DNA of 64,000 nucleotides from an uncultured Acetobacteraceae bacterium (GTDB lineage Bacteria > Pseudomonadota > Alphaproteobacteria > Acetobacterales > Acetobacteraceae). Shown here one piece after another: positions 1 through 64,000 of this stretch; within the stretch, counting starts at the first letter, position 1, and each line of letters begins with the position of its first letter. The DNA lies in the NCBI GenBank assembly GCA_903907955.1, contig CAIVPZ010000032.1:1-64000 (forward strand), in the 5' to 3' direction. Made by a program: the position numbers and the translations under genes. A model generated the notes under the pieces. The model was not told where the DNA came from. It made no database searches and was given only the letters and a program-made list of their open reading frames with translations.

Positions 1-1
1 G

Positions 2-106
2 GGCGGCACCCCCGGCGGCGGCGGCGGCGGCGGCGGTTCGGGCACGGGCGGCGGCGGCGTCGGCGGCAAAGGGGGCAACGGGATCGCCGTTGTGGTGTGC
101 CAGTGA
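2..106 (+). CDS. 3' end of a glycine-rich phage protein (partial)
   Basis: Only the last 34 codons are inside the window. They encode an almost pure Gly/Ser/Thr stretch that ends in a short hydrophobic tail with a cysteine (AVVVCQ). The frame closes with a TGA that overlaps the ATG of the next gene (TGATG), which supports translation of this frame and coupling to its neighbour. The function cannot be told from a glycine tail; a virion or lysis-associated protein is possible from position only. Confidence 0.5.
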   Translation, partial: GGTPGGGGGGGGSGTGGGGVGGKGGNGIAVVVCQ

Positions 107-561
107 TGTGGCACCTGATCCTCGCGCTGCTGCTGGCGGCGCCGGCTGATGCCGGCAACTACGTCGTTGTCTGCACCGCCCCGTGTGTGGCTGGCGACGG
201 CACGACGCAGCCGGCCGGAACCGTCCTGAATCGCATCCTGGCCGCGCCCGGGTTTGTGCCCGGCGCCGGCCTCGCGCTGGCCCCGGATACCGGGCAGGCG
301 ATCTATTCCGCGGTCGTGGCGCCCGCCGTGCCGCAGTCGGTATCCATGGCACAGGCGCGCGCCGCGCTGTCCCGCGCCGGGCTGCTGGCCGCGGCTGATG
401 CGGCCGCCGCGGCGCTCGGCAGCGAGGCGGCGATCGCGTGGCAATTCTCCACGACGATTGGCCGCGCCAGTCCGGCGCTGGCCGCCGTGCAGGCCCGGCT
501 TGGGCTGTCCGACGCGCAGGTGGATGCGCTGTTCGTCGCCGCGGCGGCAATTGCGTTCTGA
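106..561 (+). CDS. Secreted phage protein of unknown function
   Basis: This 151-residue protein starts with a clear signal peptide (hydrophobic LILALLLAA, then cleavage near ADA-GN). The mature part has two close cysteines (CTAPC), then an alanine-rich, probably helical C-terminal half. An upstream in-frame GTG at 97 exists, but the ATG at 106 overlaps the preceding stop and puts the signal peptide at the true N-terminus. It precedes a lipoprotein and a muramidase, so a periplasmic lysis or spanin-like accessory role is a reasonable guess, but no family was recognised. Confidence is high for the gene and low for its role. Confidence 0.6.
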   Translation: MWHLILALLLAAPADAGNYVVVCTAPCVAGDGTTQPAGTVLNRILAAPGFVPGAGLALAPDTGQAIYSAVVAPAVPQSVSMAQARAALSRAGLLAAADAAAAALGSEAAIAWQFSTTIGRASPALAAVQARLGLSDAQVDALFVAAAAIAF

Positions 562-576
562 CCTGGAGGTTCCGGC

Positions 577-1026
577 ATGCCGATGATGCGCCCGATCTGC
601 CTCGCGCTGCTGCTGGCCGGGTGCGCCAGCCACCAGGCGCACGAGGTGCAGGCGTGGGCGGCCGGCCGCAGCCTCGCCGAGCTGGAGCAATGCGCCGGCA
701 AACCATCCGTCACCGATGCGCTGGCGGACGGCTCGGCCATCGCGCAGTGGGATTACGCGGAACCGGCGGGCAGCACGTCGCTGCCGTTGCCGATCGCGGC
801 GGCGGCGGGGATTGCCGAGGCGGCGCTGGGTCCGGTGGCCATGCTGGCGTCACTGGCCGGGGCCGGCAACGCATCGGCGTCGTTTTCGAATGCGGGGGCC
901 TGCCACGCCATCGCGACGGTGCGCGGCGGCGTCGTGGTGCGGCTGCGCTACGCCGGCCCGAACGGCGGCCTGAGCGGGCCGGATGCAGTGTGCGCGCCAA
1001 TCATGCGGGAGTGCCTGACGCCATGA
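577..1026 (+). CDS. Phage lipoprotein, possibly BamE/SmpA-like
   Basis: The 149-residue product has a short signal sequence ending in a good lipobox (LLAGC), so it should be lipidated. The mature part has a 'SLAELEQCAGKP...DG...AQWDY' region and a C-terminal 'VVVRLRYAGPNGG' strand, the layout of small BamE/SmpA-like lipoproteins. It ends in an ATGA overlap with the muramidase gene, so the two are translationally coupled. A place in the lysis cassette could mean an outer-membrane spanin-like role, while BamE-like lipoproteins carried by phages can also be lysogenic morons. A second lipoprotein of similar type lies at 8613-9023. The fold is inferred by eye and needs a profile search. Confidence 0.6.
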   Translation: MPMMRPICLALLLAGCASHQAHEVQAWAAGRSLAELEQCAGKPSVTDALADGSAIAQWDYAEPAGSTSLPLPIAAAAGIAEAALGPVAMLASLAGAGNASASFSNAGACHAIATVRGGVVVRLRYAGPNGGLSGPDAVCAPIMRECLTP

Positions 1027-1637
1027 TTTCTGTGCAGCCTTCCGAGCGCGCGATCGTCGCCATCATCGGTTGGGAAGTCGGTTCGCCCGACGAATACGAG
1101 ACGCGGCCGGAGTGGCCGGGTGGCGACAGCGGGATCACCATCGGCATCGGCTACGACCTCGGCTACGAAACCACGTTCCGCACCGACTGGCAGGCGCATC
1201 TGCCGGCCGGCGCGGTGGCGCGGCTGGCGACGCTGCGCGGGCTGATCGGCGCGCCGGCCATGCGCAGCATCGGCGCGCTGCGCGACATCGTGGTGCCGTT
1301 CGAGGCCGCGTCGGCGGTGTTCCGCGAACGCACCCTGCCGCGGGAAACCGCGCGCACGCTGGCGGTGTTCCCCGGCGCCGAGGCGCTGAGCGGCGACAGT
1401 TTCGGGGCGCTGGTGTCGCTGGTGTTCAATCGCGGCGCATCGCTGGACGGCGATCGGCGCAGCGAAATGCGCGGCATCCGCGACGCGCTGGCGCAGGACC
1501 GGGCCTGCCTGGTGCCGGAGATGCTGCGCGGCATGAAGCGGCTATGGCCGAACACCCCCGGCCTGCAACGCCGCCGCGACGGCGAGGCGCTGCTGTTCGA
1601 GGCAGGGTTGCCGCTCGGCATGATGGATATCGGCTGA
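1023..1637 (+). CDS. Phage endolysin, pesticin/T4-lysozyme-like muramidase
   Basis: This 204-residue protein should cleave the glycan strands of peptidoglycan at the end of the lytic cycle. Near the N-terminus 'IGWEVGS' supplies a candidate catalytic Glu, and 'GGDSGITIGIGYDLG' (about residues 35-50) is the signature seen in the pesticin C-terminal/T4 lysozyme-like family, with Asp and Thr in the E-D-T catalytic triad. No signal peptide is visible, so a holin or another export route is needed; none is obvious in the window. The ATG at 1023 overlaps the upstream stop; longer reading upstream in this frame only shadows the lipoprotein gene. The stop overlaps the traR start. Confidence 0.8.
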   Translation: MISVQPSERAIVAIIGWEVGSPDEYETRPEWPGGDSGITIGIGYDLGYETTFRTDWQAHLPAGAVARLATLRGLIGAPAMRSIGALRDIVVPFEAASAVFRERTLPRETARTLAVFPGAEALSGDSFGALVSLVFNRGASLDGDRRSEMRGIRDALAQDRACLVPEMLRGMKRLWPNTPGLQRRRDGEALLFEAGLPLGMMDIG

Positions 1638-1849
1638 TGGCCGACGATGCCGACATCGCGGCGGATCACGAACAGACGCTGCTCGATCTGCGCCTCGCCG
1701 AGGTGCTGCGCACCGCGCGGCTGCCGGCGCGGGTGGGGATCGCGTGCCTGATCTGCGGCGAGGAGATCAGCGCGGCGCGGCGGGCGGCGCTGCCGAATGC
1801 CTGCACGTGCGTGGACTGCCAGGGGCGATTTGAACGGAGACCCGCATGA
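1637..1849 (+). CDS. TraR/DksA-type C4 zinc-finger protein
   Basis: The 70-residue protein ends in a C-X2-C-X17-C-X2-C zinc finger (CLIC ... CVDC), the hallmark of phage and plasmid TraR proteins. These small DksA relatives bind the secondary channel of RNA polymerase and mimic DksA plus ppGpp. An N-terminal acidic helix (DDADIAADHEQ) fits the tip that reaches the polymerase active site. It overlaps both neighbours (TGATG upstream, ATGA downstream), so it is part of the late operon. A similar gene next to the lysis genes is common in Mu-like phages. Confidence 0.85.
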   Translation: MADDADIAADHEQTLLDLRLAEVLRTARLPARVGIACLICGEEISAARRAALPNACTCVDCQGRFERRPA

Positions 1850-2193
1850 ATCTCAGCCTGGATGAAAACACCGTCGTCTCGTTCCTGCCGCCGGCGATCG
1901 GGGGCGCGCTGCTGGCGATGCAGGCCTGGTTCGGGCGGCGGTTTGCCGATCGCGTGACCGTGGATGCGGTGGCCGCCCGGGTGGATCTGCTGGCGGAGCA
2001 GGTGGATGCGCATCATCACCAGTTGCTGGTGATCGAGGAGGCGGTGAAGCACCTGCCGACAACGGCGGAAATGCACCGCATCGAAATCCTGGTGACCACG
2101 CTGCACGGCAAATACGACGCGCAGACCGGCCTGCTGAACGGGGTGCTGCACAAGGTTGAACTGATCGACGAAAGCCTGAAGCGGAGCGCATGA
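1846..2193 (+). CDS. DUF2730 family phage protein (Mu gp25-like)
   Basis: This 115-residue protein has an N-terminal hydrophobic helix (about residues 10-28, FLPPAIGGALLAMQAWF) followed by a long heptad-rich helix that should form a coiled coil. This architecture and its place just before the terminase block match the DUF2730 proteins of Mu-like phages. The role in the family is unknown; a membrane-anchored oligomer is likely from sequence. It overlaps traR upstream and the next gene downstream by four bases each. Confidence 0.7.
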   Translation: MNLSLDENTVVSFLPPAIGGALLAMQAWFGRRFADRVTVDAVAARVDLLAEQVDAHHHQLLVIEEAVKHLPTTAEMHRIEILVTTLHGKYDAQTGLLNGVLHKVELIDESLKRSA

Positions 2194-2489
2194 TGGATTA
2201 CCTGCAACGGATCGCCGAGGACCGGCGGCTGTCGATCCTGCTGCTGCTGGACGCCTCGCCCGGCGGCGCGGCCAACGAGGCGCTGCTGCAGTCGGCGTTG
2301 CCGGAATTCGGGCACGATCCATCCGCCGACCAGGTGCGCACCGATCTGGCATGGCTGGCCGAACAGCGGCTGCTGGGCCAGCGCGACATGCAGGGGCTGA
2401 TGGTCGCCACCATCACGGTGCGCGGCATCGACGCGGCGCATGGCCGCGCGACGGTGCCCGGCGTGAAGCGGCCCCGGCCGGGCGCCTGA
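2190..2489 (+). CDS. VpaChn25_0724-type phage winged-helix protein
   Basis: The 99-residue product begins 'MDYLQRIAEDRRLSILLLLDASPGGAANEALLQSAL' and continues into a predicted winged helix ending 'ITVRGIDAAHGRATVPGVKRP', the pattern of the VpaChn25_0724 family found between DUF2730 and DUF3486 in Mu/B3-like phages. It probably binds DNA and may assist packaging or late regulation; its exact task is unproven. Two Met codons are adjacent at the start; either may be used. Two bases separate its stop from the small terminase start. Confidence 0.75.
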   Translation: MMDYLQRIAEDRRLSILLLLDASPGGAANEALLQSALPEFGHDPSADQVRTDLAWLAEQRLLGQRDMQGLMVATITVRGIDAAHGRATVPGVKRPRPGA

Positions 2490-2491
2490 GC

Positions 2492-3034
2492 GTGGCCCGC
2501 CGCAGCAGCATCGACATGCTGGACCCGCGCATCAAGGCCGCGGTGGACGCCGCGATTACCGAAGGGCGGGTGTCGATCGACGAGCTGGTGGTGCTGATCC
2601 GCGGCGCCGGCGGCGATGCCAGCCGCAGCGCGGTCGGCCGCTATCGCCGCGGCTTCGAGGAAAGCCTGACCCGGTATCGCGAGGCGCAGGCGGTGGCCGG
2701 CCGCTGGGTGGCGCAGTTCCAGGCCGACCCGGCCGGCGATGTCGGGCGGCTGCTGGCCGAGATGGTCAAGACGCTGGCGTTCCAGACGATGGCGGAGGCG
2801 AACGAGGAAGACTGCACGCTGGACCCGAAATCGCTCGGCTTCCTGGCGCGCGCGGTGAAGGACCTGGCCGCGGTGGACAAGACCAAGGCCGAACTGGAAG
2901 CGCGGGTGCGCGGCGAGATGAAGGCGGAGATCGAGAAGAAACTGGCGCAGGTGGAAAGCGATGCCGCGCAGCAGCCGATGACGCCGGCACAGGCGCTGGA
3001 GCGCGTGCGCGCGCTGTATCGCGGCGAGGGGTGA
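2492..3034 (+). CDS. Small terminase subunit, DUF3486 (Mu gp27-like)
   Basis: The 180-residue product starts at GTG 2492 with 'MARRSSIDML', the almost invariant N-terminus of DUF3486 proteins, which decides the start. A helix-turn-helix-like segment follows ('VSIDELVVLIRGAGG...SRSAVGRYRR', about residues 25-55), suited to recognising the packaging site. The C-terminal half is charged and helical (KAELEARVRGEMKAEIEKK) and should oligomerise. In Mu-like phages this protein partners gp28 to start headful packaging from the prophage left end. The large subunit follows after one base. Confidence 0.85.
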   Translation: MARRSSIDMLDPRIKAAVDAAITEGRVSIDELVVLIRGAGGDASRSAVGRYRRGFEESLTRYREAQAVAGRWVAQFQADPAGDVGRLLAEMVKTLAFQTMAEANEEDCTLDPKSLGFLARAVKDLAAVDKTKAELEARVRGEMKAEIEKKLAQVESDAAQQPMTPAQALERVRALYRGEG

Positions 3035-3035
3035 G

Positions 3036-4370
3036 ATGCCCGGCCTGCTCTACCCCTATCAGCGGCGCTGGCTGGACGATGCCAGCCGGTTCAAGATCGG
3101 CATGTTCGCGCGCCAGACCGGCAAGACCTTCACCACCACGCTGGAAATCGTCGACGACTGCGTGGCGGCCGACATGGCCGGCGGGCGGGCGCGCTGGGTG
3201 ATCCTGTCGCGCGGCGAGCGGCAGGCGCGCGAGGCGATGGACGAAGGCGTCAAGCTGCACCTGCGCGCCTACGGCATGGCGGCGGAGTTGCTTGAGACCG
3301 ACGTGAAGTTTGACGACATCACCTATCGCGCCGTCGAGGTGGCGTTTCCGCGCGGCGGGCGCATCACCGCGCTGCCGGCCAACCCGGACACCGCGCGCGG
3401 CTATTCCGCCAACGTGTTCCTGGACGAATTCGCCTTCCATGCCGACAGCCGGGCGATCTGGAAGGCGCTGTTCCCGGTGGTGTCGAAGTCCGGGCTGCGG
3501 CTGCGGGTGACCAGCACGCCGAACGGCAAGAACAACCGGTTCTATGAGCTGTGGAGCGCCACCGATCAGGTCTGGTCGCGCCACCGGGCGGACATCCACC
3601 AGGCGGTGGCGGACGGGCTGGACCGCAACGTCGCCGAGCTGCGCGCCGGGCTGGCCGATGAGGATGCGTGGCGGCAGGAATACGAGCTGGAGTTCCAGGA
3701 TGAAGCCGGCGCCTGGCTGAGCTACGACATCATCTCCGCCTGCGAGGATGCCGCCGCCGGCCAGCCCGACCTGTACCAGGGCGGCCCCTGTGTGATCGGC
3801 AACGATATCGCGCGCCGCAATGATCTGTGGGTGGCGTGGGTGGGCGAGATCATCGGCGACGTGCTGTGGACGCGCGAGATTTCCACCCTGCGCGCCGCCA
3901 GCTTCGCCGCCCAGGATGCGGAGATCGCCCGGCTGATGGAACGCTACCGGGTCGAGCGCCTGGTGATGGACCAGACCGGCATGGGCGAAAAGCCGGTGGA
4001 GGATGCCAAGCGGCTGTATGGCGCCGGGCGGGTGTTCGGCATTCAACTGGTCGGCGCGGTGCGGCTGAACGTGGCGACGGTGGCCAAGCAGCGCTTCGAG
4101 GACCGGCGGATGCGCATTCCGATGGGCGATGCGGCGCTGCGGGCGGATTTGCACAAGATCAAGAAGGTCAACAGCGAAACCGGGCTGCCGCGGCTGGTGG
4201 CCGAGCGCGACGGCGAAGGCCATGCCGACCGCGCCTGGGCGGCGTTCCTGTGCACCGCCGGCGCCGATCCCTACCTGACCGCCGGCACCACCGGCGTGCT
4301 GGAATTCTACCGCGCGCAGGCCGCCGCGCGGGCCGCCGCGGTGGAAGCAGCCGTGAGGGCGCGGGCATGA
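3036..4370 (+). CDS. Large terminase subunit (Mu gp28-like ATPase/nuclease)
   Basis: This 444-residue motor pumps phage DNA into the prohead and cuts it. The ATPase half shows a Walker A (ARQTGKTF, residues 25-32), an acidic Walker B (NVFLDEFAFH, about 127-136) and a coupling 'TSTPNGKNN' segment. The nuclease half shows the RNase H-like acidic residues in 'VIGNDIARR' (about 253), 'VMDQTGMGEKP' (about 309) and 'HADRAWA' (about 395). Length and motif order fit the family. It sits between the small terminase and a small coupled gene, and its stop overlaps the next ATG. Confidence 0.92.
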   Translation: MPGLLYPYQRRWLDDASRFKIGMFARQTGKTFTTTLEIVDDCVAADMAGGRARWVILSRGERQAREAMDEGVKLHLRAYGMAAELLETDVKFDDITYRAVEVAFPRGGRITALPANPDTARGYSANVFLDEFAFHADSRAIWKALFPVVSKSGLRLRVTSTPNGKNNRFYELWSATDQVWSRHRADIHQAVADGLDRNVAELRAGLADEDAWRQEYELEFQDEAGAWLSYDIISACEDAAAGQPDLYQGGPCVIGNDIARRNDLWVAWVGEIIGDVLWTREISTLRAASFAAQDAEIARLMERYRVERLVMDQTGMGEKPVEDAKRLYGAGRVFGIQLVGAVRLNVATVAKQRFEDRRMRIPMGDAALRADLHKIKKVNSETGLPRLVAERDGEGHADRAWAAFLCTAGADPYLTAGTTGVLEFYRAQAAARAAAVEAAVRARA

Positions 4371-4666
4371 GCATTCCGCCGCGCGAGGCCGACGATGACG
4401 ATGCCGGCCGGCTGGCGCTGGCGCAGACCGAACTCGCGCGGCGCATGATTGCGGCACTGCGGGCGGCGGGCATTCCGCCCGGCCACGCCGATGCGCGGCT
4501 GCTGCGGCAATTGATCCGGCTCGATCTGGAGCGGATCGCCGACGAGGACCGCGACCTGCTGCGCGGGCTGGCCTGGCGCTGGCGCCGCCGGTTGCCGCCG
4601 GCGCTGGCACCGAAACTGCCGCCGCATGATCCGCTGGTGCGGGCGATGGAGAACACAACGGCATGA
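4367..4666 (+). CDS. Small phage protein between terminase and portal
   Basis: The 99-residue, Arg/Ala/Leu-rich product is largely helical and has no recognised domain. The ATG at 4367 overlaps the terminase stop and its own stop overlaps the portal ATG (both ATGA), so it is translated as part of the head operon. Residues 'LRQLIRLDLERIADEDRDLLRGLAWRWRR' suggest an amphipathic helix. A packaging or portal accessory role is inferred from position only. Confidence 0.6.
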   Translation: MSIPPREADDDDAGRLALAQTELARRMIAALRAAGIPPGHADARLLRQLIRLDLERIADEDRDLLRGLAWRWRRRLPPALAPKLPPHDPLVRAMENTTA

Positions 4667-7116
4667 AACGGACCGGGCTGGTCACGCGCATTGCGCAGGC
4701 CGCAACCTATGTGTTTGGCGGCAGCACGCCGGATGGCTGGTTTCCGCCGCTGGCCCCGCTGGCGCCGCTGGCGCCGCCGGAGGTGGCCGGGCGGCAGTTC
4801 GATTACCCGTCCGGCTACAACCTCAACAGCCAGCCGCGCGCCGACGAGGCGATCGGTTTTCCGCAGTTGCGGGCGCTGGCGGAAAACTACGACCTGCTGC
4901 GGCTGGTGATTGAAACGCGCAAGGACCAGCTTGCAAATTTGCGCTGGTCGATCAAGCCGCGCGACAAGGCGAAGCACGGCGGCGACGATCCGCGGGTGAA
5001 GCGGATCACCGATTTCCTGGCCTACCCGGACCGCGAGCACGCCTGGGACCAGTGGCTGCGGATGCTGGTGGAAGACCTGCTGGTGATCGACGCGCCGGCG
5101 CTGTATCCGCGGCGCACCCTGGCCGGCGACCTGTATGCGCTGGAGCCGATCGACGGGGCGACGATCAAGCGGGTGATCGACGATTACGGCCGCACCCCGC
5201 TGGCGCCCACCCCGGCCTATCAGCAGGTGCTGCACGGCGTTCCAGCGGTCAATTACACCACCGACCAACTGCTGTATTTCCCGCGCAACCTGCGCACCAA
5301 CCGGGTCTATGGCTACAGCCCGGTCGAGCAGATCGTGATTACCGTCAACACGGCGCTGCGCCGGCAGATGCACAAGCTGGAATTCTACACCGCCGGCTCG
5401 GTGCCGGACGCGCTGGGCGGCGTGCCGGACAACTGGAATGTCGGGCAGATCGGCGAGTGGCAGCAATACTGGGACGCGCTGCTGACCGACGATACCGCGG
5501 CGCGGCGGCGGGTGCGCTGGGTGCCGGCGGCGATCGCCAAGGCGTTCGTGCAGACCAAGGAAGCCGCGCTGAAAGACGAGTTCGACGAATGGCTGGCGCG
5601 GATTGTCTGCTACGCGCTGTCGGTGTCGCCGCAATGGGCGATCAAGCAGATGAACCGCGCCACCTCGGACACGGCGCAGGAACAGGCGCTGCAGGAAGGT
5701 CTGGCGCCGTTGCAGGCCTGGGCGAAGTCGGCGCTGGACCGCATCCTGGCGCGCTGTTTCGACGCGCCGGACCTGGAACTGAGCTGGGAGGAAACCCAGG
5801 AGATCGACCCGGGCGATCAGGCGAAGGTGGCGGACACCTATCTGCGCGCCGGGGTGCTGACGATCAACGAAGTGCGGTCCGACCTCGGCCGCGACCCGGT
5901 GGACGGCGGCGACGAACCGCTGCTGTTCTTCGGGTCCGGCGTGGTGCCGCTGCGCGAGGCGCTGACCGCCGGCGAGGCCGCGCCGGGCGATCCGGCGCCG
6001 GGCGATCCGGCGCCGGGCGATCCGGCGCCGCCCTCCGCGGCGATGGCCAAGCGGGCCGGCGGGCATCGGGAAGCCGATCTGGCCGGCGTTTGGCAGCACT
6101 TCTTCGACAGCGAGGCGCCGCGCATCGCGCGCCAGGTGGCGCATGCTTCCCGCCGCGAGACGCCCATGGCCAAGGCGGCCGGCGACGGCGGCGAAGCGGC
6201 CGACGAAGACCCGGAACAACCTGAGCTGCCCGCCGCCGTTGGAGCGGCTGGCGCGGCGGCGGCTGCCGAGACTCCGCTGTCGGCGGAGGAAGCCGCGGCG
6301 ATCGCCGCCGCTGCCGGCAACGGCACCGGCACGGCCGGCGCCGGTGCAGCCGCCGCCGCCGCGGCGGAAGGCGGCGAAGCGGGCATCGGCGAGGCGATCG
6401 CGGCGGCGATCGAGGAGGCGGTGGCGGCGGCGCCATGGCCCGCCATGCAGCAGACAACCGCGGTGGCGCTGGGCGCGGCGGCGCGCGGCGGGGTGGCGGA
6501 GGGCACCGGCGCGCTGGGGCAGATCGTCGCCGGCATCAGCACGCAGGACATCACCAATCTGGCCAACCCGCGCGCCGTGGCCTGGGCGCAGGCGCGCGCC
6601 GCCGAGCTGGTGCGCGGGGTGGCGCAGACCACGAAGGACAGCATCCGCGCCCTGGTGGTGCGGGCCGAGCAGGAAGGCTGGAGCGTGGCGCGGCTGCAAG
6701 GCGCGATCGAGACGGCGCACGCCTTCGCCCCCGAGCGGGCGCTGCTGATCGCGCGCACCGAGCTGGCGCGGGCCGACATCCAGGGCAACCTGACCGGCTG
6801 GCAGGGGGCGATGCAGCGCACCGGGCTGACCGTCCAGAAGCGGGTGGTGCTGGGGATGAACGAAAAGCACTGCGTGGCCTGCACCAGCGCGGTGCTGGAG
6901 GGCGCGATCGCGCTGGACGACCGTTTCAACGTCGGCTTTGCGCCGCCGTTCCATCCGAACTGCTACTGCACGCTGATCCCGGTGGTCGGCGGGGCGATGG
7001 CGAAAAGCGCCGACCAGCCGCCGGTGCGCGCGGCTGCCGGGGCGATTTGGCCCGCTGAGACGGGCGCGGCCGAGCGGCCATTCTGCGACCCTGCAACACA
7101 AGGAGCTGCCACATGA
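4663..7116 (+). CDS. Portal protein fused to Mu F-like minor head protein
   Basis: This 817-residue protein joins two normally separate head proteins. Residues 1 to about 420 are a portal: 'ENYDLLRLVIETRKDQLANLRW' near residue 75, and the conserved 'YSPVEQIVITVNTALRRQ' helix near 220. A low-complexity Ala/Gly/Pro/Glu linker (about 425-600) carries a short tandem PGDPA repeat. The end (about 640-790) is a MuF domain with 'RALLIARTELARADIQGNLTGW' (about 690-712) and the cysteine/histidine set 'HCVACTS' (735) and 'HPNCYC' (764). The portal forms the DNA gate; MuF proteins bind it and may be injected. No frameshift or internal stop was seen, so the fusion appears genuine. Confidence 0.85.
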   Translation: MKRTGLVTRIAQAATYVFGGSTPDGWFPPLAPLAPLAPPEVAGRQFDYPSGYNLNSQPRADEAIGFPQLRALAENYDLLRLVIETRKDQLANLRWSIKPRDKAKHGGDDPRVKRITDFLAYPDREHAWDQWLRMLVEDLLVIDAPALYPRRTLAGDLYALEPIDGATIKRVIDDYGRTPLAPTPAYQQVLHGVPAVNYTTDQLLYFPRNLRTNRVYGYSPVEQIVITVNTALRRQMHKLEFYTAGSVPDALGGVPDNWNVGQIGEWQQYWDALLTDDTAARRRVRWVPAAIAKAFVQTKEAALKDEFDEWLARIVCYALSVSPQWAIKQMNRATSDTAQEQALQEGLAPLQAWAKSALDRILARCFDAPDLELSWEETQEIDPGDQAKVADTYLRAGVLTINEVRSDLGRDPVDGGDEPLLFFGSGVVPLREALTAGEAAPGDPAPGDPAPGDPAPPSAAMAKRAGGHREADLAGVWQHFFDSEAPRIARQVAHASRRETPMAKAAGDGGEAADEDPEQPELPAAVGAAGAAAAAETPLSAEEAAAIAAAAGNGTGTAGAGAAAAAAAEGGEAGIGEAIAAAIEEAVAAAPWPAMQQTTAVALGAAARGGVAEGTGALGQIVAGISTQDITNLANPRAVAWAQARAAELVRGVAQTTKDSIRALVVRAEQEGWSVARLQGAIETAHAFAPERALLIARTELARADIQGNLTGWQGAMQRTGLTVQKRVVLGMNEKHCVACTSAVLEGAIALDDRFNVGFAPPFHPNCYCTLIPVVGGAMAKSADQPPVRAAAGAIWPAETGAAERPFCDPATQGAAT
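5980..6030 (+). repeat. 15-bp tandem repeat, 3.4 copies, in portal-MuF linker
   Basis: The unit GCGCCGGGCGATCCG repeats at 5980, 5995 and 6010, with a partial fourth copy. It encodes (APGDP)n in the linker between portal and MuF domains. The copies are identical at the DNA level, which points to recent slippage; the length is a multiple of three, so copy change keeps the frame. Confidence 0.9.
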
Positions 7117-7400
7117 TCCGAGCCACCCCACGGGCCCCGCGAAATTCGGTCGTCACCACGGCGGGCACGCCTGTGATCGTGTTCGATGTCGGTGGCACCG
7201 ACAACGTGGCGGACATCATCAACCCGACCACCGCGCCCGGCGCGCTGTATGTGGACATCTTCACGACGGCAGCCATCGGATTGCCCACCTCGCTGCCGCT
7301 GCAACCGGGGCAGTCCTACCGGGTGTCGGGGCCGATCTCGACGGCGATCACCGTGGTGTCGGCCTACAACGGCCATGCGTTCAACGCCGTGGCATACTGA
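7113..7400 (+). CDS. Small phage virion-associated protein, unknown
   Basis: The 95-residue product is beta-rich with an immunoglobulin-like feel ('TTAGTPVIVFDVGGTDNVADIINPT...LPLQPGQSYRVSGPISTAITVVSAYNGHAF'). A strong Shine-Dalgarno AAGGAG at 7100-7105 and an ATGA overlap with the portal stop support the start. It may be a head decoration or stabilising protein from its place in the head module, but no family was recognised. Confidence 0.55.
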   Translation: MIRATPRAPRNSVVTTAGTPVIVFDVGGTDNVADIINPTTAPGALYVDIFTTAAIGLPTSLPLQPGQSYRVSGPISTAITVVSAYNGHAFNAVAY

Positions 7401-7466
7401 GCGGGCGTTCGGGGGCGGCTTAGACGGCGCTTGACGCGGTTTGAGTCCAAAGCGTAGCGTTCTGGC

Positions 7467-7609
7467 GGGGCCTGATAACCCCAGGAGTTGCCCATGATGA
7501 CGATCAGTTCGAGGCGTGGCAGAATGCCTCTGCCGGGGGCCGCTGGCGCATGTCCAAGGCGCAAGCCCAAAGGCCAGCGGGCCGTTACTCCAATGCGGTT
7601 ATCAGCCCC
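7467..7609 (+). ncRNA. c4-like antisense RNA element upstream of the antirepressor
   Basis: The + strand transcript folds into a closed multi-stem element. The outer stem is GGGGCCTGATAACC (7467-7480) with GGTTATCAGCCCC (7597-7609), one base bulged, continued by GGAGT (7484-7488) with ACTCC (7587-7591). Inside are GGCAGA/TCTGCC (7518-7523/7529-7534) and GGCCGCTGGC/GCCAGCGGGCC (7538-7547/7573-7583, one bulge). The segment CTCCAAT-5 nt-TATCAG (7588-7605) is also colinearly complementary to CTGATA-6 nt-ATTGGAG (7641-7659), which contains the ribosome site of the next gene. In phages P1, P7 and P4, c4-type RNAs control antirepressor synthesis this way. The AAGCCCAAAGGCC stretch at 7563-7575 resembles the conserved core I associate with c4 RNAs. 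A covariance search was not possible. Confidence 0.55.
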
Positions 7610-7613
7610 CGGC

Positions 7614-7659
7614 GCTGCGCCTGCCGCGCAGCAACGCGCCCTGATAGGCGCGATTGGAG
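7614..7659 (+). promoter_or_regulatory. Hairpins and antisense target covering the ribosome site of the coupled gene
   Basis: Two perfect hairpins stand in series: GCTGCGC/GCGCAGC (7614-7620/7626-7632, loop CTGCC) and CGCGCC/GGCGCG (7635-7640/7647-7652, loop CTGATA). The second loop and the following ATTGGAG (7653-7659) are exactly complementary to the TATCAG and CTCCAAT elements of the upstream c4-like RNA. TTGGAG is the Shine-Dalgarno sequence of the gene at 7668. Pairing in cis or trans would hide the ribosome site; this is inference from complementarity. Confidence 0.5.
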
Positions 7660-7667
7660 ACACCCGA

Positions 7668-7886
7668 ATGCAAATCTACGTGGACCCGAAATACCCCACG
7701 CAGGCGCTCGATAGCGTCTGCTGGCAGTTGAAGATGCTGCGGTGCCTGTTGAGCCAGGACAGCAAGAACGGCATCGACCTGGATGAGGACGCGCTGGCCG
7801 GCATGTGCGAACTGCTGAATGCCATGGCGGACTGCGTGACCGAGGTTGGGCAGATGGCCGGCGCGATGGGGAGGAAGGCGGCATGA
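7668..7886 (+). CDS. Small protein coupled to the antirepressor (icd-like position)
   Basis: The 72-residue acidic, cysteine-containing product (MQIYVDPKYP...MGRKAA) is predicted to be mostly helical, with no known domain. The Shine-Dalgarno TTGGAG at 7654-7659 lies seven to eight bases before the ATG. An in-frame ATG at 7494 with its own AGGAG could give a longer, Arg/Pro-rich 130-residue form, but that extension runs through the structured RNA and looks non-coding. The stop overlaps the antirepressor ATG (ATGA), so translation of this gene probably drives the antirepressor, as icd does for ant in phage P1. Sequence similarity to Icd is not claimed. Confidence 0.65.
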   Translation: MQIYVDPKYPTQALDSVCWQLKMLRCLLSQDSKNGIDLDEDALAGMCELLNAMADCVTEVGQMAGAMGRKAA

Positions 7887-8521
7887 ACGCCATGATGACG
7901 ACGACGCTGAACTACAATCACCATGCGCTTGAGGCCGTCCACATGGGCGGTCAGATGTGGCTAAGGGGGGCACAGATCTGTGCCCCCCTTGGGCTCGCCA
8001 GCGAGTTCGTTTTGCGCCGGATCGTGGATCGCAACATCGACGAGTTCACGCCGGACGAGACGCGGCTTGTGACCCTTCCCACGGCGGGAGGGCCGCAGGA
8101 GGTCCGCGTGTTTTCGCTGCGTGGCGCCCGCCTGCTGGCGCTGCTGGCGCGCACGCCGGAGGCGAAGGCATTCCGGCGCTGGGTGCTCGATCTGCTGGAA
8201 GGCAAATTACGCCGCCAGCCGATGCAAGGATCGCTGGCGCTTCCGGGCACCTATCAGCTTCCGGCCGATACGGTGCGCGCGCTCGATCAGGTGGCATCGC
8301 TGATTGAAGCCGGACACCCGGCGCTGGCAGCGCTGCAAGACCTGCGGATCGGTGCCCGCGCGCTGCCGTCCGATCCGACGCTGGATCACCTCGCCGATCG
8401 GTGGCGCGGCATGCGACAGATGCAGGGCGACGTGAACAGGGGCTTCCGCACGATCGTCAAGGAAGCCCGCCGCTATGGGTATTCGGTCGAGGCGGTAAAG
8501 CTGCGGGCGCGGGCGGCGTAG
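7883..8521 (+). CDS. BRO-N domain phage antirepressor
   Basis: The 212-residue protein has an N-terminal BRO-N-like domain (about residues 8-110): 'GQMWLRGAQICAPLGLAS' is the 'WF.G.dva..LGy' motif, and 'VRVFSLRGARLLALLARTPEAKAFRRWVLDLLEG' is the closing helix typical of phage antirepressors. The C-terminal part is helical and basic (GFRTIVKEARRYGYSVEAVKLRARAA) and may oligomerise or bind its target. Such proteins inactivate the phage repressor or bind DNA. Finding it inside the head operon is unusual. A 28-bp palindrome lies in its 5' coding part, and a c4-like RNA sits upstream. It is translationally coupled to the small gene before it. Confidence 0.8.
   Translation: MNAMMTTTLNYNHHALEAVHMGGQMWLRGAQICAPLGLASEFVLRRIVDRNIDEFTPDETRLVTLPTAGGPQEVRVFSLRGARLLALLARTPEAKAFRRWVLDLLEGKLRRQPMQGSLALPGTYQLPADTVRALDQVASLIEAGHPALAALQDLRIGARALPSDPTLDHLADRWRGMRQMQGDVNRGFRTIVKEARRYGYSVEAVKLRARAA
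7963..7990. repeat. 28-bp perfect palindrome inside the antirepressor gene
   Basis: The left half AAGGGGGGCACAGA (7963-7976) is followed at once by its exact reverse complement (7977-7990). In RNA it forms a 12-bp stem with a GAUC loop, extendable through T7962-G7991 (a wobble pair) and C7961-G7992. It lies about 80 bases into the antirepressor coding region and encodes its conserved LRGAQICAPL segment. It could attenuate translation or transcription, be an RNase III target, or bind a dimeric protein as DNA. Confidence 0.85.
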
Positions 8522-8612
8522 ATGGCCGACAAGGCGCGCCGCGCAAAGATACGCTTCTACAACCATGGAGGGCGGCTTATGATCCCTCGCTGATGGAGGC
8601 AGGGAGGGGCCG

Positions 8613-9023
8613 GTGCGACGCGTATTTGTTCTTGCGGCAACCGTGTGGTTGACGACTTGCGCCGCGACTGGCGTCAGGGTTGATGCCGACAAGGTGTCAG
8701 CGCTCAAGATAGGGCAGACATCTTTCGCTGATGCTGTCGCGGCGCTCGGTCCCCCCACCTCGCAGATGCATTTGGGCAACGGCACGATGATTGTGAGCTA
8801 CAGCTACGTCCAGGTCAGTGCCCGTCCTGAGAGCTTCATTCCCATCATTGGGCCTTTCGTGGGCGGCGCCGACTCGCGGGCCAGTTCGGTGACGCTTCGA
8901 TTTGCGCCTGATGGCAGGCTGGCAGATGTGATCTCAAGTGAGAGCCAGTACGGCACCGGCACGGGTGTTTTCTCGGGAGCGCGGAGCGTAGCGCCCACCA
9001 ATCAGCCCGCCGCGCCGGAGTAG
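8613..9023 (+). CDS. Lipoprotein moron, BamE/SmpA-like
   Basis: The 136-residue protein begins at GTG 8613, preceded by GGAGG (8603-8607). It has a signal sequence with an imperfect lipobox (VWLTTC). The mature part reads 'VSALKIGQTSFADAVAALGPPTSQMHLGNGTMIVSYSY' and then 'VTLRFAPDGRLADVISSESQYGTG', the BamE/SmpA pattern of 'kG.t...v...lG.P' followed by 'F...G.l'. Base composition is visibly less GC-rich than the flanking head genes and a terminator follows, so it is likely a moron expressed in the lysogen, perhaps altering the cell envelope or excluding other phages. That role is inference. Confidence 0.7.
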   Translation: MRRVFVLAATVWLTTCAATGVRVDADKVSALKIGQTSFADAVAALGPPTSQMHLGNGTMIVSYSYVQVSARPESFIPIIGPFVGGADSRASSVTLRFAPDGRLADVISSESQYGTGTGVFSGARSVAPTNQPAAPE

Positions 9024-9156
9024 CGGCGTGAGCCACCTCCGAGGGGCGCTTTAAGACACCAATAAGCCGCGGTAAAGCGGTCGCCAGCGGCGCCTGGGCA
9101 ACATTCCGGGGGATGGGGCGCCCGAACTCCGACCGCCCTGTAGCGCCTTCCCTGAT

Positions 9157-9186
9157 CCCCGCCCGTTATGGCGGGGTTCTTCGTTT
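9157..9186 (+). terminator. Intrinsic terminator after the accessory island
   Basis: A perfect 7-bp stem CCCCGCC/GGCGGGG (9157-9163/9170-9176, loop CGTTAT) is followed by the T-rich run TTCTTCGTTT. It closes the island of c4-like RNA, antirepressor and lipoprotein before the protease gene. The rest of the 9024-9294 gap shows no convincing gene; a promoter for the capsid operon may lie there but was not resolved. Confidence 0.75.
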
Positions 9187-9294
9187 CCGGCTGCGGTGCC
9201 GGTGGCGATTTGGCCCCCTGAACCCAGGGCGCGCACCCGCCCATTCTGGCCCCCAGCCGAACGCGATCGGCAGCACGGGAGCCGGACACCGCAC

Positions 9295-10767
9295 ATGCCA
9301 TTCATGCCGCTGACCAGGGTCGAGGAAGGGGACAGGCTGGTGTTCGCCTATCTCGACGAAACGCCCGACCGCGACGGCGAGAGGTTCGACTATGCCAGTT
9401 CAAAGCCGCATTTCGAGGCGTGGTCGAATGCGCTGAAGGAAGCCACCGGCGGGCGCAACCTCGGCAACATCCGGGCGATGCACACGCGGCGGGCGTCCGG
9501 CGGCCTGGTCGGCATCGAGTTCGACGACGCCGCCAAGCGGATCGCGCTGTGCGGGCGGGTGGTGGACGACGACGACTGGGCGAAGGTGCGGGCCGGCATC
9601 TACACCGGGTTCAGCCCGGGCGGAAAACTCGACCGCTTCATCCAGGCCGGCCAGCGGCGCTACACCGCCAGGCCGACCGAATTGTCGCTGGTGGACCTGC
9701 CGTCCAACCCGAGCGCCACCTTCACCATGATCAAGGGCGCCGGTCTCGCCGAGGAAGTGGCGTTCGTCGGCACGCCGGAGGCCGATGATCCGGTGGCGGT
9801 GGCCGAGGCGCTCGCCGGGGCGGCCAGCCGCGCCGAGTATGCCGGCATGGTGCTGGCGCTGGGCAGCGGCACGCTGGCCAAGATGTGGGGGGCGGACGCC
9901 GAGCTGCCCGGCGCCGAGGCGTTCGGCGGCGACGCGGACATGGCCAAGCGGGCGTTTTCCTCGGTCGAACGCAAGACGCTGGCGCAGGACGGCCGCGCGC
10001 TGCCGGACGGCAGCTTCCCGATCGAAACCCGCGCCGATGTCGGCAACGCCGTGCAGGCGTTCGGCCTGGCGCGCGACCCGGCGGCGGCGAAGGCACACAT
10101 CACCGGCCGGGCGACGGCGCTGGACGCCACCGACCTGCTGCCGGCGGACTGGGACGGCGCGACCCGCGAACAGCCGATGGCCAAGGGGTTCTTCACCGTC
10201 TCCCGGCTGGCGGACCTGCTGGCGCAACTGACCGAGCTGGCGCAGGGCGTCGCCGGCGAGGCGGCGGCGGAAGCGGATGGCTCGCCGCTGCCGGCGGCGC
10301 TGGCCGGCTGGATCGGGCAGGGCGCGGACATCCTGACCGGCCTGGCGTCCGAGGAAAGCGCGGAGGCAGTGGCGCGGCTGCGTGAAGCGGTGGCCGCGCT
10401 GCCGGTGCTGACCGACACGAATACCCCGTCCGACCCCTGGGAGCAGGAAGGCGGCGCCGGCATGGCGAAGATGGCCGGCGCCGCTGTTGCCCGCATGGCG
10501 AAGATGGCCGGCGATATGGCCGGGCTGCGCGAGGACCTCGCGGCGTCGCGCGGCCACGCGGCGGAACTCGGCGCGCGGCTGGCGGCGCTGGGCGCGCAGC
10601 CGGCGCCGGGCGGGGCGCGGCTGCGGGTGGTGGACAAGGTCCGCGACCTCGGCGGCGGCGATACCGCGGATGACGCCGAGGACGCGCGCATCGCCGCGCT
10701 GCCGCCCGGCATCGAAAAGGCGACGGCTCTCCACCGGCAGGCGCTGCGGCGCCAGCAGACCCACTGA
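9295..10767 (+). CDS. Head maturation protease/scaffold (XkdF-like) with DUF6582-type domain
   Basis: The 490-residue protein begins with a prohead serine protease-like domain: 'ETPDRDGERFDYAS', a candidate catalytic His in 'IRAMHTRRASGGLVG' (about residue 62) and Ser in 'YTGFSPGGK' (about 108). A second domain (about 215-285) reads 'LPDGSFPIETRADVGNAVQAFG' and then 'ARDPAAAKAHITGRATALDAT', the DUF6582-like module found in many phage head proteins. The C-terminal third is helical with Met/Lys/Ala repeats (GMAKMAGAAVARMAKMAGDM) and could act as scaffold. It directly precedes the major capsid gene. The ATG at 9295 is chosen over a further upstream start lying in the non-coding gap. Confidence 0.75.
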   Translation: MPFMPLTRVEEGDRLVFAYLDETPDRDGERFDYASSKPHFEAWSNALKEATGGRNLGNIRAMHTRRASGGLVGIEFDDAAKRIALCGRVVDDDDWAKVRAGIYTGFSPGGKLDRFIQAGQRRYTARPTELSLVDLPSNPSATFTMIKGAGLAEEVAFVGTPEADDPVAVAEALAGAASRAEYAGMVLALGSGTLAKMWGADAELPGAEAFGGDADMAKRAFSSVERKTLAQDGRALPDGSFPIETRADVGNAVQAFGLARDPAAAKAHITGRATALDATDLLPADWDGATREQPMAKGFFTVSRLADLLAQLTELAQGVAGEAAAEADGSPLPAALAGWIGQGADILTGLASEESAEAVARLREAVAALPVLTDTNTPSDPWEQEGGAGMAKMAGAAVARMAKMAGDMAGLREDLAASRGHAAELGARLAALGAQPAPGGARLRVVDKVRDLGGGDTADDAEDARIAALPPGIEKATALHRQALRRQQTH

Positions 10768-10780
10768 AGGACCATTGCGC

Positions 10781-12295
10781 ATGACCCTAACCTCGCGCGT
10801 TACCGACGAGTCGATCGCGCTGACCCGGCGCGCCATCGCCGAGCAGTCGGAAATCATGGCCAAGGCGGCCGGGCTGTCGCAGCCGACCGGTGCCGCCAAT
10901 CTCGGCATGCAGAACTACAACCTGGAAGCACCGGCGAAGTCGCTGTTTCCGGTCATCACGCCGCTGCGCAACCGGATCGCCCGGCGGGCGGCCCGTGGCG
11001 GCGTGCAGGCGAACTGGAAGGCGTTCACCGGCATCAACACGGCGAACCTGGATGTCGGCGTGTCGGACGGCAACCGCGGCGGGGTGATGACCACCACCAG
11101 CGCCGATTACTTCGCCGCCTTCCGCCAGATCGGCCTGGAAGACTACGTCACCTGGGCGGCGCAGTTGTCGGCGGAGGACTTCCTCGACCTGCGCAGCCGG
11201 TCGCAGACCAACCTGCTGTGGGCGCTGATGATCGCCGAGGAAAAGCTCGACCTCGGCGGCAACACCGCGCTGGCGCTGACCGGCATCACCCAGCCGACCG
11301 TGGCCGATGTCGGCACCGGCGGCACGCTGGCGTTCAACACCACGTTCTCGGTGATCGTCGCGCCGCTGACCCTGCAGGGCTATTCCAGCGCCTCGGTGGC
11401 CGGCGGCGTGCGCGGCGTGGTGACCCGCACCAACGCCGATGCCTCCAGCGACACCTATGGCGGCGGCACCGGCACGCCTTCGACCAACCGCACGGTGACC
11501 ACGGCCAACGACGCCGTCAGCACGCACAAGCTGACCGCCTCGGTGACGCCGCTGTCCGGCGCGTTCGGCTACGCCTGGTTCTGGGGCGCCGCGGGGGCCG
11601 AGAAGCTCGGGGCCATCACGACGCTGAACAGCGTGGTGATCACCGCCGCCGCCGCCGGCACGCAGACCGCGGCGAGCCTGCTGGCCGCCGACAATTCCAC
11701 CAACAGCCTGGTGTATGACGGCATCCTGACCCAGATCGCCAAGCCCGGATCGGGGGCCTATGTCGCGGCGATGGCGACCGGCACCGCCGGGGTGGGCACG
11801 CCGCTGACCGCCGACAACGTGGGCGGCGTGGTCGAGATCGACACCGCGCTGCAGTATTTCTGGGACCAGTGGCGGCTGTCGCCGACGACGATCTGGGTGT
11901 CGAGCCAGGAACAGACGAACATCACCCACAAGGTGCTGTCGGGTTCGACCACCGGCACGCAGCGGTTCATGATCAACGTGGAACAGGGCGCGGTGAAGGG
12001 CGGCGACCTGGTGACGTCCTACCTGAACAAGTTCGGCATGGACGGGTCGAAGGAACTGCCGATCCGGCTGCATCCGAACCTGCCTCCGGGCACGCTGTTC
12101 TTCGACACCGAGCAGTTGCCCTATCCGCTGGCGAACGTGGACAGCGTGCTGGTGAAGCGGCTGCGGCAGGATTATTTCGCCACCGAGTGGGCGCAGCGCA
12201 GCCGGAAATACGAATACGGCACCTACTTCGACGGCGTGCTGCAATGCTACGCGCCGTTCGCCTTCGGCATGATCACCAATATCGGGAACGGCTGA
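10781..12295 (+). CDS. Major capsid protein with a probable inserted beta domain
   Basis: This 504-residue protein follows the protease/scaffold, the usual place of the coat gene. The N-terminal part (MAKAAGLSQPTGAANLGMQNYNLE) and the late segment 'YFWDQWRLSPTTIWVSSQEQTNI', 'FDTEQLPYP', 'DYFATEWAQRSRKYEYGTYFDG' fit an HK97-type shell protein, although no motif is diagnostic by eye. Residues about 190-320 are Gly/Ser/Thr-rich and beta-like (APLTLQGYSSASVAGGVRGVVTRT), suggesting an immunoglobulin-like surface insertion between two capsid halves. The identification rests on order, size and lack of other candidates. Confidence 0.75.
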   Translation: MTLTSRVTDESIALTRRAIAEQSEIMAKAAGLSQPTGAANLGMQNYNLEAPAKSLFPVITPLRNRIARRAARGGVQANWKAFTGINTANLDVGVSDGNRGGVMTTTSADYFAAFRQIGLEDYVTWAAQLSAEDFLDLRSRSQTNLLWALMIAEEKLDLGGNTALALTGITQPTVADVGTGGTLAFNTTFSVIVAPLTLQGYSSASVAGGVRGVVTRTNADASSDTYGGGTGTPSTNRTVTTANDAVSTHKLTASVTPLSGAFGYAWFWGAAGAEKLGAITTLNSVVITAAAAGTQTAASLLAADNSTNSLVYDGILTQIAKPGSGAYVAAMATGTAGVGTPLTADNVGGVVEIDTALQYFWDQWRLSPTTIWVSSQEQTNITHKVLSGSTTGTQRFMINVEQGAVKGGDLVTSYLNKFGMDGSKELPIRLHPNLPPGTLFFDTEQLPYPLANVDSVLVKRLRQDYFATEWAQRSRKYEYGTYFDGVLQCYAPFAFGMITNIGNG

Positions 12296-12296
12296 G

Positions 12297-12545
12297 ATGG
12301 CGCGCCTGCACGCGAACGGCCTGACGGCGCTGCATGTCGGCAACGCCGTCTACCGGCCCGGCCCGGACGGCCGGCTGGACGTGCCGCCCGAGCATGTCGA
12401 AGTGGCGCTGAGCCACGGCGCGACGCACGCGGCGCCGGAAGCGGCGGCGCCGTCGCCGGCCGACCGGCTGACCGTGCTGGAAGCGCGGGCGGCGGCGCTG
12501 GAAGCAGCGGCGCCGGCCGGCAGGCGGGCGGCAAAGGACGCCTGA
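12297..12545 (+). CDS. Small phage protein after the capsid gene
   Basis: The 82-residue product starts 'MARLHANGLTALHVGNAVYRPGPDGRLDVPPEHVEVALSHG', which looks like a compact beta hairpin module, and ends in an Ala/Arg coiled-coil tail (LTVLEARAAALEAAAPAG). Small proteins of this kind between capsid and connector often decorate or bridge the head. Its stop overlaps the next ATG by one base. Confidence 0.55.
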   Translation: MARLHANGLTALHVGNAVYRPGPDGRLDVPPEHVEVALSHGATHAAPEAAAPSPADRLTVLEARAAALEAAAPAGRRAAKDA

Positions 12546-13105
12546 TGACCGACCTCACCACCCTCGCGAACGTCGCCGGCTGGCTGCGCTACACCCCGAA
12601 CACCGCCGACAGCGCGTTGCTGTCGCGGCTGATCACGGCGGCCAGCGACTTCGTCGAGGCGTGGTGCGGACGGACCTTCCTGAGTGCGCGGTATGACGAA
12701 CTGCGCAGCGGCAACGGCCACCGGATGCTGACGCTGAACAATACGCCGTGCACGGCGGTGGCGTCGGTGACGATCGACGGGGTGGCGATCCCGGCCGCCG
12801 CCGGCCCGACAGCGTCCGGCTACCGCTTCACCGACACCATGGTGATCCTGAACGGGTATTGCTTCGGGCGGGGCATCGCGAATGTCGAACTGGTCTACAC
12901 GGCGGGGTTCGCCAGCGTGCCGCCGGGCGTGGAGCAGGCGGTGATCGACCTGGTGGCGCTGCGCTATCGCGAACTCGACCGCATCGGCATGGCGAGCCAG
13001 TCGGTTGGCGGCGAAACCACGGCCTATGTGATCCGCGACATGCCGCCGCAGGTGGCGACCGCGCTCGCCTCATGGAAGCCGGTGGTGCCGAGGGAGCTGG
13101 TATGA
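12545..13105 (+). CDS. Head-tail connector protein (gp6-like)
   Basis: The 186-residue protein has the layout of HK97 gp6-type connectors: an N-terminal helix 'NVAGWLRYTPNTADSALLSRLITAASDFVEAWCGRTF', a beta middle with 'VTIDGVAIPAAAG', and a closing helix 'PPGVEQAVIDLVALRYRELDRIG'. It should form the ring beneath the portal. It shares one base with the gene before and four with the gene after, as head-completion genes do. Confidence 0.75.
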   Translation: MTDLTTLANVAGWLRYTPNTADSALLSRLITAASDFVEAWCGRTFLSARYDELRSGNGHRMLTLNNTPCTAVASVTIDGVAIPAAAGPTASGYRFTDTMVILNGYCFGRGIANVELVYTAGFASVPPGVEQAVIDLVALRYRELDRIGMASQSVGGETTAYVIRDMPPQVATALASWKPVVPRELV

Positions 13106-13557
13106 GCGGCTTCACCGTCGATCCGGGCGGGCTGGACGGCGTGCTGCTGCACTTGCAGCAACTCGGCGCCGAGGCGCGGACGCGGCTGGCGGCGGCGGTC
13201 GAGGGCGAGGCGATGAAGCTGGTCGCCTATATCAAGACCGACAAGTTGAGCGGCCAGGTGCTCAACCAGCGATCCACCCGGCTGGTCAAATCGATCCATG
13301 CCGAGATGACCGGCGGCGGCGACGACATCATCGCCACCGTCGGCACCAACGTGGAGTATGCCGCCATCCACGAATACGGCGGCGTGATCGTGCCGAAGGT
13401 GGCGAAGTCGCTGCGCTTCGTGATCGGCGGCAAGGAAATCCACGCCAAGAAAGTGACGATGCCGGAACGCAGCTTCCTGCGCTCGGGCCTGTCGGACCGG
13501 GCGCAGGAAATCCGCGCGGCGCTGGCCGCCGCCGTGGCCGGCGTGCCGACGGCATGA
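13102..13557 (+). CDS. Tail completion/neck protein (HK97 gp10 / Mu gpG type)
   Basis: The 151-residue protein carries 'GTNVEYAAIHEYGGVIVPK' (about residues 75-95) and 'MPERSFLRSGLSDRAQEI' near the end, the paired signature of HK97 gp10-like and phage virion morphogenesis proteins. These join heads to tails or complete the tail end. The ATG at 13102 overlaps the connector stop, and reading further upstream only shadows that gene. Which of the two related families fits best cannot be decided by eye. Confidence 0.75.
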   Translation: MSGFTVDPGGLDGVLLHLQQLGAEARTRLAAAVEGEAMKLVAYIKTDKLSGQVLNQRSTRLVKSIHAEMTGGGDDIIATVGTNVEYAAIHEYGGVIVPKVAKSLRFVIGGKEIHAKKVTMPERSFLRSGLSDRAQEIRAALAAAVAGVPTA

Positions 13558-13985
13558 GCACGCGCGAAGCCTGCTACGCGGCGCTGTTCGGGGTGCTTCA
13601 GGGCTTGAAGACCGCCGGCACCGTCGCGCTGGCCGACCGCCGGCTGCGGCTGCTGGCCGAGGTCAACAACGGCGAGTTGCCGGCGCTGTTCCTGCAGGTG
13701 GACCGGCAAACCACGGTGCAGAAAGCCGGCACGCCGCCGCGGCGCACGCTGCATGCGCTGGTCTACCTGTATGCCGCCAACCCCGACCCGGCCTCGCCGG
13801 CGAGCACCCAGTTGAACGGGCTGATCGATGCGGTCGAGGCGGTGCTGCTGCCCGGCTGGCAGCAGGTGCAGACGCTCGGCGGCGTGGTCGCGCATGCGTG
13901 GATCGAGGGCGCGATCGAAGTCTACGAGGCGCCGAAAGGCCAGCGCGCCGCCGCCGTCATCCCTGTCGCCCTGCTGATGCCGTGA
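13554..13985 (+). CDS. Tail terminator-like protein
   Basis: The 143-residue product (MSTREACYAALFGVLQGLKTAG ...) follows the gp10-like gene and precedes the tail tube, where siphophages keep the lambda gpU/tail terminator gene. Length and alternating helix-strand pattern ('LPALFLQVDRQTTVQ', 'RRTLHALVYLYAA', 'GAIEVYEAPKGQRAAAVIPVALLMP') fit. It would cap the tail tube hexamer. The call is from order and size. Confidence 0.65.
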   Translation: MSTREACYAALFGVLQGLKTAGTVALADRRLRLLAEVNNGELPALFLQVDRQTTVQKAGTPPRRTLHALVYLYAANPDPASPASTQLNGLIDAVEAVLLPGWQQVQTLGGVVAHAWIEGAIEVYEAPKGQRAAAVIPVALLMP

Positions 13986-14197
13986 TGGAGAACACCATGG
14001 ACGATCCCGACCTGCCCGCAACGGCCCCGGCGCCGCCGGATGCCGCGGCGCTGCCCGCGGCGATCGACCGCGGCATCGCCGCCTGGGTTGCCGCCAGCGT
14101 GCACAACTCGCCGCTGTCGGCCGACACCGCCGCCTACAACCACCTGGTCACCGTCGCGCTGCCGCGGCTGCGTGACGCCATCCTGAAGGAGGTCTGA
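13985..14197 (+). CDS. Small phage protein before the tail tube
   Basis: The 70-residue product starts at an ATG overlapping the previous stop (TGATG). It has a Pro/Ala-rich N-terminus and a helical C-terminus (LVTVALPRLRDAILKEV). It has no recognised domain. The gene carries at its end the strong AAGGAGGT ribosome site of the tail tube gene. A start at 13997 is also possible. Confidence 0.5.
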   Translation: MENTMDDPDLPATAPAPPDAAALPAAIDRGIAAWVAASVHNSPLSADTAAYNHLVTVALPRLRDAILKEV

Positions 14198-14199
14198 CC

Positions 14200-14934
14200 G
14201 TGCAATTCAGCTTTGGCGCCGGCGCCATTTTCGGTGTGCGCACCGATGTCGCCAACGCGACGCCGATCCAGCTCGGCATTCTGCAGGATATCGGCATCGA
14301 GTTCAGCGGCGACATGAAGGAGCTGTACGGCACCAGCCAGTTCGCGGTGGCGGTGGCGCGCGGCAAGACCAAGATCACCGGCAAGGCGAAGTTCGCCAAG
14401 CTCAACGGCGCGGCGTTCAACAGCCTGTATTTCGGCCAGACGCTGGCCACCGGCCAGACCCTGGCCGCGGCCGGCGAAGCCGGGACGGTGCCGGCCATCA
14501 CGCCGTGGAAGATCACCGTGGCGAACGGCGCCACCTGGGTGGCCGATCTGGGCGTGGTGTATGCGGCAACCGGCATTCCGCTGACGCTGGTGGCGTCCGG
14601 GCCGACGGTTGGCCAGTATTCGGTGGCGGCCGGCGGGCAATATACCTTCGCCACCGCCGACGCCTCGGCGCTGGTGCAGATCAGCTACACCTACACCGTG
14701 ACCACCGGCACGACGATCAGCATCGGCAACCCGCTGATGGGGGCGGTGCCGACCTGGCGCGCCGCGTTCACATCGACGTTCAACGCCAAGTCGATCACGC
14801 TGGTGCTGAATGCCTGCGTCAGCAGCAAGCTGTCGCTGCCGACCAAGCAGGATGACTGGGTGATCAACGAGCTTGATTTCCAGGCGCTGGCCGATGCGTC
14901 GGGCAATGTCGGCCTGCTGTCGCTGGCGGAATAG
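14200..14934 (+). CDS. Major tail tube protein
   Basis: The 244-residue protein starts at GTG 14200, seven bases after AAGGAGGT, the strongest ribosome site in this operon, as expected for an abundant protein. 'IQLGILQDIGIEFSGDMKELYGTSQFAVAVARGKTKITGKAKFAKLNG' is the strand pattern of siphophage tail tube proteins. A second beta segment (about residues 100-170) may be an Ig-like addition. It precedes the chaperone pair and the tape measure, the standard order. Confidence 0.8.
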   Translation: MQFSFGAGAIFGVRTDVANATPIQLGILQDIGIEFSGDMKELYGTSQFAVAVARGKTKITGKAKFAKLNGAAFNSLYFGQTLATGQTLAAAGEAGTVPAITPWKITVANGATWVADLGVVYAATGIPLTLVASGPTVGQYSVAAGGQYTFATADASALVQISYTYTVTTGTTISIGNPLMGAVPTWRAAFTSTFNAKSITLVLNACVSSKLSLPTKQDDWVINELDFQALADASGNVGLLSLAE

Positions 14935-14938
14935 CGCC

Positions 14939-15295
14939 ATGCCCGGGGAATGCGTGACGGTCACCATCGGCGGCGCGGCGGTTGCGCTGCCGCCGCTGAC
15001 CTTCGCCCGGCTGAAGCGGGCGTGGCCGCTGATCGTCCGCGGCCAGCAGCAGCTTGACCGCATCGAGCGCACCGATCTGGCGCTCGAACTGATCTTCGTT
15101 GCCAGCGGCGGGGCGGGCGACCCGGCGATCGGCGCGGCGGCGTTCGCCGAGACGCTGCTGACCACCGAGATCGAGGGCGTGCTCGCCGCCGTGCCGGCGA
15201 TCATGGCGGCGGGCGGGCTGCTGCCGGTGGCCCCGGATGCCGATCCGGGGGAAGCGACGGCGGCCAGCTCACCGCCGGGCGCATCGACGATCTGA
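14939..15295 (+). CDS. Tail assembly chaperone, short form (gpG-like)
   Basis: The 118-residue protein (MPGECVTVTIGGAAVALPPLTFARLKRAW...) lies between tail tube and tape measure, where lambda has gpG. Its helical core should coat the tape measure during tail assembly. The reading frame ends at 15295, but the -1 frame stays open over the last 45 bases and continues as a sensible protein without a start codon. The short form is thus probably accompanied by a frameshifted long form. Confidence 0.75.
   Translation: MPGECVTVTIGGAAVALPPLTFARLKRAWPLIVRGQQQLDRIERTDLALELIFVASGGAGDPAIGAAAFAETLLTTEIEGVLAAVPAIMAAGGLLPVAPDADPGEATAASSPPGASTI
15247..15253 (+). other. Candidate -1 frameshift site (G-GGG-GAA)
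   Basis: Zero-frame codons CCG GGG GAA (15245-15253) create the run GGGGGAA. Slipping back one base lets the GGG tRNA re-pair perfectly and enters the downstream -1 frame at 15250. It lies in the overlap of the two chaperone frames. It is a weaker match than the lambda GGGAAAG site, and no stimulatory pseudoknot was worked out. Confidence 0.5.
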
Positions 15296-15537
15296 TCGCC
15301 GAGCTGGTCGCCGGCGGCTGCGGCAGTTGGCGGGACGTGTGCGAGGGCATGGGGTTGGCCGAATACGCCGCGATGCAGCGGCACTGGGCCGACCATCCGC
15401 CGGTGCATCTGATGGCGGCGGCCTGGCTGGGCATCAAGCCGCGCGCCCGGCGCCGGCCCGCCGGGGATACCGGCGACATGGCGGCCCTGGTGGCAATGTT
15501 CGGCGGCGCGCCGGGCCGGCAGACGACCATTCGATAG
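15250..15537 (+). CDS. Frameshift extension of the tail assembly chaperone (gpT-like)
   Basis: This -1 frame encodes about 95 residues, 'GRIDDLIAELVAGGCG' and then 'SWRDVCEGMGLAEYAAMQRHW', ending at 15537. No ATG, and no GTG before 15328, can start it, while coding sense clearly begins before 15300, in the overlap. Together with gpG it would give a G-T fusion of about 199 residues. In lambda the T part binds tail tube subunits and brings them to the tape measure. Position, overlap and frame relation (-1) all match the lambda arrangement. Confidence 0.7.
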   Translation, partial: GSDGGQLTAGRIDDLIAELVAGGCGSWRDVCEGMGLAEYAAMQRHWADHPPVHLMAAAWLGIKPRARRRPAGDTGDMAALVAMFGGAPGRQTTIR

Positions 15538-15562
15538 GCAACCATTCGAGAGGCGGGCGCGC

Positions 15563-18511
15563 ATGAGCGACACCAGCGTCAACGTCACGATCGGCGGCAA
15601 TGCCAGCGCCTTCCAGGCGGCCTGCCAGTCGGCGGCGGCGCAGATGCAGGCGTTCCGCGCCACCGTCGCCGAGTTCTCGGCCGCGGTGGCGCAGGCGACC
15701 ACGGTGATGGGCGGCGCCTCGCCGGCGATGCAGCGGATGCAGGCGGCGGCAAACCTCGCCGCGATGGCGATGAAGGATACCGGCGCGGCGACGCAACAGG
15801 CCGGGGAGGCCGCGAAGACAGCGCAGGGCAGCATGTCGGGCGCGGCGGCGAGCATGCACGCGGCCGGCGCCGCCGCGACCGAAGCCGGGCACGGCGTCAA
15901 CAGCGGCATCCTGCGCGAACTGATCGTGCTCGGGCACGAGGGCATGAGCGGCAACTACAACCGCATCCCCGGCAGCTTCATGGTGCTGGCCGAGCGGGTG
16001 CACCTGACCAGCCTGGCCATGGTGGGCGGCGTCGCCGCCGCGGCGGGGCTGGGGCTGGCGTTCTACCATCTCGCCCGGAATGCCTATGAAGCCGAGATGG
16101 CGATGCGCGGGGTGTATGACGCCGCCCAGCTTCAGGGCCGCGGCGCGGTGGCGGCCGAGGCGGCCGCGCGGAAATGGGGCGCCGCGATGTATGCCACCGG
16201 CACGGTGAGCCAGTCGGCCGCCAACACGCTGGCGGGCGCGGTCGGCCGCATCGGCGGGCTGTCGGACCAGACGCGCGAGAAGCTGGCGGCGCTGGCGCCC
16301 GCGCTGGCCAACAGCGAGGCGATCGCCGGGCGCGATGCCGAGAAAACCGCCGAGGCGATGGAGAAGATTTTCGCCTCCACCCACGCGATGAGTGCCTTCG
16401 TGGACGAGAACCGTCTGCTGACGGCCGACCAGAAGCGGTCGTTCGATGCGGCACTGGCCACCAGGGACGCCTTCGCCGCGCAGAACATCGTGCTCGACGC
16501 GCTGGCCGCCCGCTACAAGGGGTTCGGGACGTTCGCGCAGGAAACGCGGGCGGCCTGGGACGATCTGAAGCACTCGCTGGCGCTGTCGATGGCGATGGTG
16601 CCGCACGAGACGCCGAAGCCGGCGCCGCTGCGCATCCCCGATGTCGGCACGCGGGCCGATGACGAGGCGACGCGCCGGCTGACCGCGGTGGAGGGCGAAT
16701 ACAACCGCACCCTGCGGGACACCGCGAAGCTGAAGGCGGACGAGAAGATACTGACCGACGCGCTCGCCGCCGCCGAGACCCCGGCGGCGAAGGCGCGGCT
16801 TCAGGCCGAACTGGACGACCTGCATGCGCAGCAGGAACTGCTGAAGGCGCGCGGCGATGCCTCCTGGGCGGAAAAGCAGCGGGCCGCGCTGGATGCCGTG
16901 GTGCTGAAGGCGACCGCCGGCGCCAAGACCACCGAGGCGCTGGAAAGGGACAAGGCGCAGGCGACGGTCGCGTTTTGGGACGGGGTTGCCAGACAGACCG
17001 GCATCACCGAAGCGGAACGTACCCAGGCGGTCGCGGCGGCGACGCAGGCGCGCATGGCGCTGCGGGCGCTGGAGGTGCGGCACGATGCCACCGGCGCCAG
17101 GGAAGGCGAGCAATCGCAGATCGCCGCGCTGTCGGCCGAGCAGGCGGCGCATCGCGAGAACTTCACCGAATGGATGGCGCTGGAACAGCGGAAGCTGGCG
17201 CTGCTGAAGGCGGCGCACGGCGAGGCCAGCGCGAACTATCAGCGCGAGCTGCGCGCCATGGAGACCTACGAGCGGGAATGGCGCGACAAGCAGGCGCAGG
17301 AAGCGCTCAAGGCGGTCGATGCCGAGAACCAGGCCGGCCAGAAGGGCTTGCAGGCAACCCAGTCGCGCCTGTCGCAAGAGGTCTCTGAGCAGCAGCTTAC
17401 GAAGAGCCAGGAAGTCGCGCTGGCCGAGGCGGCGGCGCTCAGGGAATACGCCATCGAACTGACGCGGCTGAGCAACTTCGCCGCGACGCTCGACAAGGAG
17501 ACGGCTGCCTACCGGACCGCGAAGGAGCAGCAGCTCAAGCTGGCGGCGCAATTCGGCGCGGAGATGGCGGCGCTCGACGCCAGGGAGGCGGCGGCGGCAC
17601 GGGACGCGGCGCAGCGCGTGATGCAGGAATATACCGGCGCCTTCGACCGCATCGGCTCAACCGCCGAACGCACCATCGGCAGCCTGATCACCGGCCAGAC
17701 CACCTGGAAGAAAGCCGAAATGCAGGTTGCCGGCGCGGTGGTCGATGCTTTCACCAGCATGTGCATGACCATGGTCGGCAAATGGGCGGTGATGGAACTG
17801 GCGAAGACCAGCACGACCGAAGCCGGGCTGGCCACCCGCAAGGCGGTGGAAGTCGCGCAGGAGAACGGCTCAACCGGCCTGGCGGTGCTGCTGGCGCGCT
17901 GGCTTGGATTGGAGACCGGCAAGACGGCGGCGACTGGCGCACAGGCAGCGGCCAGGACCGGCATTCAGGCATCCGCCGACGTGACGGCCGCGGCGGCGGC
18001 GGCGGCGGCCAACACCACCGAAGCGCTGTCCTATGCGGGGGTCGGCGCGGCGGCAGCGGGGGCGTCGGTGGCGGCGATCCCCATTACCGGGTGGGCGATG
18101 GCCCCCGGCGTCGCGGCCGAAACCTTCGCCACGCTGGCGGCCTTCGGCGCGATGGCCTCGGCTGAAGGCGGCTGGGGCACGGTGCCGATGGACGGCATGA
18201 TCGCCCAGTTGCACAAGAACGAGATGGTGCTGCCGGCGCAATATGCGCAGGTGATCCGCGACATGGCGGCGCCGGCCAACGGCAACGCGCCGCGCTGGTC
18301 GCTGCCGCCAGGGAACACGGCGGCGCGGGCGCTGGCGGGCGGCCCCGGCGGCGGCGCCGCCGCGGCGGCCGGCGGCGACACCCACGTGCACTTCAACGTC
18401 TCGGCGATGGACGGGCCGAGCGTGGCGGCCTGGATCAACGGCAATGCCGCGCACATCGCCCGCACCGTCGCCCGCTATGCGGCGAGCAACCCGAGCGTGC
18501 GGCCGGCATGA
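15563..18511 (+). CDS. Tail tape measure protein
   Basis: This 982-residue protein is the longest virion protein in the tail module except the tip. It begins with Ala/Gln-rich helices (about 1-110), has long coiled-coil stretches rich in Ala, Lys, Glu and Gln (about 360-700), hydrophobic helices near 820-870, and the C-terminal tape measure motif 'GGWGTVPMDGMIAQLHKNEMVLPAQYA' near residue 870-900. Using the usual 0.15 nm per residue, the tail would be roughly 145 nm long, which fits a siphovirus rather than a contractile myovirus. It follows the chaperone pair and overlaps the next gene. Confidence 0.88.
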   Translation: MSDTSVNVTIGGNASAFQAACQSAAAQMQAFRATVAEFSAAVAQATTVMGGASPAMQRMQAAANLAAMAMKDTGAATQQAGEAAKTAQGSMSGAAASMHAAGAAATEAGHGVNSGILRELIVLGHEGMSGNYNRIPGSFMVLAERVHLTSLAMVGGVAAAAGLGLAFYHLARNAYEAEMAMRGVYDAAQLQGRGAVAAEAAARKWGAAMYATGTVSQSAANTLAGAVGRIGGLSDQTREKLAALAPALANSEAIAGRDAEKTAEAMEKIFASTHAMSAFVDENRLLTADQKRSFDAALATRDAFAAQNIVLDALAARYKGFGTFAQETRAAWDDLKHSLALSMAMVPHETPKPAPLRIPDVGTRADDEATRRLTAVEGEYNRTLRDTAKLKADEKILTDALAAAETPAAKARLQAELDDLHAQQELLKARGDASWAEKQRAALDAVVLKATAGAKTTEALERDKAQATVAFWDGVARQTGITEAERTQAVAAATQARMALRALEVRHDATGAREGEQSQIAALSAEQAAHRENFTEWMALEQRKLALLKAAHGEASANYQRELRAMETYEREWRDKQAQEALKAVDAENQAGQKGLQATQSRLSQEVSEQQLTKSQEVALAEAAALREYAIELTRLSNFAATLDKETAAYRTAKEQQLKLAAQFGAEMAALDAREAAAARDAAQRVMQEYTGAFDRIGSTAERTIGSLITGQTTWKKAEMQVAGAVVDAFTSMCMTMVGKWAVMELAKTSTTEAGLATRKAVEVAQENGSTGLAVLLARWLGLETGKTAATGAQAAARTGIQASADVTAAAAAAAANTTEALSYAGVGAAAAGASVAAIPITGWAMAPGVAAETFATLAAFGAMASAEGGWGTVPMDGMIAQLHKNEMVLPAQYAQVIRDMAAPANGNAPRWSLPPGNTAARALAGGPGGGAAAAAGGDTHVHFNVSAMDGPSVAAWINGNAAHIARTVARYAASNPSVRPA

Positions 18512-19101
18512 CCCTGCCGATCTTCCCGACGCTGCCGGGCATCACCTGGCCGATCACACGCTCGGCGCTGTGGTCGACCATCCGGCAGGAGTCGATCAGC
18601 GGGCTGGAAACCCGGCTGCAGCAATGGAGCTACCCGCGCTACAAGTATCAGATGCCGCTCGAAGTGCTGCGCGCCGCCGCGGCGTGGCAGGAAATGCAGG
18701 CGCTGGAGGCGTTCTTCAACAGCGTCGGCGGCAGCGCCCAGGTGTTCTACTACAGCGACCCCGGCGACAACGCGGTCACGGCGCAGGGGATCGGCCTGGG
18801 CAACGGCAGCACCACGGCATTCCAGCTGGTGCGGTCGCTCGGCGGCTTCACCGTGCCGGTGTTCGCCCCGGCCGCCGCGTCCATCTATGTGGCCGGGGTG
18901 CTGCAAGGCACCGGCGTTTCCGTCAACAGCGCCACCGGCCAGGTGACCTTCACCGCCGCCCCGGCCGCAGGCGCGCCGCTGACCTGGACCGGAACCTTCT
19001 ACTGGCCCTGCCGGTTCGATGACGATCAGATCGACTTCGATGAATTCATGTTCCAGTTGTGGAGCGTGAAATCGTTGAAGTTCTCGACGGTGAAGCTGTG
19101 A
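18508..19101 (+). CDS. DUF2460 distal tail protein (GTA gp12-like)
   Basis: The 197-residue protein begins 'MTLPIFPTLPGITWPITRSALWST', typical of DUF2460 proteins, and ends 'FYWPCRFDDDQIDFDEFMFQLWSVKSLKF'. In the Rhodobacter gene transfer agent the homologue (gp12) links the tail tube to the baseplate. A central segment with 'GNGSTTAFQLV...VYVAGVLQGTGVSVNSATGQVTFT'-like repeats is a beta insertion common in this family. The stop overlaps a GTG start of the next gene. Confidence 0.85.
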   Translation: MTLPIFPTLPGITWPITRSALWSTIRQESISGLETRLQQWSYPRYKYQMPLEVLRAAAAWQEMQALEAFFNSVGGSAQVFYYSDPGDNAVTAQGIGLGNGSTTAFQLVRSLGGFTVPVFAPAAASIYVAGVLQGTGVSVNSATGQVTFTAAPAAGAPLTWTGTFYWPCRFDDDQIDFDEFMFQLWSVKSLKFSTVKL

Positions 19102-20042
19102 AGACGCCCATCTGGGAGGCTTCCGCCGGCGCCACGCTGGCGCTGCTCGCCACCAGGTCGTTCGTGTTCGCCGATCTCTACACGATCACGCCGCTGTTTG
19201 GCGGCGCCGCGCTGCGCTACACGACGGCCGACATCGACATGAGCGACGGCGTCCACACCTACAGCCACGGCGGCCCGCTGTTCGACCAGGCGCAATCCGC
19301 CGGAAGCCGCCCGGTCGCGCACTGGAAGGTCGGCCTCGATGTCGATACCTGGAATGTGGTGATCCAGCCGCGCACCGTCGATCCGATCACCGGCGCCGCC
19401 TATCCCGACAGGATCGGCGCATTGCCCTGGGCCGCCGCCGCCCGCGCCGGCTTTCTCGACGGCGCCGTGGTGACGGTGGACCGGGCGATCCTGCCGGCCT
19501 GGCCATCCTGGCCGTTCACGCCGCCGGCAGTGCCGACCGGGGTGTTGCGCGTGTTCGCCGGCCGCGTCGCCGAAATGGATGTTGGCCGCACGCAGATCAC
19601 CATGGCGCTGAACTCGCACCTGGAGTTGCTGGGCATGCAGATGCCGCGCAACCTGTACCAGGCGCCGTGCACCCACATCCTGTTCGATGCCGGCTGCACG
19701 CTGGCGGCAGCCGCGTTCGGGGTCGGCGGCAGCATTGCGGCGGCCACCGCCGGCGCGGTGATCTATGCCGGCGTGTCGCCGCCGGCCGGGTCCTCCGGCA
19801 CGTTCGCGCTGGGGCGGGTGACGATGACCAGCGGGCAGAGCGCCGGCCTGTCGCGCAGCGTGCGCGCCTGGGGGGCGGGCTGGTTCCAGTTGCTCGCCCC
19901 GTTCCCGTTCGCGCCGCAGCCGGGCGACACGCTGACCGCCTGGCCGGGCTGCGACAAATCGATGGCCACCTGCACCGGGTTCGGCAACGTCGCCAATTTC
20001 GGCGGCTGCCCCTTCATCCCCGCGCCCGAGCTGGCCGTATGA
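19098..20042 (+). CDS. DUF2163 tail hub protein (GTA gp13-like)
   Basis: The 314-residue protein starts at GTG 19098 inside the upstream stop (GTGA). N-terminal 'ATRSFVFADLYTITPLFGGAALRYTTADIDM' and the late 'PRNLYQAPCTHILFDAGC' plus 'GCDKSMATCTGFGNVANFGGCPFIP' with paired cysteines are characteristic of DUF2163; the cysteines bind an iron-sulfur cluster or metal in GTA baseplates. It would sit between distal tail protein and tip peptidase. An upstream in-frame ATG at 19059 lies inside the previous gene and is less likely. Confidence 0.85.
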   Translation: MKTPIWEASAGATLALLATRSFVFADLYTITPLFGGAALRYTTADIDMSDGVHTYSHGGPLFDQAQSAGSRPVAHWKVGLDVDTWNVVIQPRTVDPITGAAYPDRIGALPWAAAARAGFLDGAVVTVDRAILPAWPSWPFTPPAVPTGVLRVFAGRVAEMDVGRTQITMALNSHLELLGMQMPRNLYQAPCTHILFDAGCTLAAAAFGVGGSIAAATAGAVIYAGVSPPAGSSGTFALGRVTMTSGQSAGLSRSVRAWGAGWFQLLAPFPFAPQPGDTLTAWPGCDKSMATCTGFGNVANFGGCPFIPAPELAV

Positions 20043-20509
20043 CCGAAGCGGAGCAACGCACCGCCGTGGTGGCCGAGGCGCGATCCTTCATCGGCACGCG
20101 CTACCACCACATGGGCCGCATCAAGGTGGCGCGCGATCCGCATGGCGCCATCACCGATTGCGGCGGCGTCGATTGCGCGACGCTGCTGGCCGAGGTGTTC
20201 GCCCGGGCGGGCGCCATCCTGCCGGTGCGGATCGCGCATTACCCGCCGGACTGGCATCTGCACCGCGGCGCCGAGCGCTATCTGTCGCAACTCGAGTCGG
20301 TCGCCCACCCGGTCGAGGAAGCCGCCGTGCGGCCGGGCGACATCGTGCTGTATCGCTACGGCCGCGCCTGGAGCCATGGCGCCATCGTGGTTGATCCGGG
20401 CTGGCCCGCCATCGTGCACGCCTTCTGGACGACGGGCTGCGTGCATCCGGACCGCGGCGACGGCGGCGAGCTGGCGGATCGTCCGCGCCGCTTCTTCAGC
20501 GTGTGGTGA
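20039..20509 (+). CDS. NlpC/P60 tail-associated peptidase (GTA gp14-like)
   Basis: The 156-residue enzyme should cut peptidoglycan peptides during DNA entry. The catalytic Cys is in 'DCGGVDCATLLAEVF' (about residue 43) and the His in 'WSHGAIVVD' (about 115). 'ARSFIGTRYHHMGRIKV' is the N-terminal NlpC/P60 helix-strand. It follows DUF2163 with an ATGA overlap and precedes the tip protein, the same order as gp12-gp15 of gene transfer agents. Confidence 0.88.
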   Translation: MTEAEQRTAVVAEARSFIGTRYHHMGRIKVARDPHGAITDCGGVDCATLLAEVFARAGAILPVRIAHYPPDWHLHRGAERYLSQLESVAHPVEEAAVRPGDIVLYRYGRAWSHGAIVVDPGWPAIVHAFWTTGCVHPDRGDGGELADRPRRFFSVW

Positions 20510-20512
20510 CGC

Positions 20513-23500
20513 ATGTTCGGATCATCATCGTCATCGAACACCACCCCGCCGGCGGCGAAACTGCGTGTGCAGACCTCGGTTGCCGGCCTGCCGCGGCCGA
20601 TCGTCTGGGGGCAGGCGCGCATTTCCGGCAATCTGCTCTGGTATGGCGATTTCCACGCCTGGCAGGCCGGCAGCGGCGGCAAGGGTGGCGGCAAGGGCGG
20701 CAGCGGCGGCAAGGGCGGCGGCGGATCGGGCTACAACTATGCCGTCTCGATCATCCTCGGGATTTGCGAGGGGCCTGCATCCGCCACCGGCAGGCTGTGG
20801 TCTGATCAGAAGACAACCACGCTGGCGAAAGCCGGACTGACCTGGTTCAGCGGCACGTATGCACAGGCTGAATGGGGCTGGACCGCGGCGCGCCATCCAT
20901 CGCAGTCGGTGGCCTATCGCGGCCTGGCCTACGCGGCCGGACGGCTGGGGCTGGGCACCTCGCCATCGCTGCCGAACATGACGCTGGAGGTGATCGGGCC
21001 GTCCGACGCGCCGATCCAGGCCGCGCTGGTGGCGGCCGGCGATGTGGATGCGGGGCCGGACGCGGCACCGGATTACTGCATCGCCGACTACCTCACCAAC
21101 CCGCATTACGGCGCCGGGTTTCCGGCGTCGTTCATCGGCGACCTGACGGTCTGGCGGAATTTCTGCCTGAGCTATGGCATCGTGGTGTCGCCGGCACTCG
21201 ACACGCAGCAGGAAGGCCGCCAGTTCATCACCGACCTGATGACGGCGACCGCCTCCGAAGTGGTCTGGAGCAGCGGCAAGCTGACCGTCGTGCCCTACGG
21301 CGACATGCCGAATACCGGCTATGGCCACACCTACACGCCGCCGGGCGCGCCGCTGTTCAGCCTGAACGACGACGATTTCAAATCGCCGCAGGGCGGCAAC
21401 CCGAACAGCGTGGCGAGTTCATCCGCCGCCGATCCGGTGCAGGTCACGCGCAAGCGGCCGTCCGAGCAGATGAACCAGGTCAGCGTCGAATATCTCCAGC
21501 GCAGCGGTGCCTACAATCCGACCATCGTCGTCGCGACGGACGACGCGGCGGTGAACGATTTCGGCCTGCGGCCGGCCACCAAGACGACGCCGCACATGAT
21601 CTGCGACCGCATCGCGGCGCAGGCCTCGGCGCAACTGCAGCTCGGCCGCCAGCAGGTGCGGAACACCTACACGTTCACGGTCGGGCCGGAATACATCGTG
21701 CTCGACCCGATGGACATCGTCGCCATCAGCGATGCCGTCCTTGGCCTGGTCGCCCAATGGGTGCGCATCACCGAAATCACCGAGCAGCAGAATGGCTGCC
21801 TGGTCATCACCGCCGAGGATTACCTGGAAGGCACCGGCGCGCCGGCGCTGCATGCCGATCAGGCCAGCCTCGGCGCCGTGCCGCAGGCCAATTCGGACGC
21901 GGGCGCCACCACCCAGCTGGTGATCTGGGAGCCGACCTACGCACTGTCCGGCGCGTTCGAGGTGTGGCTGGCGCCGGCCGGCATCACCAACTGGGCCGGC
22001 GCCGACATCTGGGTGAGCGGCGACGGCAATTCCTACACCTATGCCGGCACGCTGGCCGGGGCCGCCGCCTGCGGCGTGCTGACCGCGGCGCTGCCGGCCG
22101 TTCCGATGGCGGTGGCCGGCGCCACGATCGACGCCGCCAATACGCTGGCGGTCGATATGGGCAACAGCGGCGCGCAACTGCTGAGCGTCACCCAGGCCGA
22201 CGCGCTCAATGCCAACGCGGTCTGCTACGTGGACGGCGAATACCTGTCGTTCCAGACGGCGACGCTGACTTCCGGCGCGGCCTACGCCCTCACCTGGCTG
22301 GTGCGCGGGCTGTACGACACCACCGCCACCGCGCATTCCGCCGGCGCGGCCGTGGTGAAGCTGGTGCCCGGGTCGGTGCTGCGGTTCGCGCTGTCCAGCG
22401 ACCGGGTCGGGCAGCAGTTCTTCTTCAAGGTGCTGCCGCTGAATTACTGGGGCGGCGGCCAGCCGTCGCTCGCGGACGTGCCGGCCTGGCCCTACACGGT
22501 GCGGGGCACCGCCCTGGCGCAGCCGCTGGTGAACGTCACCGGGCTGACCGCGGCGGCGCTCGGCGCCTACACCTATCTGTCGTGGCAGACGATCTCCGAC
22601 TTCCGCGCCGTGCTCTATGAAATCCGCATGGGGGCGAGCTGGGCCACCGCCATGTTCATCGCCCGGGTCGGCAACCCGCCCTATGTGGTGCCGAGCACCG
22701 GCACCTTCTGGGTTGCCGGCTATTCCAACCCCGAGCCGGATATCGTCGCCTACAGCGCCACGCCGTCCAGCATCGTGGTGGGAACGTCGTTTCAGACGTC
22801 CTACCCGCCGCTGAAGGTCAGCTACGACGAATACGCGACGGGATGGACCGGCGCCATTACCGGCGCCCTGGCCGGCGTGGGGGGGCTTCTGCAGACCTCC
22901 GGCAGCGGCGCCTATGAAGTGCCGGCCGGCCACCAGATCGACATCGGCCGGGTGGCCGCGGCCGACGTGCTGATCGTCTGGGCCGCAATCGGCGCGTCCG
23001 TTGCCGCCGCCAGCGTGCTCACGGTCGCCGACTGGCTGGGCGATGCCGACATCCTCGGGTGGTCGCTGGCGGGCGCCATCTCGGCGCAGCCGCAGATCGC
23101 CATCAGCCAGGACGCGGTGACGTGGGGCGCGTGGCAGGACTATGTGCCCGGCGCCTATACCGGCCGGAAATTCAAGGCGCGGATGCAGGTGGCATCAACC
23201 AATCCGGCGGCCGTCGCGATCCTGGAGGGCTTCGCCTTCACGGTCGCGCCGCCGGTGCGCGCCGACCACTGCACGCTGTCGGTGCCGGCCGGCGGCCTGG
23301 CGGTCGCCTACACGCCGGACGGTGCCGCGACGGCAGCGGCGTTCCTCTGCGGCCCGATCGGCAGCGGAACCCTGCCGGCGCTGGGCGGCACCATCGTCGG
23401 CGCCTCGGCCGGCGACGATCTCGTCATCACCGGGGCGTCGCTGTCGGGCTGCACCGTCCGGGTCTTCAACGCCGGCGCCGGCGTGGCGCGCACCGTCAGC

Positions 23501-23521
23501 CTTGTTGCGGAGGGGTTCTGA
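20513..23521 (+). CDS. Large tail tip/host-recognition protein (phage-tail_3, J-like)
   Basis: The 1002-residue protein starts 'MFGSSSSSNTTPPAAKLRVQTSVAGLPRPIVWGQARI', followed by a Gly/Lys linker (GGKGGGKGGSGGKGGGG, about residues 55-75) and a 'YNYAVSIILGICEGP' strand, as in lambda J/GTA gp15-type tip proteins. The central part (about 180-450) fits the phage-tail_3 domain: 'CIADYLTNPHYGAGFP', 'FITDLMTATASEVVWSSGKLTVVPY', 'QTRKRPSEQMNQVSVEY'-like segment. The C-terminal half is beta-rich and may bind the receptor. It caps the tail and is the main candidate for host range. Confidence 0.82.
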   Translation: MFGSSSSSNTTPPAAKLRVQTSVAGLPRPIVWGQARISGNLLWYGDFHAWQAGSGGKGGGKGGSGGKGGGGSGYNYAVSIILGICEGPASATGRLWSDQKTTTLAKAGLTWFSGTYAQAEWGWTAARHPSQSVAYRGLAYAAGRLGLGTSPSLPNMTLEVIGPSDAPIQAALVAAGDVDAGPDAAPDYCIADYLTNPHYGAGFPASFIGDLTVWRNFCLSYGIVVSPALDTQQEGRQFITDLMTATASEVVWSSGKLTVVPYGDMPNTGYGHTYTPPGAPLFSLNDDDFKSPQGGNPNSVASSSAADPVQVTRKRPSEQMNQVSVEYLQRSGAYNPTIVVATDDAAVNDFGLRPATKTTPHMICDRIAAQASAQLQLGRQQVRNTYTFTVGPEYIVLDPMDIVAISDAVLGLVAQWVRITEITEQQNGCLVITAEDYLEGTGAPALHADQASLGAVPQANSDAGATTQLVIWEPTYALSGAFEVWLAPAGITNWAGADIWVSGDGNSYTYAGTLAGAAACGVLTAALPAVPMAVAGATIDAANTLAVDMGNSGAQLLSVTQADALNANAVCYVDGEYLSFQTATLTSGAAYALTWLVRGLYDTTATAHSAGAAVVKLVPGSVLRFALSSDRVGQQFFFKVLPLNYWGGGQPSLADVPAWPYTVRGTALAQPLVNVTGLTAAALGAYTYLSWQTISDFRAVLYEIRMGASWATAMFIARVGNPPYVVPSTGTFWVAGYSNPEPDIVAYSATPSSIVVGTSFQTSYPPLKVSYDEYATGWTGAITGALAGVGGLLQTSGSGAYEVPAGHQIDIGRVAAADVLIVWAAIGASVAAASVLTVADWLGDADILGWSLAGAISAQPQIAISQDAVTWGAWQDYVPGAYTGRKFKARMQVASTNPAAVAILEGFAFTVAPPVRADHCTLSVPAGGLAVAYTPDGAATAAAFLCGPIGSGTLPALGGTIVGASAGDDLVITGASLSGCTVRVFNAGAGVARTVSLVAEGF

Positions 23522-23524
23522 ACC

Positions 23525-24874
23525 ATGGGTTCGCTGACTTTCGGCACGACCGGCACGATCTCCGGCCTGGCCAACAACATGCAGGGCAACGCGATCGCCG
23601 CCGGGCTGGCGACGATGAGCCAGGGGGCGACGGCGCCGACCGCCGCCTCCACCGGGCTGACGTCGATCGCCGGCCTGTGGTGGCACGACACCGGGACCAA
23701 TCTGGTCAAGCTGCGCGATCAGGCCGATACGGCGTGGATCGTGATCGGCTCGATCAACGAGACGACGAAGCTGTTCACGGCGGCGCTGGACGGGCCGACG
23801 ATTACGAATGGAATGACGATTACCGGGCCTGCGGGCGGGGCTGCACGCTACGTTATCCTCGAAACCGCAGGCTCGCCCCGGTGGGGAATGGGGATCGATT
23901 CTTCCCCGGAGACGGGATCGAACGGCGGGAGCAACTGGCACGTTCCCCGATACAACGACGCTGGCGCCTGGATTGATGATCCGATCAACATCTCCCGTGC
24001 GACGGGGGTCGTGGCGTTTGCGCACACGCCGACCGCGCCAACGCCGTCGCCCGGTGACAACAGCACGAACGCCGCCAGCACCGCCTTCGTGGCAGCGGCG
24101 GTCGCTGCTGCCATGGGCGCGGCGCCTGCTGCGCTGGCGCACTTCTCCAGGCTGAAAATCCAGGTCACCGGCAACGCCGCGCTGACCGTATTCGCGGCCA
24201 CCGTGGGGATGTGCAACGCGGCCGGTGCGGGCATTGCCGCGGCGCTGAGCGCGACGGCTGGCACCGGCGCGGCCGGCCTGAACGGCCTGGATACCGGGGC
24301 CGTCGCCGCCTCGACGTGGTACTACGTGTGGGCCGTCGGCAACGGCACGACCGCGGGGGTGGTGCTGTCCACCAGTTCCGCGGCCCCGAACAGCGCGATT
24401 ACCGCGACCTATCCCTACTACGCGCGCATCGGCGCGGTGCGGACGAACGGCAGCGGCAATCTGCTGGGCACGCTGCAGGTCGGGCGCCGGGCACAGTATG
24501 TTGTCGGCGGCCCCAACGTCGCCGGCCTGCCGCAGATGGCAAGCGGGACAGCGGGCAGCGCCACCACGCCGACATTTGTCTCCGTCAGCACATCGTCGTT
24601 CGTCCCGCCGACTGCGGGCGCCATTGACGTCGGTTTGGTGCAGCCGACCATTGCGGCCGGCTACAAGGCCATTGTGGCGCCGAATGGCAGCTACGGAAAC
24701 ACCAGCGGCAGCGGCGGAGCCAACTTCCCGCCGCTCATGGCGTCAGGCTCCGGCAGCAGTGGCTCCGTATCTGTGGTTTCGCGCCTGATGACGCTGGAAA
24801 GCGCCAACATATATTGGGCGTCGGACCACGGCGCGTACGTTGTGCAATGCCATGGCTGGGAGGATAACCTGTGA
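23525..24874 (+). CDS. Tail fibre protein
   Basis: The 449-residue protein begins with a repeated phage fibre motif, 'TSIAGLWWHDTGTNLVKLRDQADTAWIVIG' (about residues 45-78), and later has 'TPSPGDNSTNAASTAFVAAAV' (about 175-195), another common fibre signature. The rest is Gly/Ala/Thr-rich beta structure ending in a probable knob. It likely trimerises and contacts the cell surface. The stop overlaps the next start codon. Confidence 0.75.
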   Translation: MGSLTFGTTGTISGLANNMQGNAIAAGLATMSQGATAPTAASTGLTSIAGLWWHDTGTNLVKLRDQADTAWIVIGSINETTKLFTAALDGPTITNGMTITGPAGGAARYVILETAGSPRWGMGIDSSPETGSNGGSNWHVPRYNDAGAWIDDPINISRATGVVAFAHTPTAPTPSPGDNSTNAASTAFVAAAVAAAMGAAPAALAHFSRLKIQVTGNAALTVFAATVGMCNAAGAGIAAALSATAGTGAAGLNGLDTGAVAASTWYYVWAVGNGTTAGVVLSTSSAAPNSAITATYPYYARIGAVRTNGSGNLLGTLQVGRRAQYVVGGPNVAGLPQMASGTAGSATTPTFVSVSTSSFVPPTAGAIDVGLVQPTIAAGYKAIVAPNGSYGNTSGSGGANFPPLMASGSGSSGSVSVVSRLMTLESANIYWASDHGAYVVQCHGWEDNL

Positions 24875-25350
24875 TGTTCGCATATTCACACGACGGAACA
24901 TCGTTCCGGGCGGTCGATCCGGACCATGTCGCGGCAGCGGATGAAGTGCTGTTCCAGACATATGCCACCGTGGAGCAGTTGACGGCGGCATTCCCCGGCT
25001 ACGCGGCCGCCCGGCTGCCGAGTGTCGCTCAGCAGGCCGCGTCCTGCCTGCAGAACGGCACGATCCATCTGGCATGCTCCAGCGACCCGGCACTGGACGG
25101 CACCTACGCCGCGACCCTCGCCGTCCAGTCGCAGATAGCGGCCATCGCCGCCGGCATCGGCGTCGGCCTGGGGCTGCCGCAGGGGGCAACCACGATCCCC
25201 TGGCAGGATACCGCTGGCACCGACCACGCCTTCACCCAGCCGCAGTTCCTGGAATTCGGCGCGGTGGTGCGCGATTACGCCTTCGCCCTCATTCGCTGCA
25301 CCCAGGGCGCGTTGACCACGCTGCCGTCGCCGGCGCTGGCGATCGCGTAG
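24871..25350 (+). CDS. Fibre-associated protein, DUF4376-like
   Basis: The 159-residue product (158 if ATG 24874 is used) follows the fibre gene with an overlapping start; GGGAGG at 24858-24863 favours the GTG at 24871. 'QSQIAAIAAGIGVGLGLPQGATTIPWQDTAGTDHAFTQPQFLEF' resembles the DUF4376 pattern 'W.d.dG..h.lt..qf..l' found in fibre-linked and fibre-assembly proteins. It may chaperone or cap the fibre. It is the last convincing phage structural gene. Confidence 0.65.
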   Translation: MMFAYSHDGTSFRAVDPDHVAAADEVLFQTYATVEQLTAAFPGYAAARLPSVAQQAASCLQNGTIHLACSSDPALDGTYAATLAVQSQIAAIAAGIGVGLGLPQGATTIPWQDTAGTDHAFTQPQFLEFGAVVRDYAFALIRCTQGALTTLPSPALAIA

Positions 25351-25378
25351 GGCTGTGGGGCGAGCATCTCTATGCCTG

Positions 25379-25528
25379 ATGCCTGGCAACATGGCGGCTG
25401 GCTCGCCATTCGAAAACGCCGAGGATTGCTGGTTCTGGACGGTTGGCGCACCGGTCGCGGCGCACCGGCTCCAGGTCGCACTTCGATCGCCACCGGACCC
25501 GCCCCCCGTGCCCCGCGAGGCGAGCTGA
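25379..25528 (+). CDS. Possible short right-end protein or gene remnant
   Basis: A 49-codon frame encodes 'FENAEDCWFWTVGAPVAAHRLQ' near its start. This resembles the 'F...eeaWfWtm.al.aRr' opening of a small protein family I associate with alphaproteobacterial phages, but the downstream part of that family is not continued in frame. It may be a short genuine gene next to the phage end or a decayed remnant. No strong ribosome site is present. An alternative overlapping frame from ATG 25372 looks less protein-like. Confidence 0.35.
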   Translation: MPGNMAAGSPFENAEDCWFWTVGAPVAAHRLQVALRSPPDPPPVPREAS

Positions 25529-25532
25529 CCAT

Positions 25533-25635
25533 CTCGCCAAAACGGCCCTAAACGGGCATTTAGAGGCGAGTGAGCGGAATTCAGCGGTTTCCAAAATCAG
25601 GTGGCGACGCTTCCAAAACCGGATGGCGCGCTTCA
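25533..25635 (+). mobile_element. Right end (attR) of the transposable prophage
   Basis: Two 22-bp units abut exactly: 25588-25609 (TTTCCAAAATCAGGTGGCG...) and 25610-25631 (CTTCCAAAACCGGATGGCG...), sharing 15 of 18 core bases, followed by TTCA to 25635. Read inward, the end is TGAAGCGCGCC, close to the Mu right end TGAAGCGGCGC. A looser third copy is at 25533-25554 (CTCGCCAAAACGGCC...). Adjacent 22-bp transposase sites at the right terminus are the Mu R1-R2 layout. The expected 5-bp target duplication would be TTGGC at 25636-25640, but the left flank is not in the window. Confidence 0.7.
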
Positions 25636-25656
25636 TTGGCTAAACGAATGGGGTGC

Positions 25657-25712
25657 AGGGGGCCACGGCCCCCTGCCGGGTCCAGGGCAGAGCCCTGGGC
25701 TTGCTTGCTTCC
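25657..25712. repeat. Intergenic palindromic repeat, copy 1
   Basis: This holds a GGGGGCCacGGCCCCC hairpin followed by GGGTCCAGGGCAGAGCCCTG (25678-25697), whose CCAGGGC-aga-GCCCTGG core is a second hairpin, then TTGCTTGCTT. The same core recurs at 34667 and, inverted, at 48833. It lies just after the prpE stop (minus strand) and may terminate that transcript. Confidence 0.8.
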
Positions 25713-25713
25713 C

Positions 25714-27618
25714 CTACCCCCGCCGCCCCGCCAAAGCCACGCCGATCTCATCCAGGATCGCCGGATCGTCGATGGTCGCCGGCGCGACTGTCGCTTCCCC
25801 GTCGGCGATGCGCCGGATGCTGCCGCGCAGGATTTTGCCGGAGCGGGTTTTCGGCAGCCGCAGCACCACGCGCGCCTCGCGGAACGCCGCCACCGGGCCG
25901 ATGCGGTCGCGCACCAGCGCCACCAGTTCCTTCACCACCTCGTCGTGCGGCCGGCTCACCCCGTTCTTCAGCACCACCAGCCCCAGCGGCACCTGGCCCT
26001 TCAGCTCGTCCTTGGCGCCGACCACCGCGCATTCGGCGACGTCCTTGTGCGAGGCCAGCACTTCCTCCATCGCCCCGGTGGACAGCCGGTGGCCGGCGAC
26101 GTTGATAATGTCGTCGGTGCGGCCCATCACCCACACATCGCCGTCCTCGTCGATCGTGCCGGCATCGCCGGTGCGGTACCAGCCGGGGAAATCGCTGATG
26201 TAGGAGGTGCGGAAGCCTTCCTCGTTCTGCCACAGCGTCGGTGCGCAGCCCGGGGGCAGCGGCAGGCGGACCGAGAGGTTGCCGGCCTGGCCGCGGGGCA
26301 GCACGTGGCCGTCATCGTCCAGCACCTGCACGTCGTAGCCCGGCGAGGGCCGGCCGCCGGAGCCTGGCTTGGTCGGGAACAGGCCGAGCCCCTTGAAGTT
26401 GCCGGTGATCGCCCAGCCGGTTTCGGTTTGCCAGTAATGGTCCACCACCGGGATGCGCATTTTCTCGGCTGCCCAGATGGCGGTCGGCGGGTCGCAGCGT
26501 TCGCCGGCGAGGAACTGGGTTTCCAGTTTCGACATGTCGTATTTCGCGTAATGCAGCAGCTCCGGGTCCTGCTGGCGGATGGCGCGCAACGCGGTGGGGG
26601 CGGTGAACATCGCCCGCACGCCGTGCTGGCTGCAGACCCGCCAGAATGCGCCAGGGTCCGGCGTGCCGACCGGCTTGCCCTCGTACATGACGGTGGTGCA
26701 GCCGGCCAGCAGCGGCGCGTAGACGATGTAGGAGTGGCCGACCACCCAGCCGACATCGGAGGCAGCCCAGTACACATCGCCCGGTTGCACGCCGTAGAGC
26801 ATGCTCATGGTCTTGTGCAGCGCCACCGCATGGCCGCCGTTGTCGCGCACCACGCCCTTGGGCTTGCCGGTCGTGCCGGAGGTATAAAGGATATACAGCG
26901 GGTCGGTGGCGCGGACGGTGACCGGGGCGTGCGGCGTGGCGGCGGCCTCGGCCTCGGCGAAATCGTGGTCGCGGCCGGCGATCAGGGTGGCGGTGACCTG
27001 CGGGCGCTGCAGGATCAGGGTGGATTGCGGCTTGTGCGCCGAGAAGGCGATCGCGGCATCGAGCAGCGGCTTGTAGGAAATGACCCGGCCCGGCTCCAGG
27101 CCGCAGGAGGCCGAAACGATGACGCGCGGGGTGGCGTCCTCGATGCGTTTGGCAAGCTCGGCCGCGGCGAAGCCGCCGAACACCACGGAATGGATGGCGC
27201 CCAGGCGGGCGCAGGCCAGCATGGTGATGAGGGCTTCCGGGATCATCGGCAGGTAGACCACCACCCGGTCGCCGCGCTGCACGCCGAGTGCCGCCAGCGC
27301 GCCGGCCACCCGCGCGGTGCGGTCGCGCAGGGCGGAATAGGTATAGTACTCGATCCGCCCGGTCATCGGGCTGTCCCAGATCAGCGCGTTCTGCTCGCCG
27401 CGACCGGCTTCCACATGGCGGTCGAGGGCGTTGTAGCAGGTGTTCAGCTCCGCCCCGGCGAACCACTGGCCATAGGCGCCGAGCGAGGGGTCGAAGATGC
27501 GATCGGGCGGGCGGACCCAATCGATGCCGCGGGCGGCCTCGGCCCAGAAGGCCTCGGGATCGCGCTGCCAGGCGGCGATTGTTTCGGCATAGCGGGAGGT
27601 GTTCGGCGTGTCGGTCAT
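25714..27618 (-). CDS. prpE: Propionyl-CoA synthetase (propionate-CoA ligase)
   Basis: This 634-residue AMP-forming enzyme should activate propionate (and less well acetate) to the CoA ester. 'GAELNTCYNALDRHVEAGRG' (about residues 50-70) is diagnostic for the PrpE branch. The ATP loop is 'YILYTSGTTGKPKG' (about 245), followed by 'DHYWQTETGW' (about 390), 'WYRTGD' (about 480) and 'PKTRSGKILRG' near the C-terminus, whose lysine is the known site of Pat-type acetylation. The ATG at 27618 follows AGGAG; a longer frame upstream lacks family similarity. It is divergent from the DUF485-actP pair and convergent with the prophage, and a PatZ-like acetyltransferase lies at 43331. Confidence 0.92.
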   Translation of the reverse strand: MTDTPNTSRYAETIAAWQRDPEAFWAEAARGIDWVRPPDRIFDPSLGAYGQWFAGAELNTCYNALDRHVEAGRGEQNALIWDSPMTGRIEYYTYSALRDRTARVAGALAALGVQRGDRVVVYLPMIPEALITMLACARLGAIHSVVFGGFAAAELAKRIEDATPRVIVSASCGLEPGRVISYKPLLDAAIAFSAHKPQSTLILQRPQVTATLIAGRDHDFAEAEAAATPHAPVTVRATDPLYILYTSGTTGKPKGVVRDNGGHAVALHKTMSMLYGVQPGDVYWAASDVGWVVGHSYIVYAPLLAGCTTVMYEGKPVGTPDPGAFWRVCSQHGVRAMFTAPTALRAIRQQDPELLHYAKYDMSKLETQFLAGERCDPPTAIWAAEKMRIPVVDHYWQTETGWAITGNFKGLGLFPTKPGSGGRPSPGYDVQVLDDDGHVLPRGQAGNLSVRLPLPPGCAPTLWQNEEGFRTSYISDFPGWYRTGDAGTIDEDGDVWVMGRTDDIINVAGHRLSTGAMEEVLASHKDVAECAVVGAKDELKGQVPLGLVVLKNGVSRPHDEVVKELVALVRDRIGPVAAFREARVVLRLPKTRSGKILRGSIRRIADGEATVAPATIDDPAILDEIGVALAGRRG

Positions 27619-27642
27619 CGTCGGCTCCTGGGGTGCGACCAA

Positions 27643-27696
27643 ATTTGTCATCAAATCTCCGGACGTGGAACGTCGGGGCGGGCGCCCCGGCGTTCC
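27643..27696. promoter_or_regulatory. Palindrome and hairpin upstream of prpE
   Basis: ATTTG-TCAT-CAAAT (27643-27656) is an AT-rich inverted repeat 25 bases before the prpE start and could be an operator. Just beyond it, GGAACGTCGGGGC (27667-27679) pairs with GCCCCGGCGTTCC (27684-27696), a 13-bp stem with one G-T pair, perhaps a leader hairpin in the prpE mRNA. No factor can be named. Confidence 0.35.
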
Positions 27697-28141
27697 CGAT
27701 CGGTGCAGCTCAGACGCTGGCGCTGGATGGCAGCGCGTGACGGATCCGCGCCGCCCGGAACGTCGTCGGGCGTCGGAGGTCCGCATGCGGGATCGGCGCA
27801 AGGGTCACGTCCTGGGTCTCCCTGTCTGCGTTTCATTCACCGGAGCGAACCCCGGTGGAAGCGTCTCGGTGTTTGCCCGGCGCGGGAGCGTCGGGGATCG
27901 GCCAGCGGGCGCAAGTTACGTTGTCCGGCGGGGCGCGGCAATCCGGCTGCTGCAAGGAGCGCCCCGGCAGCGGCGGGGCGGCAATATCCTTTCGTGGAAA
28001 AAAGTCGATCCTTGCATTCCTGTCATGCATCGGGGATAGAACGCACGACTGTTGCGCATTGCGAGGCGTGGGGGACGTCCCCAGGCGCGGCGAGTTGGAA
28101 CACCGGGCCGGAATCGCGGCTGCGGGAATAGGGAGAACGTG
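27697..28141. other. Divergent intergenic region between prpE and DUF485-actP
   Basis: This gene-free stretch must hold promoters for both directions. No clear -35/-10 pair, sigma-54 site or riboswitch was recognised. The last 150 bases are less GC-rich (GTGGAAAAAAGTCGATCCTTGCATTCC near 27995-28020) and a GGGAG ribosome site precedes the ATG at 28142. Short open frames here have no protein-like features. Confidence 0.5.
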
Positions 28142-28444
28142 ATGCAAGCGGATGTTGTCAACCGGGTCAGGGCGAATCCGAAGTTCGCTGAATTAATAAA
28201 GAAAAGAAATCGATACAGTTGGACGTTGGCCATCCTGATGTTGGTCATATATTATGGGTTCATTTGGCTTGTTGCTTTCAATAAGCCGTTTCTGGCGATC
28301 AAGGTTGGCACCGTGGTAACCCTCGGCTTCCCGATCGGGCTCGGTGTGATCCTGGCGGCGGTCGTCATCACCGGCCTGTACGTTTCGCGGGCCAACGGCG
28401 AGTATGAGCAACTGACCCGTGAAATCGTGGAGGACGCACGATGA
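28142..28444 (+). CDS. yjcH: DUF485 membrane protein, partner of ActP
   Basis: The 100-residue inner-membrane protein has two transmembrane helices ([16 protein letters not shown] and [21 protein letters not shown]) with a cytoplasmic N-terminus containing '[17 protein letters not shown]', the DUF485 signature. In many bacteria this gene is always directly before the acetate symporter; it may help assemble or regulate it. The stop overlaps the actP ATG, so the two are co-translated. The start is chosen for its GGGAG site and because upstream codons are not conserved in the family. Confidence 0.88.
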
Positions 28445-30126
28445 TGCCGTTCCGTCCCGGCCGTGCGCTGCCGCTGGCCGCGTTGGCGGCCTTTGCCGCC
28501 ACGCCGGCGCTGGCTGCCGGCCCCGATCTTGGCCAGGCACAGCAGCAGGCAACCAACGTCACCGCCATCGTGATGTTCGCCGGCTTCGTCATTGTCACCC
28601 TTTTCATCACCTACTGGGCCGCCAAGCGCACCCGCTCGACGGCGGATTTCTATGCCGCCGGCGGCGGTATCACCGGCTTTCAGAACGGTCTGGCCATCGC
28701 CGGCGACTACATGTCGGCGGCCTCGTTCCTCGGTATTTCGGCGCTGGTCTATGCCAGCGGCTATGACGGCCTGATCTATTCCATCGGCTTCCTGGTGGGC
28801 TGGCCGATCATCGTCACGCTGATGGCCGAACGGCTGCGCAACCTCGGCAAGTATACTTTCGCCGACGTGGTCAGCTACCGGTTCGCCCAGACGCCGCTGC
28901 GCAGTCTGGCCGCCGCCGGCACGCTGGTCGTGGTGGCCTTCTACCTGATCGCGCAGATGGTCGGCGCCGGCCAGCTCATCAAGCTGCTGTTCGGCCTGGA
29001 CTACAACGTTGCGGTGGTGCTGGTCGGCGTGCTGATGGTGCTGTATGTCACCTTCGGCGGCATGCTTGCCACCACCTGGGTGCAGATCATCAAGGCCGGC
29101 CTGCTGCTGAGCGGCGCGACGCTGATCGCGGTGCTGGTGCTGGCGCAGTTCGGCTTCGATCCCACCGCCCTGTTCGCCCGTGCGGTCCAGGTGCACCCGA
29201 ACCACGACGCCATCATGCTGCCCGGCAAGATCGTCTCCAACCCGGTGGACGCGATCTCGCTTGGCCTGGCGCTGATGTTCGGCACCGCCGGTCTGCCGCA
29301 CATCCTGATGCGCTTCTTCACCGTGGCCGATGCCAAGGAAGCCCGCAAGTCGGTGTTCTGGGCGACCACCTTCATCGGCTACTTCTACATTCTGACCTTC
29401 ATCATCGGCTTCGGCGCCATCACCCTGGTTGCCACCAATCCGGAATTCCTGACCGGCGCGGTCGGTTCCGGCCTGCGCGGCGGCAACAACATGGCGGCGG
29501 TGTGGCTGGCCAAGGCGGTGGGCGGCGATCTGCTGCTCGGCTTCATCTCGGCGGTCGCCTTCGCCACCATCCTCGCGGTGGTGTCGGGGCTGACGCTGGC
29601 CGGCGCCTCGGCGGTGTCGCACGATCTCTATGCCAGCGTGTTCCGCCGCGGCCGGGTCAACGAGCGCGATGAGTTGCGCGTCTCGAAGATCACCACGGTG
29701 GTGCTCGGCGTGGTCGCCATCGTGCTGGGCATCGCCTTCGAGAAGCAGAACATCGCCTTCATGGTCGGCCTCGCCTTCGCCATCGCCGCCAGCGCCAACT
29801 TCCCGGTGCTGATCGTGTCGATGTACTGGCGCGGCATGACCACGCTGGGCGCGGTGGTCGGCGGCTGGCTGGGGCTGATCACGGCGGTGACGCTGACCGT
29901 GCTCAGCTCGTCGATCTGGGAGAAGGTGCTGCTCTACCCGGTCGGTTCGGCGCCGTTCCCCTACACCGCACCGGCCCTGTTCTCCATGCCGGCGGCTTTC
30001 CTTGGCGTCTGGCTGTTCTCGCTGCTCGACCGCAGCGAGCGGGCGAAGGCGGAGAGGGGCCGGTTCGAGGCGCAGTACATCCGCAGCCAGACCGGCATCG
30101 GGGCGGAGGGGGCGGCGTCGCACTGA
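28441..30126 (+). CDS. actP: Cation/acetate symporter of the sodium-solute family
   Basis: The 561-residue permease takes up acetate and related short acids (propionate, glycolate) with a cation. A cleavable signal-like N-terminus ([17 protein letters not shown]) precedes the usual helices, as in E. coli ActP. SSS-family features include '[32 protein letters not shown]' (about 80-110), '[17 protein letters not shown]' and '[15 protein letters not shown]' (about 285). With prpE next door it forms an uptake-and-activation module for short-chain acids. A stem-loop terminator follows. Confidence 0.9.
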
Positions 30127-30152
30127 CGCGCTTTCCTTGATCCGAGCGAACG

Positions 30153-30184
30153 GGGGCGTCCGGCAATGGCCGGGCGCCCCTTTC
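30153..30184 (+). terminator. Terminator after actP
   Basis: GGGGCGTCCGGC pairs with GCCGGGCGCCCC across a short AATG loop (one G-T pair), followed by TTTCC. It lies 27 bases after the actP stop and ends the DUF485-actP operon. Confidence 0.7.
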
Positions 30185-30298
30185 CGTTATTTCATCTCCT
30201 GCCGCGCGGCCGCCTTGATCCCGCCCGGCGGGCGCCGCGACGGCGCGGTCTTCTTCTCCTTGCCCGGCGATGATGCCGGACCGAAGGAGACACCAGCG

Positions 30299-30589
30299 AT
30301 GACCACCCTGATCCGCCTCGCGCTTGCCGCCGTGCTGAGCGGTGCCGTCGCCCTGCCGGCTTTCGCCGAGGACGCGCGGGTCGCGCCGGCTTCGAAGCCG
30401 CCGGTCACCCGCGTGGCCACCGGCCCCGAGGTCACCCGGCCCGATGCCACCAAACCCGATGTCACCAAGCCGGGGGCCGGCAAGCCCGCCGGGAAGCCGG
30501 CGGCCATGACCGGCAACGGCGGCAGCCATGCGCCGGTGACGCAGGCAGCCCCGCCGGCCGGCGACGCCGCCGCGCCCCGGCCGAACTGA
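30299..30589 (+). CDS. Small secreted Pro/Ala/Lys-rich protein
   Basis: The 96-residue product has a textbook signal peptide (MTTLIRLALAAVLSGAVALPAFA-ED), then a low-complexity mature part with repeated 'KPDVTKPGAGKPAGKPA' segments. AAGGAG precedes the ATG. It is probably a disordered periplasmic or surface-linked protein; no function is known. A 12-bp GC hairpin follows. Confidence 0.6.
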   Translation: MTTLIRLALAAVLSGAVALPAFAEDARVAPASKPPVTRVATGPEVTRPDATKPDVTKPGAGKPAGKPAAMTGNGGSHAPVTQAAPPAGDAAAPRPN

Positions 30590-30598
30590 CCTTGCCCC

Positions 30599-30627
30599 GC
30601 CGGGCCGGACAAGCCGTCCGGCCCGGC
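30599..30627 (+). terminator. GC-rich hairpin after the small secreted protein
   Basis: GCCGGGCCGGAC (30599-30610) and GTCCGGCCCGGC (30616-30627) form a perfect 12-bp stem with loop AAGCC. There is no U-tract, so it may be a Rho-independent terminator only in combination with other factors, or an mRNA-stabilising hairpin. Confidence 0.55.
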
Positions 30628-30706
30628 TCCGGCCAGTGGCTACCGGTTGGCGTTTTCGTCACCATTTGCTGCTTCACGTACGAACGGGGCAACCGGAGCG
30701 AACGAT

Positions 30707-30865
30707 ATGTTTCAGCATGATTTCCGCCGCCTCGTCCTGGCGCGTGACCTGCTCCGGGATGCGGTTCGCTGCGGCCAGTCTCCGGCCTGCTTTCCCGCCT
30801 CCGACCCGCCAGAGGCGGTGCAGCGCGGTGACACGCACGACCTCGCCGCCGCCAGCGAGGACTGA
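30707..30865 (+). CDS. Possible small protein, unknown
   Basis: A 52-codon frame starts at ATG 30707 with GGAG nine bases upstream: 'MFQHDFRRLVLARDLLRDAVRC' and then a Pro/Asp-rich tail. The amphipathic first helix is protein-like, but nothing else supports it. It may be a real short gene or chance in a GC-rich sequence. Confidence 0.3.
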   Translation: MFQHDFRRLVLARDLLRDAVRCGQSPACFPASDPPEAVQRGDTHDLAAASED

Positions 30866-31170
30866 CCCCGGCCCGCCGCCGGCGATGCTGTTGCGCGGGC
30901 GGCGGCGCCGGATCATTTGCCCCCCTGCGGGCAGGGCCTTAATACCCGTGCGGAATCGAGCACGGGATGGCGATGCGGGCAGTGGCGTCCAGGGCAGCGA
31001 TGTCCAGACCGTCGGTGGGGCTTGCCCTGGCCGCGCCCGCCATGCCATGCGCGCCCCATATTGCTCATGCGCCGCTCGCCCCGCTGGACGGGGCCGGGCG
31101 GCGCAGCTTTCTCTCCCTCCTGCGTCGGCTGGTCTGACTGCCGCGCCCGCACCCGAGGACCGAATAACGC
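30866..31170. other. Gap upstream of the large oxidoreductase gene
   Basis: No gene was recognised in these 305 bases. A small hairpin CCCTGC-GG-GCAGGG is at about 30925-30938, followed by an AT-richer CCTTAATACCC, which could mark a promoter or leader. Nothing matches a known riboswitch by eye. Confidence 0.35.
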
Positions 31171-34100
31171 ATGGACACCCAATTGGGCTTCGGCACCAGG
31201 TTCGCCGCACTCGGCACCCGTGAGGGCCTGGTCGCGCTGGATAAGCGCTTCCTCGAGCAGCTCGCCGGGCAGGACGCCGCCCTGCATGCGCGCCTGCTGG
31301 CCGCCCGCGCCGCCCCCGATGCGCTGGAGCCGCTGGCCGAGAGCCAGCTCATCATGGCGCTCGGCCCGGTGCTGGAAGGCTTTGTCGCCGATCTGTTCGA
31401 CCTCGGTGATGCCCTTGATGCGCTGCTGGCGCGCACCCGCCAGCTTGACCCGGTGCATGCCTGCAAGCGCCTGTTCGTGCAGCGCCAGGCGGTGAAGAAA
31501 TACGCCGACCCGTCCGGCTTCGACGGCGCCGCCCTGCGCGCGTCGCTGGAAGCGGAAATGACCGTGCCGCTCACCGAGGTGTCCTTCGCCACCCATGTCG
31601 AGGCGTGGCAGCGCAACGAGCGCACCCCGCTGCTCGACACCGCCATGCGCTACGCCGCCTGGGCCACGCTGACCCCGCAGGGCCGCGCCGCGCATGCCGG
31701 CGGCACGCTGTTCCGGCTGGCGCAGAAGGTGGACCCGCAGCACCTGGTGCCGGTGCAGACCGTCGAGCGCAACGGCGTCACCATGCAGTGCCTGCCGGAG
31801 CATGACTGGCGGCACCGCGACGGGTTCGCCCTCACCGACACCGGCATGACCGGGCAGCAGGCGCTCGACCAGATGAACTACTGCATCTGGTGCCATTCCC
31901 AGGGCAAGGATTCCTGCAGTCGCGGCCTGAAGGACCGCAAGACCGGCGCCTACCAGAAGTCGCCGTTCGGCGTCACCCTGGCGGGCTGCCCGCTCGAGGT
32001 GAAGATCAGCGAAATGCACAGCCTGCGCGCCCAGGGATTCGTGCTTGGCGCGTTTGCCACCATCGCGGTGGACAACCCGCTGATGGCGGCCACCGGCCAC
32101 CGCATCTGCAACGACTGCATGAAGGCCTGCATCTACCAGAAGCAGGAGCCGGTCGATATTCCGCAGGCTGAAACTTCCATCCTGAAGGACGTGCTGGGCC
32201 TGCCCTGGGGTTTCGAAATCTATTCCCTGCTGACCCGCTGGAATCCGCTGGATATCCGCCGCCCGCTGCCGCTGCCGGATAGCGGGCGCAAGGTGCTGAT
32301 CGTCGGCCTCGGCCCGGCCGGCTTCTCGCTGGCGCACCAGTTGATGAATGACGGCCACACCGTGGTGGCGATCGACGGGCTGAAGATCGAGCCGCTCGGC
32401 TTCGACACCCGCCAGCCGGTGCGCGACGTGGAGACGCTGTACGAAAGCCTCGACGACCGCGTCATGGCCGGGTTCGGCGGCGTCGCCGAATACGGCATCA
32501 CCGTACGGTGGAACAAGAACTACCTGAAGATCATCCGCATCCTGCTGGAGCGGCGCGCCGGCTTCGCCGCGTTCGGCGGCGTGCGCTTCGGCGGCGGCGC
32601 CACGCTGTCGGTCGATGACGCCTGGGCGATGGGCTTCGATCACGTGGCGCTGTGCATGGGCGCCGGCCGCCCGACCATCATCGACATGCCGAACGGTCTC
32701 GCCCGCGGCGTCCGTCAGGCCAGCGACTTCCTGATGGGGCTGCAGCTTACCGGGGCGGCCAAGACCTCCTCGATCGCCAACCTGCAGATCCGCCTGCCGG
32801 TGGTGGTGATCGGCGGCGGCCTGACCGCGGTCGACACCGCCACCGAAAGCCTCGCCTACTACGTGCGCCAGGTGGAGAAGTTTGCGCTGCGCTACCGCAC
32901 CCTGGTGGCCGAGCGCGGCGAACAGGCGGTGCGCATCGCCTGGTCCGAGGAGGAGGCTGGTATCGCCGCCGAGTTCCTCACCCATGCCGAGGCGATCCGC
33001 GCCGAGCGCGCCGCCGCTGCCGCCGAAGGGCGCCCGCCGGCCCTGGCCGCTTTGCTGGATTCCTGGGGCGGCGCCACCGTCGCCTATCGCCGCCAACTGA
33101 CGCAAAGCCCGTCCTACACGCTGAACCACGAGGAAGTGGCCAAGGCGATGGAGGAGGGGGTGCGCTTCGCCGAGGGGCTGGCGCCGGTCGCGGTCGAGGT
33201 GGACCGCTTCGGCCACGCCGCCGCGCTGCGCTGCGCCCGCGCCGACGGCACCGAAGTGGTGCTGCCGGCGCGCGCCGTGCTGGTGGCCGCCGGCACCCAG
33301 CCCAACACGGTGCTGGCGCGCGAGCACAACGCCATGAAGGAAGGTCGCATCCAGCTCGACGGCAAGTATTTCCAGGCGGTTGACATCGAAGGCAACAAGG
33401 TGACGCCGGTGCGCTCGCTGGCCAAGCCGGACGACAGCCACGTGCTGATGCACCGCACCGCCGAGGGGCGCTTCATCAGCTTCTTCGGCGACCTGCACCC
33501 GAGCTTCTTCGGCAACGTGGTCAAGGCCATGGGCAGCGCCAAGCGCGGTTTTACCCTTGTCAGCCAGGTGCTTTCGCAGCTTGAGCCATCGGCTGTTTCA
33601 GGCCAGGACCTGATTGCGCGCTGCCGCGACGAACTCGTTGTTGCCGTGCACGCGGTGAACCGGCTGACGCCGAATATCGTCGAAGTGGTGCTGCGCGCCC
33701 CGGCCGCCTCCCGCGCCTTCCACCCCGGCCAGTTCTACCGGCTGCAGAACTTCGAAATGAACGCCCCGCGCCTGACCGAAGCCGGGATCGGCACCACGCT
33801 GCTGTCGATGGAGGGGCTGGCGATGACCGGCGCCTGGACCGACAAGGATCGCGGCCTGCTGTCGGTGATCGCGCTGGAAATGGGCGGCAGTTCCGATCTG
33901 TGCGCCCATCTTCACCCCGGCGAGCGGGTGGTGCTGATGGGGCCGACCGGCACCCCCACCGAAATCCACGCCAACACCACCGTGGCGCTGGTGGGCGGCG
34001 GGCTGGGCAATGCGGTGCTGTTCTCGATCGGGGCGGCGATGCGGGCGGCCGGCACCAAAGTGATCTACTTCGCCGGCTACAAGGCGCTGCGCGACCGCTA

Positions 34101-34635
34101 CAAGCTGGAAGAAATCGAGCGCGCCGCCGATGTCATCGTCTGGACCTGCGACGAGGCGCCCGGCTTCGCCCCTACCCGACCGCAGGACCGCACCTTCGTC
34201 GGCAACATCGTGCAGGCAATCGCGGCCTACGGCGCCGGCCGGCTGGGCGGCCAGCCGATCCCGCTGAACGAGGCCGAGCATCTGCTGGTCATCGGCTCCG
34301 ACCGCATGATGCAGGCGGTCGGCGTGGCCCGCCACGGCGTGCTGGCGCCCTACCTCCGGCCAGGGCACACGGCAATCGGCAGCATCAACTCGCCAATGCA
34401 GTGCATGATGAAGGAAGTCTGCGCCCAGTGCCTGCAACCGCAGATCAACCCGGAAACCGGCGAACGCACGGTGATCTTCTCCTGCTTCAACCAGGATCAG
34501 CCACTCGACCGGGTGGACTTCCCGGCCCTGAACGAACGACTGCGGCAAAACAGCCTGCAGGAAAAACTGACCGCCCAATGGATCGACCGCGCGCTGCGCA
34601 AACTCAACGCCCGTGCGGCGGTCGCCGCGGAGTAA
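31171..34635 (+). CDS. Large Fe-S/flavin NAD(P)-linked oxidoreductase (GltD- and PyrK-like fusion)
   Basis: The 1154-residue protein has three parts. A helical N-terminal region (1-220) leads to a cysteine-rich block with 'CIWCHSQGKDSCSRG' (about 236) and 'CNDCMKACIYQK' (about 312), the Fe-S motif of glutamate synthase small subunit-like enzymes. Two dinucleotide folds follow: 'VLIVGLGPAGFSLA' (about 376) and 'VVVIGGGLTAVDTATES' (about 545). The end (about 805-1130) resembles ferredoxin reductase/PyrK electron-transfer proteins: 'HPGQFYRLQNF' (850) and 'CMMKEVCAQCLQPQ' (1077). It should move electrons between NAD(P)H and an unknown partner. The substrate is unknown, and it stands alone between repeats. 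Confidence 0.75.
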   Translation: MDTQLGFGTRFAALGTREGLVALDKRFLEQLAGQDAALHARLLAARAAPDALEPLAESQLIMALGPVLEGFVADLFDLGDALDALLARTRQLDPVHACKRLFVQRQAVKKYADPSGFDGAALRASLEAEMTVPLTEVSFATHVEAWQRNERTPLLDTAMRYAAWATLTPQGRAAHAGGTLFRLAQKVDPQHLVPVQTVERNGVTMQCLPEHDWRHRDGFALTDTGMTGQQALDQMNYCIWCHSQGKDSCSRGLKDRKTGAYQKSPFGVTLAGCPLEVKISEMHSLRAQGFVLGAFATIAVDNPLMAATGHRICNDCMKACIYQKQEPVDIPQAETSILKDVLGLPWGFEIYSLLTRWNPLDIRRPLPLPDSGRKVLIVGLGPAGFSLAHQLMNDGHTVVAIDGLKIEPLGFDTRQPVRDVETLYESLDDRVMAGFGGVAEYGITVRWNKNYLKIIRILLERRAGFAAFGGVRFGGGATLSVDDAWAMGFDHVALCMGAGRPTIIDMPNGLARGVRQASDFLMGLQLTGAAKTSSIANLQIRLPVVVIGGGLTAVDTATESLAYYVRQVEKFALRYRTLVAERGEQAVRIAWSEEEAGIAAEFLTHAEAIRAERAAAAAEGRPPALAALLDSWGGATVAYRRQLTQSPSYTLNHEEVAKAMEEGVRFAEGLAPVAVEVDRFGHAAALRCARADGTEVVLPARAVLVAAGTQPNTVLAREHNAMKEGRIQLDGKYFQAVDIEGNKVTPVRSLAKPDDSHVLMHRTAEGRFISFFGDLHPSFFGNVVKAMGSAKRGFTLVSQVLSQLEPSAVSGQDLIARCRDELVVAVHAVNRLTPNIVEVVLRAPAASRAFHPGQFYRLQNFEMNAPRLTEAGIGTTLLSMEGLAMTGAWTDKDRGLLSVIALEMGGSSDLCAHLHPGERVVLMGPTGTPTEIHANTTVALVGGGLGNAVLFSIGAAMRAAGTKVIYFAGYKALRDRYKLEEIERAADVIVWTCDEAPGFAPTRPQDRTFVGNIVQAIAAYGAGRLGGQPIPLNEAEHLLVIGSDRMMQAVGVARHGVLAPYLRPGHTAIGSINSPMQCMMKEVCAQCLQPQINPETGERTVIFSCFNQDQPLDRVDFPALNERLRQNSLQEKLTAQWIDRALRKLNARAAVAAE

Positions 34636-34700
34636 AGTAAGCAAGGCCAGGGGCGCTGCCCCTGGCGGGTCCAGGGCAGAGCCCTGGCCTTGCTTGCTTC
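34636..34700. repeat. Intergenic palindromic repeat, copy 2
   Basis: GCCAGGGGC-gct-GCCCCTGGC and CCAGGGC-aga-GCCCTGG are nested in an outer 12-bp inverted repeat GCAAGGCCAGGG/CCCTGGCCTTGC (34651-34662/34682-34693). The stretch 34667-34686 is identical to 25678-25697. It follows the oxidoreductase stop and probably terminates its transcript. Confidence 0.85.
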
Positions 34701-34722
34701 CTTACTTCGCGGAGACCATCGC

Positions 34723-35382
34723 ATGAGCCTTGAGCTTACGCCCCGTCCGTTGCCGCCGCGCGTCAGGATTGCCGGGCGCAACGTGGTGCTGGAGCCGTTG
34801 CATGTGCGTCATGTGCCGGATTTGTGGCGGGCGGGGCAGGGGGCGGACGAGTCCTGGGCCTGGCTGGGCTATGGTCCGTTTTCGTCGCAGGAGGCGCTGG
34901 CGCGCTTTGTCGGTGATTTTGCCGCGACGCATGATCCGATGGTCTGGGCGGCGCGGCCGATTGCCACCGGGATGGTGTCGGGCTGGCTGTCGCTGATGGA
35001 CATTCAGCCGAAGAATGCGGCGATTGAACTGGGCAGCATCTGGTTCGCCCCGGTGATGCAGCGCACCCGCGCGGCGACCGAGGCGATGTTTCTGCTGCTG
35101 CGGCTGGCGGCGGATGATCTTGGGTATCGGCGGCTGGTGTGGAAGTGCAATGCGCTGAACGCGCCATCGCGCCGGGCGGCGGAGCGGCTGGGGTTCGTAT
35201 ATGAGGGAAGGCTGCGGTCGCACATGGTGGTGAAGGGCCGGCCGCGCGACACCGACCTGTACAGCATCGTTGGCGACGAATGGCCGCGCTGCCGGGATGC
35301 GGTGCTGGCGTGGCTCGACCCGGCGAATTTCGCGCCGGACGGCACCGCGTTGCAGTCGCTGGCCGCGTTGCGGGCAGGGTAG
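34723..35382 (+). CDS. GNAT-family N-acetyltransferase
   Basis: The 219-residue protein is of the RimJ/RimL-like GNAT branch: 'RNVVLEPLHVRHVPDLWRAG' at the start, 'IELGSIWFAPVMQRTRAATEAMFLLLRLAADDLG' (about residues 100-135; the acetyl-CoA binding strand-loop-helix) and 'WKCNALNAPSRRAAERLGFVYEGRLRSHMVVKGR' (about 145-180). It should transfer an acetyl group to an amine of a protein or small molecule; the substrate is unknown. The ATG at 34723 has GGAG eight bases upstream. Confidence 0.85.
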   Translation: MSLELTPRPLPPRVRIAGRNVVLEPLHVRHVPDLWRAGQGADESWAWLGYGPFSSQEALARFVGDFAATHDPMVWAARPIATGMVSGWLSLMDIQPKNAAIELGSIWFAPVMQRTRAATEAMFLLLRLAADDLGYRRLVWKCNALNAPSRRAAERLGFVYEGRLRSHMVVKGRPRDTDLYSIVGDEWPRCRDAVLAWLDPANFAPDGTALQSLAALRAG

Positions 35383-35401
35383 GGCGGGCCGGGACCCGCC
35401 C
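35382..35401. terminator. Bidirectional terminator between convergent genes
   Basis: GGGCGGG (35382-35388) and CCCGCCC (35395-35401) form a 7-bp stem with loop CCGGGA, between the acetyltransferase and the convergent gene at 35412. It has no U-tract. Confidence 0.5.
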
Positions 35402-35411
35402 CGCTATCGGA

Positions 35412-35849
35412 TCAGAGGTTCTTGTCGAGGTAGTCGCGGACCATCAGCTTGTTCTGGTTCGGCGTCAGGCTGAACGAGAAGGTCAGCGTGCCGTCGGGCG
35501 CGAGGGCAGCCGCGGGCGCATCGGCGCCGGCGCAGGTGAGGGCCTTCACCTTGGCGGCCACGGCTTCCTTGCCCTGGGGATCGGCGCAGAGGTCTTCCAT
35601 CGCATCGAGCGCCGCCTGACACCAGGACACCACGTTCTGCGACAATGCCTGGCCGGGGGCGAAACTGCTCCAGGCGAAGCCGGTTTTCAGGTGGGTGCCG
35701 CAGGCCCGGTCGGTGATTGTTGCCGCGTGGGCGAGTTCGCCTTCCCGGGCGGTGTGCATGCGCCGTTCTTCCAGCGATTTCGCCATCGCCTGACGGGTCC
35801 CGACCACGCCCAAGGCCACGACCAACGCGACCCAGATCCATGCACGCAT
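35412..35849 (-). CDS. Secreted cysteine-containing protein, unknown
   Basis: The 145-residue product has a signal peptide (AWIWVALVVALGVVGTRQAMA-KS). The mature part has four cysteines ('DRACGTHLKTGFAWSS', 'VVSWCQAALDAMEDLCADP', 'VKALTCAGADAP'), which could form two disulfides, and ends 'LTFSFSLTPNQNKLMVRDYLDKNL'. ATG 35849 has GGGGAGGA seven bases upstream; a second ATG six bases earlier is too close to that site. No family was recognised. An AT-rich palindrome lies upstream at 35990. Confidence 0.6.
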   Translation of the reverse strand: MRAWIWVALVVALGVVGTRQAMAKSLEERRMHTAREGELAHAATITDRACGTHLKTGFAWSSFAPGQALSQNVVSWCQAALDAMEDLCADPQGKEAVAAKVKALTCAGADAPAAALAPDGTLTFSFSLTPNQNKLMVRDYLDKNL

Positions 35850-35989
35850 CGGCATTCCTCCCCATTGCGCGCCGCCATGCCCGTTCGCTGGCGGGCCTGC
35901 CTGTGTCAGCCCGGCGCCGCGGGGTGCCAATCGGTGCGGAAACGGCACCCTTTGCCGGGCTCTTTTCGTCCCTTTGGGGTTTAATGCCA

Positions 35990-36006
35990 TTACAATACCA
36001 TTGTAA
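35990..36006. promoter_or_regulatory. AT-rich palindrome, candidate operator
   Basis: TTACAAT-ACC-ATTGTAA is a perfect 7-3-7 inverted repeat in an AT-rich patch of a 70% GC sequence. It lies between the divergent gene at 35849 (minus) and the PEP-CTERM-like gene at 36321 (plus). The shape suits a dimeric repressor or Fur/PerR-like regulator, but none can be named. The rest of 35850-36320 is AT-rich (for example GCATAATATATCG near 36176) and probably contains promoters. Confidence 0.4.
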
Positions 36007-36277
36007 AGTGCCGTATTGCCGAAGGCGCCGTCGCTCATCCGGAGCACCCGGTTGCCGCAGGCCGGGTGACGGCGGGAAGCGCCGGGCGGAGTTGGGGAAT
36101 GGCGGAATTCTAAGCTTTTCCGGGCCATGCTCGCCGAAAATCACGAAAAGTTGTAATGCTTGAATTGCTTTGGAAGCATAATATATCGCTGCTGGAGCAA
36201 CGCCGTTGCGAAGCCGAATGAAGGCGTTTTGGCTTCCTAAGAAGGGCACTCTGCAGGTGGAATTTTCTTTGATAAAC

Positions 36278-36309
36278 CAGGCTTCCAGGCTTCCAGGCTT
36301 CCAGGCTTC
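36278..36309 (+). repeat. (CAGGCTTC)4 tandem repeat upstream of the PEP-CTERM-like gene
   Basis: Four exact copies of an 8-bp unit end 12 bases before the presumed start at 36321. Eight is not a multiple of three, so slippage would change the frame of any upstream start relative to the gene. An ATG at 36218 reads through the repeat and would join the gene frame if one unit were added. Confidence 0.85.
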
Positions 36310-36320
36310 CTGGATGTCTG

Positions 36321-37133
36321 GTGGTGCCGTGTATGTTGGCGGCGCTTGCCGCATCTCCCGCCCTTGCCGCTCCGGTAACATTTGCGCAGTACTATGAAAC
36401 CGGCGGAGGGCAGGATTGGGCCATTACGACCGTGTTCAACGCTGTCACGGATATAACCACGACGACCATTACGGCGCAAAGCAACGCCGCCTACTTTTTA
36501 TTCACCGGTGTTTCAGGGCTGCCAGTCAAAGGAGCGGAGCTGGCAAATTTCAATCTCACGGCAACCAGCAGTCAAATCGGCAACTGCGGTGTGAAGTGCG
36601 GTCCCGGAAGTTCATTTTCGCAGGCGGGCTTTGTCGGGACGTTTTCGTTTATCGACGCCAGCCTGCATCCGGGCGCCAACCTGCTGTCCGGGATTTTCGC
36701 GGTCACGGCCGCACCGGGCACCACGGGGGCACAGTTCAGTTCCAGTGTCGGCGGCAGCGGCGCCAGTTTCAACGGCAGCGCAACTCCCGGCAATCTTCAG
36801 CAGCTCATTCTGACGTCCGACTACATTGATTTCATTGGTGAAACACAGGCCAACGCCTCGTTTGCCCTGTCGTCGCTGATTCCACCTTTCGCGACCGGCC
36901 CGGTCACACAGGACGGCAACAACTTCCTGGCCTTCCCTGCCCTCGGGACCTTCGAAGCCGCAGCCGTCGGCACGTTCTCGTCTGATCCAGGGCCGCAGCC
37001 GGCCGACGAACCGCCGGCATTTGCCCTGTTCGGCACCGGCCTGGCAGGTCTCGGCTTGCTGATGGCGCGGGCGCGTTTCGCCGGCAACCGGCTGCGTGCG
37101 CCGCGGGGCATCGGGGCCGCGCAACCGGCGTAG
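36321..37133 (+). CDS. PEP-CTERM-like exported protein
   Basis: The product (270 residues from GTG 36321) has a short signal peptide (MLAALAASPALA-AP), a Thr/Ser/Gly-rich beta mature part with one close cysteine pair (GNCGVKC) and a C-terminal 'ADEPPAFALFGTGLAGLGLLMARARF', which matches the PEP-CTERM layout of motif, hydrophobic helix and basic tail, with PEP altered to EPP. Such proteins are sorted by exosortase and often linked to extracellular polysaccharide. No exosortase gene is in this window. The start is uncertain: no ribosome site is visible, the signal peptide is short, and an 8-bp tandem repeat lies directly upstream. Confidence 0.6.
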   Translation: MVPCMLAALAASPALAAPVTFAQYYETGGGQDWAITTVFNAVTDITTTTITAQSNAAYFLFTGVSGLPVKGAELANFNLTATSSQIGNCGVKCGPGSSFSQAGFVGTFSFIDASLHPGANLLSGIFAVTAAPGTTGAQFSSSVGGSGASFNGSATPGNLQQLILTSDYIDFIGETQANASFALSSLIPPFATGPVTQDGNNFLAFPALGTFEAAAVGTFSSDPGPQPADEPPAFALFGTGLAGLGLLMARARFAGNRLRAPRGIGAAQPA

Positions 37134-37353
37134 GCGAAGCAACCCCCTCCGGCAAGGGCGAGTGCCGCGAGACATCACCGCAACTTCGCGCGCAATTCCT
37201 CAGGCTCGCGGCAGGTATGCACCTGTCGGCACGGCGCCGGGCAGGTCGCGGACATGTGTCCGCCAGCGGGGAAGGCTTCTCGGGAATGACATCCTGCGCC
37301 GGGGGCGGTCGGATATACCCGGTCCGCCACCCTCACCCCGCGGGAGACGAAAC

Positions 37354-37587
37354 ATGGACGACGATGCCGCACTCGATGGGCTTCAGGCCGCCTACAAGGC
37401 GGCGGTTGACGCCTGGGTCACCACCATCCGCACTGAAGAAGAACTCGCGTCGGTGCATCACTCGGTGGCGGACGTTGACGCCTGGGAGGGTGCCCACTTC
37501 CTGGCCGATGAAGCCCGTGCCAGGGCGGAGGTCGCGAAGGCGGCCTATGAGGCGGCATTACGGGCGCGGTTCTTCGGCATCGATTGA
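37354..37587 (+). CDS. Small conserved-looking helical protein
   Basis: The 77-residue acidic product (MDDDAALDGLQAAYKAAVDAW...) is predicted to form two or three helices, with a 'VADVDAWEGAHFLADEARARAEVAKAAYEAALRARFFGID' C-terminal half. GGGAG lies eight bases before the ATG. No function is known. It is convergent with the livF gene. Confidence 0.6.
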   Translation: MDDDAALDGLQAAYKAAVDAWVTTIRTEEELASVHHSVADVDAWEGAHFLADEARARAEVAKAAYEAALRARFFGID

Positions 37588-37634
37588 AGTCCTGGCGCTC
37601 CGGGCGACAGGCGAAATCCGCGTCGTCCGCCGCC

Positions 37635-38336
37635 TCACAAATGCAGATGCGCCGCCCGCAGCGCCGCATCGCCCTGCAGCGCCGCCATCGGCCCCGACCA
37701 GATCACCCGCCCGGTCTCGATCACCGCCGCCCGGTCGCCGACGCTGGCGGCGAAGTGCAGGTTCTGCTCGGCCAGCACCACCGTCACCCCCTCGGCCTTG
37801 AGCGCCAGAATGGCCTGCGCCATCTGCGCCACGATCACCGGCGCCAGGCCCTCGGCCGGCTCGTCGAGCAGAATGCAGCGCGGATTGCCCATCAGCGTGC
37901 GGGCGATGGTCAGCATCTGCTGTTCGCCGCCGCTCATCCGTCCGGCCGGGCGGTCGCGCAGGGTGGCGAGATTGGGGAACAGCGCGAACAGCCGCGCCTC
38001 GGTCCAGGGCGCCAGGCCGGGCCGCGCCGGCTGGCGGCCGACCAGCAGGTTTTCGGCGACGGTGAGGTCGGCAAAGATGCGCCGGTCCTCCGGCACATAG
38101 CCCAGCCCGGCGCGGGCGATGCGGTGTGGCTCCCACCCCGCCACATCCACCCCGTCGAACCGCACCCGCCCGGCGGCGGGCCGCACCAGGCCGATGATGG
38201 ATTTCAGCGTGGTGCTCTTGCCGGCGCCGTTGCGGCCGAGCAGCACCAGCACCTCGCCGGCGGCGGCGGCGAAGGAAACCCCGTGCAGGATGTGGGCGAG
38301 GCCATACCGGCTGTGCAGCCCAACGATTTCCAGCAT
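37635..38336 (-). CDS. livF: Branched-chain amino acid type ABC transporter, ATPase LivF
   Basis: The 233-residue ATPase has Walker A 'GRNGAGKSTT' (about residue 35), signature 'MSGGEQQ', Walker B 'CILLDEPAEGLAP' and switch 'AEQNLHFA'. It forms the motor pair with LivG. ATG 38336 overlaps the livG stop (ATGA). Gene order on this strand is binding protein, LivHM, LivG, LivF, so one operon is likely. Confidence 0.92.
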   Translation of the reverse strand: MLEIVGLHSRYGLAHILHGVSFAAAAGEVLVLLGRNGAGKSTTLKSIIGLVRPAAGRVRFDGVDVAGWEPHRIARAGLGYVPEDRRIFADLTVAENLLVGRQPARPGLAPWTEARLFALFPNLATLRDRPAGRMSGGEQQMLTIARTLMGNPRCILLDEPAEGLAPVIVAQMAQAILALKAEGVTVVLAEQNLHFAASVGDRAAVIETGRVIWSGPMAALQGDAALRAAHLHL

Positions 38337-39076
38337 CACGGCCCGCCCAGATAGACCGCGCGCACCCTGGCATCGGCGCGGATGGCGGCGGCGTCGCCCT
38401 CGGCGATCAGGTGGCCGCGGTTGAGCACCAGAATGCGGTCGGCAACACCGAACACCACGTCCATGTCGTGCTCGGTGAACAGCACCGCCAGACCGCGCCC
38501 GTGCGCCAGCCGCCGCACCAGCGCCATCAGCGCGGTGCGCTCGGCCGGCGCCATGCCGGCGGTGGGTTCGTCCATCAGCAGCAGGCGCGGGCCGGCGGCC
38601 AGCGCCACCGCGAGTTCCAGCCGCTTGAGGTCGCCATAGGCCAGCACGCCGGCGGCGCGGTCGGCCTGCGTTTGCATGTCCACCTGCGCGAGCAAAGCGA
38701 CGGCTTCGTCGCGAAAGCCGGCATCGGCGGCGCCCCAGCAGCGCCAGAAGCGGCGGTGGTGCGCCTGCAACGCCACCTGCACGTTCTCGCGCACGGTCAT
38801 CGAGGCGAACACGGCGGTGATCTGGAAGGTCCGCCCGACGCCGCGCCGGGCCAGCGCGCGGGGCGGCTGGCCGGTGATGTCCTGGCCGTCGAGCATGACC
38901 CGCCCGGCATCCGGGCGCAGTTGCCCGCCGACCAGATCGAAGCAGGTGGTCTTGCCGGCGCCGTTCGGGCCGATCATCGCCAGCATCTCGCCGCGGCCGA
39001 TGGCGAACGATACCCCGGCCACCGCCTGCACGCCGCCGAATGCCTTGTGCAGGCCGCTCGCCCGCAGCGCCGTCAT
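38336..39076 (-). CDS. livG: Branched-chain amino acid type ABC transporter, ATPase LivG
   Basis: The 246-residue ATPase has Walker A 'GPNGAGKTTC' (about residue 36), the LivG-typical 'VGRTFQITAVFASMTVRENVQVA', signature variant 'LAYGDLKRLELA', Walker B 'LLLMDEPTAGMAP' and switch 'FTEHDMDVVF'. Signature YGDLK in place of SGGQ is normal for LivG. ATG 39076 overlaps the permease stop. Confidence 0.92.
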   Translation of the reverse strand: MTALRASGLHKAFGGVQAVAGVSFAIGRGEMLAMIGPNGAGKTTCFDLVGGQLRPDAGRVMLDGQDITGQPPRALARRGVGRTFQITAVFASMTVRENVQVALQAHHRRFWRCWGAADAGFRDEAVALLAQVDMQTQADRAAGVLAYGDLKRLELAVALAAGPRLLLMDEPTAGMAPAERTALMALVRRLAHGRGLAVLFTEHDMDVVFGVADRILVLNRGHLIAEGDAAAIRADARVRAVYLGGP

Positions 39077-40899
39077 GCCGTGCGGTCCCGCGCGGCGGCG
39101 CCGGCGATGCCCTGCGGAAAGGCGAGCACCAGGGCGATGATGATCAGGCCGAGGCAAAGCCGCCACAGATCGGTGGCACGGATCAGCACGTCGTACAGCC
39201 CGGTATAGGCCAGCGCGCCGACGATCGGCCCGGACATGGTCTGCACCCCGCCCAGCAGCACCATGAGCAGCGCATCCACCGAGCGGCTGATGGAGATCGT
39301 GGTGGGGAACACGCTGCCTTTCGAGTACGTGCCGACCGCCCCGGCCAGTCCCGCGGCGGCGCCGGCGAGGGCGAAGGCCGCCAGGCGCAGCCGTGCCGGC
39401 CACAGCCCGATCGCCTCGGCGCGGGCGGGGGCGTCGCGGGCGGCCCGCAGGGCGTAGCCGAACGGCGAGAACAGCACCCGGCGCAGCCCCAGCGTGCCGC
39501 CGGCGCACAGCACCAGCGCCAGCGCATAGAACACCCGCGGGTCCTGCGCCCAGGCGTCCGGCCAGATCCCCAATACCCCGTTATCCCCGCCGGTGAGGTC
39601 CGACTGGAACGCCACCGCCCAGACGATCTGCGCGAAGGCCAGGGTCAGCATGGCGAGATACACCCCGGACAGCCGCACCACGAACCAGCCGAAAGCCAGC
39701 GCCGCCGCGCCGGCCAGCAGCGGCCCGAGCAGCAGCCCGACCGGCATCGGCATGAGCAACCCTTTGGCCGCCAGCGCCGCGGCATAGGCGCCGATGCCGA
39801 ACCAGGCGGCGTGGCCGAAGCTCGCCATGCCGCCCGGTCCCATCATGGCGTGCAGCGAGGCGGCGAACAGCATGGCCACCAGCGCCTCGGTCAGCACCGA
39901 CAGCACGAACGGGCCGGCGAGGAACGGCGCCGCCATCGCCAGCGCCAGCACCGCCAGCCCCAGCCCGCGCAGCGCCGGGCTGGCCGGGCGAATCAACGCG
40001 GTGGCCTGCGCCTCACCGCGCGCCGGCGCCAGGGCGCGGCCCAGCAGCCCGTGCGGCCGCACCGCCAGCACCGCCGCCATCACCACGAACATCAGCACCA
40101 GCGTGGCATTCGGCAGCAGCATGACGCCGAACGCCTGCAGCAGCGCGATCAGCAGCGCCGCCAGATATGCCCCGGGCAGGCTGCCCATGCCGCCCACCAC
40201 CACGACGACGAAGGCGTCGGTGATGACGGTCAGATCCATTTGCAGGTTGGCCGACCCGTCCGGCAGCGCCAGCGCGCCGCCCAGACCCGCCAGCCCGGCG
40301 CCGAGCGCGAACACGGTGGTGAACAGCACGCTCTGATCGACGCCGAGCGCCGCCACCATCTCGCGGTCCTGGGTGGCGGCGCGCACCAGGGTGCCCCAGC
40401 GGGTGCGGCTGAACAGCAGCCACAGCGCCGCCAGCACCAGCGGGCCGATGCCGATCAGCAGCAGGTCATAGGCGGGAAACCGCGCCCCGGCGATCGCCAC
40501 CGAACCGCGCAGCCAGGAAGGCCGCGGCAGCGCCAGGTCGTTCGGTCCCCAGAGCAGCAGCGTCAGGTCCTGCACCACCAGCAGCACCCCGAAGGTCGCC
40601 AGCAACTGCAGCAGTTCCGGCGCGCGGTAGAGCCGCCGCAACAGCCCGATCTCCAGCAGCGCGCCGATGCCGGCGGTGGCCAGCGCCGCCAGCAGCACGC
40701 CGGCTGCATGCCATCCCGGCGCGCGCGGCAGGTGGACCAGGATGGACCAGGCGATGTAGGCGCCGAGCATGAACAGGCTGCCATGGGCGAAATTCACCAC
40801 CCGGGTGACGCCGAAGATGACGGTCAGCCCCGCCGCCACCAGGAACAGCGACGACGCCCCGGCGAGACCGGTGAGCAACTGGATCAGGATGGCGTCCAA
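39073..40899 (-). CDS. livHM: Fused LivH-LivM permease
   Basis: The 608-residue membrane protein combines both permease subunits. Residues 1-290 are LivH-like (MDAILIQLLTGLAGASSLFLVAAGLTVIFGVTRVVNFAHGS, and 'VVVGGMGSLPGAYLAALLIALLQ'); residues about 300-608 are LivM-like ('GPGGMASFGHAAWFGIGAYAAALA', 'LSGVYLAMLTLAFAQIVWA', 'GGVQTMSGPIVGALAY'). Fusion keeps both cytoplasmic EAA-like loops in one chain. Translation appears to begin at TTG 40899 because MDAILIQLL is the standard LivH N-terminus. It lies 33 bases after the binding protein gene. Confidence 0.88.
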   Translation of the reverse strand: MDAILIQLLTGLAGASSLFLVAAGLTVIFGVTRVVNFAHGSLFMLGAYIAWSILVHLPRAPGWHAAGVLLAALATAGIGALLEIGLLRRLYRAPELLQLLATFGVLLVVQDLTLLLWGPNDLALPRPSWLRGSVAIAGARFPAYDLLLIGIGPLVLAALWLLFSRTRWGTLVRAATQDREMVAALGVDQSVLFTTVFALGAGLAGLGGALALPDGSANLQMDLTVITDAFVVVVVGGMGSLPGAYLAALLIALLQAFGVMLLPNATLVLMFVVMAAVLAVRPHGLLGRALAPARGEAQATALIRPASPALRGLGLAVLALAMAAPFLAGPFVLSVLTEALVAMLFAASLHAMMGPGGMASFGHAAWFGIGAYAAALAAKGLLMPMPVGLLLGPLLAGAAALAFGWFVVRLSGVYLAMLTLAFAQIVWAVAFQSDLTGGDNGVLGIWPDAWAQDPRVFYALALVLCAGGTLGLRRVLFSPFGYALRAARDAPARAEAIGLWPARLRLAAFALAGAAAGLAGAVGTYSKGSVFPTTISISRSVDALLMVLLGGVQTMSGPIVGALAYTGLYDVLIRATDLWRLCLGLIIIALVLAFPQGIAGAAARDRTA

Positions 40900-40932
40900 G
40901 CGTTGAGGCCCTCAGCGGTTGAGGGCCGCTCC

Positions 40933-42138
40933 TCACGCCGGCCGCAGCTTGCGGACCACGTCGTCACCGGGCAGCACGGTGGCGCCGTTGACATAGCGCC
41001 AGTCCACCATGGTGCCGCGTCCGTCCTTCAGGGCGGTGCGGCCGACATAGGTGCCGAGCGTGCTCTGGTGATCGATCGCCCGCCAGACCACCCGCCCGAA
41101 CGGCGTGTCGAAAGCGGTGCCGGGCAGCGCGTCGCACAGCGTTTCGGTATCGGTGCCGTGCGCCTTGATTATGCCGGCGACGATCGACGAAATCAGCGCG
41201 TGCCCGACCACCGAACCCATTTTCGGCATCTCGTTGAACTTCGCCTTGTAGGCGGCGATGAACGCCGTGTTGGCGGCGTCGCGCACGCTGTCCACCGGAT
41301 AGCCGGTGACCAGCCAGCCCGGCGGCGTCTCGTCGCCCAGCGCGTCGAGGTATTCCGGCTCGCCGGTCAGCACGGACACCACGCTGCGGCCCTCGAACAG
41401 GCCGCGGGTGTTGCCCTGGCGGACGAAATTGGTGAGGTCGGGGCCGAAGGTGACGTTCAGGATCGCCTCCGGCTTCGCTGCCTCCAGCGCCGCCACCGTC
41501 GCCCCGGCATCGATCTTCCCCAGCGCCGGCAGTTGCTCGGCGACGAAGCTCACATCCGGGCGGCGCTGCGCCAGCAACTGCCTGAACCACTTCACCGTGG
41601 AGGTGCCGTATTCATAGTTCGGCGCCACACTGACCCAGCGTTTGGCCGGCAGCTTCGCCGCGTCCTCCACCAGAATGGCGGCCTGCATGTAGGTCGAGGG
41701 GCGCAGCCGGAAGCAGTAGCGGTGCCCCTTCTGCCACACCAGGGCATCGGTCAACGGCTCGCCGGCCACATACAGGCGCTTGTTCTGCAGGGCGAAATCC
41801 GAAATCGCCAGGCCGACATTGGACAGGAAGCCGCCGGCCAGCAGATCGACCTTCTCCTCGTTCAGCAATTCGCCGGCGATGCGCACCGCATCCTGCGGCC
41901 GGCCGGCATCGTCGCGGCTGATCACTTCCAGCTTGCGCCCGAGCACCCCGCCGGCGGCGTTCACCTGCTCCACCGCGAGCTGCCAGCCGTTGCGGTAGGG
42001 CAGGGTGAAGGCGGGGATGGCGGTGTAGGAATTGATCTCGCCGATGCGGATGGGTCCGGACGGCGATTGCGCGCGGGCGATCGCCGGCGCGGCCAGGGCG
42101 GCGCTGCCGGCGAGCAGCGTGCGGCGGGTCAGGTTCAT
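40933..42138 (-). CDS. Periplasmic substrate-binding protein of the Liv-type transporter
   Basis: The 401-residue protein has a Tat-like signal (NLTRRTLLAGSAALAAPAIARA) and a type I periplasmic binding fold beginning 'PIRIGEINSYTAIPAFTLPYRNGWQLAVEQVNAAGGVLGRKLEVISRDD'. It should bind an amino acid, amide or organic acid and hand it to LivHM; branched-chain amino acids are not assured, since this family has many ligands. GAGG lies before ATG 42138. It is first in the operon. Confidence 0.85.
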   Translation of the reverse strand: MNLTRRTLLAGSAALAAPAIARAQSPSGPIRIGEINSYTAIPAFTLPYRNGWQLAVEQVNAAGGVLGRKLEVISRDDAGRPQDAVRIAGELLNEEKVDLLAGGFLSNVGLAISDFALQNKRLYVAGEPLTDALVWQKGHRYCFRLRPSTYMQAAILVEDAAKLPAKRWVSVAPNYEYGTSTVKWFRQLLAQRRPDVSFVAEQLPALGKIDAGATVAALEAAKPEAILNVTFGPDLTNFVRQGNTRGLFEGRSVVSVLTGEPEYLDALGDETPPGWLVTGYPVDSVRDAANTAFIAAYKAKFNEMPKMGSVVGHALISSIVAGIIKAHGTDTETLCDALPGTAFDTPFGRVVWRAIDHQSTLGTYVGRTALKDGRGTMVDWRYVNGATVLPGDDVVRKLRPA

Positions 42139-42220
42139 GGCGCTTTCCTCTCGGATGCACGGCGGCTGGCGACTTGTGCCGGCAACTTGTGAAGGAATCG
42201 AGCCGGCGAAACAACGCCCG

Positions 42221-42267
42221 CGCCGGCCAGTCCCGCGTTGGCCAGTCCCGCGCCGGTCAGGTCCCGG
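42221..42267. repeat. 15-bp tandem repeat, three copies
   Basis: Units CGCCGGCCAGTCCCG, CGTTGGCCAGTCCCG and CGCCGGTCAGGTCCCG follow each other between the binding protein start and the end of the esterase gene; the last copy covers the esterase C-terminus. It looks like local duplication with no assigned role. Confidence 0.7.
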
Positions 42268-43210
42268 CGACGCGGCGCAGCCAGCGGCCGGCATCGGCAA
42301 CCGCAATGCGGGCGGTGGTCACCGCCTCGGTCAGCCGCATGAAGCCGTGCAGGACGCCGGGGTAGGTGAGCCGGGTGCAGTCCACCCCGGCCGCCTCCAG
42401 CCGTGCCGCCAGCCGTTCGCCGTCCGAGCGCAGCACGTCCAGTTCCGCCAGCTGGATCAGCGTCGGCGGCAGGCCGGCAAGCTCCGCCCGCGCCGGTGCG
42501 GCCAGCGGGTTGGTGCGGTCGGCCGGATCGCGCAGATACATGTCCCAGTAGGTGCGCATCATCGCCGTGGTCAGCCCGTAGCCCTCGGCGAATTCCCGGT
42601 AGCTCGGCTGCTCGAAATCGGGATCGGTGACCGGATAGACGGTGAGCAGGCCGGCAAGCTGCGGCCCGGCCCCCTCGCGCAGCGTCAGCGCGGTGGCCAG
42701 AGCGAGGTTGCCGCCGGACGAATCGCCGCCGAGCAGCAGGCGCGACGGATCGAGTCCCCAGGCTTCCGCTTCGGCGGCGAGGCGGCGCACCACCCCGGCG
42801 CCTTCCAGCACCGCCTGCGGAAACTTAGCTTCCGGCGAAAGGGCGTAATCCACCGACACCACCGCCACGCCGCCGGCCATCGCCAGCTCGCGCACCAGCC
42901 GGTCATGCGTATCCACCGACGCCCACACCCAGCCGCCGCCATGGAACCACACCAGCACCGGCAGCACGCCGGTGGCGCGCGGGCGGTGCAGCCGGCACAG
43001 CACGCGGCGGCCGCGGGCGAAGATCCACAGATCCTCGGTCATCTCCATCGCCGGCCCGCCGCGCGCCCAGGCCAGCTGCAGCGCTTCATGCACGGCCCGG
43101 TGCTGGTCCAGCGGCTCGGCCAGCTGCACCGGCGGAAATTGCGCCGCGGCGGCGTCCATGGCCTGTTTGGCGGCGCGCATTTCGGGGTCCCAGCGCGGGT
43201 CGTCGCTCAT
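42257..43210 (-). CDS. Alpha/beta hydrolase of the HSL (hormone-sensitive lipase) family
   Basis: The 317-residue esterase shows the oxyanion motif HGGGW (about residue 90), the nucleophile in GGDSSGGNLALA (about 163), an acid in 'ELDVLRSDGERLA' and the His in 'PGVLHGFMRL'. It likely cleaves short acyl esters. It runs in the same direction as the Liv operon with 118 bases between, so co-transcription is possible. It is divergent from the PatZ-like gene. Confidence 0.88.
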   Translation of the reverse strand: MSDDPRWDPEMRAAKQAMDAAAAQFPPVQLAEPLDQHRAVHEALQLAWARGGPAMEMTEDLWIFARGRRVLCRLHRPRATGVLPVLVWFHGGGWVWASVDTHDRLVRELAMAGGVAVVSVDYALSPEAKFPQAVLEGAGVVRRLAAEAEAWGLDPSRLLLGGDSSGGNLALATALTLREGAGPQLAGLLTVYPVTDPDFEQPSYREFAEGYGLTTAMMRTYWDMYLRDPADRTNPLAAPARAELAGLPPTLIQLAELDVLRSDGERLAARLEAAGVDCTRLTYPGVLHGFMRLTEAVTTARIAVADAGRWLRRVAGT

Positions 43211-43330
43211 TGTTTACCTGTTGTCCGTGGTTGCGGCGCATACTGGCCTGCGCCGGGGGGCACCCGAAACAGGATTCCGGGGGGAACAGGCTTTCGGCAA
43301 TTCCCGCACTGGTGTATGCTGCACTGCAAC

Positions 43331-45994
43331 ATGACCCTGCTTCGACCCATCCTGGGTGCGGGCCGCTTCCGGCCCCAGTCCCTGTTCCGTCCAACCTCCG
43401 TCGCCGTGATCGGCGCCGGCACCGAGGCTGGCGGCCAGATCATCGGCAACATGCTGGCGGCCGGCTTCCAGGGCGCCATCCTGCCGGTGGGCGCCAATCT
43501 GCGGGCGGTTTCCGGCGTGCTGGCCTATCCGGACATCGAGTCGCTGCCGGTTGCCCCCGACCTCGCGGTGTTGTGCGATGAGGCGATGCCGTTGGAGCCC
43601 GCCTTCGAGGCGCTGGCCGGCAAGGGCACCCACGCCGCCGTGGTCGCCTGCACCACCGTGCGGCTGCGGGACACGGCGCGCAACACCGGGGTGCGGGCGC
43701 TCGGCCCCGGCTCGTTCGGCGTGGCGGTGCCCGATATCGGGCTGAACGCCACCCGCGCCCACCTCACGCCGCGGCCGGGCAAGATCGCCCTGGTCTCGCA
43801 ATCGTCGGCGCTGTGCCGCGCCGTGCTGGACTGGGCCGAGCCCAACGGGGTCGGGTTCAGCCATATCATCGGCATCGGCGGCAACGGCGATATCGGCTTC
43901 GGCATCGTGCTCGACTGGCTGGCGCGTGACCCCGGCACCGGCGCCATCCTGCTCGACATCCGCCGCATCAGGGATCGCCGCGCCTTCCTCTCGGCCGCCC
44001 GCGCCGCCGCCCGGCTGCGCCCGATGGTGGCGATCCGCGCCGGCGGCCTGCTGCTCGACTCCACCGGGGATGCCGATGCGGCGCTGGTCGCGGCGCTGCG
44101 GCGCTGCGGCGTGCTGGTGGTGCCGCGGCTGGAAGACCTGCTGGCGGCGGCGGAAACCCTCACCCGCGCCCGCCCGGCCCGCGGCGAGGCGCTGGCCATC
44201 GTCACCAACGCCATCGGCCCGGCCCTGCTGGGCGCCGACGCGGCGCTGCGCGACGGGCTGCGGCTGGCGACGCTGACGGATGAAACCCGCAAGATCATCA
44301 GCCTGAGCATACCCGGTGCCTTCGCCACCCGCTCCCCGGCCGGCATCACCCAGATGACGTCGGCCGACAATATCGTTTACGTCGGCCCCAACGAGCCGAT
44401 CAAACTGGCGGAAGCCGCCTCGCTGCTGGCCGGCGCGCGCGAGGTGGGCGGGGTGCTGGTGGTGCATGCCCCCACCGGGGCGACCGCCGCGGCCGGCATC
44501 GCCGCCATCGCCGCCGCCGCCGGCACGGTGAAGGTGCCGCTGCTGGTGGCCGCCATGGGCGAGACCACCGGGGCGGCGCATCGCCGCACGCTGGCCGATG
44601 CCGGGGTGCCGGTGTTCGCCTCGCCCGAGCAGGCGGTGCGCGGCTTCCTCCATCTGGTGCAGGACCGCCGCAACCGCGCCGCCGCGCGCGAGTTGCCGTC
44701 GCGCACCGTGCTGCAGATCGCCCCCGACCAGGCCGAAGTGAGCCGCGCCTTCCGCCGCGCCCGTATCGCCGGCCGCGGCATGCTCACCCAGGACGAAGGG
44801 ATGGCGGTGCTGGCAGCCTATGGCGTGCCGGTGGTGCCCAGCCGCCCCGCCATGGGCGCCGAGGACGCCGCCTACGCCGCCTCGCTGATCGGCTTCCCGG
44901 TGGTGCTGAAGCGCCGCCGGGCCGACCGCCCCGACCCGAGCACACGGAGCGGCCTGGTGCTCGACCTGCGCGATGGCGACCAGGTGGCCCGCGCCGCCGA
45001 AATGCTGGAACGCCGCCGCAGCGACCGGCCGGAGGGCGAAGATCCCGGCTTCCTGGTGCAGCGCCAGGTCGGCCGTGCCCGCGAATTGCTGGTGCGCGTC
45101 CATGAGGACCCGGTGTTCGGCCCCACCATCGTGTTTGGCCAGGGCGGCACCGCGGCGCAGTACCTGCGCGACTTCGCCGTCGATCTGCCGCCGCTCAACC
45201 TGCCGCTGGCGCGCGCGTTGATCGCCCGCACCCGCGTCGCCGCCACGCTCGGCCAACTGCACGACCAGGCCGCCGCCAATGTGGATGCGGTGGCCGACAC
45301 GCTGGTGCGGGTCAGCCAGCTGGTGGTGGACTTCCCCGAGATCGCCGAGATCGACATCAACCCGCTGTTCGCCGATGCCGACGGCGTGCTGATCGCCGAC
45401 GCCTGGATCCGGCTGCGCGGCGAGGGCGAGGCGGCGGGCCGTCTGGCCATTCCGCCCTATCCCGCGGACCTCAGCGGCACCTACACGGCGAAGGGCACGA
45501 CCTTCACCATCCGGCCGATCCGCCCCGAGGACGCCGCCGCGCATGGCGAGTTCTTCCGCCGGCTCACCCCCGAGGACATCCGCTACCGCTTCTTCTCCGC
45601 GATGCGCGAGCTTTCCCCCGAGCAGATGGCCCGGCTGACCCAGATCGACTACGAGCGCGAAATGGCCTTCGTCGCCGTCAACGACTCGACCGGCGAGACG
45701 GTGGGCGTGTCGCGGCTGGTCAGCGACCCGGACGGCGGCCAGGGCGAGTTCGCCGTGGTGGTGCAGCCCGACATGAAGGGGCGCGGCCTCGCCCGCCACC
45801 TGATGCAGCGGTTGATCGACTGGGGCAGCAGCCAGGGCATGGCCGAGATCGTCGGCCAGGTGCTGTCCGACAACCAGCCGATGCTGGCCTTCGTCCGCCG
45901 GCTGGGCTTCTCGGTCCGCCGCATCCCCGGTGAGGAGGACGTGGTGGAGGCGCGGTTGGCGCTGCAGCCGGCGAAGGCCGAGGCGGCCTGCTGA
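43331..45994 (+). CDS. pat: PatZ-like protein lysine acetyltransferase (ADP-forming acyl-CoA synthetase-like plus GNAT)
   Basis: The 887-residue protein has the same size and domain order as E. coli PatZ: CoA-binding domain (1-130, 'SVAVIGAGTEAGGQIIGNML'), succinyl-CoA synthetase-like domains, ATP-grasp (about 480-700) and a C-terminal GNAT domain (about 715-887) with 'VVQPDMKGRGLARHLMQRL'. At the catalytic His position of true ADP-forming synthetases ('HTG') it reads 'DSTGDADAAL', so the ligase is probably inactive, as in Pat proteins. It likely acetylates AMP-forming CoA ligases such as PrpE. The start is not certain: an ATG at 43316 is also possible and no good ribosome site is seen. Confidence 0.85.
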   Translation: MTLLRPILGAGRFRPQSLFRPTSVAVIGAGTEAGGQIIGNMLAAGFQGAILPVGANLRAVSGVLAYPDIESLPVAPDLAVLCDEAMPLEPAFEALAGKGTHAAVVACTTVRLRDTARNTGVRALGPGSFGVAVPDIGLNATRAHLTPRPGKIALVSQSSALCRAVLDWAEPNGVGFSHIIGIGGNGDIGFGIVLDWLARDPGTGAILLDIRRIRDRRAFLSAARAAARLRPMVAIRAGGLLLDSTGDADAALVAALRRCGVLVVPRLEDLLAAAETLTRARPARGEALAIVTNAIGPALLGADAALRDGLRLATLTDETRKIISLSIPGAFATRSPAGITQMTSADNIVYVGPNEPIKLAEAASLLAGAREVGGVLVVHAPTGATAAAGIAAIAAAAGTVKVPLLVAAMGETTGAAHRRTLADAGVPVFASPEQAVRGFLHLVQDRRNRAAARELPSRTVLQIAPDQAEVSRAFRRARIAGRGMLTQDEGMAVLAAYGVPVVPSRPAMGAEDAAYAASLIGFPVVLKRRRADRPDPSTRSGLVLDLRDGDQVARAAEMLERRRSDRPEGEDPGFLVQRQVGRARELLVRVHEDPVFGPTIVFGQGGTAAQYLRDFAVDLPPLNLPLARALIARTRVAATLGQLHDQAAANVDAVADTLVRVSQLVVDFPEIAEIDINPLFADADGVLIADAWIRLRGEGEAAGRLAIPPYPADLSGTYTAKGTTFTIRPIRPEDAAAHGEFFRRLTPEDIRYRFFSAMRELSPEQMARLTQIDYEREMAFVAVNDSTGETVGVSRLVSDPDGGQGEFAVVVQPDMKGRGLARHLMQRLIDWGSSQGMAEIVGQVLSDNQPMLAFVRRLGFSVRRIPGEEDVVEARLALQPAKAEAAC

Positions 45995-46076
45995 TCAGCG
46001 GGTGCGCGCCCGGCCGCGCCCGCTTCCCTTGTGGCGCGGCCAGGGCCATATGACGCGCAAGCCGAGGAGAGCCCGC

Positions 46077-46385
46077 ATGTCATCGAGCGGAGAGCCGCCG
46101 CATTCCCACGCCTGCCAGCACGACGATCTGGATGGCGACGACCTGGACGAAAGCGGCCCGCCCGCCGATCTCAGCCATGCCGGCGCGGTGGTCGACAAGG
46201 CGATCGAGTACATGACCGGGCAGAATATCGGCGCCCTTGCCATTGCCTCCGCCCTGCTGGGCGGGGCGCTCGGCATGCTGTCGCGCAGTCTCGGCGATGA
46301 AGCGATCATCCGGGTGCTCGACAACGCCATCGCCAGCGTTCGCGCCGGCGAGCTCGAACGCATCGACGGCGGCGGCCGGGCTTAG
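46077..46385 (+). CDS. Small protein with one hydrophobic helix, unknown
   Basis: The 102-residue product has a His/Asp-rich N-terminus (HSHACQHDDLDGDDLDES), which could bind metal, then a hydrophobic stretch 'IGALAIASALLGGALGMLSRSLG' and a charged tail. GAGGAG lies seven bases before ATG 46077, which is preferred to ATG 46050. No family was recognised. A terminator-like hairpin follows. Confidence 0.55.
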   Translation: MSSSGEPPHSHACQHDDLDGDDLDESGPPADLSHAGAVVDKAIEYMTGQNIGALAIASALLGGALGMLSRSLGDEAIIRVLDNAIASVRAGELERIDGGGRA

Positions 46386-46418
46386 GAAAGGCCAGGGCGC
46401 CCGCCCCCCTGGCCTTCC
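46385..46418. terminator. Terminator-like hairpin between small gene and rpmB
   Basis: AAGGCCAGGG (46388-46397) pairs with CCCTGGCCTT (46407-46416). The stem shares the GGCCAGGG/CCCTGGCC core with the larger intergenic repeats at 34636 and 48805, so it is probably a short member of that family. Confidence 0.65.
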
Positions 46419-46484
46419 TTGCGCTTGACGCGCCGGGGTCCATCCGCCATAAGCCGCGCCTCCTATCGTTCGAGGGTTTTCACC

Positions 46485-46784
46485 ATGTCCCGCCGCTGCG
46501 AGATCACGGGCAAAGGCGTCCTGTCCGGCAACAACGTCAGCCACGCCAACAACAAGACGCGTCGTCGCTTCCTGCCCAATCTGCAGCAGTCGTCGATGCT
46601 CTCCGACATTCTTGGCGTGAACGTCACCATGCGCCTGTGCACCCGCGCCATCCGCACGGTCGAGCACAATGGCGGCATCGACGCTTTCCTGCTCGGCACC
46701 CCGAACCGGCAGCTGCCGGAGGAGGCCCAGGTGGTCAAGCGGCGCATTCTCCGCTCACAGGCAAAGCGTCTGGCCAGCGCCTGA
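46485..46784 (+). CDS. rpmB: 50S ribosomal protein L28
   Basis: The 99-residue ribosomal protein has the standard '[34 protein letters not shown]' N-terminus and a '[33 protein letters not shown]' middle. It binds 23S rRNA near the exit site. CGAGG precedes the ATG. Length is in the alphaproteobacterial range. It stands alone, with no rpmG beside it. Confidence 0.97.
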
Positions 46785-46833
46785 ACGCCCGGCGCCTGAC
46801 CGTATCGGCGCGACCGCGCACCGGATTACATCT

Positions 46834-46855
46834 CCGTCAGGGCGGCCCCTGACGG
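46834..46855. terminator. Hairpin after rpmB
   Basis: CCGTCAGGG (46834-46842) pairs exactly with CCCTGACGG (46847-46855) over a CGGC loop, 49 bases after rpmB. It probably ends the rpmB transcript, although it lacks a U-tract. Confidence 0.55.
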
Positions 46856-46941
46856 CTCCCGGTGGGTTGATCTGAATCGCATTCCCGGCCGGATCTGGCT
46901 ATGACATCCGCGTGACCAATATGCGCGGAGCGTCCCCGGCC

Positions 46942-48804
46942 ATGCGCCTCTGGCTTCCCCGGTTGCTGATCCTGCTGCTCGCCATGGCCGCTCCGGCCCA
47001 CGCCGAGCACGTGGTCAATGTCCGCACCGACCGCTCGGACATCGTCTACGCGGTCAACCCGGACCAGACCTACACCGAGACCGTCACGCTCGACCGCACG
47101 CTGCTGACCCCGCGCGGGATTCATGGGCATGACCGGTCGGCGATGTCGTTCTACCCCGAGCAGCAGACGCTGGAAGTGCTGGAGGCCTGGGTTGACCAGC
47201 CCGACGGCACGCGGCTGCAGGTCGGGCCGGAGAACCGCTTCACCCGGCCATCGGAAGCCAGCCAGGACGCGCCCGGCTTCACCAGCAGCCTGACCACCAC
47301 CATCGTCTTTCCCCAGCTTCGCCCCGGCAGCCGCACCCACGAGAAGTTCCGCCGGGTGCAGACCACCCCGCCGATGCTCGGCTTCAACGCCTGGTCCGAG
47401 GCCGGGCTGACCGACCCCGTGCTGGTGGACCGGATGACGATCGACCTGCCCGCCGGCCTCGCGCTGCAGTGGCGCAGCCGCGGCGCGGTGACGGTTACCG
47501 ACGGCACCGAAGCCGGCAGCCGCCACATCGTCGCCGAGATGGCGCCCACCCAGGGCCAGGACCCCGAGCGCAGCACCGTCGACAGCAGCGATTTCCAGCC
47601 TATCTTCCTGGCCACCACGCTGCCCGACCTGGAAACGGTGGGCGCGATCTACTACCGCCAGAGCCAGGGCCGCGCCGTCGTTACCCCCGAAATCGCCACC
47701 CTGGCGGCGAAGATCGCCGGCGACCGCACCGGACTCGACGCCGCCCGGGCCATCTACGACTGGGTGACGGTGAACATCCGCTACATCGCGGTCTATCTGA
47801 ACCCGAATGACGGCTGGGTGCCGCATGCCGCCGCCGAGGTGCTCAAGAACGGCTACGGCGACTGCAAGGACCATGCGGTGCTGACGCAGACGCTGCTGGC
47901 CGCACGCGGCATCATCGGGCAGGCGGCGGTGATCGAATGGGGCAACCGCTACGCCGATCTGCCGCTCGGTACGCCGCTCGAGTTCAACCACGCCATCGTC
48001 TACCTGCCCGACTACGACCTGTATCTGAACCCGACCAACCCCTACGCGCCGTTCGGCAGCCTGGACCGCACCCTGTCCGGCAAGCGGGTGGTGATCGCCA
48101 CCGCCACCGGGCGGGTCGCCCACACGCCTGCCTCCACCCCCGCCAGCTACCGCTATGCCATCGACAGCCGGCTCAGCATCACCGCCGAGGGCAACATCGA
48201 GGGCAAGGCCGGCTGGACGCTGTCGCCGAACGTGGACACCAACCTGCGTTCCTACCTGGCGAATTCCAGCTCGCCGCACGAGCTGCTGGAACGCGTGCTG
48301 CTGGGCACCCCGGAAGGCGGGTTCGGCAACTTCATCGCCAGCGATCCGCGCGACCTCGCCACCCCGCTCACCCTCAGCGCCACCTGGCACAGCCCGCGCG
48401 GCGTGACCCTGCGCGACGCCGACGCCGCCATCACGGTGCCGACCGGCCCCGACATGGAGCCGGTGACCCGCCTGCGCCGCTACCTCTCCCCCGACGGCGC
48501 CCGCCACACGCCCGTCGCGGTCGGCGCCACCGACCTGGGCTGGACCACCACCATCACCCTGTCGCCCGGCATCGCCGCCAGCCGGCTGCCCTCCGACGTC
48601 GATCTCCGCACCGCGGCGGGCCATTACACGGCGCACTACCAGCGCAACGGCACCGATGTGCAGGTAATCCGCAACCTGGTGATCGACCGGGACGTGTTCC
48701 AGCCGGGCGAATATTCCGAACTGGAGCGGCTGCTTTATGCCGCCCTTGATGACAGCCGCAGTACACTTACGCTTTCCCGGGTGGATGCTGAGGTTGGCAG
48801 GTAA
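46942..48804 (+). CDS. Exported DUF3857/transglutaminase-like protein
   Basis: The 620-residue protein has a signal peptide (MRLWLPRLLILLLAMAAPAHA-EH), a DUF3857 beta domain (about 25-220) and a transglutaminase core: Cys in 'YGDCKDHAVL' (about 306), His in 'FNHAIVYLPDY' (about 349) and Asp in 'YDLYLNPT' (about 358). A second beta domain completes it. The triad is intact, so a peptide-crosslinking or protease-type activity in the periplasm is possible, but family substrates are unknown. In-frame starts at 46912 and 46921 exist; 46942 gives the best signal peptide. Confidence 0.8.
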   Translation: MRLWLPRLLILLLAMAAPAHAEHVVNVRTDRSDIVYAVNPDQTYTETVTLDRTLLTPRGIHGHDRSAMSFYPEQQTLEVLEAWVDQPDGTRLQVGPENRFTRPSEASQDAPGFTSSLTTTIVFPQLRPGSRTHEKFRRVQTTPPMLGFNAWSEAGLTDPVLVDRMTIDLPAGLALQWRSRGAVTVTDGTEAGSRHIVAEMAPTQGQDPERSTVDSSDFQPIFLATTLPDLETVGAIYYRQSQGRAVVTPEIATLAAKIAGDRTGLDAARAIYDWVTVNIRYIAVYLNPNDGWVPHAAAEVLKNGYGDCKDHAVLTQTLLAARGIIGQAAVIEWGNRYADLPLGTPLEFNHAIVYLPDYDLYLNPTNPYAPFGSLDRTLSGKRVVIATATGRVAHTPASTPASYRYAIDSRLSITAEGNIEGKAGWTLSPNVDTNLRSYLANSSSPHELLERVLLGTPEGGFGNFIASDPRDLATPLTLSATWHSPRGVTLRDADAAITVPTGPDMEPVTRLRRYLSPDGARHTPVAVGATDLGWTTTITLSPGIAASRLPSDVDLRTAAGHYTAHYQRNGTDVQVIRNLVIDRDVFQPGEYSELERLLYAALDDSRSTLTLSRVDAEVGR

Positions 48805-48880
48805 GGCAAGACAAGGCAAGGCAAGGCAAGGCCAGGGCTCTGCCCTGGACCCGCCAAGGGGCGGTGGCCCCTTGGAACCC
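48805..48880. repeat. Intergenic palindromic repeat, copy 3 (inverted)
   Basis: A (GGCAA)n-like run (AAGGCAAGGCAAGGCAAGGC) leads into the inverted core CAGGGCTCTGCCCTGGACCC (48833-48852) and a CCAAGGGGC...GCCCCTTGG hairpin. It is the reverse complement layout of the copies at 25657 and 34636, and lies right after the DUF3857 stop. Confidence 0.8.
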
Positions 48881-48953
48881 ATTCCCCAGGCGAAACTGGA
48901 CAAGTCCGTAGCTGAACCGCAATAACGCCTCGCCAACCAAAGCGAGGCACTCA

Positions 48954-50204
48954 GTGGACGCTTTCCGGCCGGTCCTCGGCATCGCCGTGCTGCTGGCACT
49001 GGCCTGGGCATTCAGCGAGAACCGGCGCGGCGTGCGGCTGCGCCCGGTGGTTGGCGGGATCGCGCTGCAACTCGCGCTGGCGCTGCTGCTGCTGTGGTTT
49101 CCGCCGGCGCGGCGGGCCATGCTGTCGGGCAACGACGCCGCCGAGGCGCTGCACCGCGCCACCGAGGCCGGCACCCGCTTCGTATTCGGCTACCTCGCCG
49201 GCCCGCCCTATCCGTTCGCCGAGGCGGTGCCGGGGGGCGCCTTCATCCTCGCCTTCCAGGCGCTGCCGATGGTGCTGACCATCAGCGCGCTGGCCACCCT
49301 GCTGTTCCATTGGGGCGTGCTGCAGGCGGTGATGCGCGGCTTCGCCTGGGTGCTGCGGCGCACCATGGGGGTGGGCGGCGCGCTGGCGCTGGGTGCGGCG
49401 GTGCATGTGTTCGTCGGCATGGTGGAGGCGCCGCTGCTGGTGCGCCCCTGGCTCGCCCGCATGCAGCGCGGCGAGTTGTTCGCGCTGATGACCTGCGGCA
49501 TGGCCGGCATCGCCGGCACGGTGATGGTGATCTACGGCACCATCCTCGGTCCGGTGATTCCCGATGCGCTGGGCAACATCCTGTCCGCCGCCATCATCAG
49601 CACCCCCGCGGCGATCGCGGTGGCGGCGCTGATGATCCCGTTCGATGCCGGCCACGAGGACGGGGCGAAACTGGTGCTGCCCGACCCGCCGGCGGATTCG
49701 CTCGATGCGGTGGTGAAAGGCACCGCCCAGGGCGTGCCCATCCTGGCCTCCATCGTGGCGACGCTGCTGGTGACGGTGGCGCTGGTGACGCTGGTGAACA
49801 TGGTCCTGGGCCTGCTGCCCGCGCCGGGTGGCGAGGCGGTGACCTTGCAGCGCCTGTTCGCCATTCCGTTCCGCCCGGTGGCCTGGCTGATCGGCGTGCC
49901 CTGGGAACAGACGGCAGCCGCGGCGGGCCTGATGGCGACGAAAACCGCGCTGAACGAGTTCGTGGCCTACCTGCACCTGGCCGCCCTGCCGGCGGACACG
50001 TTGTCGCAGCACAGCCGGTTGATCATGACCTATGCGCTTTGCGGCTTCGCCAATTTCGGCAGCGTGGGAATCATGGTGGGCGGCATTTCGGCCATGATCC
50101 CGGAGCGGCGCGACGAGGTGGCGAAACTCGGACTGCGCTCGCTGGTCTCGGGGACGATTGCGACCTGCACCAGCGGGGCCGTGGCGGGACTGCTGGTGGG
50201 GTAG
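48954..50204 (+). CDS. CNT-family nucleoside transporter
   Basis: The 416-residue permease starts at GTG 48954 with GAGG upstream. The concentrative nucleoside transporter motifs are clear: 'AFQALPMVLTISALATLLFHWGVLQ', 'GMVEAPLLVRPWLARMQRGELFALMTCGMAGIAGTVM', and near the C-terminus 'MATKTALNEFVAYLHL' and 'YALCGFANFGSVGI'. It should import nucleosides with protons or sodium. About ten membrane helices are present. Exact specificity (NupC- or NupG-like range) is unknown. Confidence 0.88.
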   Translation: MDAFRPVLGIAVLLALAWAFSENRRGVRLRPVVGGIALQLALALLLLWFPPARRAMLSGNDAAEALHRATEAGTRFVFGYLAGPPYPFAEAVPGGAFILAFQALPMVLTISALATLLFHWGVLQAVMRGFAWVLRRTMGVGGALALGAAVHVFVGMVEAPLLVRPWLARMQRGELFALMTCGMAGIAGTVMVIYGTILGPVIPDALGNILSAAIISTPAAIAVAALMIPFDAGHEDGAKLVLPDPPADSLDAVVKGTAQGVPILASIVATLLVTVALVTLVNMVLGLLPAPGGEAVTLQRLFAIPFRPVAWLIGVPWEQTAAAAGLMATKTALNEFVAYLHLAALPADTLSQHSRLIMTYALCGFANFGSVGIMVGGISAMIPERRDEVAKLGLRSLVSGTIATCTSGAVAGLLVG

Positions 50205-50206
50205 GG

Positions 50207-50227
50207 AGGGCCAGCGCCCCTGGCCTT
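50207..50227. terminator. Hairpin after the nucleoside transporter
   Basis: AGGGCCAG (50207-50214) and CTGGCCTT (50220-50227) form a short stem with one wobble pair, followed by CCTGACTTGCC. It resembles the GGCCAGG/CCTGGCC cores of the other intergenic hairpins. Confidence 0.5.
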
Positions 50228-50271
50228 CCTGACTTGCCTGCCGCAACGCCCGCGGATATAGCCGCCGGTGC

Positions 50272-51450
50272 ATGGCCGAGACGAATATCCCCAGCAGCGC
50301 CCCCCTCGTCCGCCGGCCGCGCGCGCCGCGCGACTACCGGCTGGATTTCTTTCGGGGTCTGGCGCTGATTTTCATCTTCATGGACCATATCCCGGACAAC
50401 GCGCTCAGCTACATGACGCTGCGCTCGTTCGCCCTGTCGGATGCGGCCGAGGTGTTCATCTTCATCTCCGGCCTTACCGCCGGTCTGGTCTATGGCCGGG
50501 CGCTGCTGCTTGATGGCGCGGTGATGGCCACGGCGCATGTCTGGCGGCGGGTCTGGCAGCTCTATGTCGCCCACCTCTGCCTGTTCATGCTGTTCAATGC
50601 CGAAGTGTCCTATACCATGATTCATTTCAACAATCCGCTGTTCGCCGACGAACTGCGCGCCGGCGCGTATCTGGACCGGCCGGACGAGACCATCCTGCGG
50701 GTGTTGTTGCTGCAGTTCCAGCCGGCCTTCCTGAATATCCTGCCGCTCTACATTGCGCTCATGCTGGTCTTCCCGCTGGCGCTGGTGGCGATGCGCCGGC
50801 ATGCCCTGCTGGCGCTGGTGCCATCGTTTCTGCTGTGGAGCGCGGTGCAGATCTGGGGTATAAACCTGCCCGGCTATCCCGGAGACCGGGAATGGTATTT
50901 CAATCCGCTTGCCTGGCAGTTGCTGTTCGTCATCGCGGCTTATTTCGGCTTCCGCCAGGCGCGTGCGTTGCCGCCCTTGTTCGATCTGCCCTGGCTGCTG
51001 CCTGCGGCGGCTGCGCTGGCGGCCGCCGGGTGCGTGGTCCAGGCCACCAACATGCTGCATGAACTGTTCGATTTGCCGCTGCGCCCCGTCGTGCTGCCGC
51101 TCTGGGTGGTGGACAAAACGCCGCTGCCGCCGCTGCGGCTGCTCAGCATGCTGGCACTCGCCTTCCTGGTCTCCCGTCTGGTGCCGCGCAACGCGCGCTT
51201 CCTGACCTCGCGGCCGGGCTGGCTGGTGGTGCTGTGCGGGCAGCAATCGCTGTATGTGTTTTGTCTCAGCATTCTGCTCTCGGTGCTGGGCAACGCCGTG
51301 GCGACCTCGCTGGGCGGGCGCCTGCCCGCGCAGGCGGCGACCAACGTGGCCGGCATTGCGCTGCTGATCGGCTTCGGCCTGTTGCTGTCCTGGTATGGCG
51401 GTGGCGGCCGGCTGCCGGTGCGGCCGGTGCCCCGCGAGGTCGCGGCATGA
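50272..51450 (+). CDS. opgC: OpgC-type membrane acyltransferase
   Basis: The 392-residue membrane protein starts 'RDYRLDFFRGLALIFIFMDHIPDNALSYMTLRSFALSDAAEVFIFISGLTAGLVYG', the distinctive OpgC N-terminus with the His in 'FMDHIP'. About ten transmembrane helices follow. OpgC proteins succinylate osmoregulated periplasmic glucans; homologues may acylate other glycans. No opgG/opgH glucan synthesis genes are nearby. The stop overlaps the start of an SGNH-like gene, so the two probably work together. Confidence 0.85.
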   Translation: MAETNIPSSAPLVRRPRAPRDYRLDFFRGLALIFIFMDHIPDNALSYMTLRSFALSDAAEVFIFISGLTAGLVYGRALLLDGAVMATAHVWRRVWQLYVAHLCLFMLFNAEVSYTMIHFNNPLFADELRAGAYLDRPDETILRVLLLQFQPAFLNILPLYIALMLVFPLALVAMRRHALLALVPSFLLWSAVQIWGINLPGYPGDREWYFNPLAWQLLFVIAAYFGFRQARALPPLFDLPWLLPAAAALAAAGCVVQATNMLHELFDLPLRPVVLPLWVVDKTPLPPLRLLSMLALAFLVSRLVPRNARFLTSRPGWLVVLCGQQSLYVFCLSILLSVLGNAVATSLGGRLPAQAATNVAGIALLIGFGLLLSWYGGGGRLPVRPVPREVAA

Positions 51451-52229
51451 TCCGCGCACTGGCTTGCGCCGCGCTGCTGATGGCGGCGGCGCCCGCCCGC
51501 GCCGGGCCGCCGGCCTGCCCGGTCCCCGAGGAGGTGGCGCTGCACGGCCTCGCCCTGCCGCATGCGCGCGATGAGGTGGCGACCCGCCAGCGGCTGGACG
51601 TGCTCGTGCTCGGCAGCGCCGACATGCTGGGCCGTGCGGCCCAGGGCGATGCATTCAGCATCCCGGCCCGGCTGACGGCGCGCCTGCGCGAGGCGCTGCC
51701 CGGGGTGGACGTGCACCTTGTCACCCATGCCGCGCCGCGCCGTTCCGCCAGCGCCGCGCTGGGCGACCTGGACGCCGATCTGGCCCGAACCAGGGCGACC
51801 CTGGTGATCTGGAACTCCGGCGCGGTGGAGGCCGGGCGTGGCACCGACATCGACGATCTGGCGGACAGCCTGCAGACCGGCATTCAGCGCATCCGCGCCG
51901 CAAATGCCGACATCATCCTGGTCAACCTCCAGTATGCCCCCAGCATCGCCCGGATTGTGGACCTTCAGCCCTATCGCGACGCCGTCAGCCGGATCGGCGG
52001 GGCCAACGAGGTTCCGGTGCTGGACCGCTACGAGATGATGCGGGCCTGGAGCGAGTCCGGACTGCTGGACCTGGACGTGACCGAGCCGGAGGCGCGGGTG
52101 CAGGTGGCGCGGCAATTGTTCGACTGCGTCGCCGCGGCGCTGGCCGACCCGATCCTGGCCGCCCTCCGCCCGCCGCCGCCGTCCCCCCCGCCGCCGGAGC
52201 CGCCCCCGGAGCCGCCGCCGCCGCCATAG
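51447..52229 (+). CDS. Exported SGNH-hydrolase-like protein with lost catalytic residues
   Basis: The 260-residue protein has a signal peptide (IRALACAALLMAAAPARA-GP) and an SGNH fold: block I 'VLVLGSADMLGRAAQGDAFSIPARL' (about 52-76), block III 'LVIWNSGAVEAGRGTDIDDLADSL' (about 118-142) and 'IILVNLQYAPS'. The usual nucleophile Ser (GSSS or GDS) reads GSAD, the block III Asn (GTND) reads GAVE, and the C-terminal Asp-His is not evident. It is therefore probably a binding protein or pseudoenzyme. The C-terminus is a Pro-rich tail. It is coupled to opgC (ATGA). Confidence 0.7.
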   Translation: MIRALACAALLMAAAPARAGPPACPVPEEVALHGLALPHARDEVATRQRLDVLVLGSADMLGRAAQGDAFSIPARLTARLREALPGVDVHLVTHAAPRRSASAALGDLDADLARTRATLVIWNSGAVEAGRGTDIDDLADSLQTGIQRIRAANADIILVNLQYAPSIARIVDLQPYRDAVSRIGGANEVPVLDRYEMMRAWSESGLLDLDVTEPEARVQVARQLFDCVAAALADPILAALRPPPPSPPPPEPPPEPPPPP

Positions 52230-52269
52230 GCGGTTCGCGGTCGCAACCTGACCGCGGGATTCTTCGCCG

Positions 52270-53169
52270 CTATCCCGCCCAGGTGAAGGTCAGTTCGTGC
52301 TTGTTGTGGAACAGGTGCATCACCCGCCCGCCCGGGATCGCCGCGAAGGCGGCGGCGGCGTCATGGTCGGTGGCGCCCTGGAACTTCAGCGTGCAGACGA
52401 TGCGCCGCACCGTGCCCGCCGCGATCCAGCGCTGCACCAGCGCCAGCAGCCGGTCGGGATAGGCAATGACGTCGCTGAACAGCCAGTCCGCCGGCTCGGG
52501 CGCGAGGGCGAACGCGCTCTCCTGGCGCATCGTCACCCCCGGCATGGCGGCAACCGCCGGGTCGAGTTCGGCGCGGTCCACCGCGAGCACCTGGGCGCCG
52601 AGCCGCGCGATCGCCCAGGTCCAGCCACCCGGGGCGGCGCCGAGGTCGATGCAGCGCTCGCCGGCCAGCGGCCAGGCGCCGATGCGCGTGCAGGCTTCCC
52701 ACAGCTTGAGGTAGGCGCGGCTGGGCGGGCCGGTGCGGTCCTCCTCGAAGCGGCATTCGCCGTTGACGAAGGGGCTGGACTTGCCCGGGCTGGCCAGCAT
52801 CACCTCGGGCGTCAGCAGCGTCCAGGCGCCGAGATGCGCGGCGGGCGCGGGTTCCGGAAACCGCAGTTTGCGGGACTTCACCGGCGGCAGGCGGGCGGCG
52901 ATCAGCGCCATCCGCCGGTGATGGGCGGCGCCATAGGCCGCCCAGTTGCGCTGGATCGCCCGCAGCCCGTCGGCGGCGGCCTTCACCGAGGGGGCGGCGA
53001 TTTCGCGCGGCGCGGTCCAGCTGTCGAGCGCCCAGGCGGCCTGGACCGGCGGGTCGGGCGAGAGGGCGAGCCGTCCGTGCCAGCAGGCGATGCGCACGCC
53101 GGCGCGCGCCAGCTCCTCGGCGAGCGTTGCTTCCAGCCCCTCGGGCGCGAGATAGGCGCTGGCGATCAC
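52270..53169 (-). CDS. rlmM: RlmM-like FtsJ-type rRNA 2'-O-methyltransferase
   Basis: The 299-residue enzyme has an N-terminal RNA-binding part and a Rossmann methyltransferase domain: 'CIDLGAAPGGWTWAIARLGAQVLAVDRAEL' (about 166-195), 'WLFSDVIAYPDRLLALVQRW' (about 225-245) and 'VCTLKFQGATDHD' (about 258), giving the K-D-K-E type residues of RrmJ/RlmM. It likely methylates C2498 of 23S rRNA, as in E. coli, though it is shorter than the 366-residue enzyme. A GTG start overlaps the stop of the DUF423 gene (GTGA), so these two are coupled. Confidence 0.8.
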   Translation of the reverse strand: MIASAYLAPEGLEATLAEELARAGVRIACWHGRLALSPDPPVQAAWALDSWTAPREIAAPSVKAAADGLRAIQRNWAAYGAAHHRRMALIAARLPPVKSRKLRFPEPAPAAHLGAWTLLTPEVMLASPGKSSPFVNGECRFEEDRTGPPSRAYLKLWEACTRIGAWPLAGERCIDLGAAPGGWTWAIARLGAQVLAVDRAELDPAVAAMPGVTMRQESAFALAPEPADWLFSDVIAYPDRLLALVQRWIAAGTVRRIVCTLKFQGATDHDAAAAFAAIPGGRVMHLFHNKHELTFTWAG

Positions 53170-53540
53170 CGGGCCCGCAGCGCCGACAGCCCGAGCAGCG
53201 CCCAGCCCAGCATCAGCAGCGTCCCGCCGGTGGGCGCCACCAGCCCCCAGGACACGCCGCGCAGCGCCAGCGAATAGACCGCACCGCAGAACAGCAGGAT
53301 GCCGAGCGCGAACGCCGCCCCGGCGAGATGGGCGAGCCGGCCGCCGCGCTGCGCCCAGAGGCCGGCCAGCACCAGCGCCGGCGCGTGCCAGCCCTGCATC
53401 TGCACCGCGCTGTTCACCATCCGCAGCGCCGCCGGCTCAAGCTGCGACAGCCCATGCGCCGCCAGCGCGGCCATCGCCACGCCGGCCAGCCCGGTCAGCG
53501 CGCCGAGCAGGATCCACAGCCGGTCCAAAAATCGCGTCAT
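53166..53540 (-). CDS. ygdD: DUF423 (YgdD-like) inner-membrane protein
   Basis: The 124-residue protein has four hydrophobic helices and the DUF423 pattern 'LLGALTGLAGVAMAALAAHGLSQLEP', 'QMQGWHAPALVLAGLW', 'FALGILLFCGAVYSLAL', 'LVAPTGGTLLMLGWALLGLSAL'. The gene is frequently next to rlmM in bacteria, as here. Function is unknown. ATG 53540 is chosen; further upstream codons have no similarity. Confidence 0.85.
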   Translation of the reverse strand: MTRFLDRLWILLGALTGLAGVAMAALAAHGLSQLEPAALRMVNSAVQMQGWHAPALVLAGLWAQRGGRLAHLAGAAFALGILLFCGAVYSLALRGVSWGLVAPTGGTLLMLGWALLGLSALRAR

Positions 53541-53602
53541 GCACCGCCAGCCTGGTCCGTGGCGGACTGTTCCGCCATGCGTGCCGGCCGTATACTTCAT
53601 TC

Positions 53603-54553
53603 ATGCCCCGCGGTGACCTGTTTCCTGAGATCGGACCCTTCGAAACCGGCTACCTGCCGCTCTCGGACGGGCATGTCATGTACTGGGAGCAGGTGGGCAA
53701 CCCCCGCGGCACCCCGGTGCTGTTCCTGCATGGCGGCCCTGGCGCCGGGGCAGGGGCGGTGCACCGGCGGTTCTTCGACCCCGGCTTCTGGCGCACCGTC
53801 ATTTTCGACCAGCGCGGCGCCGGCCGCTCGCGCCCGCTGGGGTCGCTGGAGGCCAACACCACCGCCCACCTGGTCGCCGACATCGAGGCGCTGCGCTGGC
53901 ACCTGGGCATCGAGCGCTGGCTGCTGTTCGGCGGTTCCTGGGGATCGACGCTGGCGCTCGCCTATGCGCAGGCGCATCCAGACCGGGTTTCGGGCTGCGT
54001 GCTGCGCGGCGTGTTCCTCGGCCGGCCGGCCGAGGTGGACTGGTTCATGCACGGCGTCGCGGCGGTGTTTCCCGACGCCCACGCCGCCTTCGCCGGCCAT
54101 CTGCCGGAGGCCGAGCGCGGCGATCTGCTGGGCGCCTATCTGCGCCGGCTGACCCACCCCGATCCGGGGGTGCACATGCCGGCGGCGCGTGCCTGGTCGG
54201 TCTATGAGGGGTCATGCAGCACGCTGCTGCCCAGCCCCGACACGGTGGCCAGCTTCGCGCAGGACCGCACCGCGCTTGGGCTGGCGCGCATCGAGGCGCA
54301 TTATTTCGTGCATGACCTGTTCCTGCCGCCGGGCGGCCTGCTGGCCGGCATGGACCGCATCGCCAACATCCAGGCGGAGATCGTGCAGGGCCGCTACGAC
54401 ATGGTCTGCCCGGCGCGCACCGCATTCGAACTCGCCGCCGCCTGGCCGTCGGCGCGGCTGACCGTGGTGCCCGACGCCGGCCATTCGGCGCTGGAGCCGG
54501 GGGTGCGGCGGGCGCTGGTGGCGGCGGTGGAGCGTTTTCGCGGGCTGGCCTGA
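53603..54553 (+). CDS. pip: Proline iminopeptidase
   Basis: The 316-residue S33 peptidase removes N-terminal proline. The motifs are complete: oxyanion 'LHGGPGAGAG' (about 42), nucleophile 'FGGSWGSTLALAYAQ' (about 110-124), Asp in 'VQGRYDMVCPA' (about 268) and His in 'PDAGHSAL' (about 295). 'YWEQVGNPRGTPVLFLHGGPG' and 'RAWSVYEGSCSTLLP' are Pip hallmarks. No signal peptide, so it is cytosolic. A long stem-loop follows the stop. Confidence 0.93.
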   Translation: MPRGDLFPEIGPFETGYLPLSDGHVMYWEQVGNPRGTPVLFLHGGPGAGAGAVHRRFFDPGFWRTVIFDQRGAGRSRPLGSLEANTTAHLVADIEALRWHLGIERWLLFGGSWGSTLALAYAQAHPDRVSGCVLRGVFLGRPAEVDWFMHGVAAVFPDAHAAFAGHLPEAERGDLLGAYLRRLTHPDPGVHMPAARAWSVYEGSCSTLLPSPDTVASFAQDRTALGLARIEAHYFVHDLFLPPGGLLAGMDRIANIQAEIVQGRYDMVCPARTAFELAAAWPSARLTVVPDAGHSALEPGVRRALVAAVERFRGLA

Positions 54554-54559
54554 GAGTTT

Positions 54560-54628
54560 GAAAAGGAATGCCCGCAAGCCGCCGAGCGATGACGGAAAAC
54601 TCAACGATATCAGCGGGCGTTCTTTTTC
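54560..54628 (+). terminator. Long 16-bp stem-loop after pip
   Basis: GAAAAGGAATGCCCGC (54560-54575) and GCGGGCGTTCTTTTTC (54613-54628) pair over all 16 positions in RNA of the + strand, using two G-U pairs, with a 37-base loop. On the other strand the wobble pairs become A-C mismatches, so the + strand is the relevant one. The A-run/U-run ends resemble an intrinsic terminator for pip, but the long loop is unusual. Confidence 0.6.
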
Positions 54629-54730
54629 AAGTTCGATTGTTTTGCAGGCTCTGACTGGTGGCACGCTGATCCGGCTTCCGTGCCGGCGACACAGATCCTA
54701 CGCTGCCGGGCGTTGCGAGGGTGGACCGAC

Positions 54731-56011
54731 ATGCATTGCCTCCGTATCGCTGCCGCGGTCGCGGCCGTTCTGCTGCTTGCCCCGCCGGCCGGTGCGGCGG
54801 ACCTGCCCGATCCCTGGGTGGAGTTCACCGCCGCCGGTGCCGAGGCCCGCGCCATCGTGGCGCCCGGCATGGCCTGCCCGGCGGTGACGGCGGACGGTGC
54901 CACCCTGCCGATGGACAGCCGGGAGCCGCCGGACGAGTCCTACCCGGTGCAACTTTGCGCGCTTCGCCTGCCGGAGGGGGTGCACCGGGCGGCGGTCGGC
55001 GGGCTGCCGGTGGCGGTGCCGCGGGCGCGGCTGCGCCGCATCGTGCTGCTGGGCGACACAGGCTGCCGGCTGAAGGGCGAGTCGGTGCAGGACTGCAACG
55101 ACCCGGCCGCCTGGCCGTTCGCCGCGGTGGCGCGGCGGGCGGCGTTGCGCCGGCCCGACCTGGTGATCCATGTCGGCGATTATCACTACCGCGAGAGCCC
55201 CTGCCCCCCCGGGCGGGCGGGCTGCGCCGGCAGCCCCTGGGGCGATACCTGGGAGGTGTGGAAGCGCGACTTCTTCATTCCTGCCGCCCCGCTGCTGGCC
55301 GGCGCCCCCTGGGTGGTGGTGCGCGGCAACCACGAATTGTGCGGCCGTGGCGGGCTGGGCTGGTTCCGCCTGCTCAACCCGGCCCGGCCGGCGGCCGGCT
55401 GCCCGGCGCTGACCGAGGCCTATGCGGTGCATCTGCCCGGGCTTGACCTGCTGGTGCTCGACAGTGCCGGGGCCGACGACGCCACGGCGCCGCCGGACAA
55501 GGTGGCGGCCCTGCGCGCCCAGGCGCAGGCGCTGTTCGCCCAAACGGGGCTCGCGCCGGCAGGTCCGCATGCCTGGCTGCTGACCCATCGCCCGGTCTGG
55601 GCGCTGGCGCAGGGCAATGGCATCCCGCCGGGCGCGCAGACCAACGCAACGCTGCGTGAGGCGCTGCGGGACATAATGCCGGCCGGACTCGACATGGTGG
55701 TGTCCGGCCATGTGCATGTGTTCGCCGCCTATGATTTCGGTCCTGACCGGCCGGCCCAGCTGCTGGTGGGGAATGGCGGCGATTCGGTCGATGCGGTGGT
55801 GCAGCCCGCCGGCCCCGGAACCACCATCGACGGGCTGGCGGTGCAGGCGGTGCTGCAGGATGGGCGCTACGGCTACCTTGTGCTGGACCGCACCCCCACC
55901 GGCTGGCGCGGCACCCTGCGCGGCGCCGACGATGCCGCGCTGGCGCATTGCTGGCTGGCCGGTCGCAGCCTGTCCTGCCGGAGCGACGGCTCGACACCGG
56001 CCGGAAAGTGA
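54731..56011 (+). CDS. Exported calcineurin-like metallophosphoesterase
   Basis: The 426-residue protein has a signal peptide (CLRIAAAVAAVLLLAPPAGA-AD) and all dimetal phosphoesterase motifs: 'LLGDTGCR' (about 106), 'HVGDYHYRE' (about 147), 'VRGNHELC' (about 196), 'LLTHRPVW' (about 283) and 'VSGHVHVF' (about 323). It should dephosphorylate nucleotides, phosphoesters or similar molecules in the periplasm. Several cysteines may form disulfides. ATG 54731 gives the signal peptide; a start 51 bases upstream does not improve it. Confidence 0.85.
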   Translation: MHCLRIAAAVAAVLLLAPPAGAADLPDPWVEFTAAGAEARAIVAPGMACPAVTADGATLPMDSREPPDESYPVQLCALRLPEGVHRAAVGGLPVAVPRARLRRIVLLGDTGCRLKGESVQDCNDPAAWPFAAVARRAALRRPDLVIHVGDYHYRESPCPPGRAGCAGSPWGDTWEVWKRDFFIPAAPLLAGAPWVVVRGNHELCGRGGLGWFRLLNPARPAAGCPALTEAYAVHLPGLDLLVLDSAGADDATAPPDKVAALRAQAQALFAQTGLAPAGPHAWLLTHRPVWALAQGNGIPPGAQTNATLREALRDIMPAGLDMVVSGHVHVFAAYDFGPDRPAQLLVGNGGDSVDAVVQPAGPGTTIDGLAVQAVLQDGRYGYLVLDRTPTGWRGTLRGADDAALAHCWLAGRSLSCRSDGSTPAGK

Positions 56012-56049
56012 CGGTAAAGTTTCACCTTTCATATCGGAGGTAAGGCGCG

Positions 56050-58317
56050 ATGACCCGCCGTGACGAGTCGTTTCGTGCCACGTTGTTCCGTACCGGCGCG
56101 TGGGTTTGTTCGGTCGCCCTGTTGCTGCCGCCCCTGGCTCTGCCGCCGCGCGCGGCACAGGCACAGCTGCAGCAGGAAGGAATGACCGATACCGCCGTCG
56201 CGTTGTACAGCGCCGACCAGCTTGACGCACTGCTCGCCCCGATCGCGCTCTATCCGGACACGCTGCTCACCCAGGTGCTGATGGCCTGCGCCTGGCCGTT
56301 GCAGGTGGTGGAAGCGGCACGCTGGGTGAGCGTTCCGGCCAATGCCGCGCTGCAGGGCGACGCTCTGTTTTATGCGCTGCAGCCGTTTGCCTGGGACCCG
56401 GCGGTGAAGTCGCTGGTGCCGTTCCCCGCGGTCCTGAAGCTGTTGAGCGAGCACATCGACTGGATGCAGCAGCTCGGCTACGCCTTTTCCGTCCAGCAGG
56501 GCGACGTGCTGGCCTCCGTGCAGCGGCTGCGGTTGCAGGCGCAGTCGGTCGGCACCCTGACGACCAACGAGCAGCAACTGGTGCGCGTCGAGAGCAACAC
56601 CGTCTACATCGAGCCGGCCAACCCGCAGGTGGTATACGTGCCGGTCTATAATCCGACGGTCGTGTTCGGCGACTGGCCCTACCCGGCCTATCCGCCCGTC
56701 TATCTGCCGCCACCTGACTACGGTCCTGGCTATGGTATCGGCGGCGCCCTGATGACCGGCCTGGCTTTCGGCGCCGGGGTGGCCGTGGTCGGATCGCTGT
56801 GGGGCCTTGGTGCACCGAACTGGGGCCGCGGCAACGTCAACGTGAACGTGAACACCTGGAACAACGTCAACGTCAACCGCCCGCCGATCCGGGACGAGGG
56901 CTGGCGTCCGCCGCCGGGCGGGCCGGGCGGCGGCGGCGGGTGGCGTCCACCGCCAGGGCCGGTCGGTCCGCCGCACCACAACGGCCCAGGCCCTGGCGGC
57001 TTTGGCGGAGGCCCGGGTGGCCCGGGCGGCCCTGGCGGCTTTGGCGGAGGTCCTGGCGGACCGGGCCGAGGTCCGGGTGGCCCTGGCGGTCCTGGCGGCT
57101 TTGGCGGAGGCCCGGGTGGACCGGGCGGACCCGGCGGCTTTGGCGGAGGTCCTGGCGGACCGGGCCGAGGTCCGGGCGGCCCTGGCGGTCCTGGCGGCTT
57201 TGGCGGAGGCCCGGGTGGACCGGGCGGACCCGGCGGCTTTGGTGGAGGTCCTGGCGGACCGGGCAGAGGTCCGGGTGGCCCGGGCGGCTTCACCGGCCCG
57301 CAGGGCGGCGTGGGCGCTCCTGGCGGGCCGCTTGGCGGTACCGGCGGCATTCCCGGCGGCCATCCTGGCGGCTTCACCGGCCCGCAGGGCGGCGTGGGCG
57401 GAACCGGCGGCGTTCCGGGCGGGCATCCTGGCGGCTTCACCGGCCCGCAGGGCGGCGTGGGCGCTCCTGGCGGGCCGCTTGGCGGAACCGGCGGCATTCC
57501 GGGCGGGCATCCTGGTGGGTTCACCGGCCCGCAGGGCGGCGTGGGCGGAACCGGCGGCATTCCGGGCGGGCGTCCTGGCGGCTTCACCGGCCCGCAGGGC
57601 GGCGTTGGTGGAACCGGCGGCATTCCGGGTGGGCGTCCTGGCGGGTTCACCGGCCCGCAGGGCGGCGTGGGCGGAACCGGCGGCATTCCGGGCGGCCATC
57701 CTGGCGGGTTCACCGGCCCGCAGGGCGGCGTTGGCGGAACCGGCGGCATTCCGGGCGGCCATCCTGGTGGGTTCACCGGCCCGCAGGGCGGCGTTGGCGG
57801 AACCGGCGGCATTCCGGGCGGCCGTCCTGGTGGGTTCACCGGCCCGCAGGGCGGCGTTGGCGGAACCGGCGGCATTCCGGGCGGTCGTCCGGGCGGCTTT
57901 ACCGGCCCGCAGGGCGGCGCTGGAGGCGTTCAGGGCGGTCGTCCGGGCGGCTTTACCGGGCAGCCAGGCGGCGGCGGCGTTCCGGGCGGGCGACCCGGCG
58001 GCTTCAGCGGCCCGCCGGGCGGCACTGGAGGCGTTCAGGGCGGTCATCCGGGTGGCTTTACCGGGCAGCCGAGCGGCGGCGGCGGCGGCTTTTCCGGCGG
58101 TCGGCCGGGCGGCTTCGCCGCACCTCAGGGCGGCGGCGGCGGCGGCCACGGCGGCGGATCCCCGTCCTTCACGCCACAGCCGAGCCACCCGGCGCCGCAG
58201 CTGGCTCCGTCGCCGCCGCGGGGTGGCGGTGGTGGTGGTGGTGGTGGTGGTAGCAGTGGTGGCGGCGGCGGCAGCGGCGGCAGCGGCGGGCACAACAAGG
58301 ATCACCGGCAGAACTGA
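56050..58317 (+). CDS. DUF3300 protein with a long collagen-like Gly/Pro tail
   Basis: The 755-residue exported protein has GGAGG before ATG 56050, an N-terminal signal/TM segment (GAWVCSVALLLPPLALPPRAAQA) and a DUF3300 domain (about 48-240): 'YSADQLDALLAPIALYPDTLLTQVLMACAWPLQVVEAARW' and 'YVPVYNPTVVFGDWPYPAYP'. A hydrophobic Gly/Ala segment (about 232-255) could be a second membrane helix. From about residue 290 on the protein is nearly all Gly and Pro repeats: first GPGGFGG/GPGGPG units, then ten copies of a GFTGPQGGVGGTGGIPGGHPG-type repeat. DUF3300 has no defined function; the tail probably forms an extended surface filament. Confidence 0.8.
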   Translation: MTRRDESFRATLFRTGAWVCSVALLLPPLALPPRAAQAQLQQEGMTDTAVALYSADQLDALLAPIALYPDTLLTQVLMACAWPLQVVEAARWVSVPANAALQGDALFYALQPFAWDPAVKSLVPFPAVLKLLSEHIDWMQQLGYAFSVQQGDVLASVQRLRLQAQSVGTLTTNEQQLVRVESNTVYIEPANPQVVYVPVYNPTVVFGDWPYPAYPPVYLPPPDYGPGYGIGGALMTGLAFGAGVAVVGSLWGLGAPNWGRGNVNVNVNTWNNVNVNRPPIRDEGWRPPPGGPGGGGGWRPPPGPVGPPHHNGPGPGGFGGGPGGPGGPGGFGGGPGGPGRGPGGPGGPGGFGGGPGGPGGPGGFGGGPGGPGRGPGGPGGPGGFGGGPGGPGGPGGFGGGPGGPGRGPGGPGGFTGPQGGVGAPGGPLGGTGGIPGGHPGGFTGPQGGVGGTGGVPGGHPGGFTGPQGGVGAPGGPLGGTGGIPGGHPGGFTGPQGGVGGTGGIPGGRPGGFTGPQGGVGGTGGIPGGRPGGFTGPQGGVGGTGGIPGGHPGGFTGPQGGVGGTGGIPGGHPGGFTGPQGGVGGTGGIPGGRPGGFTGPQGGVGGTGGIPGGRPGGFTGPQGGAGGVQGGRPGGFTGQPGGGGVPGGRPGGFSGPPGGTGGVQGGHPGGFTGQPSGGGGGFSGGRPGGFAAPQGGGGGGHGGGSPSFTPQPSHPAPQLAPSPPRGGGGGGGGGGSSGGGGGSGGSGGHNKDHRQN
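56986..57284 (+). repeat. GPGGFGGGPGGPG-coding tandem repeat
   Basis: About 300 bases encode repeated GGPGGFGGGPGGPG(R/G)GPGGPG blocks in the DUF3300 protein. The larger period is about 108-120 bp and has three copies, with few third-position changes, which points to recent duplication. Confidence 0.8.
57286..57915 (+). repeat. 63-bp tandem repeat, about ten units, in the DUF3300 gene
   Basis: Units encode GFTGPQGGVGGTGGIPGG(H/R)PG (21 residues). Units 1 and 3 are longer (28 residues) because of an extra APGGPLG segment. Units 4-9 are near-identical at the DNA level, differing mainly at His/Arg codons and silent sites. All unit lengths are multiples of three. Confidence 0.9.
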
Positions 58318-58661
58318 AGCCTGTGCGGATCATGCCCGGCCGGGTCGGATGGCGGCCGGGTCTGGTCTGCCCGCGCGTGACATGCGCCGGGTCCGCGCAG
58401 GGCGTCACGCCCGAGGCTGCGGTGATGCACCGCCGGTGGCGTTGACGATCGACGCCGGTTTGCCGATCCGGGGTCCGGGGTGCCGTCCTGGATTCCGGCA
58501 GGGCGTTGCTCTGCCTCTGCGAAGGGCCTAGAGGCCCTCGCAACCGTTTCTCACCTCGCAGGGCCAAGGCCCCCCGGCCATCGCGCGACGGCGCGCTGCG
58601 CGCCAGGGCGGGTCCGGCCGCGGCGTTGCCTTGTCCGTTCCCGATGTCCCCACCGCACCCA
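58318..58661. other. Gap between the DUF3300 gene and rsmB
   Basis: No gene was recognised. A hairpin AGGGCCT-ag-AGGCCCT is at about 58525-58540 and could terminate transcription or precede rsmB. The open frame of rsmB extends back into this gap but without similarity to the family. Confidence 0.4.
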
Positions 58662-59906
58662 ATGTCCGATCCAACCCGAGAATCCGCCTTCGACCTGCTC
58701 GCCGCCGTGCTCGACCGGCACCGTCCGCTGGAGGAAGCGCTCGACGCGCTGCCGGCGCTGGCGCCACGCGACCGCGCCGCCGCCCATCGTCTCGCAGCCG
58801 GCACGCTGCGCCGGCTGGGCACGCTGGACGCCGTGCTGGAGCCGTTGCTGCGCAAGGCGCCGCCGGTGCCGGTGCGCCACGTGCTGCGCCTCGGCGCGGC
58901 CGGGCTGCTGCTGCTCGAGACGCCGGCGCATGCCGCGGTCGCCACTTCGGTGGCGCTGGCGCGGGCGCGCGGGCTGGCGCCGTTCGCCGGGCTGGTGAAC
59001 GCCGTGCTGCGCCGGGTGGCGCAGGCCGGCCCCGCCGCGCTGGAGGGGCTGGACGGCCCCCGCCTGGACACCCCGCCCTGGCTGTGGGCGGCCTGGGGCG
59101 ACGAAGCGCGGGCGATCGCCGAGGCGCACCAGCACGAAGCGCCGCTCGATCTCACCCTCGCCCCGGGCGCCGGGCCGCCGCCGGGCGGGGAAGCGCTGCC
59201 CACCGGCTCCTGGCGCTATCCCCCCGGCACCCGCGTCGCCGAACTGGCGGGATACGACGAGGGGGCGTTCTGGGTGCAGGACGCCGCCGCGGCCCTGCCG
59301 GCGCGCCTGCTGGCGGTGCGTGCCGGCGAGCATGTCGCCGATCTGTGCGCGGCCCCCGGCGGCAAGGCGGCGCAACTGGCGGCGGCCGGCGCGCTGGTGA
59401 CGGCGGTGGAGCGCGACCCGGTGCGGCTGGAAGGGCTGTGCGCCAATTTCGCCCGGCTGCGCCTGACCGCCGGTTTCGTCACCGCCGACGCCACCGCCTG
59501 GCGCCCCCCCGCCGCGCTGGATGCGGTGCTGCTGGACGCGCCGTGCAGCGCCACCGGCACCATCCGCCGCCACCCGGACGTGCCCCACCTGAAACGCGTG
59601 CGCGACATCGCCTCGCTGGTGGCGCAGCAGGACCGTCTGCTTGATGCCGCCTGCGCGATGCTGCGGCCGGGCGGACGGCTGGTCTATGCGGTGTGCTCGC
59701 TGCAGCCGGAGGAGGGGCCGCAGCGCGTCGCCGCGGCGCTGGAGCGGCTGGACCTGCGCCGCGATCCGGTGCGCCCCGAGGAGGTTCCCGGTCTGGCCGA
59801 GGCGGTCACCGCCTTCGGTGCGCTGCGCACCACACCGGCCCTTTGGCCCGGACGCGGCGGCCTGGACGGGTTCTTCGTCGCCCGGCTGATCCGCCCGCCT
59901 GCATGA
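58662..59906 (+). CDS. rsmB: 16S rRNA m5C967 methyltransferase
   Basis: The 414-residue enzyme has an N-terminal NusB-like helical domain (about 5-125, 'ESAFDLLAAVLDRHRPLEEALDAL') and a SAM-dependent m5C methyltransferase domain: 'VADLCAAPGGKAAQLAAAGALVTAVERD' (about 225-252), the cysteine motif 'LLDAPCSATGTIRRHPDV' (about 288-305) and the catalytic 'YAVCSLQPEEG' (about 341-351). ATG 58662 is preferred; ATG 58644 is in frame and also possible. It starts a conserved cluster with heparinase, glycosyltransferase and purH. Confidence 0.92.
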   Translation: MSDPTRESAFDLLAAVLDRHRPLEEALDALPALAPRDRAAAHRLAAGTLRRLGTLDAVLEPLLRKAPPVPVRHVLRLGAAGLLLLETPAHAAVATSVALARARGLAPFAGLVNAVLRRVAQAGPAALEGLDGPRLDTPPWLWAAWGDEARAIAEAHQHEAPLDLTLAPGAGPPPGGEALPTGSWRYPPGTRVAELAGYDEGAFWVQDAAAALPARLLAVRAGEHVADLCAAPGGKAAQLAAAGALVTAVERDPVRLEGLCANFARLRLTAGFVTADATAWRPPAALDAVLLDAPCSATGTIRRHPDVPHLKRVRDIASLVAQQDRLLDAACAMLRPGGRLVYAVCSLQPEEGPQRVAAALERLDLRRDPVRPEEVPGLAEAVTAFGALRTTPALWPGRGGLDGFFVARLIRPPA

Positions 59907-60067
59907 CCCCGCTTGTGCGGAGCGGAGTCGCCTGTCTAGAAACGCAAACTGGTCGGATGTCGCCCAGTCTTGGTGGATCGCATCCTGATGGATCGAAACC
60001 GGCGCGTTGCGCCATGGTCGCAAGGCGGCAGCCATGACGGAGCCGTTCGGCCGCATGGAGACGGCGC

Positions 60068-61654
60068 ATGAGCAGTTTGCTACGCAGCCTGCGGCGGCGC
60101 ATGGCGCGGCTGCCGAGCCTCAGCATGACCCGGGTGCCGGACGCACCGGCGCTGCCGGTGCGCGATCTCTGGCCGGGCGATCCGGCGCGCGGGGCCGACC
60201 TGCTGAAGGGCGTGCTGGCCCTGGGCGGCAGCGCGATTGCGTTGCGGGCCGGCGGGTTCGCCGATTCCGGTGCCACCCCGGTGCTGCGCGCCGCGGCGCA
60301 CGGCTTCACCTGGCTGCGCGACCTGCGCGCCCTGGGCACCGATGGCGCCCGCATGCGCGCGCGCGGCCTGGTGGCGGACTGGATCACGGCCGGGCAACTC
60401 GATGCCATCGCCGAGCGGCCGGACGTGGCCGGGGCGCGCATTGCCGCCTGGCTCGGCCACTACGATTTCTTCGCCGCCTCCGCGGATGACGGATTCCGCC
60501 AGAAGCTGATGGGGCGGCTGGTTTCCGACGCCCGCAGCCTGGCCGCCGCGCTGCCCACCGAGGAACTGGACGAGCGGGCGCTGACGGCGCTGAAGGGGCT
60601 GATCGCGGCGGCGGTGGCGCTGCCCGACCACGCCGCCTTCCTGGCCCGGGCGCTGCGCGTGCTGCCGCAGGAACTGGCGCGCCAGGTGCTGACGGATGGC
60701 TGCCATGTCGAGCGCAGCCCGGCCCAGTTGCTGGCCGCGCTGCAGGACCTCACCGAGATTCGCGCCTTGCTGCAGGCCGCCCAGGTGGCGCCGCCGCCGG
60801 TGCTGGGCGGTGCCATCGAGCGCATGGCGCCGGCGCTGCGCGGCCTGCGCCATGCCGATGGCGGGCTGGCACTGTTCAACGGCACCAAGGAGGAGAACGC
60901 CGCGCTGATCGAACTGGTGCTGGCCCAGGCGGTACGCGGCGGGCGGGCGCATTCCTCGCTGACCGAGGGCGGGTTCCAGCGGCTGCAGGCCGGACGGTCG
61001 GTGCTGATCGTCGATTGCGGCGCGCCGGCGCCGCCGAAGATCGATCGTTACGCGCATGCCGGCACGCTGAGCTTCGAGCTGTCGATCGGACGTGATCGCA
61101 TGATCGTCAATTGCGGCGCGGCGCCGGCCGCCGGCGCCGAGTGGCACGAAGCCACCAGGTCGACCGCCGCGCATTCGACCCTGGTGATCGCCGACACCAA
61201 TTCCTCCGAGTTGCGGCCCGAGGGGCTGGGGCGGCGGCCCGAGCTCGTCGAGGCACAGCGCCAGGAGGCGGCCGGCGCGCATTGGCTGGAGGCCAGCCAC
61301 GACGGCTATCAGAAGCCGTTCGGCGCCATCCATCGCCGCCGGCTGTATGTGGCCGAGAGCGGTGAGGACATCCGCGGCGAGGACGTGGTGGAGGCGGCCA
61401 CGCCGCAGCCCTACGTGGTGCGCTTCCACCTGCACCCCACCGTCGATGCCAGCCTGCAGCAGGACGGCGAGGCGGTGCTGCTGCGCCTGCCCGCCGGCAG
61501 CGGCTGGCGGCTGCGCGCCGACGGCGCCCGGCTGACGCTGGAGGAGAGCATCTACCTCGGCGGCCCGGAGCCGCGGCGGAGCGAACAGGTGGTGCTGACC
61601 GGCTACCAGGACGGGCCGCAGACGGTGAAGTGGGCGATCACCAAGGTGGGCTGA
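60068..61654 (+). CDS. Heparinase II/III family protein
   Basis: The 528-residue protein has an N-terminal alpha-toroid part ('AAHGFTWLRDLRALGTDGARMRARGLVADWI') and a C-terminal beta-sandwich heparinase II/III domain from about residue 300 ('EGGFQRLQAGRSVLIVDCGAPAPP', 'HAGTLSFELSIGRDRMIVNCG', 'STAAHSTLVIADTNSSEL'). No signal peptide is seen. In Rhodospirillales a gene of this kind very often lies between rsmB and purH; its true substrate is unknown. An uronic-acid polysaccharide lyase is the family expectation. Confidence 0.85.
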   Translation: MSSLLRSLRRRMARLPSLSMTRVPDAPALPVRDLWPGDPARGADLLKGVLALGGSAIALRAGGFADSGATPVLRAAAHGFTWLRDLRALGTDGARMRARGLVADWITAGQLDAIAERPDVAGARIAAWLGHYDFFAASADDGFRQKLMGRLVSDARSLAAALPTEELDERALTALKGLIAAAVALPDHAAFLARALRVLPQELARQVLTDGCHVERSPAQLLAALQDLTEIRALLQAAQVAPPPVLGGAIERMAPALRGLRHADGGLALFNGTKEENAALIELVLAQAVRGGRAHSSLTEGGFQRLQAGRSVLIVDCGAPAPPKIDRYAHAGTLSFELSIGRDRMIVNCGAAPAAGAEWHEATRSTAAHSTLVIADTNSSELRPEGLGRRPELVEAQRQEAAGAHWLEASHDGYQKPFGAIHRRRLYVAESGEDIRGEDVVEAATPQPYVVRFHLHPTVDASLQQDGEAVLLRLPAGSGWRLRADGARLTLEESIYLGGPEPRRSEQVVLTGYQDGPQTVKWAITKVG

Positions 61655-61665
61655 GCGTCCGGCGC

Positions 61666-62766
61666 ATGAAGATCGTCGAGGTCATCAACGTCGATTTTTC
61701 CCTGCGCCACTTCCTGCTCCCACTCATGCGCGGCCTGCGCGCGCGTGGCCACGAGGTGGTTGGCGTCTGCGCCGACGGTCCGCTGCTGGCGGCGGTGCGC
61801 GCCGAAGGCTTCCGCATCGAAACCGTCCCCATGGCCCGCAGCTACTCCCCCCGCGCGCAGTGGCGGGCCTACCGGGCGCTGCGCGACCTGCTGCGCCGCG
61901 AACAGCCCGACATCGTGCACGGCCACATGCCGATCAGCGGCTTCCTGGCCCGCATTGCCGCGCGCCGCGCCGGGGTGCCGAGAATCGCCTATACCTGCCA
62001 CGGCTTCCTGTTCAACCAACCCGGCCCCTGGTGGCGGCGCGGCCTCGCCTTTGCCATGGAATGGATCGGCGGGCGGATCACCGACGTGCACATGACCGTC
62101 TCGGACGAGGAGGCGGCCGACGCGCGGCGGCTGCGCATCCACCGGAAGTCGATCGGAATCGGCAACGGCCGCGACCCGGCCCGCTTTCACCCCGACCCCG
62201 CCGCCCGCCGCCGCATCCGCACCGAACTGGGCGTGCCGGAGGCGCGGGTGGTGGTGATCGTCGTCTCCCGCCTGGTGCGCCACAAGGGCCACCCCGAATT
62301 GCTGGCGGCCATGCAGCAGGTTGATGCGGAGCTGTGGGTGGTCGGCAACCGCCTCGACTCCGATCACGGCGCGGACCTTGAACCCTATTTCGCCGCCAGT
62401 GGCCTGGGAAACCGGCTGCGCCGGCTCGGCTATCGGGAAGATGTGCCGGCGCTGCTCGCCTCTGCCGACATTTTTGTCCTGCCCAGCCATTTCGAGGGAC
62501 TGCCGATGTCGGTGATCGAGGCCATGCTGACCGGCCTGCCGGTGGTGGCCTCCGACATCAGCGGGCCGCGCGAGCAGGTGCAGGACACGCGCACCGGCCT
62601 GCTGGTGCCGCCGCGGGATGTTCCGGCGCTGGCGGCGGCGCTGCGGCTGCTGGCCGGCAACCAGGCATTGCGGACGCGCCTGGGACGCGCCGGGCGCGAG
62701 CGCGCGCTGCTCCGCTACGACGAGGCCAGGGTGGTGGCGCACACGCTGGATTTGCTCGGCCTGTAG
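61666..62766 (+). CDS. GT4-family glycosyltransferase
   Basis: The 366-residue enzyme shows the GT-B layout: N-terminal '[39 protein letters not shown]', a C-terminal domain with '[18 protein letters not shown]' (about 204-221), and the E-X7-E motif in '[25 protein letters not shown]' (about 275-300). It should transfer a sugar from a nucleotide donor to a surface glycan or lipid. ATG 61666 lies 12 bases after the heparinase stop, so the two may be co-transcribed. Donor and acceptor are unknown. Confidence 0.88.
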
Positions 62767-62804
62767 GTCTATGCGGGCGCGGTCCCGCCAAAGGAAGGCC
62801 GCAC

Positions 62805-64000
62805 ATGACCGACATCGTCCCGATTCGCCGCGCGTTGATCTCCGTTTCCGACAAGACGGGGCTGGTGGCGTTTGCGCAGGCGCTGGCGGCGCGCGGGGTT
62901 GAAATCCTGTCCACCGGCGGCTCGGCCAGGGCCATCCGCGAGGCCGGCGTGCCGGTGACGGATGTGTCCGCCCATACCGGCTTCCCGGAAATCCTTGACG
63001 GGCGGGTGAAAACCCTGGTGCCGCAGATCCATGGCGGCATCCTGGGCCGGCGCGACCTGCCCGCGCACCTGGCGCAGATGCAGCAGCACGGCATCGCCCC
63101 GATCGACCTGGTGGCGGTCAATCTCTACCCGTTCGAAGCAACCGTGGCGGCCGGGGCCGGGTTCGACGACTGCGTCGAGAACATCGACATCGGCGGCCCG
63201 GCGCTGATCCGGGCCGCCGCCAAGAACCATGAATTCGTCGGCGTGCTGACCGAAGCGAGCCACTACGCCGAGGTGCTGGCGGAGTTGGAAGCGCATGGCG
63301 GCACCACGCTCGCCCTGCGCCGCCGTCTGGCGGGCGAGGCCTACGCGCGCACCGCCGCCTACGACGCCGCCATCGCCGCCTGGTTCGCCGGCCAGCGGGG
63401 CGAGGACTTCCCGCCGCGGCTGACCGTCGCGGGCACGCTGCGCCAGGGCCTGCGCTACGGCGAGAACCCGCACCAGCAGGCCGCCTTCTACGTCACCGGC
63501 GCCCGGCCCGGGGTGGCAACCGCCACCCAGCTGCAGGGCAAGGAACTCTCCTACAACAACCTCAACGATACCGATGCCGCCTTCGAATGCGTCGCCGAGT
63601 TCGAGGCGCCGACCGTGGTGATCGTGAAACACGCCAACCCCTGCGGGGTGGCGAGCGCCGCCACGCTGGCGGAGGCCTGGGACGCGGCGCTGCGCTGCGA
63701 CCCGGTATCGGCGTTCGGCGGCATCATCGCGGTCAACCGCACGCTCGACGCGGCGGCGGCCGAGCGGTTCGCCGCCATCTTCACCGAAGTGATCGTGGCG
63801 CCGGATGCGACCGAGGGCGCGCGGGCGGTGCTGGCCCGCAAGAAGAACCTGCGACTGCTGCTGACCGGCGCTTTGCCCGATCCGGCAGCGCCGGGGCTGA
63901 CCTTTCGCAGCCTCGCGGGCGGCTTTCTGGCGCAGTCGCGCGATGCCGGCCGCATCGCCCGGGAAAATCTGCAGGTGGTGACGCAGCGCGTCCCGACCGA
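62805..64000 (+). CDS. purH: Bifunctional purine biosynthesis protein PurH (partial)
   Basis: The first 398 codons of about 520 are present; the gene runs off the window. The IMP cyclohydrolase domain (1 to about 145) has '[20 protein letters not shown]', '[22 protein letters not shown]', '[22 protein letters not shown]' and 'NLYPFEATV'. The AICAR transformylase domain has '[14 protein letters not shown]' (about 220), '[19 protein letters not shown]' and the catalytic '[12 protein letters not shown]' (about 272). It carries out the last two steps to IMP. AAGGAAGG lies before the ATG. Confidence 0.97.

Follow-up and report, generated by a model that had tools for sequence, protein, structure and literature searches.

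The element described here lies within a window of 64,000 nt (the whole stretch of DNA that was analyzed, to which all positions refer). The neighboring genes were identified with Pfam and PHROG as Mu-like head genes (terminase, portal/Mu F-like protein, and other head genes), and among them lie a folded RNA core with two sets of complementary sites, a small gene and an antirepressor gene. The positions that a preliminary description of this DNA had given for the antisense, both of its targets, the 72-codon gene, the ATGA overlap and the antirepressor all proved correct (table 1). The antirepressor, which the same description had assigned to the BRO-N type, passed the cut-off of the Pfam Bro-N family (26.9 bits against 25.6, E = 7.7e-6) and corresponds to the PHROG anti-repressor Ant (E = 9e-31), which confirms the assignment. 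No repressor gene on which it might act was identified; the window begins at a contig end. A search of the DNA at 7113-8521 against phage records matched nothing.

Table 1. Features of the element and of the two genes that follow it (positions of the 64,000-nt window).
Feature	Position	Strand	Basis or remark
Possible promoter, TTGACG-18 nt-TAGCGT	7431..7460	+	motif and spacing equal in L011 (sequence comparison)
a1, CTGATAACC, upstream copy, complement of a'	7472..7480	+	
b1, GGAGT, upstream copy, complement of b'	7484..7488	+	
C4-like three-way-junction RNA core	7532..7613	+	folds, covariance model, covariation
Core stem P1	7532-7540/7605-7613	+	predicted fold
Core stem P2, with GCAA tetraloop and AUGUCCAA/CAAAG internal loop	7541-7579	+	predicted fold
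Core stem P3	7580-7600	+	predicted fold
b', CTCCAAT, antisense of the ribosome site	7588..7594	+	wholly within the P3 loop (7586-7594)
a', TATCAG, P3-P1 junction	7600..7605	+	spans junction 7601-7604 plus two flanking bases
Hairpin GCTGCGC-CTGCC-GCGCAGC, directly 3' of the core	7614..7632	+	retained in L011
a2, CTGATA, downstream target for a'	7641..7646	+	
b2, ATTGGAG, downstream target for b'	7653..7659	+	includes the ribosome site of the small gene
Small gene, 72 codons, in the position of icd	7668..7886 (ATG 7668, stop 7886)	+	
BRO-N antirepressor gene, ATGA overlap with the small gene	7883..8521 (ATG 7883, stop 8521)	+	Pfam Bro-N, PHROG

The small gene is probably translationally coupled and its ORF matched no Pfam family and no PHROG family. 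Its product shares 70% identity over 63 residues with the counterpart in a related viral contig (L011), in which the block likewise follows ORFs that resemble Mu-type head genes as judged by eye. Among 200 genomes of the family to which the window genome belongs, the small protein was found in its own genome only (1/200); the expectation that the same block would occur elsewhere was borne out for other phages but not for the small gene within this family sample. The ATG that follows b1 (7494) shares the reading frame of the small gene, and with a TTG at 7488 taken as the start the ORF would comprise 132 codons. The idea that the small protein extends N-terminally over the core was nevertheless rejected, because the two frames differ in L011 and the extension is therefore not conserved. 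Within the BRO-N gene, positions 7963-7990 form a perfect 28-nt palindrome (AAGGGGGGCACAGATCTGTGCCCCCCTT), and the relatives carry a hairpin with differing arms at the same codons; this hairpin exceeded 98% of synonymous recodings in stability at five of nine loci, did not do so at L257 and was weak at L255 and L258. A Mu transposase match elsewhere in the same genome, on contig C114, was rejected as the left end of the phage; it sits in an apparent Tn7/TniQ-like element. This short contig (locus L248) contains an apparent Tn7/TniQ-like transposition gene set and a recombinase.

The bipartite antisense of the window, CTCCAATGCGGTTATCAG (7588-7605), is part of the RNA core. The cores of the window, L011 and three further loci (L017, L003, and L117) were folded singly and each gave a closed three-way junction; the c4 RNA of phage P1, folded alike, gave the same topology, in which the annotated b' falls into the P3 loop and the annotated a' into the P3-P1 junction. 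The window core scored 87.7 bits with the family covariance model. In the predicted fold of the full-length window transcript, a1/b1 pairs with its own antisense (-33.2 kcal/mol by energy calculation), the core is opened and the ribosome site is free, whereas the full-length fold of L011 prefers the repressing pairing instead. The a1/b1 and a2/b2 states are mutually exclusive and close in predicted stability. The possible promoter motif was graded as weak because a consensus promoter scan did not call it. The hairpin that follows the core has no U-run and is therefore not an intrinsic terminator, and no intrinsic terminator was found 3' of the core in the window. A CCA tail after stem P1, which could favor RNase P, the enzyme that releases C4 RNA from its precursor, is absent from the window core and present in 21 of 63 cores of the family.

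The layout resembles that of known phage immunity systems. The immI operon of phage P1 is annotated as a1-b1-c4-a2-b2-icd-ant and is matched by the window feature by feature, in agreement with the P1/P7-like order (c4 with a/b sites, small gene, ant) proposed in the preliminary description. The predicted fold of the window RNA shares with the C4 RNA of P1/P7 (RF01695, clan CL00128) the stems P1-P2-P3 around a three-way junction, a P2 capped by a tetraloop and an antisense split between the P3 loop (b') and the P3-P1 junction (a'), and the locus shares the targets a1/b1 upstream and a2/b2 downstream, with b2 at the ribosome site, followed by a coupled small gene (72 codons in the window, 73 in P1/P7) that overlaps the antirepressor gene by ATGA. 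The window RNA differs in its longer P2 with a conserved AUGUCCAA/CAAAG internal loop and a GNRA tetraloop. No likeness of the proteins to Icd and Ant of P1 had been visible initially, and none emerged: the small protein gave no alignment with Icd, and the antirepressor shows essentially no similarity to Ant1. In P1, the b' segment of c4 blocks the ribosome site and a' confers specificity (PMC5320573). The CI RNA of phage P4, which matches RF01695, likewise holds a central antisense between an upstream (seqA) and a downstream (seqC) target on one transcript; its pairing with seqA and seqC causes transcription termination (PMC4825925) and thereby regulates replication genes, whereas the second target in the window is a ribosome site. 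The sar RNA of phage P22 is also an antisense RNA that represses an antirepressor gene, but it pairs with the ant mRNA and has neither the core nor the double-target layout of the window (general knowledge and PMC12197685).

The proposed check with the Rfam C4 covariance model (gathering score 45 bits) was negative, with no match up to E = 10 in either the whole window or the narrow region. The same model detected P1 (68.8 bits) and P4 (74.9 bits), so the test works and the window RNA is not a member of the C4 family. Conversely, a covariance model of the window's family (R2) detects neither the P1 nor the P4 C4 RNA, which leaves the architecture alone in common and lends no support to a common origin. 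The earlier label "c4-like" therefore holds for the kind and order of the parts but not for membership in the C4 family, as the RNA belongs to a separate family akin to sRNA-Xcc1.

Chance statistics from the window by itself are only moderate: dinucleotide shuffles of the window equaled the downstream match in 21/3000 cases and the upstream match in 7/3000. The comparison with L011, which shares 78% DNA identity with the window over the block, revealed compensatory changes. The L011 antisense reads CTCCACG...TTCTCA against CTCCAAT...TATCAG in the window, and its targets changed in step (CGTGGAG and TGAGAA) in both the downstream and the upstream copies, the window pairs CTCCAAT/ATTGGAG and TATCAG/CTGATA thus becoming CTCCACG/CGTGGAG and TTCTCA/TGAGAA. 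L117, with an unrelated downstream gene, carries a further antisense that both of its target copies match. Cross-energies favored the own pair in the window and in L011, and in L117 by a small margin downstream. Among 63 aligned cores, 96.8% of the cells are paired and double-sided changes occur in 22 of 26 pairs, with a covariation score of 0.73 against 0.21 for shuffled and 0.05-0.11 for slid controls; this alignment was fitted to the covariance model and is hence biased toward it, and the contrasts to the slid and shuffled controls are large.

The complementarity to the own targets exceeded that to the targets of other loci. In the 63 relatives, the match to the own upstream 140 nt had a mean score of 13.4, compared with 8.5 for other loci, and was not reached in any permutation (0/5000); the reversed-sequence control was null and the far-upstream control near null (210/5000). 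The upstream score was at least 12 in 55 of the 63 relatives. The downstream match was also significant but due to a subset (16/63 with a score of at least 12). The upstream match over the 63 relatives is decisive. Across the family a1/b1 is better conserved than a2/b2, which indicates that a1/b1 is not incidental.

A covariance model built from five sequences (R1, the window and relatives) matched in 34 out of 385 alphaproteobacterial genomes, with up to seven matches per genome; a scan for the pattern ATGTCCAA...AAAG returned mostly random matches and L117 as the sole new true member. Two kinds of member can be distinguished, those whose second target covers the ribosome site, like the window, and those with the upstream target only. 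A U-run lies within 75 nt 3' of the core in 29 of 48 relatives outside a hand-picked first group (the group with ribosome-site targets), and is missing 3' of the core in the window and in most of the nearest BRO-N-linked relatives. The core precedes a BRO-N-like gene at nine distinct loci (the window, L011, L017, L003, L253, L254, L255, L257, and L258). At these loci, the core covariation score was 0.59 (0.18 when shuffled), the own downstream run measured 8.2 nt against 5.3 with no permutation reaching the own value (0/20000), and the own upstream match was reached by 1/20000 permutations. Both the double-target complementarity and the compensatory changes in the stems and in the antisense/target pairs that the preliminary description had anticipated were thus recovered in relatives (L011, the 63 cores, and the nine BRO-N-linked loci). 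Four loci (L017, L003, L257, and L258) are without the small gene, and there the partner of the loop is the ribosome site of the BRO-N gene itself; control of the antirepressor, not of the small protein, is therefore the conserved purpose. Five genomes (G451, G724, G445, G605, and G1073) contain four to nine copies of these RNAs each, located before varied genes (porin-like, lipoprotein-like, helix-turn-helix), and look as if the module were mobile itself or common to many islands.

The only Rfam kin of the window RNA was sRNA-Xcc1 (RF02221, no clan), at scores below its gathering score of 53 bits: the window reached 18.4 bits (E = 0.51), L017 29.2 bits (E = 0.0035) and the alphaproteobacterial relatives up to 37.2 bits. 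Despite these low scores the alignments run end to end through P1, P2 with internal loop and tetraloop, P3 and the junction; the P2 loop sequence of sRNA-Xcc1 is unlike that of the window. In the reverse test, R2 gave 26 matches in a set of 30 sRNA-Xcc1 loci, most with E < 0.01 and the best with 2.5e-7. As judged from these sequence models, the window's family and sRNA-Xcc1 have a common architecture and a detectable profile similarity. At four loci (L174, L178, L179, and L254), two copies of the core, or a core and an sRNA-Xcc1 neighbor, lie approximately 0.1-1.5 kb apart.

Above its cut-off, sRNA-Xcc1 occurs in 35 out of 299 sampled genomes of the phylum. The own upstream match scored at least 12 at 28 of 30 sRNA-Xcc1 loci (0/5000 permutations) and the downstream match at 13 of 30. 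The genes 3' of several of these loci (L217, L220, L223, L224, L228, L234, L238, and L241) encode BRO-N, KilA-N, P22_AR_N, Rha or SymE, and the loci have upstream, and often downstream, complementary sites. SymE has been reported after sRNA-Xcc1 in Xanthomonas integrons (PMC12444791). Until now, sRNA-Xcc1 has been regarded as a trans-acting sRNA under virulence regulators; a search of the open-access literature found neither an established target nor a link to C4 or to antirepressors.

Probably, the element encodes a C4-like antisense RNA that keeps the small gene and the BRO-N antirepressor from being translated. A transcript starting near 7465 would carry a1/b1, the three-stem core, a2/b2, the coupled 72-codon gene and the BRO-N gene, and the folded core would expose both parts of the antisense, b' through the P3 loop and a' where P3 meets P1. 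Pairing with a2/b2, whether within one transcript or between two, would mask the small gene's ribosome site, so that neither this gene nor, through the ATGA overlap, the antirepressor would be translated. The a1/b1 copy would compete for the same antisense and might either disarm it in the primary transcript or serve as an additional target. In this way, a resident prophage would silence its own antirepressor and that of an incoming relative (immunity), and divergence of the loop would lead to heteroimmunity. The promoter, a processed RNA and a target of the antirepressor are parts that we infer, as are translational repression, preferred because the second target is of the P1 kind and the window has no terminator, and action in trans, proposed because the antisense is displayed in loops of a closed core. 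Points against this explanation are the missing match to the C4 model, the weak promoter motif, the window fold with a free ribosome site and the missing CCA tail. The system had been thought to be new; it is new for this phage, but the type of mechanism is already known from P1/P7 and P4.

Two alternatives appear unlikely to a similar degree. In a purely cis-acting attenuator, a1/b1 and a2/b2 would vie for the central segment within one leader and no free RNA would be made. Both pairings are indeed strong and mutually exclusive and the window yielded no processing signal, but a diffusible RNA needs just such a conserved closed three-stem core with a loop-displayed antisense, the RNAs of P1 and P4 that share this topology are processed and act in trans (PMC4825925, PMC5320573), and sRNA-Xcc1 has been observed as a free 88-nt RNA (PMC2996969). 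Alternatively, the RNA might act mainly through premature transcription termination, as P4 CI, itself a C4 family member, does via seqA and seqC, rather than by blocking the ribosome site. The better conservation of the upstream target in the family and the frequent U-runs outside the hand-picked group agree with termination, whereas the U-run is missing from the window and from most of the BRO-N-linked loci closest to it, and the second target lies on the ribosome site. A type I toxin-antitoxin system, with the 72-codon protein as the toxin, the RNA as the antitoxin and the antirepressor as an incidental neighbor, is much less likely still: a related RNA precedes SymE toxin genes (L234; PMC12444791), but in the four loci without the small gene it is the BRO-N ribosome site itself that the RNA targets. 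That the complementarity and fold arose by chance, or as a side effect of coding sequence, would fit the unexceptional shuffles of the window and the G+C-rich region but is refuted by the covariation and permutation tests in relatives.

Beyond the proposed translational control of this antirepressor, sRNA-Xcc1 and the alphaproteobacterial family look like C4-type switches placed before antirepressors or toxins, an outcome of more interest than the locus itself. It is likely that the window RNA, about 60 mostly alphaproteobacterial relatives that score below the Rfam cut-offs, and sRNA-Xcc1 form one large superfamily of antisense immunity RNAs of the C4-like kind, which differ in their loops and in the targets that match them and are located before interchangeable antirepressors (BRO-N, KilA-N, Rha, ORF6N, P22_AR), toxins such as SymE and other cargo. 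If true, sRNA-Xcc1, described as an sRNA under virulence control, would be an immunity switch that was captured or is mobile and would gain a testable function, in that pairing of its loop with a ribosome site would control the next downstream gene. C4/CI-type immunity has so far been described for a small number of enterobacterial phages and for Rfam relatives of these, and a covariation-supported counterpart is now present in a Mu-like phage of the Alphaproteobacteria. That this counterpart belongs to a different, widespread RNA family suggests that immunity switches of this type occur far more often than annotation shows. Because a short loop decides the target, cross-immunity between prophages would be predictable from sequence.
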